The notes below the pieces were generated by a model that worked only from the letters and a program-made list of their open reading frames with translations, did no database searches and was not told where the DNA came from. This document shows positions 1 to 36,075 of a DNA stretch of 36,075 nucleotides, piece by piece. A program made the position numbers and the translations under genes. How positions within the stretch are numbered: position 1 is the first letter of the stretch; every line of letters begins with the position of its first letter. The stretch is from Agathobaculum butyriciproducens (GTDB lineage Bacteria > Bacillota > Clostridia > Oscillospirales > Butyricicoccaceae): contig QEKJ01000023.1 in the NCBI GenBank assembly GCA_003096535.1, forward strand, positions 1 through 36,075, in the 5' to 3' direction.

Positions 1-1
1 T

Positions 2-97
2 GAATATCTGGATTACTACAACAACCGCAGGATCAAGGCAAAGCTAAAGGGCTTGCCGCCTGCAATTCACAGACAGCAAGCCCTTTCGGCTGCTTAA
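2..97 (+). CDS. IS3-family transposase OrfB, C-terminal 31 residues (cut by window edge)
   Basis: The reading frame from base 2 to the TAA at 95-97 gives a tail rich in YLDYYNNRRIKAKLKG, typical of the end of the DDE integrase (OrfB) of IS3/IS150-group elements, where the last helix follows the catalytic Glu. Only the tail lies in the window, so catalytic residues cannot be checked. A terminal inverted repeat follows directly (113-143). The matching OrfA of another copy starts at 35825 on the same strand. Confidence 0.8.
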   Translation, partial: EYLDYYNNRRIKAKLKGLPPAIHRQQALSAA

Positions 98-112
98 ACA
101 ATTTTTACTTCA

Positions 113-143
113 AAATATTGTCTAACTTTTTGGGGTCACTTCA
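113..143. repeat. Right terminal inverted repeat of the IS3-family element
   Basis: Read on the minus strand this begins TGAAGTGACCCC and continues to GTTAGACAATAT. The left end of the other copy at 35764 reads TGAACTGCACCCC followed by GTTAGACAGTAT, so the two form a convincing IRL/IRR pair ending in TGA. The element therefore ends at or very near 143. Confidence 0.75.
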
Positions 144-408
144 TTTTGAGCAGTATGTTTATGAAAAGCCGACTGTTTTTGTTGTTCAAGGGAAAGAAGT
201 TGTCGTTACAAGTAGACGGTTAGCCGACGCATTAGCTAATCTGTCAGAACAAAGGCGCACTGTTCTGCTGATGAATTTCTTCCTCGGTTACAGCGAAAGA
301 AAAATCGGGAATGAGTACGGAAGAAGCAGAAGTACAGTCAACTACTGGAAACTGGCGGCATTGAAGCAGTTAAGAAAAGAACTGGAGGAAACTGAACATG
401 AGGAATAA
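118..408 (+). CDS. Sigma-70 region-4-like protein of a conjugative element, 5' end replaced by the IS
   Basis: Residues from about 9 on (HFEQYVYEKPTVF...) match the small sigma-70-like/HTH proteins encoded in the control region of Tn916/Tn1549-type integrative conjugative elements. The core LSEQRRTVLLMNFFLGYSERKIG followed by GRSRSTVNYW is a region-4 helix-turn-helix. The first codons (TTG at 118) lie inside the IS terminal repeat, which ends at 143, so the native N-terminus is gone and any translation would begin in IS sequence without a clear ribosome site. It overlaps the next gene by 11 bases, the usual arrangement in these elements. It may be non-functional. Confidence 0.6.
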   Translation: MSNFLGSLHFEQYVYEKPTVFVVQGKEVVVTSRRLADALANLSEQRRTVLLMNFFLGYSERKIGNEYGRSRSTVNYWKLAALKQLRKELEETEHEE

Positions 409-601
409 GAAACTGATACCCTTTGAAACCATTGAGAAAGCTGTTGCCGGCGAGCCGGAAGCCATAGACGCGGTATTACGGCATTACACAGCGCGGATTA
501 AATATCTGTCTACCTATCGCGGGCATATTAACGATGATATTCAAGACCGTCTGAAAGCACAGCTTATCAAAGCTATCCTGCAATTCCGTTTTGACAGGTA
601 A
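398..601 (+). CDS. Small helix-turn-helix protein of an integrative conjugative element
   Basis: 67 residues starting with MRNKKLIPFETIEKAVAGEP. This pattern (LIPF..IEKA..G...AI..VL.HY, then DDIQDRLKAQLIKAIL) is characteristic of the short helix-turn-helix protein that follows the sigma-like gene near the recombination end of Tn916/Tn1549-type elements. A GGAGG lies 9 bases before the ATG. The start overlaps the end of the sigma-like frame, implying translational coupling. The excisionase and integrase genes normally found beyond it are absent here, so this is an orphaned piece of a larger element. Confidence 0.65.
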   Translation: MRNKKLIPFETIEKAVAGEPEAIDAVLRHYTARIKYLSTYRGHINDDIQDRLKAQLIKAILQFRFDR

Positions 602-606
602 CAGAT

Positions 607-677
607 AGCAAAGCCAAAAACAGTCGTCAAGGATAAACTTTGCGCAAGCGTCCTTGATGACTGTTTCCGTCTTTGCT
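607..677 (+). other. Long imperfect hairpin after the HTH gene
   Basis: Arms 607-633 and 651-677 match at 23 of 27 positions (one further G-U possible) around a 17-base loop. It starts six bases after the stop codon of the HTH gene. There is no U-run after it, so it is not a standard intrinsic terminator. It could be a transcript-end structure or part of the element's transfer or recombination region. Confidence 0.5.
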
Positions 678-754
678 GTTGGGCAACCAAGAGAGCACAA
701 TCGGATAGACCGCTTGCGCTCTCAATCCAGTATGGAATGTTATGCGATAGGGTG

Positions 755-1224
755 CGTTTCTCGCTTGATTTAAGCGCGTTACAGCGACGATAGGGGCAAG
801 GGTAAACCACCCTTAAAAATGACGTTCTACTGCGTAACATGGCAAACGATATTTTGTATTGTCGCTTCTGTTCCATTCTTTTCCGTTCCGGCGGCTCTGC
901 CGTTATACCTTGCCCCAAAGGAGAGGGATTAGGGAAAGGATAGGAAAGGAATAGGTATTTGATTAAATCTGTATTTGTTTTTTCTTTAGTTAGTATATCT
1001 TTATTTAATTGCGTTGGATTATCCGATGTCGGAAAATCCAATATCGGATAATCCAACAACGGGAAAACCGAGATATGTGGTCTATGCTTTATCGGATAAT
1101 TACCACAGGTTTGTTACGCAGTAGAGGGGAAAAAGCGCTTGATTTATGCGGCTTGCAGAACGTGTAAAACGTTTAGATGATATTTTATACTTCTACCCTC
1201 AAAAATGACGTTCTATTGCGTAAC
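755..1224. repeat. Non-coding repeat region of the mobile remnant (candidate transfer or recombination site)
   Basis: The 680 bases between the HTH gene and the next gene hold no convincing ORF. A 24-mer beginning AAAAATGACGTTCT and ending TGCGTAAC occurs at 815-838 and again at 1201-1224 with one difference; its core GTTACGCAGTAGA occurs inverted at 1113-1125. Each direct copy is preceded by a CGCTTGATTTA(A/T)GCG block (754-768 and 1137-1151). The whole reads as a diverged duplicated module of about 85 bases with an inverted copy between. Repeats of this kind are common at origins of transfer, attachment or replication sites of mobile elements; which of these applies is not known. Confidence 0.5.
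1013..1105. repeat. Perfect 15-bp palindrome and four 12-mer iterons
   Basis: Bases 1013-1027 (GTTGGATTATCCGAT) are the exact reverse complement of 1043-1057, separated by 15 bases. The motif TCGGATAATCCA occurs inverted at 1015-1026, direct at 1044-1055, with one change at 1029-1040, and with a two-base insertion at 1092-1105. This looks like a cluster of protein-binding sites (relaxase accessory protein, excisionase or replication initiator). Confidence 0.55.
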
Positions 1225-1292
1225 TTTGAGGTTAAATTTTAAATTTATATTTATAATAACATTACAAATTCAAACATAACGTGCAATATAAT

Positions 1293-1351
1293 ACAAGAAA
1301 TAAGAATGAAATGCAAGATTTTCTTGTAATACTATTGACATTTACAAGAAA
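1293..1351. promoter_or_regulatory. Three ACAAGAAA boxes around the promoter, possible operator
   Basis: ACAAGAAA occurs at 1293-1300 and at 1344-1351, and its reverse complement TTTCTTGT at 1320-1327. The last copy lies between the -35 and -10 hexamers and the middle copy just upstream of the -35, so a bound protein would block the promoter. Autoregulation by the winged-helix part of the downstream protein is an inference. Confidence 0.45.
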
Positions 1352-1362
1352 CGTGGTAATAT
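1335..1362 (+). promoter_or_regulatory. Promoter of the wHTH-NDT-like gene
   Basis: TTGACA (1335-1340), 16 bases, TAATAT (1357-1362). Transcription would start near 1369, leaving a short leader with AAGGAG at 1371-1376 before the ATG at 1386. This placement supports the chosen start. Confidence 0.7.
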
Positions 1363-1385
1363 ATAGTAGAAAGGAGCGTGAAAAC

Positions 1386-2321
1386 ATGACAAAAAGCGCA
1401 AGAATACAAGAGGGTGTTGTAGAATTTCTTGCAGATGGCTGTCCTCATACAGTTCAAGAAATTAAGAGCTTTCTACAGCAAGTCGGAATTTCTGATTATT
1501 CAGAGGGACAGTTTTCCGGTTCGATAAATACACTGCTCAGAAACCAATCTATCAAAAAAATTGATAGAGGAATTTATAAAATAAATCAAAATTTTGGAGG
1601 TAAAACTTTTATGAAAACTTGTTTTGTGGTATCTCCTATTGGAGATGTAGGAAGTGCAATAAGAATTAATGCGGATAAGCTATTTAAATATATCATTAGC
1701 CCAGTTTGTAAAAGTTGTGGTTTTGAACCTGTACGCGTAGACCAAATTAACGATTCTGATTCAATTACACAAACCATTATTGATAAGCTTTTATCATCAG
1801 AGCTTGTTATAGCTGATATTTCTGGACATAACCCTAATGTTTTTTATGAAATGGGATATAGAAAATGTACAGATAAGCCAATTATTCACCTTAAAAAGCA
1901 AGGTGAAAGCATACCATTCGATGTAAACACAGTAAGAACATTCGAGTATGATTTAACTGATTTGGATAATGTAGAAGAAACCAAAAAGCGTTTAGAACAA
2001 ACAATAGAAACATTTTCTTTTGAAAATCAAGATGATACATTGGGGCAAGATGAGGAAGCCAACAAGCAAACCTTTACTCAAGGTATTCTTACTATGCTGT
2101 ATCAAATCCAAGACTCTATTACGGAATTAAAAGAGCAAGTAAATAAAAAAGATACGGAAACTATACAAGCAATAATGCAAACTAGCCTAAACAATGTAAA
2201 AAAAGAGGAATCCGCTGATGCTATTATGATGAAAATGCTATTGCCTGAGTTGATTAAAAACCCTGAATCTTTTCAAAATTTAATACAGATTGCTGAAATA
2301 GCTAATAAATCTAAGAAGTAA
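1386..2321 (+). CDS. Winged-helix protein fused to a nucleoside-deoxyribosyltransferase/TIR-like domain
   Basis: 311 residues. Residues 1-68 look like a winged-helix DNA-binding domain. Residues 78-230 match the nucleoside 2-deoxyribosyltransferase-like/TIR-like fold: CFVVSPIG at 79-86, an Arg in AIRINAD near 93, ADISGHNPNVFYEMGYR at 143-159. In the enzyme family the Glu of the (F/M)ELG motif is the nucleophile that attacks the N-glycosidic bond; here it is E155. Residues about 245-290 could form a coiled coil. Related domains occur in bacterial conflict systems where they cleave nucleotides or NAD, so a defence role is plausible but inferred. AAGGAG precedes the ATG at 1386; a second start, ATG at 1611, has its own GGAGG and would give the catalytic domain alone. 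The gene is AT-rich, unlike the host genes after 4322, and its stop codon touches the IS1182-like terminal repeat. Confidence 0.65.
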   Translation: MTKSARIQEGVVEFLADGCPHTVQEIKSFLQQVGISDYSEGQFSGSINTLLRNQSIKKIDRGIYKINQNFGGKTFMKTCFVVSPIGDVGSAIRINADKLFKYIISPVCKSCGFEPVRVDQINDSDSITQTIIDKLLSSELVIADISGHNPNVFYEMGYRKCTDKPIIHLKKQGESIPFDVNTVRTFEYDLTDLDNVEETKKRLEQTIETFSFENQDDTLGQDEEANKQTFTQGILTMLYQIQDSITELKEQVNKKDTETIQAIMQTSLNNVKKEESADAIMMKMLLPELIKNPESFQNLIQIAEIANKSKK

Positions 2322-2496
2322 ATAAGGGACTGTCGCACTAGCAAATATTTTTTGCTGGGCGGCAGCCCTGCTTTATGCCCAAATGGGGGCGAAATCGGTT
2401 GTGATTTCGCCTCCATCACTTATAAACACAGTTCATTCCCAGACATCCCTTTCGGCATGCCTGATTTCAAACTGTTTTGTTTTCAACCATTAAAAT

Positions 2497-4128
2497 CTAT
2501 GCTGTCTTTAATGAAAATGAAAAAAGATGACTCCCCGTTCTTCCGGTCTGAATCTTGCAATGAAGCTTATTGATATTTCGTCCCATCGCCAAAAGGATGC
2601 TCTCTGCCAGTGCATTTGCTTTTCCTCGGTACAGATATCTTCGAAAATTCATGTCTTCCTTTACATCAGCAAATGAACCTTCGGCCTGAATACTGCGATT
2701 CATACGGAGCATCGTTCCATACTCACTTGTGATCCGTTCCAGATCTTCTGCGCGTTTCTGGCTCATTGTTTTTGAAACCATCAGCACTTTATTGCGCTTT
2801 TCCATAGGTGTTTTGCAGTTGTTTCCCTTGATACATTCCGTTTTATAAGGACAACCAGTGCAGTCTGGGCTTCTGTAATAAGTTTTTACACTGACATATC
2901 CGCTAGTTGTTTTACTTCTGCGTTCATTTGTGACAGTTAGTTCCCTTCCGTTGAGGCAGATGTAGCTGTCCCTGTCTGCATGGTACTCCATGTTTTCCCT
3001 TCTACTGATGTCTTTTTTGTATTTTCGGGTCTTCGAAATCTCATAGTTCTGCGGCTTTATATAGGCGGTCTGTCCGTTTTCCTCAATGAAAAGATAGTTT
3101 TCTTCACTTTCGTACCCGGCATCTGCAACGACTTCTGAATACTTAAATCCCAGGTGATTCTCCATGTCTTTCAAAAACGGGATCAGGGTACGTGTATCGG
3201 TAGGGTGCGGGCTGATATCGATCCATGTGATGTATTCGGAATCCACTCCATGCTGAATGTTATAAGCAGGCTTTAACTGTCCATTCAGCATCGCGTCCTC
3301 TTTCATTCTCATGAAGGTTGCGTCAGGGTCTGTTTTGGAATAGCTGTTTCTATCCCCAAGCGTATACAGCTTTTTTGTATATTCCTTTAGTTTCTCCAGA
3401 TATTGATCCAGCTGTTCCAGAGATTTCTGTAATTGTGTTTTTCTACGCCCGATTCCATGTACAAACACAATTCCCTCCTGCACTTTTATGCGGCACAACT
3501 GCTTCTTTAACCGTTTTAATGTGTGGATGGATATCCGGTCTTGGTATACGGTCCTGATTCCATAGAGTTCTTCACATTCAGCCACAAAAGAAGATAGTTT
3601 TGTGTATAACCGGGCCTGATTTTTCGTAATAGCCCGTTTCCATACAAAGGTATATTTATTGGCTGCAGACTCGATCTTGGTGCCATCAATAAAAATGGTC
3701 TTTCCTGAGATCTCACCAAGAAGATAGAGCAGATCTGACATTTGGGCAAGCAGTACCTTTGCACAAGCCGAAAAATGCAGGGAGATAAAACGCGCGATCG
3801 TTGCATGGTCAGGAGCCGGCATTCCTTCAAGGAGATACATAAAGTTGATATCCCGTTTACATGCTTTTTGGATATCCCTGCTTGAGTAGATTCGATTCAT
3901 TACTGCATAGATGACGAGTTTCAGCATCTGACGCGGCGTTGCCTGATTTTTTCCAATCCTGCTGTAAGTTTTATACAGTTCAGAAAGGTCCATTTCCTCC
4001 ACAAAGGCACTTACCAGACGAACCGGATCATCAGATGGAATAGAAATCTCTAAATCCAGCGGAAGTTTGATTTGATAATACAGAGAAAAAGAGGTATAAT
4101 CTCTCTGTATTATTTTGTTTAGTCGCAT
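2497..4128 (-). CDS. IS1182-family transposase
   Basis: 543 residues, full length for the family. The N-terminal region (PRQMLKLVIYAVMNRIYSSR) is the DUF772-type helical domain seen in IS1182/IS5-like transposases. The DDE core is visible: D148 in FIDGTKIES, the second Asp in VVADAGYESEENY, and the Glu in IQAEGSFADVKEDMNFRR. A Cys-rich insertion (CTGCPYKTEC) lies before the last motif, as usual. A TATAAT lies about 7 bases before the ATG, so the transcript would be nearly leaderless, and no good ribosome site is seen. There is no frameshift, so the enzyme may be active. Confidence 0.92.
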   Translation of the reverse strand: MRLNKIIQRDYTSFSLYYQIKLPLDLEISIPSDDPVRLVSAFVEEMDLSELYKTYSRIGKNQATPRQMLKLVIYAVMNRIYSSRDIQKACKRDINFMYLLEGMPAPDHATIARFISLHFSACAKVLLAQMSDLLYLLGEISGKTIFIDGTKIESAANKYTFVWKRAITKNQARLYTKLSSFVAECEELYGIRTVYQDRISIHTLKRLKKQLCRIKVQEGIVFVHGIGRRKTQLQKSLEQLDQYLEKLKEYTKKLYTLGDRNSYSKTDPDATFMRMKEDAMLNGQLKPAYNIQHGVDSEYITWIDISPHPTDTRTLIPFLKDMENHLGFKYSEVVADAGYESEENYLFIEENGQTAYIKPQNYEISKTRKYKKDISRRENMEYHADRDSYICLNGRELTVTNERRSKTTSGYVSVKTYYRSPDCTGCPYKTECIKGNNCKTPMEKRNKVLMVSKTMSQKRAEDLERITSEYGTMLRMNRSIQAEGSFADVKEDMNFRRYLYRGKANALAESILLAMGRNINKLHCKIQTGRTGSHLFSFSLKTA

Positions 4129-4145
4129 AAACTGATTATACCACG

Positions 4146-4173
4146 AACGCCGGGCTTTTCGAAGCTCGGCGTT
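4146..4173. terminator. Hairpin guarding the transposase promoter
   Basis: Arms 4146-4157 and 4162-4173 match at 11 of 12 with a TTCG loop. It lies inside the IS between its end and the transposase start. Such structures often limit transcription entering an IS from outside. Confidence 0.5.
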
Positions 4174-4321
4174 TTGTGTTGGATATATAAAATGAGCTGT
4201 CGCACGTTAGTGCGACAGCCCCTTATTTTGCAACTCTGTCTATCGGACGTTAAGTTAATTTTTGTGAATACTTCCTTATCACTGTAAATCAAAGGTTTCT
4301 CCCGCTTTTACTCTGCAAATC

Positions 4322-5974
4322 TCACTCAATTTCCTCGTCGTGCTCCATGGCTCTGACAAGCGGCGCCACCATCTGCTTCTTCCGGCTGACAACGCCGGGC
4401 AGGACGACCGAATGCTCGCCGCAGTCGGTCTTGAAGGCCGCACGAACCAGCTGTTGCGCGCCCTTGCCGACGTAGAGCAGCTCTGTCTTTTCCTCGATGA
4501 TGTTGGTCAGCATAGCGAACAGCATGGACAGACCGCTCGATGCCAGGCAGCTTTCCATGTACTCGAGCATTTTGTCGCGAATGCCGGACAGCTCGTTCTC
4601 ACTGACACTCGTCACCTGCGAAATCGCAATCTTCTGATTCTGCGCCTGGAAATACTTGAAATCCATGTGGAACAGCTCATCCATCGAGCGATCGAGCAGA
4701 CGCGAGCTGGAACGGAACATTTCTGTTGCATACTGCTTGATGTCCAGACCGACGATTTTCGCCAGCTCTTCTGCAGCCATGCGATCAAGCGGCGTACACG
4801 TCGGCGAGCGGAACATCAGCGTGTCCGACAGGATTGCCGAGCACAGCAGACCCGCGATTTTCGGCTCGATCTCCACGTTGTGCTCATGGTACATCTGCGT
4901 GATGATGGTCGCGGTGCAGCCGAGCGGCTGATTGCGGAAGTAGATTGGTCCGCTGGTCTCCACCGAGTCAATGCGGTGGTGGTCGATGATCTCAACAATA
5001 TTGGTCGAACGAATACCTTCGGCGGCCTGATCGCGCTCGTTGTGATCGACCAGAATGACCGACGGACGCTCCAGATCCAGCAGGTTACGCTGTGAGAACA
5101 TGCCGACGTATCGTCCCTGTTCATCCATCAGCGGGTAATAGCGGATACGCTTTTTGGAAACCGTGCGCTTTACATCCTCAACCGTTTCCTCCGGCTCGAA
5201 GGTGATAAGACCCTTTTTCCGCATCACATGCCGCACTGGAACCGCCTGACCGATAACCTTGACACAGGTGTAGGTATCATACGGGGTGGCGATGATGGAA
5301 ACGCCGTTTTCCGAGGCTAGCTTTCGGATGGTGCGCGAAACCTTGGAGCCGAGGCCGATGACTATGCAGCCGGCGCTCATCTCAATGGCGCACAGCTGGC
5401 TTTCATAGCGGTTGCCGAGAATAACCATATCATTTTTGCCGATGTAGTCCTCGAGCACGTCCGGATTAGCCGCCGCAACGACCACACTGCCCTGCTCAAA
5501 CCGCTGGTCAATATCGCCAACCTCGAGCGTGCCGTCAAGCACATCGACCAGATTCCGATAGCTGGTCTTGGCCTCCGCCAGCGCATTGGCGTCCTGATCC
5601 TCGATGTAGAAGCGCGCGATATCGCCCAGCGTCAGCAGACCCTTCAGGCGGCGATCCTCATCAACAACGGCCAGCGTCTGAATATCATTTTCGTTCATGT
5701 AATCCCATGCACGGTGCAGCGACAGCTCCTCGCTGATGCCCGGCACCTCGCGGTACTGCACATCGCTCAGGCGCGGCTCAAACGACTTGATGTAGCGCGG
5801 CGGCTCCACGCCGAAGCGTTCGAGCACAAATTTGGTCTCCGCATTGACGTGACCCGCGCGGCAGGCTATGTATTCTCCGCCGGTCAGCCTGCGCTTGAGG
5901 TGCGCGTAGCAGATTGCAGAGCAAATGGAATCCGTATCCGGATTGCGGTGTCCGATAACAAAAACTGGGTTCAT
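4322..5974 (-). CDS. ppaC: Manganese-dependent inorganic pyrophosphatase, regulatory CBS/DRTGG form
   Basis: 550 residues; hydrolyses pyrophosphate to two phosphates in the cytoplasm, pulling biosynthetic reactions forward. This is the family II (DHH) enzyme: N-terminal metal motif with H9, D13 and D15 (GHRNPDTDS), VDHNE at 309-313, DHH at 331-333, SDTLMF near 383, and the C-terminal DHHA2 domain with SRKKQ. Between the first motifs and VDHNE lies a regulatory insert: CBS (about 72-128), DRTGG (about 134-243), CBS (about 246-304). In characterised relatives such inserts bind adenine nucleotides (AMP/ADP inhibit, diadenosine polyphosphates activate). The start is the ATG at 5972-5974, preceded by AAGGAG 8 bases away, and the first residues match the family. 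A good promoter lies at 6051-6079. The bases from 4223 to 4321 downstream show no gene and no clear terminator. Confidence 0.93.
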   Translation of the reverse strand: MNPVFVIGHRNPDTDSICSAICYAHLKRRLTGGEYIACRAGHVNAETKFVLERFGVEPPRYIKSFEPRLSDVQYREVPGISEELSLHRAWDYMNENDIQTLAVVDEDRRLKGLLTLGDIARFYIEDQDANALAEAKTSYRNLVDVLDGTLEVGDIDQRFEQGSVVVAAANPDVLEDYIGKNDMVILGNRYESQLCAIEMSAGCIVIGLGSKVSRTIRKLASENGVSIIATPYDTYTCVKVIGQAVPVRHVMRKKGLITFEPEETVEDVKRTVSKKRIRYYPLMDEQGRYVGMFSQRNLLDLERPSVILVDHNERDQAAEGIRSTNIVEIIDHHRIDSVETSGPIYFRNQPLGCTATIITQMYHEHNVEIEPKIAGLLCSAILSDTLMFRSPTCTPLDRMAAEELAKIVGLDIKQYATEMFRSSSRLLDRSMDELFHMDFKYFQAQNQKIAISQVTSVSENELSGIRDKMLEYMESCLASSGLSMLFAMLTNIIEEKTELLYVGKGAQQLVRAAFKTDCGEHSVVLPGVVSRKKQMVAPLVRAMEHDEEIE

Positions 5975-6050
5975 GCACTGATGCTCCTTTATGTGATAAG
6001 GGATGGCTCCCCTTCGGAATCCGTTTGATGGAATGAAACCTTGTGGTTTG

Positions 6051-6079
6051 ATTGTATCATTTAACCGGGGAAATCGCAA
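6051..6079 (-). promoter_or_regulatory. Promoter of the pyrophosphatase gene
   Basis: On the minus strand: TTGCGA (6074-6079), 17 bases, TACAAT (6051-6056). It leaves a leader of about 70 bases before the ATG. Confidence 0.6.
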
Positions 6080-6203
6080 GGTATGGAAGAGGAATCCAAC
6101 TCAAAACCATCTGCGGCCGCACTGCGTAGGCGATGGAGCTGACAGCACGGATTCCGCCGCTGCACCGAAAATCCTGCCGAAGTCCGCTTCTCCGTCTGCT
6201 CAC

Positions 6204-6785
6204 CTACCTTTTGAAAAACCGAAAATCGCAGCAGTCACCGCCGCAGCCCAACGTTTTTGTGCGCGAAAAGCCAAGCTTGCGCAGTCCGCCATAGGTCACG
6301 TCATCCACGTCGCAAAACAGCGGACACAGCTCCGGACAGCCGTTGTCCCGGCACGCCGTGTGCCAGAGACACTTGGTGATCGACGCGGAAAAGTGCGTTT
6401 TATCGTGTGCCTGTGTGCTCTCCCACAGGTCAGAGGTACGCATGATTTTGAGAAAACAATAGCTGTAAATCCGATAAAATCCCGGCACAAGCTCCATTTT
6501 CGCCGTGAAAGCGTGCTTTTCTGCCGCCACCCAGTCCATCATGTACGTCCGCATGTGCGTAAAGGTTTCCTCCGCAGGCAGCTCTGCCTGCAGCACCTTG
6601 TACAGCGCAATGCGCGGCAGAATGGTCTGCACCAGTGTTTTCATCTGGTTTTTGGACCTATTTGCTGCGGTTTTGATTAACCTATCCAGCATTTTTTCCT
6701 GTCGTGAAAACAGCGAGCCGCCCCTGCTTCCGCCGAAGGTCTGTATCAGAAATACCTTAATTTGCTTTTGCTGTTTGCTTTGCAT
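6204..6785 (-). CDS. L-2-amino-thiazoline-4-carboxylic acid hydrolase family protein
   Basis: 193 residues. The C-terminal signature, TLGCGGDCCDFRF after LGFSRTKT, with upstream Cys-rich stretches (CRDNGCPELCPLFCDVDD), fits the ATC-hydrolase family (Pfam ATC_hydrolase). The founding enzyme opens the thiazoline ring of L-2-amino-thiazoline-4-carboxylate to give S-carbamoyl-cysteine on the way to cysteine. Most Firmicute members are of unproven substrate, and many sit beside transcription regulators. The start has GAAGGA just before the ATG at 6783-6785. A perfect 8-bp palindrome at 6830-6851 overlaps the likely promoter. The stretch 6080-6203 after the stop shows no gene. Confidence 0.8.
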   Translation of the reverse strand: MQSKQQKQIKVFLIQTFGGSRGGSLFSRQEKMLDRLIKTAANRSKNQMKTLVQTILPRIALYKVLQAELPAEETFTHMRTYMMDWVAAEKHAFTAKMELVPGFYRIYSYCFLKIMRTSDLWESTQAHDKTHFSASITKCLWHTACRDNGCPELCPLFCDVDDVTYGGLRKLGFSRTKTLGCGGDCCDFRFFKR

Positions 6786-6829
6786 AATTCCTTCATCTCT
6801 TTGCTTTTATGGGATTCCAGTGTCAATCC

Positions 6830-6851
6830 ATAGTTAGTTCACCCTAACTAT
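6830..6851. promoter_or_regulatory. Perfect 8-bp inverted repeat, probable operator
   Basis: ATAGTTAG (6830-6837), 6 bases, CTAACTAT (6844-6851). It lies 45-66 bases upstream of the ATC-hydrolase ATG and covers a possible -10 (TATAGT on the minus strand). Size and symmetry fit a MerR-, TetR- or MarR-type dimer site. No regulator gene lies next to it in the window. Confidence 0.5.
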
Positions 6852-6985
6852 ACCACACTGACTTCCAATATACCATCCTGATACACAAAATTCCCTGCCG
6901 ATAATCGACATAGTATTGCTTTTTCGGCATAGCCTGATCGAGCTTCACTTCCCATATCATTCCGTCAGATACTATGGCGCACATC

Positions 6986-7018
6986 AAAAACGGCTCTTTC
7001 CCGAAGGCAAGAACCGTT
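6986..7018 (-). terminator. Intrinsic terminator after the flavodoxin gene
   Basis: Arms 6989-6998 and 7009-7018 match at 9 of 10; on the minus strand the hairpin runs into TTTTT. It ends the hcp-flavodoxin transcript. Bases 6852-6985 show no gene. Confidence 0.7.
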
Positions 7019-7028
7019 TCCCTTTGTC

Positions 7029-7436
7029 TTACATACCCAGAAACTGTACATACTCTGCGGCGGACATCAGCGGCGCATCCAGTTGTGTACGGGGCTCTGC
7101 TGTGACCTCGCCCTGTGCCGCAAACTCATATCCGGCCTGCTCGGTCAGCAGCGGACTTTTGAGCGGGATCAGACGGTCTGCAAAATTCTTAAGCAGCGCC
7201 GTCATGTTCCACGAGTACACTGGCGAGTCCAAGCAGACCACATCCGCAGACTGATATGCGCGAAGCAGCTTCTCCATGTCATCGTGCTGCACGCACTGTC
7301 CGATGCTGTAATCGCCAAGATGGTACAGCTCGGTTTCCGCTCCGGCACGAGCCGCGCCCGCCAGAAAGACCCCGAGCATGCGTCCAGCGGCACTCTTTTC
7401 GCCCGCTGGACTGCCGTTGAATGCCGTAAATTTCAT
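7029..7436 (-). CDS. Compact flavodoxin-family (NADPH-dependent FMN reductase-like) protein
   Basis: 135 residues, against roughly 180-210 for usual members. The FMN phosphate loop is recognisable (FNGSPAGEKSAAGRML), as are ADVVCLDSPVYSWNMTALLKNFADRL, the SPVY motif and a shortened end. The segment that usually carries the CxGC...C loop between strand 2 and DDM is contracted to YSIGQCVQHDDMEKLL, so about 15 residues including the conserved cysteines are missing. Start: ATG at 7434-7436 with a purine-rich GGAAAG before it. It lies 95 bases downstream of hcp on the same strand with a possible mRNA hairpin between, suggesting a shared transcript and a role as a small flavin electron carrier, which is inferred. 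Confidence 0.7.
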   Translation of the reverse strand: MKFTAFNGSPAGEKSAAGRMLGVFLAGAARAGAETELYHLGDYSIGQCVQHDDMEKLLRAYQSADVVCLDSPVYSWNMTALLKNFADRLIPLKSPLLTEQAGYEFAAQGEVTAEPRTQLDAPLMSAAEYVQFLGM

Positions 7437-7531
7437 TGTTTTCTTTCCTCTTTCGTTTGCTGAAACCTATTGCAGCAAGCAAACGAGAGGGAAACAAGGA
7501 ACGCTCCGTAGCGTCCAAAAAGCTCGCCGGT

Positions 7532-9103
7532 TTATCCCCTTCCCAAAATCGCATCCAGGTCCTGCTGCGGATTGGTGGTCGGGTGCAGATCGTAGGTCTC
7601 CACCAGTGTTTTGACCACGGTTTCCGACAGAAACGCCGGCAGCGTCGGTCCAAGGTAAATATTCTTCACGCCGAGCGCAAGCAGCGTCAGCAGGATGCAC
7701 ACCGCCTTCTGCTCGTACCACGAGAGCACGAGCGTGAGCGGCAGGTCGTTGACCGTGCAGCCGAACGCATCCGCCAGTGCAAGCGCAACCTTGATGGCGC
7801 TGTACGCATCATTGCACTGGCCCATATCCAGAATGCGCGGCAGGCCGCCGATTTCGCCCAGATCGAGGTCATTGAAGCGGTATTTGCCGCACGCAAGCGT
7901 CAGAACCAGCGTATCCATCGGCGTGGATTTGACAAACTCGGTGTAGTAATTTCTGCCCGGATGCGCGCCGTCACAGCCGCCGACCAGAAAGATATGCCGC
8001 ACCTTGCCGCTCTTGATGAGCGAGATGATCTCCTCCGCGTGAGCCAGCACCGCGCCGTGTGCAAAGCCCGTCATCAGCATATGCCCGCCGTTGATGCCGC
8101 TCATGCTGTGGTCGTGCTCGTACCCGCCGAGCGCGAGCGCCTGCTCGATGATGGGCGAAAAGTCCTTGCGGCCGCACGCATCCGCCTCGATATGGCGCAG
8201 ACCCGCATAGCCCACCACCGAAGTCGTGTACACGCGGTCCTGATAGCTTGGGCGCTGCGGCATCAGACAGTTGGTGGTGAACAGCACCGGCGCGGGAATG
8301 TTCTCGAACTCCGTCTGCTGGCTCTGCCATGCCGTGCCGAAATTGCCCGCAAGGTGCGGATGTTTTTTCAGTCCCGGATAGCCGTGCGCGGGCAGCATTT
8401 CGCTGTGCGTGTAGATGTTGATGCCCTTTCCCGCCGTCTGCTCGAGCAGCTGCGCTAAGTCGCCCAGGTCGTGCCCGGAAACCACGATGAACGGGCCTTT
8501 TTTGATGTCGGTCGGCACTTTTGCGGGCTGCGGCGTGCCGAATGTGCCCGTATTGGCCTCATCGAGCAGCTCCATGCACCGGAAATTCACCTGCCCGAAC
8601 TCGACGATCAGCGCCAGCCATTCCTCGACCGAATGCGGGCGATTGACCGCGCACAGGCCCTTGTAAAACCACGCGCTCACCTCGTCATCCGTGTAGCCAA
8701 GATTCATCGCGTGGTGTGCATAGGCGGCCATGCCTTTCATGCCGAACAGCAGCGTGGAACGCAGCGAAACCGTATCCGTGTCGCCCTTCCACAGCTCCAC
8801 GACCGCACACGGTTTTCCGCCGAATTTCTCTCGTTCCGCGCGTACCCGCTCGGTGAATTCCGCAATCGCCTGATTGTCAAAATTGACATTGGTCAAGGTG
8901 ATGAACAGGCCGTCCATCAGCAGCCGGTCGACGATTTGTGTGCGTTGACCGGCCGCAGCTGCCGCCTCGGCCAAGCGAATGAGTTCGTACACCAGCTCAT
9001 CCTGCAGCGCTGCCGTATCCGGCTGCTTGCCGCAGACACCCACGCTCACGCAGCACTTGTTGCCTGCGGTCTGCTGGCACTGAAAGCAAAACATATCTGA
9101 CAT
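7532..9103 (-). CDS. hcp: Hydroxylamine reductase / hybrid-cluster protein
   Basis: 523 residues. Hcp reduces NO (to N2O) and hydroxylamine in vitro and protects anaerobes against nitrosative stress. The N-terminal cluster motif is C6-x2-C9-x8-C18-x5-C24, the short spacing of the Desulfovibrio-type enzyme. Ligands of the hybrid Fe-S-O cluster are visible in order: His in VVSGHDLGDL, Glu in THSEMLPAHG, Cys in TTNCLMP, Cys in VGGCDGAHPG, Cys in LACGKYRF, Cys in GQCNDAYS, Glu and Lys in WYEQKAV. AAAGGAG stands 9-10 bases before the ATG at 9101-9103. The usual reductase partner Hcr is absent; a small flavodoxin follows instead. Confidence 0.95.
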   Translation of the reverse strand: MSDMFCFQCQQTAGNKCCVSVGVCGKQPDTAALQDELVYELIRLAEAAAAAGQRTQIVDRLLMDGLFITLTNVNFDNQAIAEFTERVRAEREKFGGKPCAVVELWKGDTDTVSLRSTLLFGMKGMAAYAHHAMNLGYTDDEVSAWFYKGLCAVNRPHSVEEWLALIVEFGQVNFRCMELLDEANTGTFGTPQPAKVPTDIKKGPFIVVSGHDLGDLAQLLEQTAGKGINIYTHSEMLPAHGYPGLKKHPHLAGNFGTAWQSQQTEFENIPAPVLFTTNCLMPQRPSYQDRVYTTSVVGYAGLRHIEADACGRKDFSPIIEQALALGGYEHDHSMSGINGGHMLMTGFAHGAVLAHAEEIISLIKSGKVRHIFLVGGCDGAHPGRNYYTEFVKSTPMDTLVLTLACGKYRFNDLDLGEIGGLPRILDMGQCNDAYSAIKVALALADAFGCTVNDLPLTLVLSWYEQKAVCILLTLLALGVKNIYLGPTLPAFLSETVVKTLVETYDLHPTTNPQQDLDAILGRG

Positions 9104-9142
9104 GAAAACACACTCCTTTTACGAGTAGTGTTGCCAAATTTG

Positions 9143-9337
9143 TCAGAAGGTATGCGTTGTTTTTTGTTTCTTCAGCTGCTTCTGCGCCTCCAGATACATG
9201 GGTTCGGTATCGCACCGATCGTTGGTATCCTGCTCAGCGAGATTGCACTCGACGGCAAGGCATCTACTCTGTCCACCGAAGCGTTTCGGTGGGATTGGTT
9301 TGGGTAATCTTCCAAAATCATTCGTGCACCAGGACAA
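9143..9337 (-). CDS. Possible small protein upstream of hcp (uncertain)
   Basis: 64 codons from a TTG at 9335-9337 with AGGA six bases ahead. The second half (AVECNLAEQDTNDRCDTEPM, then YLEAQKQLKKQ) uses the same GC-rich codons as the neighbouring genes and looks coding; the first half does not. It begins just after the terminator at 9365-9397 and ends 40 bases before hcp. It could be a small gene co-transcribed with hcp or the tail of a lost gene. I do not recognise the family. Confidence 0.25.
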   Translation of the reverse strand: MSWCTNDFGRLPKPIPPKRFGGQSRCLAVECNLAEQDTNDRCDTEPMYLEAQKQLKKQKTTHTF

Positions 9338-9364
9338 TCACATTCCTGCATCGTCTACTAAGAT

Positions 9365-9397
9365 AAAAAGGCTGACCGGATTTCCGGCCGGCTTTTT
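9365..9397. terminator. Bidirectional intrinsic terminator
   Basis: A5 tract, stem GGCTGACCGG with CCGGCCGGCT (one mismatch, G-U pairs), loop ATTT, T6 tract. It can work in both directions. It insulates the mgtE promoter at 9460 from the hcp side. A second perfect hairpin (CCACCGAA with TTCGGTGG) lies near 9279-9298. Confidence 0.65.
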
Positions 9398-9459
9398 TCT
9401 CCCCGTGCGCGATACTGTCCGCAAATTTTATCCATATTATTAAAACTGTGAAAAATGCC

Positions 9460-9489
9460 TTGCATATTCCACATAAAAAGTGCTATAAT
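9460..9489 (+). promoter_or_regulatory. Promoter of the mgtE leader
   Basis: TTGCAT (9460-9465), 18 bases, TATAAT (9484-9489). The transcript would begin near 9496, about 230 bases before mgtE. Confidence 0.65.
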
Positions 9490-9522
9490 CATTGCGAAAA
9501 AATAAAAAAGGAGGCAAGTCCT

Positions 9523-9615
9523 ATGGACAGTTGTGACAGACGAAATGTACATATGACGATGGATACAGACTATACTGCTGTTTCGAGTGTCCGTAAGCAT
9601 CCTCTTTTGAAATAA
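9523..9615 (+). CDS. 30-residue leader ORF upstream of mgtE
   Basis: ATG at 9523, stop TAA at 9613-9615, with an excellent AAGGAGG 8 bases before the start and the first place in the transcript after the promoter. The peptide ends DYTAVSSVRKHPLLK and has no signal or membrane segment. Its own coding bases pair with parts of the downstream terminator region (see the attenuator entry), so its translation would decide which hairpin forms. A regulatory leader peptide for magnesium-linked control, comparable in logic to mgtL-type leaders, is the natural reading. I do not recognise the peptide. Confidence 0.6.
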   Translation: MDSCDRRNVHMTMDTDYTAVSSVRKHPLLK

Positions 9616-9712
9616 GCGCCGAGCCTTGCTCCATCGTGATGAACAAGTCCACAACTGATGTTTGTGTCACTGTATCTGTTACGGTGGATTTTTTGTGCCC
9701 TTTTCCGGGCAC
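9528..9712 (+). promoter_or_regulatory. Candidate attenuator in the mgtE leader
   Basis: A terminator-like stem (CACTGTA 9668-9674 with TACGGTG 9680-9686, loop TCTGT) is followed by T6 at 9689-9694, only 33 bases before mgtE. Competing pairings: ACGATGGA (9556-9563) with TCCATCGT (9630-9637); overlapping GATACAG (9562-9568) with CTGTATC (9670-9676), which is the terminator arm; CAGTTGTG (9528-9535) with CACAACTG (9650-9657). A last hairpin GTGCCC/GGGCAC (9695-9712) touches the mgtE ribosome site. I do not see the M-box consensus. Confidence 0.55.
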
Positions 9713-9727
9713 AGAAGGAGGCTGATT

Positions 9728-11122
9728 ATGAAAAAAGCAACATGGAAAAAAACATCTTTTGCCGAGAAAATCGTTGAGATCATCCGCACCTCCCCTTCGA
9801 TCAATGAGATGCGGGAGCAGCTGCAGGATTATCACGACAACGATATCGCACAAAGCCTGCAATTCCTAAACCGCGCGGAACGCAATCTGCTGTACAGCGC
9901 ACTTGATGCGGAATGGCTGGCAGAAATCATCTCCTATCTGGATGATCCGGCGGAATACATTGATGAAATCGGCATTGACAAGCTGGCCGAAATTCTGAAC
10001 GAAATGGATGCGGACGACGCGGTCGATCTGTGGGAGAACATCGACGAGAGCGTAAAAGTAAAGCTGCGCCCGATGATCGATGACGAAACCAAGTCAGCCA
10101 TCCTGCTTATCAATTCCTATGACGACAGCGAAGTCGGCAGCCTGATCACGACCAACTACATCTGCATCAAGCAGAACCTGACCATTCGGCAGGCCATGCA
10201 CGAGCTGGTAAAGCAGGCCGGTGAAAATGACAACATTGGAACGATTTATGTAGTCGATGATAAAAACCGCTTCTGCGGTGCAATCGACCTGAAGGATCTC
10301 ATCGTTGCCCGAGAGAACGTTCCGCTGGATTCCATCATCAGCTACGCGTATCCGTATCTGCTCGACCACGAGAAAATCTCAGAGAGCATCGAGAAGATCA
10401 AAGATTATGCCGAAGACTCCCTGCCGGTGCTGAATAAGGATAGAAAGATCATCGGTATCATCACCGCACAGGACGTTGTCGAGGCCGTGGATGACGAGCT
10501 CGGCGAGGACTATGCAAAGCTCGCCGGTTTGTCCGCCGAGGAGGATCTCAACGAAACCACCAGGGAAAGCATGAAAAAGCGCCTGCCGTGGCTGATCATC
10601 CTGCTGTTCCTCGGCATGGGCGTTTCGACCGTTGTCGGTGCATTTGAAGGCGTTGTAGCCGTGCTGCCGGTCGTTATCTGCTTCCAGTCGCTGATTCTCG
10701 ATATGGCCGGCAACGTTGGTACGCAGTCGCTGGCGGTTACGATTCGTGTGCTGATGGATGAAAACCTGAGTGCTAAGGACAAGCTGCACCTCACCTTCAA
10801 GGAAATGAAGGTCGGCACCTGCAACGGCGCGCTGCTCGGCATTATGGCGCTTGTCTTTCTCGGTGCATACATAGCGCTGTTCAAGGGCTATGCCATCGGA
10901 CATGCGTTCCTGATCTCCGGCTGCGTTGGCATATCACTGCTTGTAGCGATCGTGATTTCCAGTCTGGTCGGTACGCTCGTACCGATCCTGTTCCATAAAA
11001 TCAAGGTAGACCCGGCGGTTGCGTCCGGTCCGTTGATTACGACGATCAACGATCTGGTTGCCGTTGTAACATATTACGGTCTGGCATGGATTCTGCTGAT
11101 TCAGCTTTTGCATATTGTTTGA
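9728..11122 (+). CDS. mgtE: Magnesium transporter MgtE
   Basis: 464 residues; a homodimeric Mg2+ channel of the inner membrane gated by intracellular Mg2+. Domain order: helical N domain (about 1-130, with repeats such as IDEIGIDKLAEILNEMDADDAVDLWENI), two CBS domains (about 137-255, including SYAYPYLLDHEKISESIEKIKDYAEDSLPVL), a connecting helix, then five membrane segments from about 285. The pore region AGNVGTQSLAVTIRVL and the end IDPAVASGPLITTINDL-like stretch (KVDPAVASGPLITT, N, D) are typical; the selectivity Asp residue of the last segment is kept. GAAGGAGG precedes the ATG. Expression probably passes through the leader attenuator upstream. Confidence 0.95.
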   Translation: MKKATWKKTSFAEKIVEIIRTSPSINEMREQLQDYHDNDIAQSLQFLNRAERNLLYSALDAEWLAEIISYLDDPAEYIDEIGIDKLAEILNEMDADDAVDLWENIDESVKVKLRPMIDDETKSAILLINSYDDSEVGSLITTNYICIKQNLTIRQAMHELVKQAGENDNIGTIYVVDDKNRFCGAIDLKDLIVARENVPLDSIISYAYPYLLDHEKISESIEKIKDYAEDSLPVLNKDRKIIGIITAQDVVEAVDDELGEDYAKLAGLSAEEDLNETTRESMKKRLPWLIILLFLGMGVSTVVGAFEGVVAVLPVVICFQSLILDMAGNVGTQSLAVTIRVLMDENLSAKDKLHLTFKEMKVGTCNGALLGIMALVFLGAYIALFKGYAIGHAFLISGCVGISLLVAIVISSLVGTLVPILFHKIKVDPAVASGPLITTINDLVAVVTYYGLAWILLIQLLHIV

Positions 11123-11129
11123 GCGAAAA

Positions 11130-11163
11130 AACACCCTCTATATCGAATGATATAGAGGGTGTT
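11130..11163. terminator. Terminator after mgtE (bidirectional)
   Basis: Perfect 15-bp stem 11130-11144 with 11149-11163, loop GAAT, A-tract before it and TTTGC then TTTTT further on. It ends mgtE and can also stop minus-strand transcription past 11182. Confidence 0.85.
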
Positions 11164-11181
11164 TGCTATCTGTTTTTGCTT

Positions 11182-11691
11182 TTAATCATGCTTTCTGCGG
11201 ATACCGAAGTACGCCAGTCCCATTGCGGACAGACCGCACAGAGCCGCCCACAGACCGCCGATATCGCCGGTTTTCGGAACGCTGGACGTCGGAGTCTTGC
11301 TGTCGGGAATGTTCACTGTCTTCGTTTTATCCGGCGTCTTGGTCTGTGTTGCCGGCTTGGTCGTCGGAACCTTGCTGTCCGGGATGTTCTCCGTCGGCTT
11401 CAGCGGATCAAGCGGCGTAGGCTGATCCGGAATGTCAACCGGAGGCTTCGGATCCGGATCGGGATCGGGAGTCGGTTTCGGGTCCGGCTTGTGGTGACCG
11501 CCGCCGCCACCGCCGCCGCCGGATTTCTTGCTGTTGGTGATGGTGAAGCCATCTGCCATGCTGCCGGAAATCGAGGTATTAAAGCCGTCAACGGCCTCCT
11601 CTTCGACGGTATAGGTGTAAGCGCTATCCAGATTTGCAAAGGTGTACGACCAGGTCTTGCCGTCCTTGTCGGTCATGGAATAAAAAAGCAT
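11182..11691 (-). pseudogene. 3' fragment of a sortase-anchored CnaB-type surface protein
   Basis: The frame holds only the second half of a Cna-B-like beta domain (KTWSYTFANLDSAYTYTVEE, then VDGFNTSISGSMADGFTITN), a Gly8 hinge, a Pro/Asp/Lys-rich wall-spanning stretch, and a sortase signal: VPKTG, a hydrophobic helix and RRKHD. There is no signal peptide. The first in-frame ATG codons (11691 and 11676) lie in or just after the T-tract of the terminator of the lysR gene, with no ribosome site. The front of the gene is lost, so this is most likely a 5'-truncated relic. The downstream reading frame is intact, so decay is recent or the fragment is maintained. Confidence 0.7.
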
Positions 11692-11721
11692 CCCGCTTGC
11701 TGTGCTTCAGCAAGTAGGATG
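11682..11721 (-). terminator. Intrinsic terminator of the lysR gene
   Basis: Arms 11689-11702 and 11708-11721 (CATCCTACTTGCTG on the minus strand, two mismatches), loop of five, then T6 (11682-11687 complement). It lies 14 bases after the lysR stop and overlaps the start of the surface-protein relic. Confidence 0.8.
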
Positions 11722-11734
11722 TTGTTATATGCCC

Positions 11735-12625
11735 TTATTCTTCCTCGTCCGCCAGCTTTGCCACGCGGACAAATTCATCCATTTCGCGTGTGCGCCATTT
11801 CTCCTTGTGGCTGAAAATCTGGCGGTAGAGCGAAATATAGCAGTCCTCGACCGACAAACGGACCAGCCTTCCCTCTTTTACGCTGTTCTCGACTGCGTAC
11901 CACGGCAGAAAGGATACACCGCGGTCAATCTCAAGCATGCGAATGAGCAGCGAGGTATCACCGCACTCGAGCGACGGCGTAAGGATGGTCCGCCGCGCGG
12001 CAAGACGGCGGTTGAGTACACGGCGATAGTTATCCTGCTCGGTAAGGAAAAAAGGCTGCGTGAGCAGTTCCTCAATCGTCAGCTCTTTTCCGCCCAGCTT
12101 CTCGCGCAGCGATGCAGACGCCACAAATACGATCTCCTCACGCTGCTCCATCAGCTTGTTCCAGTTGTTGCTGTACAGCGGCTCATCGAGCACATAGATC
12201 ATGTCCAGCTCGCCGCGTTCCATGTGCTCGATCAAATCTTCCGGCTCACCGACCGTGATGCGGATAGACACTTTCGGGTTGAATTTGCGGTACAGATGCA
12301 GCACTGTCGGCAGTTTGAGACATGCAAGCGACTCAATCGTGCCGATATGCAGCGAACCGTGCAGCTCTGCCGTAGATGTGACCGACATGCGCGCCTGATT
12401 GACCTGATTCATCACGTCGCACGCATGGCTGAAAAAACGCTCGCCCGTGTCGGTCAGCGCGATACGCTTGCCCATGCGGTCGAACAGACGCGTGTCCAGT
12501 TCCTCCTCCAGCTGGCGTATCTGCACCGTTACCGCCGACTGTGAGTAGCCGAGGCTCTCTGCTGCGCGTGAAAAACTCTTAAACTGTGCTACTCGAATAA
12601 AGGTTGCAAGCTGCCGAAGCTCCAT
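11735..12625 (-). CDS. LysR-family transcription regulator, probably of the serine operon
   Basis: 296 residues, the normal LysR length. The N-terminal winged helix-turn-helix is clear (MELRQLATFIRVAQFKSFSR, then AAESLGYSQSAVTVQIRQLE), followed by the linker helix and a two-lobed effector domain (HGSLHIGTIESLACLKLPTV). It is divergent from the symporter-sdaAB-sdaAA operon, and a T-N11-A palindrome lies in the shared upstream region, so it most likely activates that operon in response to serine or a metabolite and represses itself. GGGAGAGAGGG precedes the ATG at 12623-12625. The effector is not known from sequence. Confidence 0.92.
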   Translation of the reverse strand: MELRQLATFIRVAQFKSFSRAAESLGYSQSAVTVQIRQLEEELDTRLFDRMGKRIALTDTGERFFSHACDVMNQVNQARMSVTSTAELHGSLHIGTIESLACLKLPTVLHLYRKFNPKVSIRITVGEPEDLIEHMERGELDMIYVLDEPLYSNNWNKLMEQREEIVFVASASLREKLGGKELTIEELLTQPFFLTEQDNYRRVLNRRLAARRTILTPSLECGDTSLLIRMLEIDRGVSFLPWYAVENSVKEGRLVRLSVEDCYISLYRQIFSHKEKWRTREMDEFVRVAKLADEEE

Positions 12626-12653
12626 GAATTTCCCTCTCTCCCCTATATTATCA

Positions 12654-12680
12654 ATATTTTAAATCGAAATGATAAAATAT
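12654..12680. promoter_or_regulatory. LysR-type binding box (T-N11-A)
   Basis: ATATTTTA (12654-12661), 11 bases, TAAAATAT (12673-12680), a perfect inverted repeat. Its centre lies about 55 bases before the predicted start of the divergent operon, the usual site of LysR recognition, and close to the lysR start for autoregulation. Confidence 0.7.
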
Positions 12681-12686
12681 ATGAAT

Positions 12687-12715
12687 TTGACTTAACCCAT
12701 CAAACAGAATATACT
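12687..12715 (+). promoter_or_regulatory. Promoter of the serine uptake and dehydratase operon
   Basis: TTGACT (12687-12692), 17 bases, TATACT (12710-12715), directly after the LysR box. Transcription would start near 12722, leaving a leader of about 250 bases. Confidence 0.75.
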
Positions 12716-12780
12716 AAATCTGCAAAGAGGTCAAGAAAGAAATTGGAGGTTTACCACAGATTTTTTAATTATCCTTTTTA

Positions 12781-12838
12781 CACAAAAACCGCGTCCTATT
12801 TTACAGCATTTCGCCTAAAATAAGCGGTTCTTTTTGTG
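12781..12838 (+). terminator. Long hairpin in the symporter leader, possible attenuator
   Basis: CACAAAAACCGC (12781-12792) pairs with GCGGTT, C, TTTTTGTG (12824-12838), and an inner stem TATTTTA (12797-12803) pairs with TAAAATA (12816-12822). A T5 tract sits in the 3' arm. It lies 60 bases after the predicted transcript start and 135 before the gene. The remaining leader (12839-12973) shows no recognised aptamer, only an in-frame open stretch that I do not take as coding. Confidence 0.5.
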
Positions 12839-12973
12839 TCCGGAGGCAAAAAATCTCGGCAGACTTCCACGGCAGCAGACCAAAGAGGGGCAAACAAACG
12901 GCCTGCGCCGCAAAGGGTAACACCGCATAACCGAACTGTGTGGTGCTGCCCGCAAAAAAAGGAGGAAAAAGAA

Positions 12974-14194
12974 ATGGAAGAAAAGAAAAAATTCAAACTC
13001 GGATTACTGCCCAAGCTCATCATCGCCATCATTGTCGGCATCCTGTTTGGCCAGTTCCTGCCGGAAGGCTTCTGCCGCTTTGTGGTAACGCTCTCGTCGT
13101 TCTTCAGCCAGTTCCTGTCGTTTATCATCCCGCTGATGATCCTCGCGTATGTTACCATGGGCATTGCTAACCTCAAGAGCGGCGCGGGCAAGCTGCTGCT
13201 CATCACGGTTGCCATCGCCTACTGCTCGACCCTGATTGCAGGCTCGGCTTCGTTCTTTGTAGCCGACACCCTGTTCCCGCACTTCATGAGTGCGGACGCG
13301 CTCGACAAGATCGCCGCAACCGCAGGCAACTCGCTGGAGCCGTACTTCAGCCTGGAAATTCCGGCGCTGATGAACACGCTGTCCGCTGTTGTTACGGCGT
13401 TTGTGCTCGGTCTGTGCATGTCCAGCCTGCGCGGCAAGACCATCGGCGACACGCTGTACAACGGCGTTTCCGACTTCTCCGGCATCATTGACTGCGTACT
13501 GCACAAGGTCATCATTCCGCTGCTGCCGCTTTACATTTGCGGCACGTTCACCGATATGACCAAGTCCGGCAAGACCTTTACCATCCTCGGTATTCTGTGG
13601 AAGGTATTCATCGTTGTTATCATCATGCACCTGATCTGCATCTGCATCCAGTTCGTAATTGCAGGTCTGGTCAGCCACAAGAACCCGTTCACGCTCATCC
13701 GCAACCAGATTCCGGGCTACGCAACCGCACTGGGCACCCAGTCCTCTGCGGCTACCATTCCGGTCAACCTGCAGTGCGCTGAGGCAGACGGCGTTTCCTC
13801 GGAAATTCGCAACTTCACCGTTCCGCTGTGCGCGAACATCCACATGGCAGGCTCGATGATTACCATTACCGCCTGTGCGACTGCCGTCTGCCTGATGAAC
13901 CAGCTGCCGATCTCCATCGGCACCGTTATCCCGTTCATCATGACGCTCGGCATTGCCATGGTGGCGTCTCCCGGTGCGCCGGGCGGCTCCATTATGACCG
14001 CCCTGCCCTTCCTGTACATGATCTTCGGCACCGAGGCCGGCGACCCGAGCGGCCCGATCTGCGCCATCATGGTTGCACTGTACATCACGCAGGACTCGTT
14101 CGGCACCGCCTGCAACGTTTCCGGCGACAACGCGATCGGCGTGATCGTGGAGACCATCTACCGCAAGTTTATCTGCAAATCCTCCGCTCAGTAA
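12974..14194 (+). CDS. Dicarboxylate/amino acid:cation symporter, probably serine:Na+
   Basis: 406 residues, an integral membrane protein of the DAACS (GltP/SstT-like) family. Visible family signatures: the Ser-rich re-entrant hairpin 1 (GTQSSAATIPV), NIHMAGSMI in the place of the NMDGT motif of segment 7, the second hairpin SPGAPGGSIMTALPFLYMIF, and segment 8 with CNVSGDNAIGVIVE for substrate binding. The start is the ATG at 12974, with GGAGG 8 bases ahead; an upstream in-frame GTG has no ribosome site. It is followed after 12 bases by serine dehydratase, so serine is the likely substrate. Confidence 0.9.
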   Translation: MEEKKKFKLGLLPKLIIAIIVGILFGQFLPEGFCRFVVTLSSFFSQFLSFIIPLMILAYVTMGIANLKSGAGKLLLITVAIAYCSTLIAGSASFFVADTLFPHFMSADALDKIAATAGNSLEPYFSLEIPALMNTLSAVVTAFVLGLCMSSLRGKTIGDTLYNGVSDFSGIIDCVLHKVIIPLLPLYICGTFTDMTKSGKTFTILGILWKVFIVVIIMHLICICIQFVIAGLVSHKNPFTLIRNQIPGYATALGTQSSAATIPVNLQCAEADGVSSEIRNFTVPLCANIHMAGSMITITACATAVCLMNQLPISIGTVIPFIMTLGIAMVASPGAPGGSIMTALPFLYMIFGTEAGDPSGPICAIMVALYITQDSFGTACNVSGDNAIGVIVETIYRKFICKSSAQ

Positions 14195-14206
14195 GGAGAA
14201 TCCCCT

Positions 14207-14875
14207 ATGTCCTTTATCAGTGTTTTTGATGTGCTGGGACCGAATATGATCGGTCCCTCCAGCTCCCATACCGCCGGCGCAGCCGTTATCGCGTATCTGG
14301 CGCATAAGATGATCGCGCCGCCGCTTAAAAAGGTGGATTTTACGCTGTACGGCTCGTTTGCCAAGACCTATCACGGCCACGGCACTGACCGTGCGCTGCT
14401 CGGCGGCATCATGGGCTTTTCGACCGATGACACCCGCATCCGCAATTCGTTTTCGATTGCGACCGAGCGCGGTCTGTCCTACTCATTCACGCCGTGTGAG
14501 ACCGAGACCGATGTTCATCCGAACACCGTGGACATCCACATGGAGAATGCCGCCGGTCAGGTGATGACCATCCGCGGTGAGTCGCTCGGCGGCGGCAAGT
14601 GCCGCATCGCGCGCATTAACGGCGTTGAGGTTGACTTTACCGGTGAATACAGCACGGTTATCGTCGTTCAGCAGGACAAGCCGGGCGTTGTGGCGCACAT
14701 CACCAAGGTGCTCAGCGACAAGGGTGTAAACATTGCGTTCATGCGCCTGTTCCGCGAGTCCAAGGGCAACACCGCTTACACAATCGTCGAATCGGACGGT
14801 CATTTCCCCGAGGGCATTGAGGAACCGCTCAAAAACAATCCCAACGTCCACGACGTCATGATCATCGAACCGTAA
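14207..14875 (+). CDS. sdaAB: L-serine dehydratase, beta subunit
   Basis: 222 residues. With the alpha subunit it deaminates L-serine to pyruvate and ammonia using a [4Fe-4S] cluster, not PLP. The N-terminal half has the family opening FDVLGPNMIGPSSSHTAGAA and GSFAKTYHGHGTDRALLGG. The C-terminal half (about 148-222) is an ACT domain, VVQQDKPGVVAHITKVLSDK and onward, which may sense serine. AAGGAG precedes the ATG. It lies between the symporter and sdaAA in one operon. Confidence 0.95.
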   Translation: MSFISVFDVLGPNMIGPSSSHTAGAAVIAYLAHKMIAPPLKKVDFTLYGSFAKTYHGHGTDRALLGGIMGFSTDDTRIRNSFSIATERGLSYSFTPCETETDVHPNTVDIHMENAAGQVMTIRGESLGGGKCRIARINGVEVDFTGEYSTVIVVQQDKPGVVAHITKVLSDKGVNIAFMRLFRESKGNTAYTIVESDGHFPEGIEEPLKNNPNVHDVMIIEP

Positions 14876-14890
14876 GGAGGAGAGCAGATT

Positions 14891-15760
14891 ATGGATTTCA
14901 AAAACGCATCCGAGCTGCTTGCACTCTGCACGCAGCAGCAGCTCCCCATTTCCGAGATCATGCGCCGCCGCGAGTGCCAGCTGGGCGAAACTGCGCGTGA
15001 TGAGGTCACGCACCGTATGAAGAAAGCACTCGAAATCATGCGCTCATCCGCGCTGACACCGCTCAAAACGCCGGTCAAGTCCATGGGCGGCCTGATTGGC
15101 GGCGAGGCAAAAAAACTGGCGCAGCACGCGGCCAAAGGCCACTCCATCTGCGGGGATGTGCTGCACAAAGCGGCGCAGTACGCGATGGCAGTACTTGAGG
15201 TAAATGCTTCTATGGGCCTGATTGTCGCAGCGCCGACCGCAGGCAGCGCCGGTGTTCTGCCGGGCATGCTGTTTGCCCTGCAGGACCGCTACAACATCTC
15301 GGATGAACGGCTGATCGACGCCCTGTTCAACGCCGGTGCGATCGGCTACCTTGCCATGCGCAACGCAACCGTTGCAGGCGCGGTCGGCGGCTGTCAGGCT
15401 GAGGTCGGCATCGCATCCGCAATGGCGGCCAGCGCGGCTGTCGAGCTGATGGGCGGCAAGCCTGAGCAGTGTCTTGACGCGGCCTCCACCGTGCTGATGA
15501 ACATGCTCGGTCTGGTCTGCGACCCGGTCGGCGGACTGGTCGAGTATCCATGCCAGAACCGCAACGCGGCAGGTGTAGCCAACGCGCTCGTTGCCGCTGA
15601 GCTCTCGCTCGCGGGCATTCACCAGTTTATCCCGTTCGATGAAATGCTCGATACCATGTACGCGGTCGGCCGCCGCATCCCCATCGAGCTGCGCGAGACT
15701 GCCCTCGGCGGCTGCGCTGCCACACCGTCTGCATGTGCGAAATGCGGACTGTGCTCTTAA
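14891..15760 (+). CDS. sdaAA: L-serine dehydratase, alpha subunit (iron-sulfur, catalytic)
   Basis: 289 residues. Family motifs: the glycine-rich APTAGSAGVLPGML substrate loop, VGGCQAEVGIASAMAAS, and cluster cysteines in NMLGLVCDPVGGLVEYPCQ and the C-terminal ALGGCAATPSACAKC. The terminal Cys-x-x-Cys-like tail (CAKCGLC) is typical; in the bacterial enzyme a C-terminal Cys occupies the fourth iron site until substrate displaces it. AAGGAGGAG precedes the ATG, 15 bases after sdaAB. The enzyme is oxygen-labile, fitting an anaerobe. A terminator follows at 15790. Confidence 0.96.
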   Translation: MDFKNASELLALCTQQQLPISEIMRRRECQLGETARDEVTHRMKKALEIMRSSALTPLKTPVKSMGGLIGGEAKKLAQHAAKGHSICGDVLHKAAQYAMAVLEVNASMGLIVAAPTAGSAGVLPGMLFALQDRYNISDERLIDALFNAGAIGYLAMRNATVAGAVGGCQAEVGIASAMAASAAVELMGGKPEQCLDAASTVLMNMLGLVCDPVGGLVEYPCQNRNAAGVANALVAAELSLAGIHQFIPFDEMLDTMYAVGRRIPIELRETALGGCAATPSACAKCGLCS

Positions 15761-15789
15761 ATCAGATCATATCGATACTCTTTTTCGCA

Positions 15790-15820
15790 GGACATTCCCA
15801 CCCCTCGGGAATGTCCTTTT
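15790..15820 (+). terminator. Intrinsic terminator of the serine operon
   Basis: Perfect 10-bp stem GGACATTCCC (15790-15799) with GGGAATGTCC (15807-15816), loop of seven, then TTTT. Confidence 0.85.
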
Positions 15821-15867
15821 CGCTTACAGAATAAGCTCTTATCATGAAAGCAGAACCGCCCAAATCG

Positions 15868-15904
15868 AACTATCCCTCCCGGGCAGTAATCGGGAGGGAT
15901 AGTT
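15868..15904. terminator. Hairpin terminator between convergent genes
   Basis: Perfect 14-bp stem 15868-15881 with 15891-15904. On the minus strand it follows the gene at 15919-16926 by 15 bases; the T-tract is weak (CGATTT). Confidence 0.65.
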
Positions 15905-15918
15905 GTATCATCTGATTG

Positions 15919-16926
15919 TTACTGATACTCCGCATTGAGGAACATGGGCTTGATGGCGACAACCTCATCGTATTCCTCCTGCGAGACTGTGACATCCGCG
16001 TTCAGCGCCTTCAGGTCAGCCTTCACAACGTCGAGCGCCTGCGCGGCAGTCACTGCGCGGCCATCCATGACAGCACGCTGCATACGGCGCAGCACAACCG
16101 GATGTGCATAGCGGGCTGGCAGCGGGAAATTCAGATAATCCGCAAGGTAAGCCTGCATTTTCTCCTGTGCCTGCGCATCATTCTGCATGATGGAGGTACG
16201 GTTATTGCGTGCTGTCGGCAGGACGCTGAAGCCTGCAAACGTGAATATCGCGGCAAGGCCGAACAGCGTAAAATAAATCGAAAACGAGCCGTGACGCACG
16301 AAAGAAACGATACCGTAAGCCAGCGCCGCAAATCCCAGCAGTGTGATCGCCATAGCGGCCCAGCGGTAGCTGCCGTTCGTGCACTGAAAGTTCCGGCGGC
16401 GTTTTGCGGCTGCGCTCAGTCGTTCGGCCAGCTCAGGACGGCGCTCCAGATAGTCGATTGCGTTATCGAGTGCCTGCACGGTTTTCTCCGCCTGTGCGCT
16501 CATCGGCGGACGATTGCGCTCTTCTTCCTCCCGGCGGGCCTTCTCCTCGGCAATGCGCTGCTCTGCCGCCGCGCTGACACACGGAATAGACGGGTGCTCA
16601 GCTCGGATAACGCTCAAAAACTCATCGACCTGCTGCTCATACTTGAAATTGCACACCTTCTGTCCGCCGTCGAACTCCACGACCAGATAGGACAGCGTGG
16701 CGAAAATGCCCTTGCCGGAAAAGCCGCCCTTGCTCATCGCAACGCGCTTGTACACACGCGTTACCATAGAAAACGGAACATAATACCGCCGGTCAATAAA
16801 AAAGCTGTTCAAATAGAGGGCATGCCTGCCGATGCCGCACGGACCGATTTTCCGACAGGTTTTTCTATCCTCGGCAAGCGCCGCGTCATCAATGCGCCCC
16901 GCGCTGAGCGGATAAGGTTTCAACAT
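15919..16926 (-). CDS. Two-segment membrane protein of unknown function
   Basis: 335 residues; I do not recognise the function. Residues about 30-108 (ALYLNSFFIDRRYYVPFSMVTRVYKR, split across strands, with YLVVEFDGG) resemble a small bacterial PH-like beta domain. A charged helix, AEQRIAEEKARREEEERN (about 121-138), may be a coiled coil. Two membrane segments follow at about 188-210 and 214-236, with a cytoplasmic-looking tail. There is no signal peptide. It lies 83 bases downstream of cstA on the same strand, with no terminator seen between, so it could be co-transcribed. The ribosome site (GGGGTGACGGAA) is modest. Confidence 0.6.
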   Translation of the reverse strand: MLKPYPLSAGRIDDAALAEDRKTCRKIGPCGIGRHALYLNSFFIDRRYYVPFSMVTRVYKRVAMSKGGFSGKGIFATLSYLVVEFDGGQKVCNFKYEQQVDEFLSVIRAEHPSIPCVSAAAEQRIAEEKARREEEERNRPPMSAQAEKTVQALDNAIDYLERRPELAERLSAAAKRRRNFQCTNGSYRWAAMAITLLGFAALAYGIVSFVRHGSFSIYFTLFGLAAIFTFAGFSVLPTARNNRTSIMQNDAQAQEKMQAYLADYLNFPLPARYAHPVVLRRMQRAVMDGRAVTAAQALDVVKADLKALNADVTVSQEEYDEVVAIKPMFLNAEYQ

Positions 16927-17009
16927 TTTCCGTCACCCCGCAAGTATCGTTATGGATGGCCGCAGCCGACCGCACAAAGGAACAGCCGGCTGCAGCAATG
17001 CTATTATAT

Positions 17010-18515
17010 TCAAGCAGATTTCTTTGCGCTGCGCTTCTTGGTCGCACGAATGAACAGTGCGAGCAGCAGTGCCGCGAATACAATACCGATCGGGTACGCC
17101 ACTGCGGTATTGTAGATTACCGTGCCGTCCGCTGTCTTGCTGTTCAGCAGGCTGCCGAGGCACTCCGGTGCGAGGATGAAATAGGTGCAGGAAACTGCAC
17201 TCATGAACGTAGCCGGAACAGCTGCCATCCAGAAGTTCTTCTTTTCGGTGAACAGGTACATAGCCGCTGCCCACAGAACGATCATAGCGAGCGTCTGGTT
17301 GGTCCAGCTGAAGTAACGCCAGATAACCGTGTAGTCGATCAGACCGGTCGCATTGCCGATGCCGAGGATAGCGCCGATACCCAGTACCGGGATACACAGC
17401 TTCAGGCGGTTTGCGTACGAACCCTGATCCATGTGGAACCAGTCGGACAGCGTCAGACGAGCGGAACGGAATGCGGTATCACCGGAAGTGATCGGGCAGA
17501 CAACAACACCGATCATGGCCAGAGCAATACCAACGCCGCCCATGGTCTTGGAGCATACATCGTAGATCGCTGCGGACTGACCGCCTGCCAGCGCTTCCGC
17601 CAGACCGGTGTTGAGCCCGCCGGTGACCTCATACAGAGCACAGCCAGCTGCCGCCCAGATCAGTGCGATAATGCCTTCGGCTACCATTGCGCCGTAGAAT
17701 ACGAAGTGACCCTGCTTCTCGTTCTTCATGCAGCGAGCCATCAGCGGCGACTGCGTGGAATGGAAGCCGGAAATTGCACCGCATGCAACCGTGATGAACA
17801 TGAAGCTCCAAATCGGCGTGCCGGACGGATGCATATTGTACAGGTGAGACCAAATCTCCGGAATGGTGTAATTCGGGTTGGTGAAGATACCGATGATAAC
17901 GCCGACCGCCATGATGATCAGGCACATGCCGAACAGCGGGTATATCTTGCCGATGATCTTATCAATCGAAATAAAGGTTGCAATAAAGTAGTAAACCAGG
18001 ATGACGATCAGCCAGAACAGCGTGGTCGAAAGCACACCGGACATACCGTTGTTCTTGCACAGTGTAACAATCAGACCGGCCGGACCGACTGCAAATACCG
18101 TGCCGACCATAATCAGCAGTACGACCGAGAACACACGCATGATATTCTGCATGGTGTGACCGAGGTACTTGCCGGTAACCTCTGCGATGGAAGCACCATC
18201 ATTTCGCTCACTGATCATGCCGGAGAAGTAATCATGTACGCCGCCGGCAAAAATGGTGCCGAATGTGATCCACAGGAATACGACCGGGCCCCAGAGGGCG
18301 CCCTGCAGGGCACCGAAGATCGGGCCAAGGCCGGCGATGTTCAGCAGCTGTACCAGAAACAGCTTCCACTGCGGCATGACAACGTAGTCAACGCCATCGT
18401 TAATACGAACTGCCGGCGTTTCACGATCATCCGGGCCAAAGGTTTTGTCTACAATTTTACCATAAGTAAGATAGCCGGTGATCAATAATAATAAGCATAC
18501 GATAAAGCTGATCAT
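17010..18515 (-). CDS. cstA: CstA-family carbon starvation / pyruvate or peptide transporter
   Basis: 501 residues, polytopic membrane protein. The CstA signature is clear: KTFGPDDRETPAVRINDGVDY near the start, QLLNIAGLGPIFGALQGALWGP, GGVHDYFSGMISERNDGASI, and CGAISGFHSTQSPL. Family members studied (CstA, BtsT) import peptides or pyruvate. AGGAGGAG stands 5-7 bases before the ATG at 18513-18515; the longer frame upstream lacks a ribosome site. Its position next to the serine-to-pyruvate operon suggests a role in pyruvate balance. A promoter and a Rex-like box lie upstream. Confidence 0.92.
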   Translation of the reverse strand: MISFIVCLLLLITGYLTYGKIVDKTFGPDDRETPAVRINDGVDYVVMPQWKLFLVQLLNIAGLGPIFGALQGALWGPVVFLWITFGTIFAGGVHDYFSGMISERNDGASIAEVTGKYLGHTMQNIMRVFSVVLLIMVGTVFAVGPAGLIVTLCKNNGMSGVLSTTLFWLIVILVYYFIATFISIDKIIGKIYPLFGMCLIIMAVGVIIGIFTNPNYTIPEIWSHLYNMHPSGTPIWSFMFITVACGAISGFHSTQSPLMARCMKNEKQGHFVFYGAMVAEGIIALIWAAAGCALYEVTGGLNTGLAEALAGGQSAAIYDVCSKTMGGVGIALAMIGVVVCPITSGDTAFRSARLTLSDWFHMDQGSYANRLKLCIPVLGIGAILGIGNATGLIDYTVIWRYFSWTNQTLAMIVLWAAAMYLFTEKKNFWMAAVPATFMSAVSCTYFILAPECLGSLLNSKTADGTVIYNTAVAYPIGIVFAALLLALFIRATKKRSAKKSA

Positions 18516-18617
18516 ATTATCTCCTCCTCTATACCGGCTGCGAAAGCATGGTTTTCGCATGAAAATTACCGAAAATCCTACTTTTTTCATTTCTCTTTTC
18601 TCTTTTCGGCAATCTCT

Positions 18618-18672
18618 ATTATGAACCTATGATATAAAAACCTCAAGGGACAATATGTTATAATTTTAACAA
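18618..18672 (-). promoter_or_regulatory. cstA promoter with a Rex-like palindrome
   Basis: On the minus strand: TTGAGG (18641-18646), 17 bases, CATAAT (18618-18623). Just upstream, 18655-18672 reads TTGTTAAAATTATAACAT on that strand, matching the Rex consensus TTGTTAA-N4-TTAACAA at 12 of 14 fixed positions. Rex senses NADH/NAD+ in Firmicutes. Control of cstA by Rex is inferred. Confidence 0.45.
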
Positions 18673-18723
18673 GAAAAATTCGTTGAAATTTGTTTCCTTT
18701 AGAAAAAACTATCAGCGCAATAA

Positions 18724-18750
18724 AATCCCCCGACCAATGGCCGGGGGATT
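18724..18750 (-). terminator. Terminator after the SLH beta-helix gene
   Basis: Perfect 9-bp stem AATCCCCCG (18724-18732) with CGGGGGATT (18742-18750); on the minus strand it ends in ATTTTATT. Confidence 0.8.
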
Positions 18751-18773
18751 CGTTCGTCCTTACAGGAAAGTAT

Positions 18774-21755
18774 TTACTTTTCCAGTTCGGTCCAGTCACG
18801 AGTTTCGCGGATGGTGGTCCACTTCTCGTACTTATCGTCCTTGCTCTTATCCGAGTATGCGTGGCTGTTGGTGGCCTCCTGCACAGCGAGATAGTACCAT
18901 GCGGAAGCATCGGAATTATCCGGCCACTTGATCATGCTGTCGAGCAGATCGCTGCTGTTCTCGGGCAGACGGTTGAGTACGCGGTTGACAAGCGTCATCG
19001 CCTCTGCGCGGGTGATATACTGGTTCGGACGGAACGTATCATCCGGATAGCCATTGATCCAGCCCTTGTTTGCGGCGATACCGATCTCATTCTTTGCCCA
19101 GTGAGATGCAATATCCGTGAACTTCGAGGACGTATCCGTGTTCTTATCGTCGAAGCGAGCGGCGATTGCGGCAAATTCCGCACGGGTGATCGGCGCATTC
19201 GGCGCGAACGTGCCATCGTTATGACCCTTTACAATGCCCATCGAGGACAGCGTGGAGACAGCATGGTTAAACCACTGACCACGCGTCACATCGGACAGGC
19301 TGTTGGACTGGGTGGAATTTGCGGTGCGGACTTCCTCGGTCAGCAGACGGAAGAAGATGGTTGCCACTTCTGCGCGGGTGATGTTGCCGTTCGGCTCAAC
19401 GTTGCCGTTCGGGTAGCCGACAATGTACGCAAAGTGGTCATCGCCGTTCAGACCGGTCGGTACATCATCCGGAATGGTAACGGTGGGCTTGTGGCTGCCG
19501 CCGCCACCGCCGCCGGAGGATTTTTTCGTAAAGGACCATACGCCGTGCAGCGTAAGGTCTGCGGTCAGCTGCTGCTCGCCGGTCAGAACCGTACCGTCAT
19601 CCTTTTTCCAGCCGTTGAAAGAGAAGGTACCGTTCACGCCGTCCTTCGAGCCGGACACGCTGGCCGGAACCTCTGCAACGGTATAGCTGCTGCCCTTAAC
19701 CAGCGTCTGCTTTGCCGGAGCGGTATAGCCTTCCGGCAGGTCACCGGTAACATCATACGTCAGCGTGTACATCAGCGGATGCGCTGCCTTGAGCGAAATA
19801 GCGTGCGAATCCTTTTCCACCGGGATGTACTCGTCAGCTGTTTCCGCCGTCCAGCAGCCGATCTGCTCATAGCTACCCTGAGCAGCATTCCACTTATTCC
19901 AGCCGTCATGATACCAACCGGTAATCTCCATATTGTCGGAGGACAGAATGCGGTCGCCGCTCATGTCCTTTGCATTCGGGAGCGTAAAGATCGTGCCGCT
20001 GTAGAAAAACAAATCGTCACCTGCGGTCGCTGCGGTGTTGTTATACACTTCGCTGTTCGCCGCGATGTTAATGTTGGACGCACTCGCGTAGATGCCGCCG
20101 CCGTAGCCTGCTGCGGTGTTGTTATACACTGCGCTGTTCGCCGCGATGTTGATGTTTGCAGCATTATAGGCGTAAATCGCACCGCCCATATTAACTACTG
20201 CATTATTATCGTGCATCACAGCACCGGACTGAAGATCCACATTGATAACCGCCGAGCCAGACTTATAGGTAAAGATGCCTGCACCGCCGGCAGCAGTATT
20301 GCCGCTGACAGAGCTGTTCGTTACAGTGACATTCAGTTCCTTAGCTATTGCATTTGCGTAGATGCCGCCGCCATAGCCGGTTGCCGTATTGGCGTCGATT
20401 GCCGTACCGTTCAGCAGGCGAATGTCCGTGTTGCAGACAGCAGTACACAAAGCCAAGATACCTGCGCCGCTCTGTGCCTTATTTTCAGAAATCGAAACAC
20501 CGTCAAGTTCAATCGTTCCTGCGCTGTAAGCTACGATTGCGCCGCCCTGGGTTGCGCCGTCGTTATTCAACAGCTTGGAATTACGGAGAGTCAGATTAGA
20601 GGTTGTGCCGACATACATACCGCCGCCGATACCGTTTTCAGGGTCGAGAACCGTATTGCCGGAGATTGTGGAATCGGTGATAAGGTGGTTGTGCTCGCCG
20701 GAACAGCCTTCTTCTGCTTCGTTCGGCGTATCGCCAAAATAGATACCTGCACCGAATTTTGCGGTATTATTCTCAAAAAAGGACTTTGCAGCGTTCAGCA
20801 CAGAATGTCTCAGAATCATACCGCCGCCGCAGTCCGGAGCGGTGTTCCTCTCAACATGGCAGCCGTCCATGGTCAGAGAACCGTATCTAACCAGAATACC
20901 GCCGCCGTCACTGCTGCTTCCCGTAACGCTGTTTTCGGACACGGTAACAATCCGCATGGATACATCTGCGTGCGACGCATAGATACCGCCGCCGCCGACT
21001 TCGCCATTGCCGTTGCCGCCGACTGCTTCATTACCCGTTATGGTCAAATCTTCGAGCTGAACAACTGCGCTGTCGATTGCGAAGCCGCCGCCATTCTGCG
21101 GATTCCTGCCGCCGGTAACCGTACCGTTTTTCACGGTAACCTGCGGTTTATCACCGGAAATGGTCACAACCGCCGCATTTGCATCACCCGACAGCGTAAA
21201 CCCGCCGAGGTTGAGCGTCAGAGACTTATTGATGGTGATATTCTCCGTAACATCACGGAGCAGAACGATGGATTCGCTACCGTCTGCTGCAGCAATCGCG
21301 GCAGCAACAGTCGGATACTCGTTCTCGCCGATCTTTGCAGCGTTTTTCGGTGCTTCCGGTTTTGTCGGAGTTTCCGATTCTGTCGGGTTCTCCGATTCTG
21401 CCGGAGTCTTCGATGTGGATGTGCTGTCTCCTGCAGTGGTGTTCTCATCTGCAGGTTTTACGTCCTTAGAAGACTGGTCTTCCGTCTTAGGCGCTTCGGA
21501 GCTTGTGTCCTTAGGAGACTGACCTTCCGTCTTAAGCGCTTCGGAGTTTGTGCCCTCAGAAGACTGACTGTCCATCTGAGACACTGCGGGATTTGCGTTT
21601 GTTTCATTTTGAGCAGCAGACTGAACCTGCTCCTGCGTTGTCATTTCTTTCTGCTCCGTTTCATCCGCTGCAAATGCGAACGGAGACATCGTCAGCATCA
21701 TGGATGCCGCCAGAATGCTGGCTAAGAATCGATTATTTTTTCCTGTTTTCATCAT
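18774..21755 (-). CDS. Secreted S-layer-anchored protein with a right-handed beta-helix
   Basis: 993 residues, exported. Signal peptide at 1-29 (MMKTGKNNRFLASILAASMM to AFAADE). Residues about 35-145 are a Ser/Thr/Glu/Pro stalk with repeats of the type SEAxKTExQSxKDTS. Residues about 145-600 are pectate-lyase-like beta-helix rungs with repeated GGGIY, SVSGNTA and VYNNTAAGYGGG. About 640-745 is a beta-grasp-type bacterial repeat domain ending in a Gly6 hinge. Three SLH domains (about 771-812, 820-872, 880-935; motifs GYPNGNVEPNGNITRAE, GHNDGTFAPNAPITRAE, GYPDDTFRPNQYITRAE) would bind pyruvylated wall polymer. It may be an adhesin or glycan-binding protein; no catalytic residues are evident. 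GGAGG precedes the ATG. Two c-di-GMP-I riboswitches lie in the 480-base leader. Confidence 0.88.
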   Translation of the reverse strand: MMKTGKNNRFLASILAASMMLTMSPFAFAADETEQKEMTTQEQVQSAAQNETNANPAVSQMDSQSSEGTNSEALKTEGQSPKDTSSEAPKTEDQSSKDVKPADENTTAGDSTSTSKTPAESENPTESETPTKPEAPKNAAKIGENEYPTVAAAIAAADGSESIVLLRDVTENITINKSLTLNLGGFTLSGDANAAVVTISGDKPQVTVKNGTVTGGRNPQNGGGFAIDSAVVQLEDLTITGNEAVGGNGNGEVGGGGIYASHADVSMRIVTVSENSVTGSSSDGGGILVRYGSLTMDGCHVERNTAPDCGGGMILRHSVLNAAKSFFENNTAKFGAGIYFGDTPNEAEEGCSGEHNHLITDSTISGNTVLDPENGIGGGMYVGTTSNLTLRNSKLLNNDGATQGGAIVAYSAGTIELDGVSISENKAQSGAGILALCTAVCNTDIRLLNGTAIDANTATGYGGGIYANAIAKELNVTVTNSSVSGNTAAGGAGIFTYKSGSAVINVDLQSGAVMHDNNAVVNMGGAIYAYNAANINIAANSAVYNNTAAGYGGGIYASASNINIAANSEVYNNTAATAGDDLFFYSGTIFTLPNAKDMSGDRILSSDNMEITGWYHDGWNKWNAAQGSYEQIGCWTAETADEYIPVEKDSHAISLKAAHPLMYTLTYDVTGDLPEGYTAPAKQTLVKGSSYTVAEVPASVSGSKDGVNGTFSFNGWKKDDGTVLTGEQQLTADLTLHGVWSFTKKSSGGGGGGSHKPTVTIPDDVPTGLNGDDHFAYIVGYPNGNVEPNGNITRAEVATIFFRLLTEEVRTANSTQSNSLSDVTRGQWFNHAVSTLSSMGIVKGHNDGTFAPNAPITRAEFAAIAARFDDKNTDTSSKFTDIASHWAKNEIGIAANKGWINGYPDDTFRPNQYITRAEAMTLVNRVLNRLPENSSDLLDSMIKWPDNSDASAWYYLAVQEATNSHAYSDKSKDDKYEKWTTIRETRDWTELEK
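20029..20156 (-). repeat. 81-base tandem duplication inside the beta-helix
   Basis: Bases 20029-20075 recur at 20110-20156 with 45 of 47 identical, an offset of exactly 27 codons. It encodes two nearly identical rungs (INIAANS, VYNNTAA). This looks like a recent rung duplication. Confidence 0.75.
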
Positions 21756-21802
21756 GAAAACCCCTCCTTCAATAGTAAAAGACTACTATGAAGAAGCTGC
21801 AT

Positions 21803-21885
21803 TAGGAAACCGGCTGCCATGCGGAATACCTTCCGTTTAGGCCCTTGGCTTTGCGAGACCGGCTTTCACCGGTGGTGCTCTTGTC
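21803..21885 (-). promoter_or_regulatory. c-di-GMP-I (GEMM) riboswitch, proximal of a tandem pair
   Basis: On the minus strand: ACCGGTGAAAGCCGGT (GAAA tetraloop stem), then CTCGCAAAGCCAAGGGCC, TAAACGG, a variable stem, and ATGGCAGCCGGTT. These are the conserved blocks of GEMM-I. It ends about 30 bases before the GGAGG of the SLH beta-helix gene. No U-run follows, so control may be at translation. Confidence 0.88.
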
Positions 21886-21972
21886 TGTACAACTTACTCC
21901 TTATCGAGTAGCACAGATGGTTGGTTCTTTTTGAAATGGCTGTTGGCAACGCAGAATGGTTGTTCAGTCTCC

Positions 21973-22018
21973 AAATAAAATACCCCCTTTACAGCGCGCA
22001 TAGCTCTGCAAGGGGGTA
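21973..22018 (-). terminator. Terminator between the two riboswitches
   Basis: TACCCCCTT (minus strand) pairs with AAGGGGGTA around a long loop (21981-21989 with 22010-22018) and is followed by TTTTATTT. It is placed as the expression platform of the distal aptamer. Confidence 0.75.
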
Positions 22019-22030
22019 ACAAAGTACCTT

Positions 22031-22115
22031 TGGCAACCGGCTGCCATGCGGAGAAAAAACTCCGTTTAGGCCCATCTGGCTTTGCGACACCGGTTTTCAC
22101 CGGCTGTGCCTTTGT
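22031..22115 (-). promoter_or_regulatory. c-di-GMP-I (GEMM) riboswitch, distal of a tandem pair
   Basis: On the minus strand: GCCGGTGAAAACCGGTGT (GAAA tetraloop), TCGCAAAGCCAGATGGGCC, TAAACGGAG, stem, GCATGGCAGCCGGTTGCC. It is close in sequence to the proximal copy, implying duplication, and is followed by a terminator at 21973-22018. Confidence 0.9.
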
Positions 22116-22242
22116 CTGTACCTGTATCCCTTTACGGAAGTCATGCACAGAATTTTACGATCTTTTCTGTCGACAGACACGCTGGACTGCATACACAGTC
22201 CTTTGCCTGCGCAGGACAGAAATCCTCCGGATCCTCTTCTTC

Positions 22243-22271
22243 AGTATACCATAAATGCCCGCGAATAACAA
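22243..22271 (-). promoter_or_regulatory. Promoter of the tandem-riboswitch transcript
   Basis: On the minus strand: TTGTTA (22266-22271), 17 bases, TATACT (22243-22248). Transcription would begin near 22236, about 120 bases before the distal aptamer. Confidence 0.7.
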
Positions 22272-22396
22272 ACAAATACTGTAAAAAGCGAAGAAGGATT
22301 TCAATCCGGAATCGTTTTTATGCAATAAATCGCCGCTGATCGGACATAAACACATCCAATCAGGACCATTTGCATACAAAATAAAATAGAAAAGTG

Positions 22397-23218
22397 TTAA
22401 GCCGCAGCTACTGCAAGCGCATCGCTGGTATTGGTGTAGGTCAGCGGAGATACACAGTCATGCAGGGTTTTTGCGTTCTTCACGCTACGGGTAACCGCGT
22501 AGGTCAGGTCGATCTGATACCACTTGCCGTTCAGGTTTACCTTGTTCCAAGCGTGGTAGCTGGAGCCGGCATAGCCCTTGGTCAGTGCACACGGGATGCC
22601 CTGGCTGCGGCACATTGCTGCAAACAGCGAGGAAAAATCGTAGCAGATACCGGTAGTGCCCTTCAGGGTAGCGGCGGTATCCGGGATGTACTTGGTGATC
22701 TTGCCGCTGGTGATCTCATTCGCCAGCTTGTTATCATAAGTATAACGGCCTGCCATGTAGTTGTAGATGGCGATAACCTTAGCCTCATCGGTCTTGGCGT
22801 TCTTGCAGAGCTCAGCAGCCTTAGCGGATACCGTGTCGCCCTTGGAGAACTGAACTTCGGAAGTGGAGACCAGATACGGGGCGTAGCTGTCCTTGACGGT
22901 TACGTTCATGGACTTGGACTCGACCTGCTGATAGGACGTACCGGAAACGTTGCGGTACAGCGTTACAGTGTACTTGCCGTTGCCCTTATCGAGAGAGAAG
23001 GAAGCATCCTTGCCGCTCGGGCAATCATAGAATACGGTCTTGCCGCCGTTGTACTGAATACCAACCTTGAGTCTTGCGCTCGAGGAGTAGTTTACGGTAA
23101 CATAACCGTGGGTGGAATTACTCATATCCACAACATCATTTACTGCTGCTGCGGTAACGCCCATCGAGAGGGCAGTTGCTGCAAAAACTGCGCATACAAT
23201 ACGAAAAAGCCGCTTCAT
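22397..23218 (-). CDS. Secreted transglutaminase-like (cysteine-protease fold) protein
   Basis: 273 residues with a signal peptide (MKRLFRIVCAVFAATALSMG, cleavage near VTAAA). Residues about 28-125 form a beta-sandwich-like region. Residues about 135-255 are a transglutaminase-like domain with the Cys-His-Asp triad visible: Cys in GTTGICYDFSSLF, His in SSYHAWNKV, Asp in WYQIDLTYA. Members act as peptidases or cross-linkers at the cell surface; the substrate is unknown. AAAGGAG stands 10 bases before the ATG at 23216-23218, directly against a c-di-GMP riboswitch. No clear terminator is seen between its stop and 22272. Confidence 0.88.
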   Translation of the reverse strand: MKRLFRIVCAVFAATALSMGVTAAAVNDVVDMSNSTHGYVTVNYSSSARLKVGIQYNGGKTVFYDCPSGKDASFSLDKGNGKYTVTLYRNVSGTSYQQVESKSMNVTVKDSYAPYLVSTSEVQFSKGDTVSAKAAELCKNAKTDEAKVIAIYNYMAGRYTYDNKLANEITSGKITKYIPDTAATLKGTTGICYDFSSLFAAMCRSQGIPCALTKGYAGSSYHAWNKVNLNGKWYQIDLTYAVTRSVKNAKTLHDCVSPLTYTNTSDALAVAAA

Positions 23219-23235
23219 ATCCGGCGATCTCCTTT

Positions 23236-23312
23236 CGGTAACTGGCTGCCAGCCCTCTCGATGAGGGGTAAGGCCCTATAGCTTTGCGTCGCCACCTTTC
23301 GGTGGGTTTGCT
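23236..23312 (-). promoter_or_regulatory. c-di-GMP-I (GEMM) riboswitch upstream of the transglutaminase gene
   Basis: On the minus strand: TAGCAAACCCACCGAAAGGT, GGCGACGCAAAGCTATAGGG, CC, variable stem, GGCTGGCAGCCAGTTACC. All conserved blocks, including the GAAA tetraloop and GACGCAAAGC, are present. Its 3' edge abuts the ribosome site (23229-23235), which favours translational control. Confidence 0.92.
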
Positions 23313-23363
23313 ATTATCGTTTGAGATGCGGTCAAAGCGACTGCATCATCTTCTTTTATCCTC

Positions 23364-23392
23364 ACTATAGCGCATCTATCGTGTTTTGTCAA
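23364..23392 (-). promoter_or_regulatory. Promoter of the transglutaminase transcript
   Basis: On the minus strand: TTGACA (23387-23392), 17 bases, TATAGT (23364-23369). A near-consensus promoter; the riboswitch begins about 45 bases into the transcript. Bases 23393-23548 upstream show no gene. Confidence 0.8.
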
Positions 23393-23548
23393 CAGGGTTT
23401 GACAAAAAAAGAAGAAATTATGACACATTGCCGCAGATTTACCGAAAACATGACCTTTTTTCGCTTCTTTCGCTCATATTGCAGCGGTTTGACCGGGAAT
23501 GCAGCTCGCTCCAAAGCGTGAGATGGCGGCAAAAAATCGGTAAACAGA

Positions 23549-23576
23549 CGGCGGTAGGGGTATTCCCCTGCCGCCG
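23549..23576 (-). terminator. Hairpin after the aerolysin-like SLH gene
   Basis: CGGCGGTAGGGG (23549-23560) pairs with CCCCTGCCGCCG (23565-23576), one mismatch, loop TATT. The T-tract on the minus strand is weak next to the stem and stronger about 20 bases on. Confidence 0.65.
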
Positions 23577-23596
23577 CTTTCCATCGGTTGATTTGC

Positions 23597-26500
23597 TTAT
23601 TTGCTGCCGTACATTCTGTACAGGAACGTAACGATCTGTGCTCTCGTGCAGTTGTTATGCGGACCGAACAGACCGTTTCCGATGCCGTCGGTGATGCCCT
23701 TCTGCTCTGCCCATGCTGCCGCATCAGCGTAGTATGCATCGGCAGGTACATCGGTGAAGGCCGCGCTGCCGCTGACCGCCGGACTGCCTGCCGCACGGTA
23801 CAGGAGCGCTGCGCCTTGTGCTCTCGTGCAGATGGTGCCGGGTGCAAACGTTGTATCGCTCGTGCCCTCGGTAATGCCATTCTCAACCGCCCACGCAACT
23901 GCCTTGGCGTAGTATGCATCTGCCGGAACATCCGCGAAGCTGCTCAGCGCCTTCGGTTCAGGCGAACCCACCGCACGCCACAGGAAGGTTACGATCTGCG
24001 CTCTGGTGCAGGCAGCGTTCGGAGCGAACAGCGTGTCGCTCATACCGCCGGTAATGCCCTTCTGCGCCGCCCAGAGGACTGCATCGTAGTAGTAATCCTC
24101 CGCGTGCACATCGGTGAAGAAGTTGAGCATGGTATTGTCGTCCATAAAGACCGCCTTCACCGTGACCTTGCCCGCCGGCATGACGAAGGTGTACTTTCCG
24201 CCGCCCTTGTCGGTCAGTTCGAGTGCCTTTCCGTCCTTGTCCAGCACGGTCAGGCTTTCGAGGGTGTAGCCCTTGTCGGGGGTTGCCGTGATGGTCACAG
24301 TGTCGCCCTTGGAGGCAGACTCGGGAGATACGGTGACGGTGCCGTGCTCATAGATGCCGGTCGGGATCTTGGTGTCGGGAATGGAGACGCTTCCGCCGCC
24401 GCCTCCTCCACCGCCGCCGGACGAGCCGCCGCCGGAGGTGGAGTCTGTGATGCGAATGATAATCTTCTTTTCCACGATCACATTGGTGTCTGCGTTGACC
24501 GCAGCACAGATCAGAGTCATCGTGCCCTCCTGATCACCAAAGCTGAGTGTATTTCCGCTGATAACGGCGTGCGTATCATTCTTTTCCAGCGTCCATCGTA
24601 CAGAAGCCGGATAGGCCGCCAGCTCTTCCGGAGTAAAGGCCTTGCCGAACTGATCGAGCGTCGTTACCTTAACTGCAGACAGATCCAGCGTAGTGTTTTT
24701 CCGAACAGACGACGGAATTCCGTCTGCGGTAATCGCAGTCAGCCGTCTCGGGGCATTGACCGTCAGCGTAATGTGGTTACTCTCGATGTCGCCGGAACGG
24801 GCGTAGATCTCGGTCGAGTCCTCCTTCAGTGCCTTGAGCGTTCCGTTTTCGAGCGAAACCACATCCGACTTGGAGATAACCCATTCAAAACTGCCGCCGG
24901 TCATTTCTCTGCCATACTGATCGTAGCCGGCAGCGGTAAACTGATCTGCAAGAACCGCATTTTCATCCAGCCGCAGGACAAAACCGTCCTTCATGTCGGC
25001 GCGGATTGTCTTGAGGGTCGGCTGCTGCTCGACCTTAACAACGACATTCTTTGCAGTCTTGCCGGCAGAAGCAGAGGAGGCTTCCAGAATCACATCCGCA
25101 TAGGAGGCATCCGGGACACTGCCAACCGCAACGAGCAGTTTTCCGTTTTCAATCGTGGCATTGGTCTGATTAGTGTCTGCCAGCGTCCACTCGATGTCCG
25201 ATGGAATTCCACAGGGATTGCCGTGCTGATCGCGTGCCAGCAGCGGAATGCGGGACAGATCATACTCTGCGCCCTCTACTGCGGCGGGAGCGCCGTCATT
25301 ATAATACAGCTCATTCAGATACGGCTTTGCCGTCACCTGTACGGGCAGCGGCTGTGCCGTCCGATAGACCGTTTCGCCCTGCTCGTCCTGTCCGACCGGA
25401 TAATACAGGGTAACCGTATCCGTGCCGACTACAAGACCGGTGATTACGCTGCCGCTGATTTCGGCATAGCCCTTGTCCGTGGCAAGCCGCCACTCAAACA
25501 GGCCATCGTCAAGCGTCATGTCCTCGCCGTACTGATCCTTGGCCTCCACATTGAGCGTGCTCAGGTCAAAGGTGTTCGCCGTATCATCATTATAGATGAG
25601 ATTGGGAATCGTGCCGTTCACGGTCAGCGTATCGAGCTGCCGTTCGGGCAGAACCTGCAGCGGTACACGGTTGGATTCCGTGCCGTTCACTACGGCATAG
25701 ATCTGATAGGTTCCCGGTGCGGTAAACTCGATGCTGCCCGTGGTTTCGTCAACCGTAATGTCATCGTTTGCTTCTGCATACCACTTGACCTTGCCGGTTA
25801 CATCAAAATCGTTGCCGTCCTCGTCCAGAGCGGTCACAGTCAGTGCGGAAACATCGGCGGTGTTGCTGCCGTCGTTGAAGTAGAACGGCTCAAAGCTGCC
25901 CTCTACCGTAACCGAGGAAAGCACAACGGGCAGGATGGTCAGTTCAATCCGCTCGCTGTTGAAATTATCCGTTGTTTCGATCGTATCCTTCGGCTGATAG
26001 CGCAGGAACAACTGTGCTCCGTCATTCGGCTTGAGCGCTTTGAGAACAGGGTAGCCATTGCGGTTTGTCGTGACCTCGGCATACTCCGAAGCGTCGTTCA
26101 GACCTTCGTCCACGACCGTCCATTCGCCGCTCAGGCGGGGATTGAAGCCGTACCAGTCCACGTCGTGTTCGTTTTTCGCCTCGACCTTGATGCTGTCCAG
26201 ACGCAGGCTTTGCTGCTCGTACAGAGAAACCTGTTCGGTATCAGGCACCAGACGATCGAGTGCATAGATTGGGTACACCTTCTGCGGGGTGATGACGGTG
26301 TTCTTAGATGTATAGTGGAACGAACCGAAGTACGGTGCAACCGGCTGACCGGAGCACAGCTGATCAGCTGCCGTCTTGAATTCGCCCTGATACAGGCTGT
26401 TCATATCCAGACCGTCGGGGTCATAGCCGGAGACATTCCGGTTCTGGATGCGGGCATCCAGATCCTCGATCGCACTTCTGCCGTTCCGGCCGAAGGTATA

Positions 26501-27601
26501 CTGCTTAAACTCCCGGCCCTTCCAGTGGTCTATCGAGCTCATGGTTTGATGATAGCCGGTAACCGAGAGAAGCATGGTCTTATACTTGATGCGCACTGCA
26601 CCGGTATAAGGAATGGTCGTTTGCAGGTCGGTCACATCGACATTGATGTCGAGACCCGTATGCGCCGGCAGCGGTACGGAGATGGTATCCGTAATAGACT
26701 GTGCGTAGGACTCCTCCTTGCTGCTCTCGTAGGTCTTTTCCATGCCATAGGAGTAGGAAAAGCTCTGCTCGACCTTGGCGGTGGGCGAAAGCGCAGCCAG
26801 AACGGGTACGCTGAATTCGACGCCTATCGTGGTCTCCTCGGTCCAGTTCTGCGAATAGGTATTGGAGACCGTGGTCGAGGTTGTAGTGCTCTTTTCATAG
26901 GTATAGCTTTTCTCGACCGTGTTTTCGAAGTCGTTGCGGTTTTCCGCCGTCACCTTGTAGCTGTCCGAGCTGCCGCCCAGATTAAACTGGTAGCCCTTCT
27001 GCTCGAGCGACGCCGTTGTGTCGTCCGCCGCGATGGAGGGCGTTTCAAACCGGTCCGCAATGCCTTGAATTTCGAAGTCGTAGAACGCCTGCACATAGTA
27101 ACCGTAGCCGGTGCATACATAAGAGTGATGGTTATCGCGTTCCTTCTCCGCTCTGGTAGAGACATAATAAACCGGGGTTTCTTCTTCCGGAAGTCTGTTC
27201 AAAACACCCGAGCCGCTCAGAACCGCGCTCTGGTCAACGACGCTGCTGACAGCATCCCGCAGACCCTTGGATGTGTACTGTACCTTTGCGTAATCTGCCG
27301 CAGTCAGAGCGGTATACGGCTCATGATAGCCAGATTCATTGTTGTCGTTATAGTACGTTTTTGGCAGAACATTGTTCGCAATAGCCGCCCACTTCTCCGC
27401 AAATTCAGGATTCCGGATCATCTCCTGCAAAATCTGCTCCTGTGTGCCCGGCAGATTGTAGGTGTCCGCGGCATCAAAGATCTCCCAGTCGTTTTCTGCC
27501 GTCACGGCTGCCCCGGCTGTTGGGGGCAGCATCCCTATACACATCGCCATCGCCAGCAGGCCGCACAAACCTCGCCGTCGTATCATCTGCTTTTTACTCA
27601 T
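23597..27601 (-). CDS. S-layer-anchored protein with an aerolysin/ETX-MTX2-like domain and Ig-like repeats
   Basis: 1334 residues, exported. Signal peptide 1-31 (RRRGLCGLLAMAMCIGMLPP). Residues about 205-350 have long Ser/Thr-alternating strands (EKSTTTSTTVSNTYSQNW, EQSFSYSYGMEKTYESSKEE, QSITDTISVPLPAHTGLDIN, TTIPYTGAVRIKYK) like the membrane-insertion and twisted-sheet region of aerolysin/ETX-MTX2 beta-pore-forming proteins, including the VP-P-HT turn at 309-315. Residues about 480-1080 are several Ig-like (Big-type) domains. A Gly9 hinge and a beta-repeat (about 1085-1150) lead to three SLH domains (about 1161-1215, 1222-1278, 1283-1334). AAGGAGG precedes the ATG. It is 22 bases downstream of the DUF2442 gene and probably shares its transcript. 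Assignment of the aerolysin-like domain is by pattern only. Confidence 0.82.
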   Translation of the reverse strand: MSKKQMIRRRGLCGLLAMAMCIGMLPPTAGAAVTAENDWEIFDAADTYNLPGTQEQILQEMIRNPEFAEKWAAIANNVLPKTYYNDNNESGYHEPYTALTAADYAKVQYTSKGLRDAVSSVVDQSAVLSGSGVLNRLPEEETPVYYVSTRAEKERDNHHSYVCTGYGYYVQAFYDFEIQGIADRFETPSIAADDTTASLEQKGYQFNLGGSSDSYKVTAENRNDFENTVEKSYTYEKSTTTSTTVSNTYSQNWTEETTIGVEFSVPVLAALSPTAKVEQSFSYSYGMEKTYESSKEESYAQSITDTISVPLPAHTGLDINVDVTDLQTTIPYTGAVRIKYKTMLLSVTGYHQTMSSIDHWKGREFKQYTFGRNGRSAIEDLDARIQNRNVSGYDPDGLDMNSLYQGEFKTAADQLCSGQPVAPYFGSFHYTSKNTVITPQKVYPIYALDRLVPDTEQVSLYEQQSLRLDSIKVEAKNEHDVDWYGFNPRLSGEWTVVDEGLNDASEYAEVTTNRNGYPVLKALKPNDGAQLFLRYQPKDTIETTDNFNSERIELTILPVVLSSVTVEGSFEPFYFNDGSNTADVSALTVTALDEDGNDFDVTGKVKWYAEANDDITVDETTGSIEFTAPGTYQIYAVVNGTESNRVPLQVLPERQLDTLTVNGTIPNLIYNDDTANTFDLSTLNVEAKDQYGEDMTLDDGLFEWRLATDKGYAEISGSVITGLVVGTDTVTLYYPVGQDEQGETVYRTAQPLPVQVTAKPYLNELYYNDGAPAAVEGAEYDLSRIPLLARDQHGNPCGIPSDIEWTLADTNQTNATIENGKLLVAVGSVPDASYADVILEASSASAGKTAKNVVVKVEQQPTLKTIRADMKDGFVLRLDENAVLADQFTAAGYDQYGREMTGGSFEWVISKSDVVSLENGTLKALKEDSTEIYARSGDIESNHITLTVNAPRRLTAITADGIPSSVRKNTTLDLSAVKVTTLDQFGKAFTPEELAAYPASVRWTLEKNDTHAVISGNTLSFGDQEGTMTLICAAVNADTNVIVEKKIIIRITDSTSGGGSSGGGGGGGGGSVSIPDTKIPTGIYEHGTVTVSPESASKGDTVTITATPDKGYTLESLTVLDKDGKALELTDKGGGKYTFVMPAGKVTVKAVFMDDNTMLNFFTDVHAEDYYYDAVLWAAQKGITGGMSDTLFAPNAACTRAQIVTFLWRAVGSPEPKALSSFADVPADAYYAKAVAWAVENGITEGTSDTTFAPGTICTRAQGAALLYRAAGSPAVSGSAAFTDVPADAYYADAAAWAEQKGITDGIGNGLFGPHNNCTRAQIVTFLYRMYGSK

Positions 27602-27623
27602 ACCATTTTCCTCCTTTTCTGTG

Positions 27624-27863
27624 TCAGTGTTCCTGCTCGGCCATGGAAAACAGCTCGTTATGGCTCATCTCCACATCACCGAAGCGAACAAAAATGCCGT
27701 TTGTCACCGCGCTGTTCCACACCTGCGGGTCGGAAAGTGACCGGAATCGGAATTTATCCAGATAGGGCTTCATATCCAGCAGCAGGCGGCTGCCGGAGAT
27801 AAAATCGACCTGCAGAACGTGGTCGGTCAGCGGCTTGACTGACTGAATGTATTTCCGGTCCAA
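27624..27863 (-). CDS. DUF2442-family small protein
   Basis: 79 residues (VKPLTDHVLQVDFISGSRLL, then KFRFRSLSDPQVWNSAV and ITVRFGDVE-like IFVRFGDVEMSHNEL), matching DUF2442, a family of short proteins often found beside DUF4160 proteins in toxin-antitoxin-like pairs. No DUF4160 partner is present. The start is a TTG at 27861-27863 with a strong GAGGAGG 7 bases ahead. It lies directly after the terminator of the MalT-like gene, with no clear promoter of its own, and directly before the aerolysin-like SLH gene. Confidence 0.75.
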   Translation of the reverse strand: MDRKYIQSVKPLTDHVLQVDFISGSRLLLDMKPYLDKFRFRSLSDPQVWNSAVTNGIFVRFGDVEMSHNELFSMAEQEH

Positions 27864-27893
27864 ATGCGTACCTCCTCTCGCCTACACAAAATA

Positions 27894-27930
27894 AAAGGTT
27901 CACCGTACCTATAGGATACGGTGAACCTTT
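27894..27930 (-). terminator. Terminator after the MalT-like regulator gene
   Basis: Perfect 14-bp stem AAAGGTTCACCGTA (27894-27907) with 27917-27930; on the minus strand it runs into TTTTATTTT. It lies only about 20 bases before the ribosome site of the DUF2442 gene. Confidence 0.85.
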
Positions 27931-27952
27931 CAAAAAAACCATTCACAAGTTG

Positions 27953-30433
27953 TTAGTTTTTATCCGCAAGCAGGTCGAGCAGCAGCTTGCGCTTTGCGCG
28001 CGGCTCTCCTGCTATTTGCAGTTTGGTGTAAATTTGATTCACATACTGCCGGATACTGCCCTCGGACAGATACAGCTTTTCCGCAATCTCGCGGTTGTTC
28101 AGCCGCTGTGCCATCAGCCGGACAATCTCATATTCCCGCTCGGTCAGCGCCGACAGGGCTTCCGGACGATCAAATCCGGCCTTTCGCCGCTCTGCGGCTT
28201 CTCCCAGTTCGATGATCTGCGCAACCGGTCCGGTTTGCAGCCGCTCTGCCAGCAATGGCTTGAGATAGCGATAATTCTCCGCAAACGGAATGACAAAGCC
28301 GTCCGGTTCCGCGTCGGTCAGTGCCTGATCGAGCTGCGCCTGTGCCTCCGCATGCTTACCCAGCATTTCATACGCCGCTGCCGTCTGGATTCGGATATGC
28401 ATCGCGACCAGTGCGTAGTGCATGCCTTCGCACACAGCAAGCAGTCTTTCGCTCCGGCCAACAACACGGGCGTAGTCGCCCTGTGCCAGACCGACCTGAT
28501 TTTCGATCATCTCGATCATCGGCTTGCCCGGTGCAAGTGTATGCACGGTTGAAAGCCTGTGCGCGCGAAAAACCTCCGGAATCTTGTCAGTTTTGCCAAG
28601 CAAAGCGTAATAATACGCCGCAATCGCGTTCCATAGGTTCAGCCAGGAAGCATTGTGCTGCCGCAGCAGCTCCGCGTGCCGCTCAGCAAGCGTGCAGTGA
28701 TACTTTATCTCCGCAAACAGCGACAGCCGCCACGCCAGAAAATCACAGCACAGCGCCATATTGGCCTGTCCGTTGTCCTGAATCCGGGCGCACGCGCTTT
28801 CGAGTTCGATATGTGCATCCGTTAAGCGTCCCTGCAGGAACGCCGCCTCGGCACGCATGATGGTCTCGGCACCCTGACCGTGATTGCCGGTGATTTTATA
28901 ATAGTGCGGCATGCACTCGTCCATCTCGGCAAGCTCGCTCTGCAGCTCGCCCGGTGCGCGGTAAAACATCATTAGCACGGACGGCGAGCCGAAGGTCCAG
29001 CCGCCGCCGGACTGGATGCTGATCGCCTTCCGCGACATCTGCGCGCTGGCACTCCGGTGCAGGCGGCTCATGGCGCTGATATCGTTGTAGCAGAGGAAGC
29101 TCATAATCAGATCGCATTCTCCCCGCAAATCGCCTTTTTCCTGTGCGGAAAGCGCTGTATTTTCGGAAATCGCCGTCAGCAGCAGCTCCTTCAGCTCCAG
29201 CATTTTCGGGATATTGCGCCAGTTGAACATACTCCGCATAAGCACCAGAATCGCTAGCGGATGGCTTGCGAGCACAGCCGCCGGGCATTCGTCCAGCGCT
29301 GCCAGCACTGCCTTCGGGTGCAGCGAGGAAAGCAGAATGCCTGCATCCTTCTGCAGCGTGCGCAGCATCGCATCGTAATCGCCGTTTTGCCGGTACTCGG
29401 TCATGGCATGCAGATACAGCCGATGATCCTCATACCAGATGCCGAGCCGCCCGCGGTAGACGGTCTGCCGCTCCTTCGGCATGGACAGGAAGGTGTGCAG
29501 CGCGCATTCCTTCATCATGTGATGAAACCGGTAGGTCGCGCCGTCCGGCAGACGCTTGACAAACGCATTCTGCCCGGTCAGCGCGGCAAGCAGGTCCTCG
29601 GCGTGCGCGTCTGCCATGACGAACTGCGCCATTTCGACCGTAAATTCGTCGGCAAGTCCCATCACCGCAAGGAATTCCCGCTGTTTTTCGGGCAGCGGAT
29701 CAATCATCGCAGCCGTAAAGATGGATGAAATATCCGAATTCGGGTCCGGCAGCACACCGTGCTCGGAAAACATCCGCAGATTCAGATAAACCGCCGAAAA
29801 CCAGCCCTCGCTGTAATACAGCAGCGTATCTATCTGCTCGTCGGAAAGCGCGGTTCCACACCGCTTGGTATAGACCGCCAGCTCGGTATGGTTAAGCCGA
29901 AGCTGCGCCGTGCCGATCTGGTACACCTTTCCGCCCAGCCGGACAAGCTCTGCCGCCGGCAGAAACAGGTCACGGCTGGCTAAAATCAGATGAACATTGG
30001 GCGGCAGCCGTCCGGCCAGCGCACACAGGAATCCGGGTGCGCGCTTGTCGGTCAGCAGGTGAAAATCGTCAATAAAAATATAGCAGGACTTCTCACCGGT
30101 CAGCGCATGACACAGATCGTCGATCAGCAGTCCTCCGCTCGCTCCGTCGGTCGGACAGTCGTATTCCCGCAGAAAGGCAAAGCCTGCACGCGCAAAGGCG
30201 TCCTGCACACTTTTCCAGAAAATCGCAAGATTGCTCGAGTACACACTGATGCGCACAATGTACGGCGCCTCGGCTCCGGCACGTTCCGCGAGATACCACT
30301 CCACCGCCGTCGTTTTGCCGTATCCCATGGGTGCAACCACGGTCGTCATGGCACAGCGCGAGATTGGCCGCAGGCTCTCCTGCAGCCGCTCGGATATGTA
30401 GATCGTGTTCAGATTCCATTTCGATTTTGGCAT
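27953..30433 (-). CDS. MalT/LuxR-like ATP-dependent transcription activator (STAND type)
   Basis: 826 residues. Walker A APMGYGKTT at 34-42, Walker B SCYIFIDDFHLL near 115-126, the LILASRD sensor, then a long helical repeat region (TPR-like, about 330-740), and a C-terminal LuxR-type helix-turn-helix (ALTEREYEIVRLMAQRLNNR, EIAEKLYLSEGSIRQYVNQI). MalT-type proteins form ATP-dependent oligomers on inducer binding. The start is the ATG at 30431-30433, with CGGAGG 8 bases ahead, in preference to the GTG three codons earlier. It has its own promoter. Its neighbours suggest it governs the surface-protein genes beyond its terminator, which is inferred. Confidence 0.9.
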   Translation of the reverse strand: MPKSKWNLNTIYISERLQESLRPISRCAMTTVVAPMGYGKTTAVEWYLAERAGAEAPYIVRISVYSSNLAIFWKSVQDAFARAGFAFLREYDCPTDGASGGLLIDDLCHALTGEKSCYIFIDDFHLLTDKRAPGFLCALAGRLPPNVHLILASRDLFLPAAELVRLGGKVYQIGTAQLRLNHTELAVYTKRCGTALSDEQIDTLLYYSEGWFSAVYLNLRMFSEHGVLPDPNSDISSIFTAAMIDPLPEKQREFLAVMGLADEFTVEMAQFVMADAHAEDLLAALTGQNAFVKRLPDGATYRFHHMMKECALHTFLSMPKERQTVYRGRLGIWYEDHRLYLHAMTEYRQNGDYDAMLRTLQKDAGILLSSLHPKAVLAALDECPAAVLASHPLAILVLMRSMFNWRNIPKMLELKELLLTAISENTALSAQEKGDLRGECDLIMSFLCYNDISAMSRLHRSASAQMSRKAISIQSGGGWTFGSPSVLMMFYRAPGELQSELAEMDECMPHYYKITGNHGQGAETIMRAEAAFLQGRLTDAHIELESACARIQDNGQANMALCCDFLAWRLSLFAEIKYHCTLAERHAELLRQHNASWLNLWNAIAAYYYALLGKTDKIPEVFRAHRLSTVHTLAPGKPMIEMIENQVGLAQGDYARVVGRSERLLAVCEGMHYALVAMHIRIQTAAAYEMLGKHAEAQAQLDQALTDAEPDGFVIPFAENYRYLKPLLAERLQTGPVAQIIELGEAAERRKAGFDRPEALSALTEREYEIVRLMAQRLNNREIAEKLYLSEGSIRQYVNQIYTKLQIAGEPRAKRKLLLDLLADKN

Positions 30434-30486
30434 GGCGCGCACCTCCGAATACTGTAATGTACTCTCCTGTCCGTTGTACTGTCTAA

Positions 30487-30515
30487 ATTATACTGGATTT
30501 CAGAGCGGGTGTAAA
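30487..30515 (-). promoter_or_regulatory. Promoter of the MalT-like gene
   Basis: On the minus strand: TTTACA (30510-30515), 17 bases, TATAAT (30487-30492), 54 bases before the ATG. Confidence 0.75.
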
Positions 30516-30563
30516 CCGTGTATGCTGTTAAGGCAGCGCGTATATATGCCCTCAATTTGAGCG

Positions 30564-31715
30564 TCAAGCCGCTTTTCCAACCGGCAGTGTTACCAGAATT
30601 GTTGTTCCCGTATCTGCGCTCTGTTCAACGCGCACTGTGCCGCCATGCAGCCGGACAATCTCCTGCACGAGCGCCAGTCCCAGTCCCACGCCGCCCATTG
30701 CGCGGCTACGCGACTTATCCACGCGGAAAAACGGCTGAAAGATGCTGTCCCGGTACTCCTCGGCAATGCCCGGGCCGGTATCGCGCACGCGGATTGCCGC
30801 CTGCCCGTGCTCCTGCTTGACCGACAGCTCCACAGAGCCGCCCGTGCGGTTGTACTTGATGGCGTTCTCGGTCAGGTTGAACAGCACCCGATACAGCAGC
30901 ACATCGCTGCCGGTGAGCTGCACATTGTCGCCTGTCTGCGTGAGCGTGATGCCGTTTTTCTGCGCCAGCGGCGTCAGATCGACCAGCACTTCCTCGGCCA
31001 TCGGCGCAAGGTCGATGCAGTCCGTGCGCGGCACGGATTGCAGGTCGCTCATTTCCAGCAGCGTGCGTACAAGGGCGCTCAGCCGCTCGAGCTGTTCCTG
31101 CTCAAAGCGCAGCAGCGCGGCTGTTTCGGCATTCATCTGTGGATGCTCCGCCGCAAAAAGCTCGAGCCGTGTCTGTATGAGCGCCAGCGGCGTGCGAAGC
31201 TCGTGCGCCGCATTGCCGGTGAACTGCCGCTGCGTGTCAAATGACTGCGCCAGACGGTCGAGCATGGCGTTGACCGACCGGCTCAGCTGCCGGAACTCGG
31301 CGGTCGTGTCCTCGGACAGGCGGGTGTCGGTCAGGCTTTCCTCGTTGATCTGCCCGGTCTGCCGCGCAAAATCGCCCAGCGGCTTGAGCGCCCGTCCGCT
31401 GACGAAATACGCGATGACGGCGCTCAGCAGTGTCACCAGCGCGGTGATGCACCAGCCCATGCGCTCGAAACGCACCTTTTCCGCACTCACCTGCTGAGAA
31501 AAGCCGCTGAAGAACGCCTGCATATTCTCTTGGGGTATCTCAATGGTCATTTCCTGCTGGTTTCCCGTTTTGTACTCCACCACAAAGCCGTTCAGCGCAT
31601 CCATGCTGTCCGAGCCGGAGTAAAACAGCAGCAAATTCAGGCTCACGCACGCCGCCGCGATGAGCAGCGCAGTCAATATCGTGATGCGCCACTGCACAGA
31701 AATTCGTTTGCTCAT
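30564..31715 (-). CDS. Sensor histidine kinase
   Basis: 383 residues. Membrane segments at about 10-31 and 86-106 enclose a short extracytoplasmic part (about 32-85). HAMP about 106-158, HisKA with H171 in AAHELRTP, then the ATPase domain with NAIKYN, RDTGPGIAEEYRDSIFQPFF and GGVGLGLALVQEIV. It overlaps the response-regulator gene by four bases (ATGA). The small sensor domain gives no hint of the signal. The divergent redox operon is the likely target. Confidence 0.94.
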   Translation of the reverse strand: MSKRISVQWRITILTALLIAAACVSLNLLLFYSGSDSMDALNGFVVEYKTGNQQEMTIEIPQENMQAFFSGFSQQVSAEKVRFERMGWCITALVTLLSAVIAYFVSGRALKPLGDFARQTGQINEESLTDTRLSEDTTAEFRQLSRSVNAMLDRLAQSFDTQRQFTGNAAHELRTPLALIQTRLELFAAEHPQMNAETAALLRFEQEQLERLSALVRTLLEMSDLQSVPRTDCIDLAPMAEEVLVDLTPLAQKNGITLTQTGDNVQLTGSDVLLYRVLFNLTENAIKYNRTGGSVELSVKQEHGQAAIRVRDTGPGIAEEYRDSIFQPFFRVDKSRSRAMGGVGLGLALVQEIVRLHGGTVRVEQSADTGTTILVTLPVGKAA

Positions 31716-32386
31716 TCGCCCGCTCCGATCTCGTAGCCCTGTCCGATCTTATTGCGAATCGGGTCGTATCCCAGTGCCGCGCGCAGCTTTTTTCGCAGCG
31801 TGGAGATGTGTACGCGGATGGAATTGCTGAAGCTGTCCACGCTGCTGTCCCAAACGTGCTCGATGAGCTCCTCCTGGCTGACCGGCCGCCCGCGATTGAG
31901 CAGCAGATATTCCAGAATGCCGCTCTCCTTGCGCGTGAGCGACAGGGCCTGTCCGTTCGCCGCAGCGGCGCGGCTGCGTGTGTCAAATGTCAGCCCGCCG
32001 CACCGCAGGCACACATCCTGCTGCACAAATCGGCGGCGTGTCAGGCTGCGTACCCGCGCCTCCAGCTCCTCCAGATGGAACGGCTTGGACAGATAATCGT
32101 TCGCACCGGCATCCAGTCCGTCCACCTTGTCGGAAATTTCGCTTCGCGCCGACAGGATGAGCACGCCGGTCTCCTGATCATGCTCCCGCAGGGTACGCAG
32201 CACCGTCATACCGTCCACCTTGGGCAGGTTAAGGTCGAGCAGCACCAGATCGTAGCGCTCCACCGCCAGCAGCTCGAGCGCCGCCTCCCCGTCAACACAG
32301 GTGTCCGCCTCATAACCGGACAGGCGCAGTTTTTTCGCAATATCTTCGCACAGATCACGCTCGTCCTCTATCACCAAAAGCCGCAT
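31712..32386 (-). CDS. OmpR/PhoB-family response regulator
   Basis: 224 residues. Receiver domain with acidic pair E8/D9, phospho-acceptor D51 (LVLLDLNLPKVDG), the Ser/Thr in LILSARS and Lys in YLSKPFHLEELEARV. C-terminal winged helix (LTRKESGILEYLLLNRGRPV, then SFSNSIRVHISTLRKKL). AAAGGAGG lies 7 bases before the ATG at 32384-32386. Its promoter carries a box shared with the divergent operon, so it probably autoregulates. Confidence 0.95.
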   Translation of the reverse strand: MRLLVIEDERDLCEDIAKKLRLSGYEADTCVDGEAALELLAVERYDLVLLDLNLPKVDGMTVLRTLREHDQETGVLILSARSEISDKVDGLDAGANDYLSKPFHLEELEARVRSLTRRRFVQQDVCLRCGGLTFDTRSRAAAANGQALSLTRKESGILEYLLLNRGRPVSQEELIEHVWDSSVDSFSNSIRVHISTLRKKLRAALGYDPIRNKIGQGYEIGAGE

Positions 32387-32417
32387 GAGCTTTCCTCCTT
32401 TGCATTTTCATACCTTT

Positions 32418-32520
32418 ATTATATCAGACAGGGATAAAATTTGTGTTAACGAAATCTGTTGCAAAAAATTTTTGTTTTTTTAGCACCTTAACACAGATTT
32501 TATATCCCGTGCGATATACT
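32418..32520. promoter_or_regulatory. Divergent promoters with mirrored response-regulator boxes
   Basis: TTAACACAAATTTTATCCC on the minus strand (32431-32449) and TTAACACAGATTTTATATCCC-like bases on the plus strand (32488-32508) are arranged back to back. Each lies at nearly the same distance from a -10 (TATAAT at 32418-32423 minus; TATACT at 32515-32520 plus), and each covers a poor -35. This is the layout of an activator that contacts polymerase at both promoters. Confidence 0.65.
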
Positions 32521-32550
32521 GGTGTCAACAACTTCGAAAGGGGCATAACA

Positions 32551-32694
32551 ATGCTGAAGCACAGAACCGCCGCCCAGCTCTTCCTGCTGGCAGTCGGCAT
32601 TGCAATGATCGGGTTCGGCCTGTGGAGAGGCGAAGCCGATACGGTATTATCAAAGGCGATCCGCCTGTGTATGGAGTGTGTTGGGATTGGATAA
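32551..32694 (+). CDS. CD1871A-family CXXC mini membrane protein
   Basis: 47 residues: one hydrophobic helix (AAQLFLLAVGIAMIGFGLWR), then GEADTVLSKAIRLCMECVGIG with a CxxC near the C-terminus. This matches the short CD1871A-type CXXC proteins of Clostridia, which are found next to a NapH-like ferredoxin. GAAAGGGGC precedes the ATG at 32551. Its end overlaps the next gene by 17 bases, so the two are coupled. Confidence 0.75.
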   Translation: MLKHRTAAQLFLLAVGIAMIGFGLWRGEADTVLSKAIRLCMECVGIG

Positions 32695-33577
32695 GAGAAA
32701 TATTCCGGTTTTAGCCCGCTTTCGCGGCTGGATACAGGCAGCAGCGGCTCTGCTGACCAATATCCACCTGCCGAATTTTTTGCAGGGCAAATTATATCAG
32801 GGCGGCGGCAAGGCGGTCTGCGTGCCCGGCCTGAACTGCTATTCCTGTCCCGGCGCGGCGGGCGCGTGCCCGATCGGCGCCTTTCAGGCAGTCGTCGGCT
32901 CGTCGAAGTTCCGGTTTTCGTATTACATCACCGGTATCTTGATCCTGCTCGGCGTGCTGCTCGGACGGTTTATCTGCGGCTTTCTGTGCCCGTTCGGCTG
33001 GTTTCAGGAGCTTCTTCACAAAATCCCCTCGCCTAAGCTGTCCACCAAAAGGCTGAAGCCGCTCCGCTATGTGAAATATGCGGTGCTGCTGATCATGGTG
33101 GTGCTGCTGCCCGTCCTCATCACGAACGAGCTCGGCATGGGCGACCCGTTCTTCTGCAAGTACCTGTGCCCGCAGGGCGTGCTCGAGGGCGCGCTGCCGC
33201 TGGCGGCAGTCAATTCCGGTATTCGTGCCGCGCTCGGCGCACTGTTTACCTGGAAAGCAGCCGTTCTGCTGACCGTTATCGTGTGCAGCGTGCTGTTTTA
33301 CCGTCCATTCTGCAAGTGGCTGTGCCCGCTCGGCGCGTTTTATGCGCTGCTGAACCGCGTTTCACTGTTTCAGATGCAGGTGGATACGCATAAATGCGTA
33401 TCCTGCGGCGCGTGTGCCAAAGCCTGCAAAATGGATGTAGACATCACGAAAAACCCCAATCATGCCGAGTGCATCCGCTGCGGCATGTGCATGAAAGCCT
33501 GCCCGACCGGTGCTATCTGCTACCGCTACGGTCTGGGCGATAAAACCCAAACGACTGACAAAGGAGAAACTATCTAA
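32678..33577 (+). CDS. NapH-like polyferredoxin membrane protein (4Fe-4S)
   Basis: About 299 residues. Four or five membrane segments are interleaved with cysteine motifs: CYSCPGAAGACPIGAFQ near 49, CGFLCPFGWFQ, CKYLCPQGVLE, CKWLCPLGAFYALLNR, then two classical ferredoxin motifs CVSCGACAKACKMDV and CIRCGMCMKACPTGAI. The family (NapH/CcoG/RnfB-like) passes electrons across or along the membrane. The start is uncertain among GTG 32678 and TTG 32681 or 32687; all overlap the preceding gene. It ends in TAATG with the next gene, a one-base overlap. Confidence 0.88.
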   Translation: MLGLDKRNIPVLARFRGWIQAAAALLTNIHLPNFLQGKLYQGGGKAVCVPGLNCYSCPGAAGACPIGAFQAVVGSSKFRFSYYITGILILLGVLLGRFICGFLCPFGWFQELLHKIPSPKLSTKRLKPLRYVKYAVLLIMVVLLPVLITNELGMGDPFFCKYLCPQGVLEGALPLAAVNSGIRAALGALFTWKAAVLLTVIVCSVLFYRPFCKWLCPLGAFYALLNRVSLFQMQVDTHKCVSCGACAKACKMDVDITKNPNHAECIRCGMCMKACPTGAICYRYGLGDKTQTTDKGETI

Positions 33578-34395
33578 TGAAAAAGAATCGACTGATCGCA
33601 TTTGCCCTGTCCGTAAGCCTGCTGCTCGGCGCATCCGCCTGCGGCAAACCGGCAAAAACCGTCTCCGAGCTGATAGCGGAGGAAAACGCCATCCTCGACC
33701 AGCACCAGGAACTGTGGACAACGGCTCTGAATTCGCTTGACAAGGACAATCTGGCGCAGAGCACCCAGAGCACCAACTACGCCGATGTGCTCGATCTTGC
33801 GATTAAAAACGTCAAGGACCAGCTCTCGGACGAGGACTACAAGACGCTGACCGACGATGCCGCCAAGGTCCGCAAGCTGGAGGACCAGCTGCAGGAACTT
33901 CCGCCCGAGGAAGGCACCACCACACCCGCCAGCGACGCGTTCCCCGCTTTCGAGGGCAAAGACCTGGACGGCAACGCTGTGGACAGCAGCTTGTTCGCTG
34001 ACAACGCGTTTACGGTCGTGAATTTCTGGTTCAGCGGCTGCAAGCCGTGCGTGGCTGAACTTGGTGATCTGGACAAGCTGAATCAGACTGTCAAGGCTCA
34101 GGGCGGCGAGGTTATCGGCATCAATACGGAAACGCTCGATGACAATGCGGATGCCATTGCTACCGCTAAACAGATTCTGCAGACCAAGGGGGCATCCTAC
34201 CGCAACATTACCTTTGCATCCGGCAGCGAGGCAGGCAAGTTTGCACTGAACATCATGTCATTCCCGACCACCTATGTTATCGACCGGAACGGAAAAATCG
34301 TCGGTGAGCCGGTACTCGGCGGCATCACGAACGAAAACAGCATGAAGCAGCTGCAGGAGAATATTGACACCGCGATTGCAAACGACGGAAAATAA
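33577..34395 (+). CDS. TlpA/ResA-like thioredoxin lipoprotein
   Basis: 272 residues. Lipoprotein signal MKKNRLIAFALSVSLLLGAS with lipobox Cys at 22, then a helical region (about 25-110) and a thioredoxin-like domain (about 118-268) with the active site C155-KP-C158 in NFWFSGCKPCVAEL and the cis-Pro in MSFPTTYVIDRNG. It would sit outside the membrane and accept or pass electrons at thiols. With the CXXC mini-protein and NapH-like gene it forms one tight operon, so electrons may flow from the ferredoxin protein to this thioredoxin. Confidence 0.93.
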   Translation: MKKNRLIAFALSVSLLLGASACGKPAKTVSELIAEENAILDQHQELWTTALNSLDKDNLAQSTQSTNYADVLDLAIKNVKDQLSDEDYKTLTDDAAKVRKLEDQLQELPPEEGTTTPASDAFPAFEGKDLDGNAVDSSLFADNAFTVVNFWFSGCKPCVAELGDLDKLNQTVKAQGGEVIGINTETLDDNADAIATAKQILQTKGASYRNITFASGSEAGKFALNIMSFPTTYVIDRNGKIVGEPVLGGITNENSMKQLQENIDTAIANDGK

Positions 34396-34599
34396 CACCC
34401 GAGTGTGATTGCCGCGACGGATATATCAATTTCCAGCCGAGCGATAATTTGGAGCAAAGCGTCGTAGATGACGTGGAATACATCAGAAATCATCCGCTGG
34501 CAGCCTCCAATATTCCGATTTACGGTTATATTTTACGATGTAAAAACAGGCAGGCTGATCGAGGTTGAAAAGACAACGGAGATTGGCAGGGCCAAGTAA
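34396..34599 (+). pseudogene. Remnant of a beta-carbonic anhydrase gene, 5'-truncated and frameshifted
   Basis: Reading from the base after the tlpA-like stop gives ...SDNLEQSVVDDVEYIRNHPL and NIPIYGYI, then a one-base slip (an extra T near 34530-34537) and YDVKTGRLIEVEKTTEIGRA ending in TAA at 34597-34599. This is the C-terminal third of a bacterial beta-carbonic anhydrase (VxxDVxxIRxHPL, IPxxGxxxDVxTG). The zinc-binding part is missing. It is a relic, not a gene. Confidence 0.7.
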
Positions 34600-34610
34600 A
34601 CGCCAAAGAG

Positions 34611-34640
34611 AAAAGCCGCAGACTTTCGTCTGCGGCTTTT
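34611..34640. terminator. Strong bidirectional terminator
   Basis: Perfect 13-bp stem AAAAGCCGCAGAC (34611-34623) with GTCTGCGGCTTTT (34628-34640), loop TTTC. It was probably the terminator of the carbonic anhydrase gene and now ends the redox operon. Confidence 0.85.
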
Positions 34641-34783
34641 GCGTGCCTGCGGAACTATCCACGAAGATATGCACAAACCTGTGGATAAATTTGAGGACGG
34701 AACTTTTCCTTGTTTCTCCTATATGGTATACTAAAATTATACAAGCGAAAATCGCAGGAAAAAGAGAAACACGAGGGATAAAC

Positions 34784-35737
34784 ATGGGACTGTTTTCAAA
34801 ACCGGAGGTTGTGATTGCGAAAGAATCCAGCAACGCAAAGGAGTATCTGCGGCAGCTGGAGGAGCTGGCGGAAAAGGCAGCCGGAGAAAACGCGAAAAAA
34901 ATCGCAAAAGAGATTGCCGTGGTGAAAGCCGGTATTATCGGTGAGGATAATATTCTGTTTGAGCTGAAAAACAGCGGTATGGATATGGTTGTGCTGCACG
35001 ATTTGTATATTGAAAGCGTGTCCGGTGCCTCGGCACAGATTGACTTTCTGGTACTAACTCCAAAGATTAACTTTGTGTTGGAGTGCAAAAATCTGTTCGG
35101 CAATATCGAGATCAACAGCAAGGGCGATTTTATCCGCACAATTCGCTGCGGCGGTCGGTACTATAAAGAGGGAATTTATTCGCCGATTACGCAGAATCAG
35201 CGGCATTTGCAGGTGCTCAAGGAACGAAGGAGCGAAAATGACGGCAAAATCCTTGCCGCATGGAAGAATTACTTGTTTAAGGACTTTTTTAGGGGCTTAG
35301 TCGTGCTTGCCAACCCGAAAACTGTTGTCAACGACCGATATGCGAAGAAAGAGGTCAAGGAACAGGTCATTCGGGCAGACCAGTTGATTGAAACGATAAA
35401 ACGGATGAATAAGGCGTCCAAGGAATCGGCTTCTTCCTTGAAAGATTTGAAGGAAATGGGTGAGCGGTATCTGCAGATGCACATTGAAAAGCCAATCACC
35501 TATATCGAAAAATTCAAGCAGGAGGAGCTGGAGGACCAGCCTGCCGCCGAGCAGCCTGCACTTATCGAGCCGGCTAAGCCGGAATTGCCTGAGAAAAACC
35601 GCTGTCCGAAGTGCGGCAAGCCGCTTGTCATGCGGGAGGCCAGACGCGGTGCGCATGTCGGCGAAAAATTCTGGGGCTGCACAGGATTTCCTCAATGTCA
35701 TTTTATAAAGAAAATCGTGAAAACCGAAAACAAATAA
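34784..35737 (+). CDS. NERD-domain protein with a topoisomerase-type zinc finger
   Basis: 317 residues. NERD (nuclease-related) domain at about 50-170: GEDNILFEL, then AQIDFLVLTPKINFVLECKN with D87, E100 and K102 laid out like a PD-(D/E)xK nuclease core. A helical linker follows, and a C-terminal C4 zinc finger of the topoisomerase I type with C274, C277, C299 and C305 (RCPKCGKPLVM, GCTGFPQC). The substrate is unknown; a role in DNA processing or defence is possible. Start: ATG at 34784 with GAGGG ahead; the longer frame runs through the terminator and lacks a ribosome site. Confidence 0.88.
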   Translation: MGLFSKPEVVIAKESSNAKEYLRQLEELAEKAAGENAKKIAKEIAVVKAGIIGEDNILFELKNSGMDMVVLHDLYIESVSGASAQIDFLVLTPKINFVLECKNLFGNIEINSKGDFIRTIRCGGRYYKEGIYSPITQNQRHLQVLKERRSENDGKILAAWKNYLFKDFFRGLVVLANPKTVVNDRYAKKEVKEQVIRADQLIETIKRMNKASKESASSLKDLKEMGERYLQMHIEKPITYIEKFKQEELEDQPAAEQPALIEPAKPELPEKNRCPKCGKPLVMREARRGAHVGEKFWGCTGFPQCHFIKKIVKTENK

Positions 35738-35763
35738 ACAGAAAAGCGGCATGACTTGCATCA

Positions 35764-36075
35764 TGAACTGCACCCCATTTGTTAGACAGTATGGTATACT
35801 ATCTAACAAGTGGGGTGTTTTGCTATGCCAAAAGGAGTACCGAACAAACGATACACAGTGGAATTCAAGAAGCTGGTGATCGAAACCATGCAGGAAGAGA
35901 AATTGAGTTACAGCGAAACCTGCCGACGATTTGATGTAAACAGCAGAGATCAGATCAAATCATGGGAGCGAATCTACCTAGAGGAAGGGCCGGAAGGCTT
36001 TGCCGTTGAACGGCGTGGCCGCAGCAGTAAGGGTCGTCCGCCAAAGCAGTTGCCGAAGCAGGTAGAAGAAGATCT
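35764..36075 (+). mobile_element. Left end of a second IS3-family element (cut by window edge)
   Basis: Begins TGAACTGCACCCC, the partner of the right end at 113-143. An internal palindrome (CACCCCATTTGTTAGA with TCTAACAAGTGGGGTG, 35771-35816) surrounds a TATACT just before orfA. The element is in the same orientation as the fragment at the window start. Confidence 0.85.
35825..36075 (+). CDS. IS3-family transposase OrfA, N-terminal 83 residues
   Basis: From the ATG at 35825: MPKGVPNKRYTVEFKKLVIE, then SYSETCRRFDV, SWERIYLEEGPEGFAVERRG and a basic GRPPK stretch. This is the helix-turn-helix OrfA of the IS3/IS150 group, which makes the OrfAB fusion transposase by frameshifting with OrfB. The window ends before its stop. 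Confidence 0.9.
   Translation, partial: MPKGVPNKRYTVEFKKLVIETMQEEKLSYSETCRRFDVNSRDQIKSWERIYLEEGPEGFAVERRGRSSKGRPPKQLPKQVEED

Follow-up and report, generated by a model that had tools for sequence, protein, structure and literature searches.

A conserved short reading frame upstream of mgtE in Clostridia and its proposed role as a ribosome-gated attenuator

The window, the whole stretch of DNA analysed here, comprises 36,075 nucleotides of Agathobaculum butyriciproducens (contig QEKJ01000023.1) and contains an mgtE gene preceded by a leader with a short ORF (Table 1). This mgtE accounts for all PF01769 matches in the genome. A first-pass annotation, made from the letters alone, had assigned the leader a single promoter, and the extended -10 element (TG at 9481-9482, TATAAT at 9484-9489) is indeed present; the promoter is absent from the pattern-scan list because the -35-like TTGCAT is poor. 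Transcription is expected to start at approximately 9496. The strong ribosome site and the 30-codon ORF of that annotation are both found, with an encoded peptide beginning MDSCDRRN.

Table 1 Features of the mgtE leader in the window.
Feature	Position	Strand	Description	Basis
Promoter	9460-9489	+	-35-like TTGCAT 9460-9465 (weak), 18-nt spacer, extended -10 TGC-TATAAT 9481-9489	sequence
Shine-Dalgarno of leader ORF	9510-9514	+	GGAGG	sequence; kept in leader alignment
Leader ORF	9523-9615	+	30 codons, MDSCDRRNVHMTMDTDYTAVSSVRKHPLLK, stop TAA	sequence; conserved family
N-terminus	9523-9540	+	M-D-S-C-D-, conserved	non-redundant leaders
Arg codon 7	9541-9543	+	CGA, proposed gating codon	codon counts, masking folds
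Segment 1 (seg1)	9552-9563	+	antiterminator 5' arm within ORF; core 9556-9563 ACGATGGA	
Segment 2 (seg2)	9630-9640	+	shared arm, forming the antiterminator with seg1 or the terminator with seg3; core 9630-9637 TCCATCGT	
Small hairpin	9650-9666	+	CACAAC...TTTGTG in terminator loop; CACAAC retained in close relatives	
Segment 3 (seg3)	9678-9688	+	terminator 3' arm; core 9681-9688 ACGGTGGA	
U-tract	9689-9694	+	of intrinsic terminator; 33 bases 5' of mgtE ATG (9728)	
mgtE	9728-11122	+	MgtE_N, CBS, MgtE domains	Pfam

A hairpin with a U-tract had also been placed 33 bases before mgtE. The U-tract and its distance stand, but the local hairpin at 9667-9687, taken from a pattern scan, does not: it is replaced as terminator by the larger 9630-9640:9678-9688, which encloses the small hairpin. 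With the terminator so defined, the ORF pairing 9556-9563:9630-9637, already noted in the annotation and conserved across loci, is the antiterminator that competes with it. The second proposed ORF pairing, 9562-9568:9670-9676, was rejected; it is perfect in the window and is not conserved, since only 3 of the 23 other loci have a match of similar strength anywhere between seg2 and seg3, and the closest relatives are not among these 3. Taken alone, the window provides modest evidence: the fold has a z-score of -1.88 with 6 of 200 shuffles equally good, and the pairing of the ORF with 9630 is matched by 2 of 100 codon shuffles. It is the comparative evidence that makes the case strong.

We compared the regions upstream of mgtE across 129 loci, of which 126 were retained following removal of duplicates and a contig end. 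A Shine-Dalgarno-led ORF with Asp or Glu at codon 2 and Arg at codons 6-14 occurs in 70 of the 126 distinct upstream regions, compared with 1 of 298 regions upstream of other long ORFs from the same loci; 47 of the 126 lack a leader ORF with Asp or Glu at codon 2. The leaders examined include those of Ruminococcus bromii and Eubacterium ramulus (L024, L079). Loci fetched later (37 of 42 retained, four having been seen already and one having a short upstream region) gave an in-frame CGA leader in 18 of 37 cases versus 1 of 52 controls, although these 37 are not all new: L228 repeats the L071 leader, and L229 and L134 come from one genome. Within the MDxCD class (39 non-redundant leaders), position 2 is always Asp and position 5 always Asp or Glu. 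These leaders remain open for at least 24 codons in 38 of 39 cases in frame, in 18 in the +1 frame and in none in the +2 frame; they start with ATG (35), GTG (3) or TTG (1) and stop with TAA (16), TGA (12) or TAG (11). The sequences thus present a short ORF of translated type with an upstream ribosome site. A sequence-only model, R1, run against 391 genomes of the class, returned 14 matches, 8 of which are true leaders (3 identical to or the same as model leaders, 5 new), and in every one of the 8 a gene with an MgtE_N domain lies downstream. The conserved leader is absent from the other six (L137-L140, L142 and L143; E 0.0022-0.0099), which were judged to be chance matches; the true leader L141 has an E-value within this range. 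Pattern hits L003, L005, L010, L062, L075, L086 and L094 were set aside as non-leaders, and a search of viral contigs found no relative. On the strength of these sequence comparisons, the leader before mgtE is real, conserved and common to many gut Clostridia.

The first-pass annotation had missed what proved most informative, namely two wobble codons, CGA and AGU, and where CGA is placed. At codons 7-9, Arg is encoded by CGA in 37 of 37 cases, where 2.8 would be expected from the same loci. AGU accounts for 86 of 94 Ser codons (15.5 expected), with Asp and Cys codons mixed. The later-fetched loci follow the same trend (CGA 23 of 35, 2.5 expected; AGU 31 of 46, 4.0 expected). A further 40 leaders, hand-picked from ORF lists by peptide and not by codons, and including two (L111 and L120) that start within a longer ORF, show CGA in 29 of 48 and 13 of 25 cases, the neighbouring codons being varied. 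Leader peptides vary among lineages, and both wobble codons persist. Over 79 leaders, CGA occurs 80 times in frame versus 56 times in the two other frames together, and the case therefore rests on synonymous choice; TGC-GA and ACGATGG are examples of out-of-frame CGA. In ten of the 79, no CGA falls in frame between codons 3 and 16, and the L041/L132 lineage retains CGAAGT out of frame. CGAAGT as an RNA motif is possible in the MDxCD class and unlikely in general, because the codons flanking CGA vary in other leader types. Overall, the counts support CGA and AGU being favoured as codons. In this genome CGA is decoded by a single-copy tRNA-Arg(ACG) only (58 of 59 tRNA genes typed). In a Salmonella his-leader assay, CGA is poorly read by its tRNA and, for single G34 tRNAs, NNU is slower than NNC (PMC4046918).

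We then considered whether each ORF pairs with its own downstream leader. Among the leaders listed, U-tracts were hand-chosen for 36 of the 57 distinct ones. Of these, 25 entered the pairing test, ten rumen-group loci and L066 being excluded because their architecture differs; L036 was then dropped as its terminator was misassigned, so that the test covers 24 of the 57, all sharing the window's type of terminator. Pairing energy of own ORF with seg2 was -356 compared with a permuted mean of -260 (0 of 20,000 permutations, with phylogeny ignored), with 16 distinct seg2 variants among the 24 loci. The antiterminator and the intrinsic terminator are mutually exclusive, with one arm inside the ORF, and seg2 co-varies with its own ORF across these loci. 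In L026, L043 and L083 the pairing is unremarkable (at least 20 of 100 codon shuffles equally good). In 30 MDxCD leaders, complementarity to the leader sequence further downstream is highest at CGA+12, and in 25 group-A leaders at CGA+13; none of 2000 sets of jittered anchors reached the CGA peak (55 leaders). Peak height is 1.67 with the CGA anchor versus 1.59 with the ATG anchor, nearly equal because CGA is mostly codon 9. Where CGA is at codon 7, seg1 starts approximately 5 nt earlier than where it is at codon 9 (P 0.005; 4 versus 14 loci, with L046 redundant, and L135 and four loci without CGA excluded). The seg1 core of the window begins 15, not 12, nt after CGA. Group-B leaders lack the peak at CGA+12, the rumen group (within L050-L096) is built differently, and the downstream RNA differs among lineages. 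These data support a view in which the three segments vary in concert and the start of seg1 lies about one ribosome-edge length beyond CGA.

Folding with a masking ribosome was carried out for the 19 of these 24 loci in which CGA is codon 7 or codon 9 (L043, L045, L083, L135 and L136 excluded), using transcripts that end before seg3. Mean seg1:seg2 pairing was 1.14-1.25 units with CGA at least 2 codons ahead of the P site, fell to 0.81 once CGA occupied the A site and to 0.22 once it occupied the P site, and was at most 0.06 with the ribosome further on. Individual loci depart from the mean: pairing is mostly gone already with CGA in the A site in 6 of the 19 (L023, L025, L038, L044, L046 and L097), and is kept at 0.45 or more with CGA in the P site in 5 (L001, L022, L034, L035 and L056). 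At equilibrium, the terminator of the window wins whatever the ribosome position (P at least 0.9). Equilibrium folding was therefore discarded as a model of the switch, which must be kinetic; the co-transcriptional fold alone is informative.

A conserved ORF with coding character, and a choice between antiterminator and terminator that is likewise conserved, agree with the leader-peptide attenuation proposed in the annotation. Neither of the outcomes it had set against its own reading, an Rfam match or a lack of conservation of the ORF and pairings, turned up. We found no description of leader-peptide control of this type in the searchable literature, supporting the suggestion that the system may be undescribed; most likely, it is a widespread ribosome-mediated attenuation of new form. 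We favour, with reasonable though far from full confidence, a ribosome-gated transcription attenuator in which delay at CGA turns mgtE on, and the ribosome position at this one rare Arg codon probably decides mgtE transcription. The ribosome would translate the short ORF while RNA polymerase transcribes the leader. If it were delayed when CGA occupies the A site, or before that point, the leading edge of the ribosome would lie near the 5' border of seg1, leaving seg1 free to pair with seg2 once this is made; the seg2:seg3 terminator would be blocked and mgtE transcribed. Prompt decoding of CGA would instead place the ribosome over seg1, allowing seg2 to pair with seg3 and termination to occur within the U-tract. 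We infer both this direction (delay = ON) and the kinetic nature of the switch. Low cytosolic Mg2+ would be the cause of the delay, through slow wobble decoding of CGA (I34-A) and AGU (G34-U), perhaps assisted by the acidic N-terminus.

More tentatively, and with less than even confidence, wobble decoding itself could be the magnesium gauge in two separate MgtE groups across Clostridia, the reading of CGA and AGU being the most Mg2+-sensitive step. AGU and CGA are retained despite very different peptides, and CGA stands at about the last position that would leave the antiterminator free. The metal sensor would then be the codon, neither an aptamer nor an arrest peptide. The proposed attenuator offers a testable mechanism for the adjustment of mgtE to Mg2+ in Clostridia without an M-box, filling a gap. 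Control of Mg2+ uptake by leader peptides, described in enterobacteria, would thereby extend to many Firmicutes of gut and rumen. It would also be a naturally conserved case in which the choice among synonymous codons (CGA, AGU) seems to carry the regulatory signal, and single synonymous changes should therefore break control.

In his and trp attenuators, a delayed ribosome exposes the antiterminator arm in a three-segment terminator/antiterminator logic. The mgtE leader uses three-segment logic too, but without a run of codons for a single amino acid; the proposed gate is a wobble codon and the target a metal transporter. The MgtL leader of Salmonella and E. coli mgtA likewise has a short ORF with early acidic residues before a Mg2+ transporter gene, a likeness of features; the acidic residues are present in MDxCD leaders and weaker in other leader types. 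Slow or aborted translation of MgtL switches the transporter gene on, and codon-specific models have been put forward, one involving Pro, Leu and CGG codons; termination is Rho-dependent (PMC11282234, PMC6335274), in contrast to the intrinsic terminator and CGA/AGU codons of the Clostridia leader. Salmonella MgtQ, the mgtC-mgtB intergenic ORF, resembles MDSCD in its acidic residues at positions 2 and 5 and has alternative stem-loops that overlap the ORF, but is 8 codons long and controls mgtB translation via Shine-Dalgarno masking without a terminator; a role of CGA is not described in the accessible part of that report (PMC8092293).

Alternatively, the nascent peptide could be the sensor, with Asp2 and Asp5 destabilising the ribosome at low Mg2+, early abortion freeing seg1 and CGA merely setting the pace. 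The invariant acidic positions of the MDxCD class fit this reading, as do other leaders that begin MDPDS, MEADS or MEPGS, and MgtL employs an EPDP motif (PMC11282234). MgtQ needs Asp2 and Glu5 at the same spacing, although destabilisation was not demonstrated there, according to its authors (PMC8092293). Many leaders, however, carry a single early acidic residue (MDGSSCSRS, MDAGSSNG...), and the bias towards CGA and AGU is left unexplained, because synonymous codons leave the peptide unchanged. We thus regard a peptide sensor as unlikely, though it is the best placed of the alternatives to the favoured attenuator.

The same codon bias could point to sensing of arginine, or of charged or inosine-modified tRNA-Arg(ICG), rather than Mg2+, given the exclusive use of CGA at codons 7-9 and its sole, single-copy reader. 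This is improbable: all 8 leaders found by the model precede mgtE and none a gene for arginine, an amino-acid attenuator would be expected to have more than one or two CGA codons, and AGU is favoured for Ser too.

Still less probable is a metal- or ligand-binding riboswitch formed by the ORF region, with the ORF incidental. Nucleotides and long-range pairings are conserved in close relatives, and 9528-9535:9650-9657 (AGTTGTGA:TCACAACT), proposed in the annotation, is complete in four close relatives (8 of 8 pairs) and lacks a single pair (7 of 8) in the window and four further loci. The pairing is present in near relatives only and does not co-vary, and it was rejected as a conserved antiterminator or aptamer part; loci that carry TGC rather than TGT as codon 4 show no matching change in the partner at 9650-9657. 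Interchangeable start codons, variable third bases of Asp and Cys codons and a +2 frame that never stays open for 24 codons also argue against a riboswitch, as does the persistence of CGA and AGU where the downstream RNA differs by lineage. Rfam covariance models matched no family in the window, and M-box (RF00380) at gathering score was found neither there nor in the whole genome, whereas the control genomes of B. subtilis and L. lactis do give matches. An M-box or other Rfam family was thus rejected for this leader, as the annotation had anticipated for the M-box. A scan of 59 of 128 mgtE loci of relatives found no M-box; one lies just 5' of a single Clostridia mgtE (genome G519). The M-box (ykoK leader) is the Mg2+ riboswitch of B. 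subtilis mgtE (PMC12288461), from which the window leader differs in sequence and structure and in its proposed dependence on translation. The mgtE motif, a riboswitch candidate also upstream of mgtE, is reported only in Thioalkalivibrio and, compared by its description in the accessible text, has a stem holding the Shine-Dalgarno and start codon without a leader ORF (PMC11109978).

Finally, sensing through TrmD, whereby low Mg2+ lowers m1G37 of the key-codon tRNA, as proposed for the Pro, Leu and CGG codons of Salmonella mgtL (PMC6335274), is hardly credible at CGA and was rejected for this genome, where position 37 of tRNA-Arg(ACG) is an A (loop ctACGaa), so that this tRNA is no substrate for m1G37.

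The promoter, strong ribosome site, short ORF and terminator U-tract close to mgtE that the first-pass annotation described were all present in the window.

Features of the mgtE leader in the window
Feature	Position	Strand	Basis
Extended -10 promoter	9481-9489	+	sequence
Leader-ORF ribosome site GGAGG, eight bases 5' of ATG	9510-9514	+	sequence
Leader ORF	9523-9615	+	sequence
Terminator U-tract, ending 33 bases 5' of mgtE	9689-9694	+	sequence
mgtE	9728-11122	+	MgtE_N, CBS and MgtE domains (Pfam)

This mgtE is the only PF01769 match in the whole genome. Folding placed the terminator stem at 9630-9640 with 9678-9688, enclosing a small hairpin; a hairpin at 9667-9687 from a pattern scan was rejected as the stem on this basis. 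Of the competing pairings first proposed, that of 9556-9563, within the ORF, with 9630-9637 is present. The terminator had been assigned a more downstream 5' arm, which does not hold: its stem uses the same 9630-9637 bases, so the ORF pairing is the antiterminator. Taken by itself, the window gives a structural signal just moderately above chance: 6 of 200 shuffles folded equally well and 2 of 100 codon shuffles reached the ORF:9630-9637 pairing. By eye, the stretch 3' of the terminator (9689-9721; U-tract, then GTGCCCTTTT..GGAGG) is well kept in close relatives, and may be a second pause or termination element.

The leader had been described as unlike the M-box, with an Rfam search named as the check. 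No Rfam family matched the leader stretch at gathering score, the best permissive match to it had an E-value above 1, and a model scan found no M-box in the whole genome. The M-box is carried by 90 of 391 class genomes. It was found in none of eight sampled genomes with a leader of the window's class, a mere hint of exclusion because the expected overlap is only about two, and in none of the 59 mgtE loci scanned with Rfam, out of 128 from relatives. One class genome, G519, has an M-box just upstream of mgtE (L238) and no leader ORF by the criteria used.

mgtE loci were collected from named genomes (80) and other relatives (48), plus the window's own; dropping duplicates and one contig-end locus left 126 upstream regions, with 298 control regions taken from upstream of other long ORFs at these loci. 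In 93/126 regions mgtE was preceded by a short ORF that has its own ribosome site (controls 33/298); Asp/Glu stood at codon 2 in 79 (controls 4), together with Arg at codons 6-14 in 70 (controls 1). Leaders of the window's class, here MD.CD leaders, start M-D-S/G/N-C-D-S/G. All 39 non-redundant examples have Asp2; residue 5 is Asp in 38 of them and Glu in the other, and residue 4 is Cys (35), Pro (2), Gly (1) or Thr (1). Start codons are ATG (35), GTG (3) or TTG (1), and at least 24 codons are open in frame in 38, in +1 in 18 and in +2 in none. Other types include MDADSNYRS, MDPDSNYRS, MEADSHYRS, MDGSSCSRS and PNGDSxGSxGRKR, and the leaders of a second MgtE group, whose identity is only about 27%, read MDAGSS..GR and MEPGS.... 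Scanning the 391 class genomes with a sequence-only model for the start of the ORF gave 14 matches. Eight were true leaders, all preceding a MgtE_N-domain gene: the own genome, L130 and L132 (identical to model leaders) and five new ones. The other six were judged not to be leaders.

The competing pairing recurred in relatives. Out of 57 distinct leaders we compared 24 window-type loci whose terminator could be recognised; they comprise 16 distinct versions of seg2, the arm shared by antiterminator and terminator. Paired with its own ORF, seg2 summed to -356 kcal/mol; permuted ORFs averaged -260 (sd 13), and 0 of 20,000 permutations did as well, figures that kinship of the loci inflates to some degree. 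The 8-base pairing score was 356 for own ORFs and 196 for codon-shuffled ones (sd 16; maximum 233 of 200 shuffles). The antiterminator 5' arm (seg1), seg2 and terminator 3' arm (seg3) change jointly, as from CGATGG:CCATCG:CGATGG to CGGTGG:CCACCG:CGGTGG, among other triplets. Pairing was strong at many individual loci and unremarkable in L026, L043 and L083, where 23 to 32 of 100 codon shuffles did at least as well.

Codon choice within the leaders is biased. In MD.CD leaders all 37 Arg codons at positions 7-9 are CGA (2.8 expected from usage in the same loci) and 86 of 94 Ser codons at positions 2-10 are AGU (15.5 expected); Asp (GAC 48, GAU 30) and Cys (UGU 26, UGC 14) codons are mixed. Forty further leaders were chosen by hand from ORF lists and split by mgtE identity to the window's. 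Those at least 45% identical have CGA at 29/48 (4.7 expected) and AGU at 55/82 (9.0 expected); those of the 27% group, 13/25 (2.0) and 14/29 (1.7). Across all 79 leaders, codons 3-16 include in-frame CGA in 69, leaving 10 without, and in-frame AGU in 74. CGA occurs 80 times in frame versus 56 in the other two frames (e.g. TGC-GA, ACGATGG), and AGU, within codons 3-16, 159 times versus 7. The bias held in loci fetched after the rule was set (37 upstream regions, 52 controls; L228 overlaps L071 and L229 overlaps L134): an ORF was found in 20 (controls 6), Asp/Glu at codon 2 in 17 (1) and in-frame CGA in 18 (1), with CGA at 23/35 (2.5 expected) and AGU at 31/46 (4.0 expected). That the codons flanking CGA vary in other leader types argues for selection on the codon rather than on an RNA motif. 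In L041/L132 CGAAGT is kept, but out of frame. In-frame AGU Ser is even more widespread than CGA.

When the ORF is compared with the leader downstream of it, complementarity is highest 12 nt after the first CGA base in the 30 MD.CD leaders and 13 nt after it in the 25 group A leaders; 0 of 2000 jittered anchorings reached this height (55 leaders). With CGA in the A site, the mRNA is covered by the ribosome up to roughly CGA+12/13. Because anchoring on ATG yields almost the same peak, the geometry argument is carried by the shift of seg1 with CGA: it starts at nt 29-31 where CGA is codon 7 (4 loci, window included) and at nt 34-37 where it is codon 9 (14 loci, with two exceptions at 30 and 31; P 0.005). 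Nineteen loci were folded with a ribosome mask and the transcript stopped before seg3. Mean seg1:seg2 pairing was 1.14-1.25 units as long as the P-site codon was CGA-2 or earlier, fell to 0.81 at CGA-1, where CGA occupies the A site, and to 0.22 once CGA reached the P site; further on it was 0.06 or less. The boundary per locus is blurrier than this mean suggests, pairing being lost one codon earlier in 6/19 and about one later in 5/19. Against such gating, equilibrium folds of the window favoured the terminator throughout. Ribosome-free, eight of the 19 loci (nine with the window, 0.58) form the antiterminator poorly or not at all; a ribosome placed on the opening codons improves this, so early ribosomes may be required for the ON state.

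We favour attenuation of mgtE by delay at or before CGA as a reasonably probable reading, held slightly less firmly for the blurred boundary at individual loci; its direction and cue are what we infer. A ribosome delayed at or before CGA would permit the antiterminator and switch mgtE on, and prompt passage would yield the terminator and switch it off. For Arg, the 58 typed of 59 tRNA genes in the own genome offer the anticodons TCT, ACG, CCT and CCG, with no TCG; decoding of CGA therefore falls to inosine wobble by a single tRNA, A34 of tRNA-Arg(ACG) being converted to inosine. As this tRNA carries A37 in the own genome, the TrmD model of mgtL (PMC6335274) was rejected as not transferable to CGA here. 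Low Mg2+ would be the natural cue, since MgtE imports Mg2+ and Salmonella studies offer precedents. For MgtL (PMC11282234) and MgtQ (PMC8092293) they report or propose slow or aborted translation of leader ORFs whose early residues are acidic, MgtQ having Asp2 and Glu5 where the leader here has Asp2 and Asp5; in Salmonella, too, CGA is poorly read by its tRNA, and NNU is slower than NNC where a single G34 tRNA reads both (PMC4046918).

Some leaders do not fit this model, among them the ten that lack in-frame CGA and L041/L132. Those of the rumen Clostridiales group (within L050-L096) use the same codons in a different arrangement: ORF bases can build the 5' arm of a terminator, in many the leader SD region GUGACGAAG / GTGACGAAG shows complementarity to CTTCGTCAC, which lies within codons 28-30 of the ORF (partly by eye), and GCUUCCC..UUGC appears by eye to cover the mgtE ribosome site. 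This looks like another expression platform attached to a shared leader start. Group B (11 leaders) showed no complementarity peak at CGA+12. A common sensor with varying output parts might explain such departures.

Ribosome-mediated attenuation as a kind is already known. The literature searched, which left most subscription papers outside, described no mgtE leader peptide in Clostridia, and the leader family, gene, hosts and CGA/AGU signature appear new. mgtE and its leader (9523-11122) may have been acquired horizontally. Proteins 77-82% identical to this MgtE are encoded in Ruminococcus bromii, Bulleidia and Mogibacterium, behind leaders that are clearly akin to this one; a same-genus search matched mgtE weakly (E 1e-7) in one of 24 genomes, some of them incomplete.

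Beyond mgtE, a terminator-like palindrome (11129-11164) separates it from the facing end of a Gly-rich, proline/threonine-repeat protein gene (11182-11691, - strand) with a putative terminal membrane anchor (by eye). Three c-di-GMP-I riboswitches lie within 1.6 kb on the - strand (21802-21889, 22029-22120 and 23234-23322), among long ORFs that by eye appear to encode secreted repeat/SLH-type proteins.
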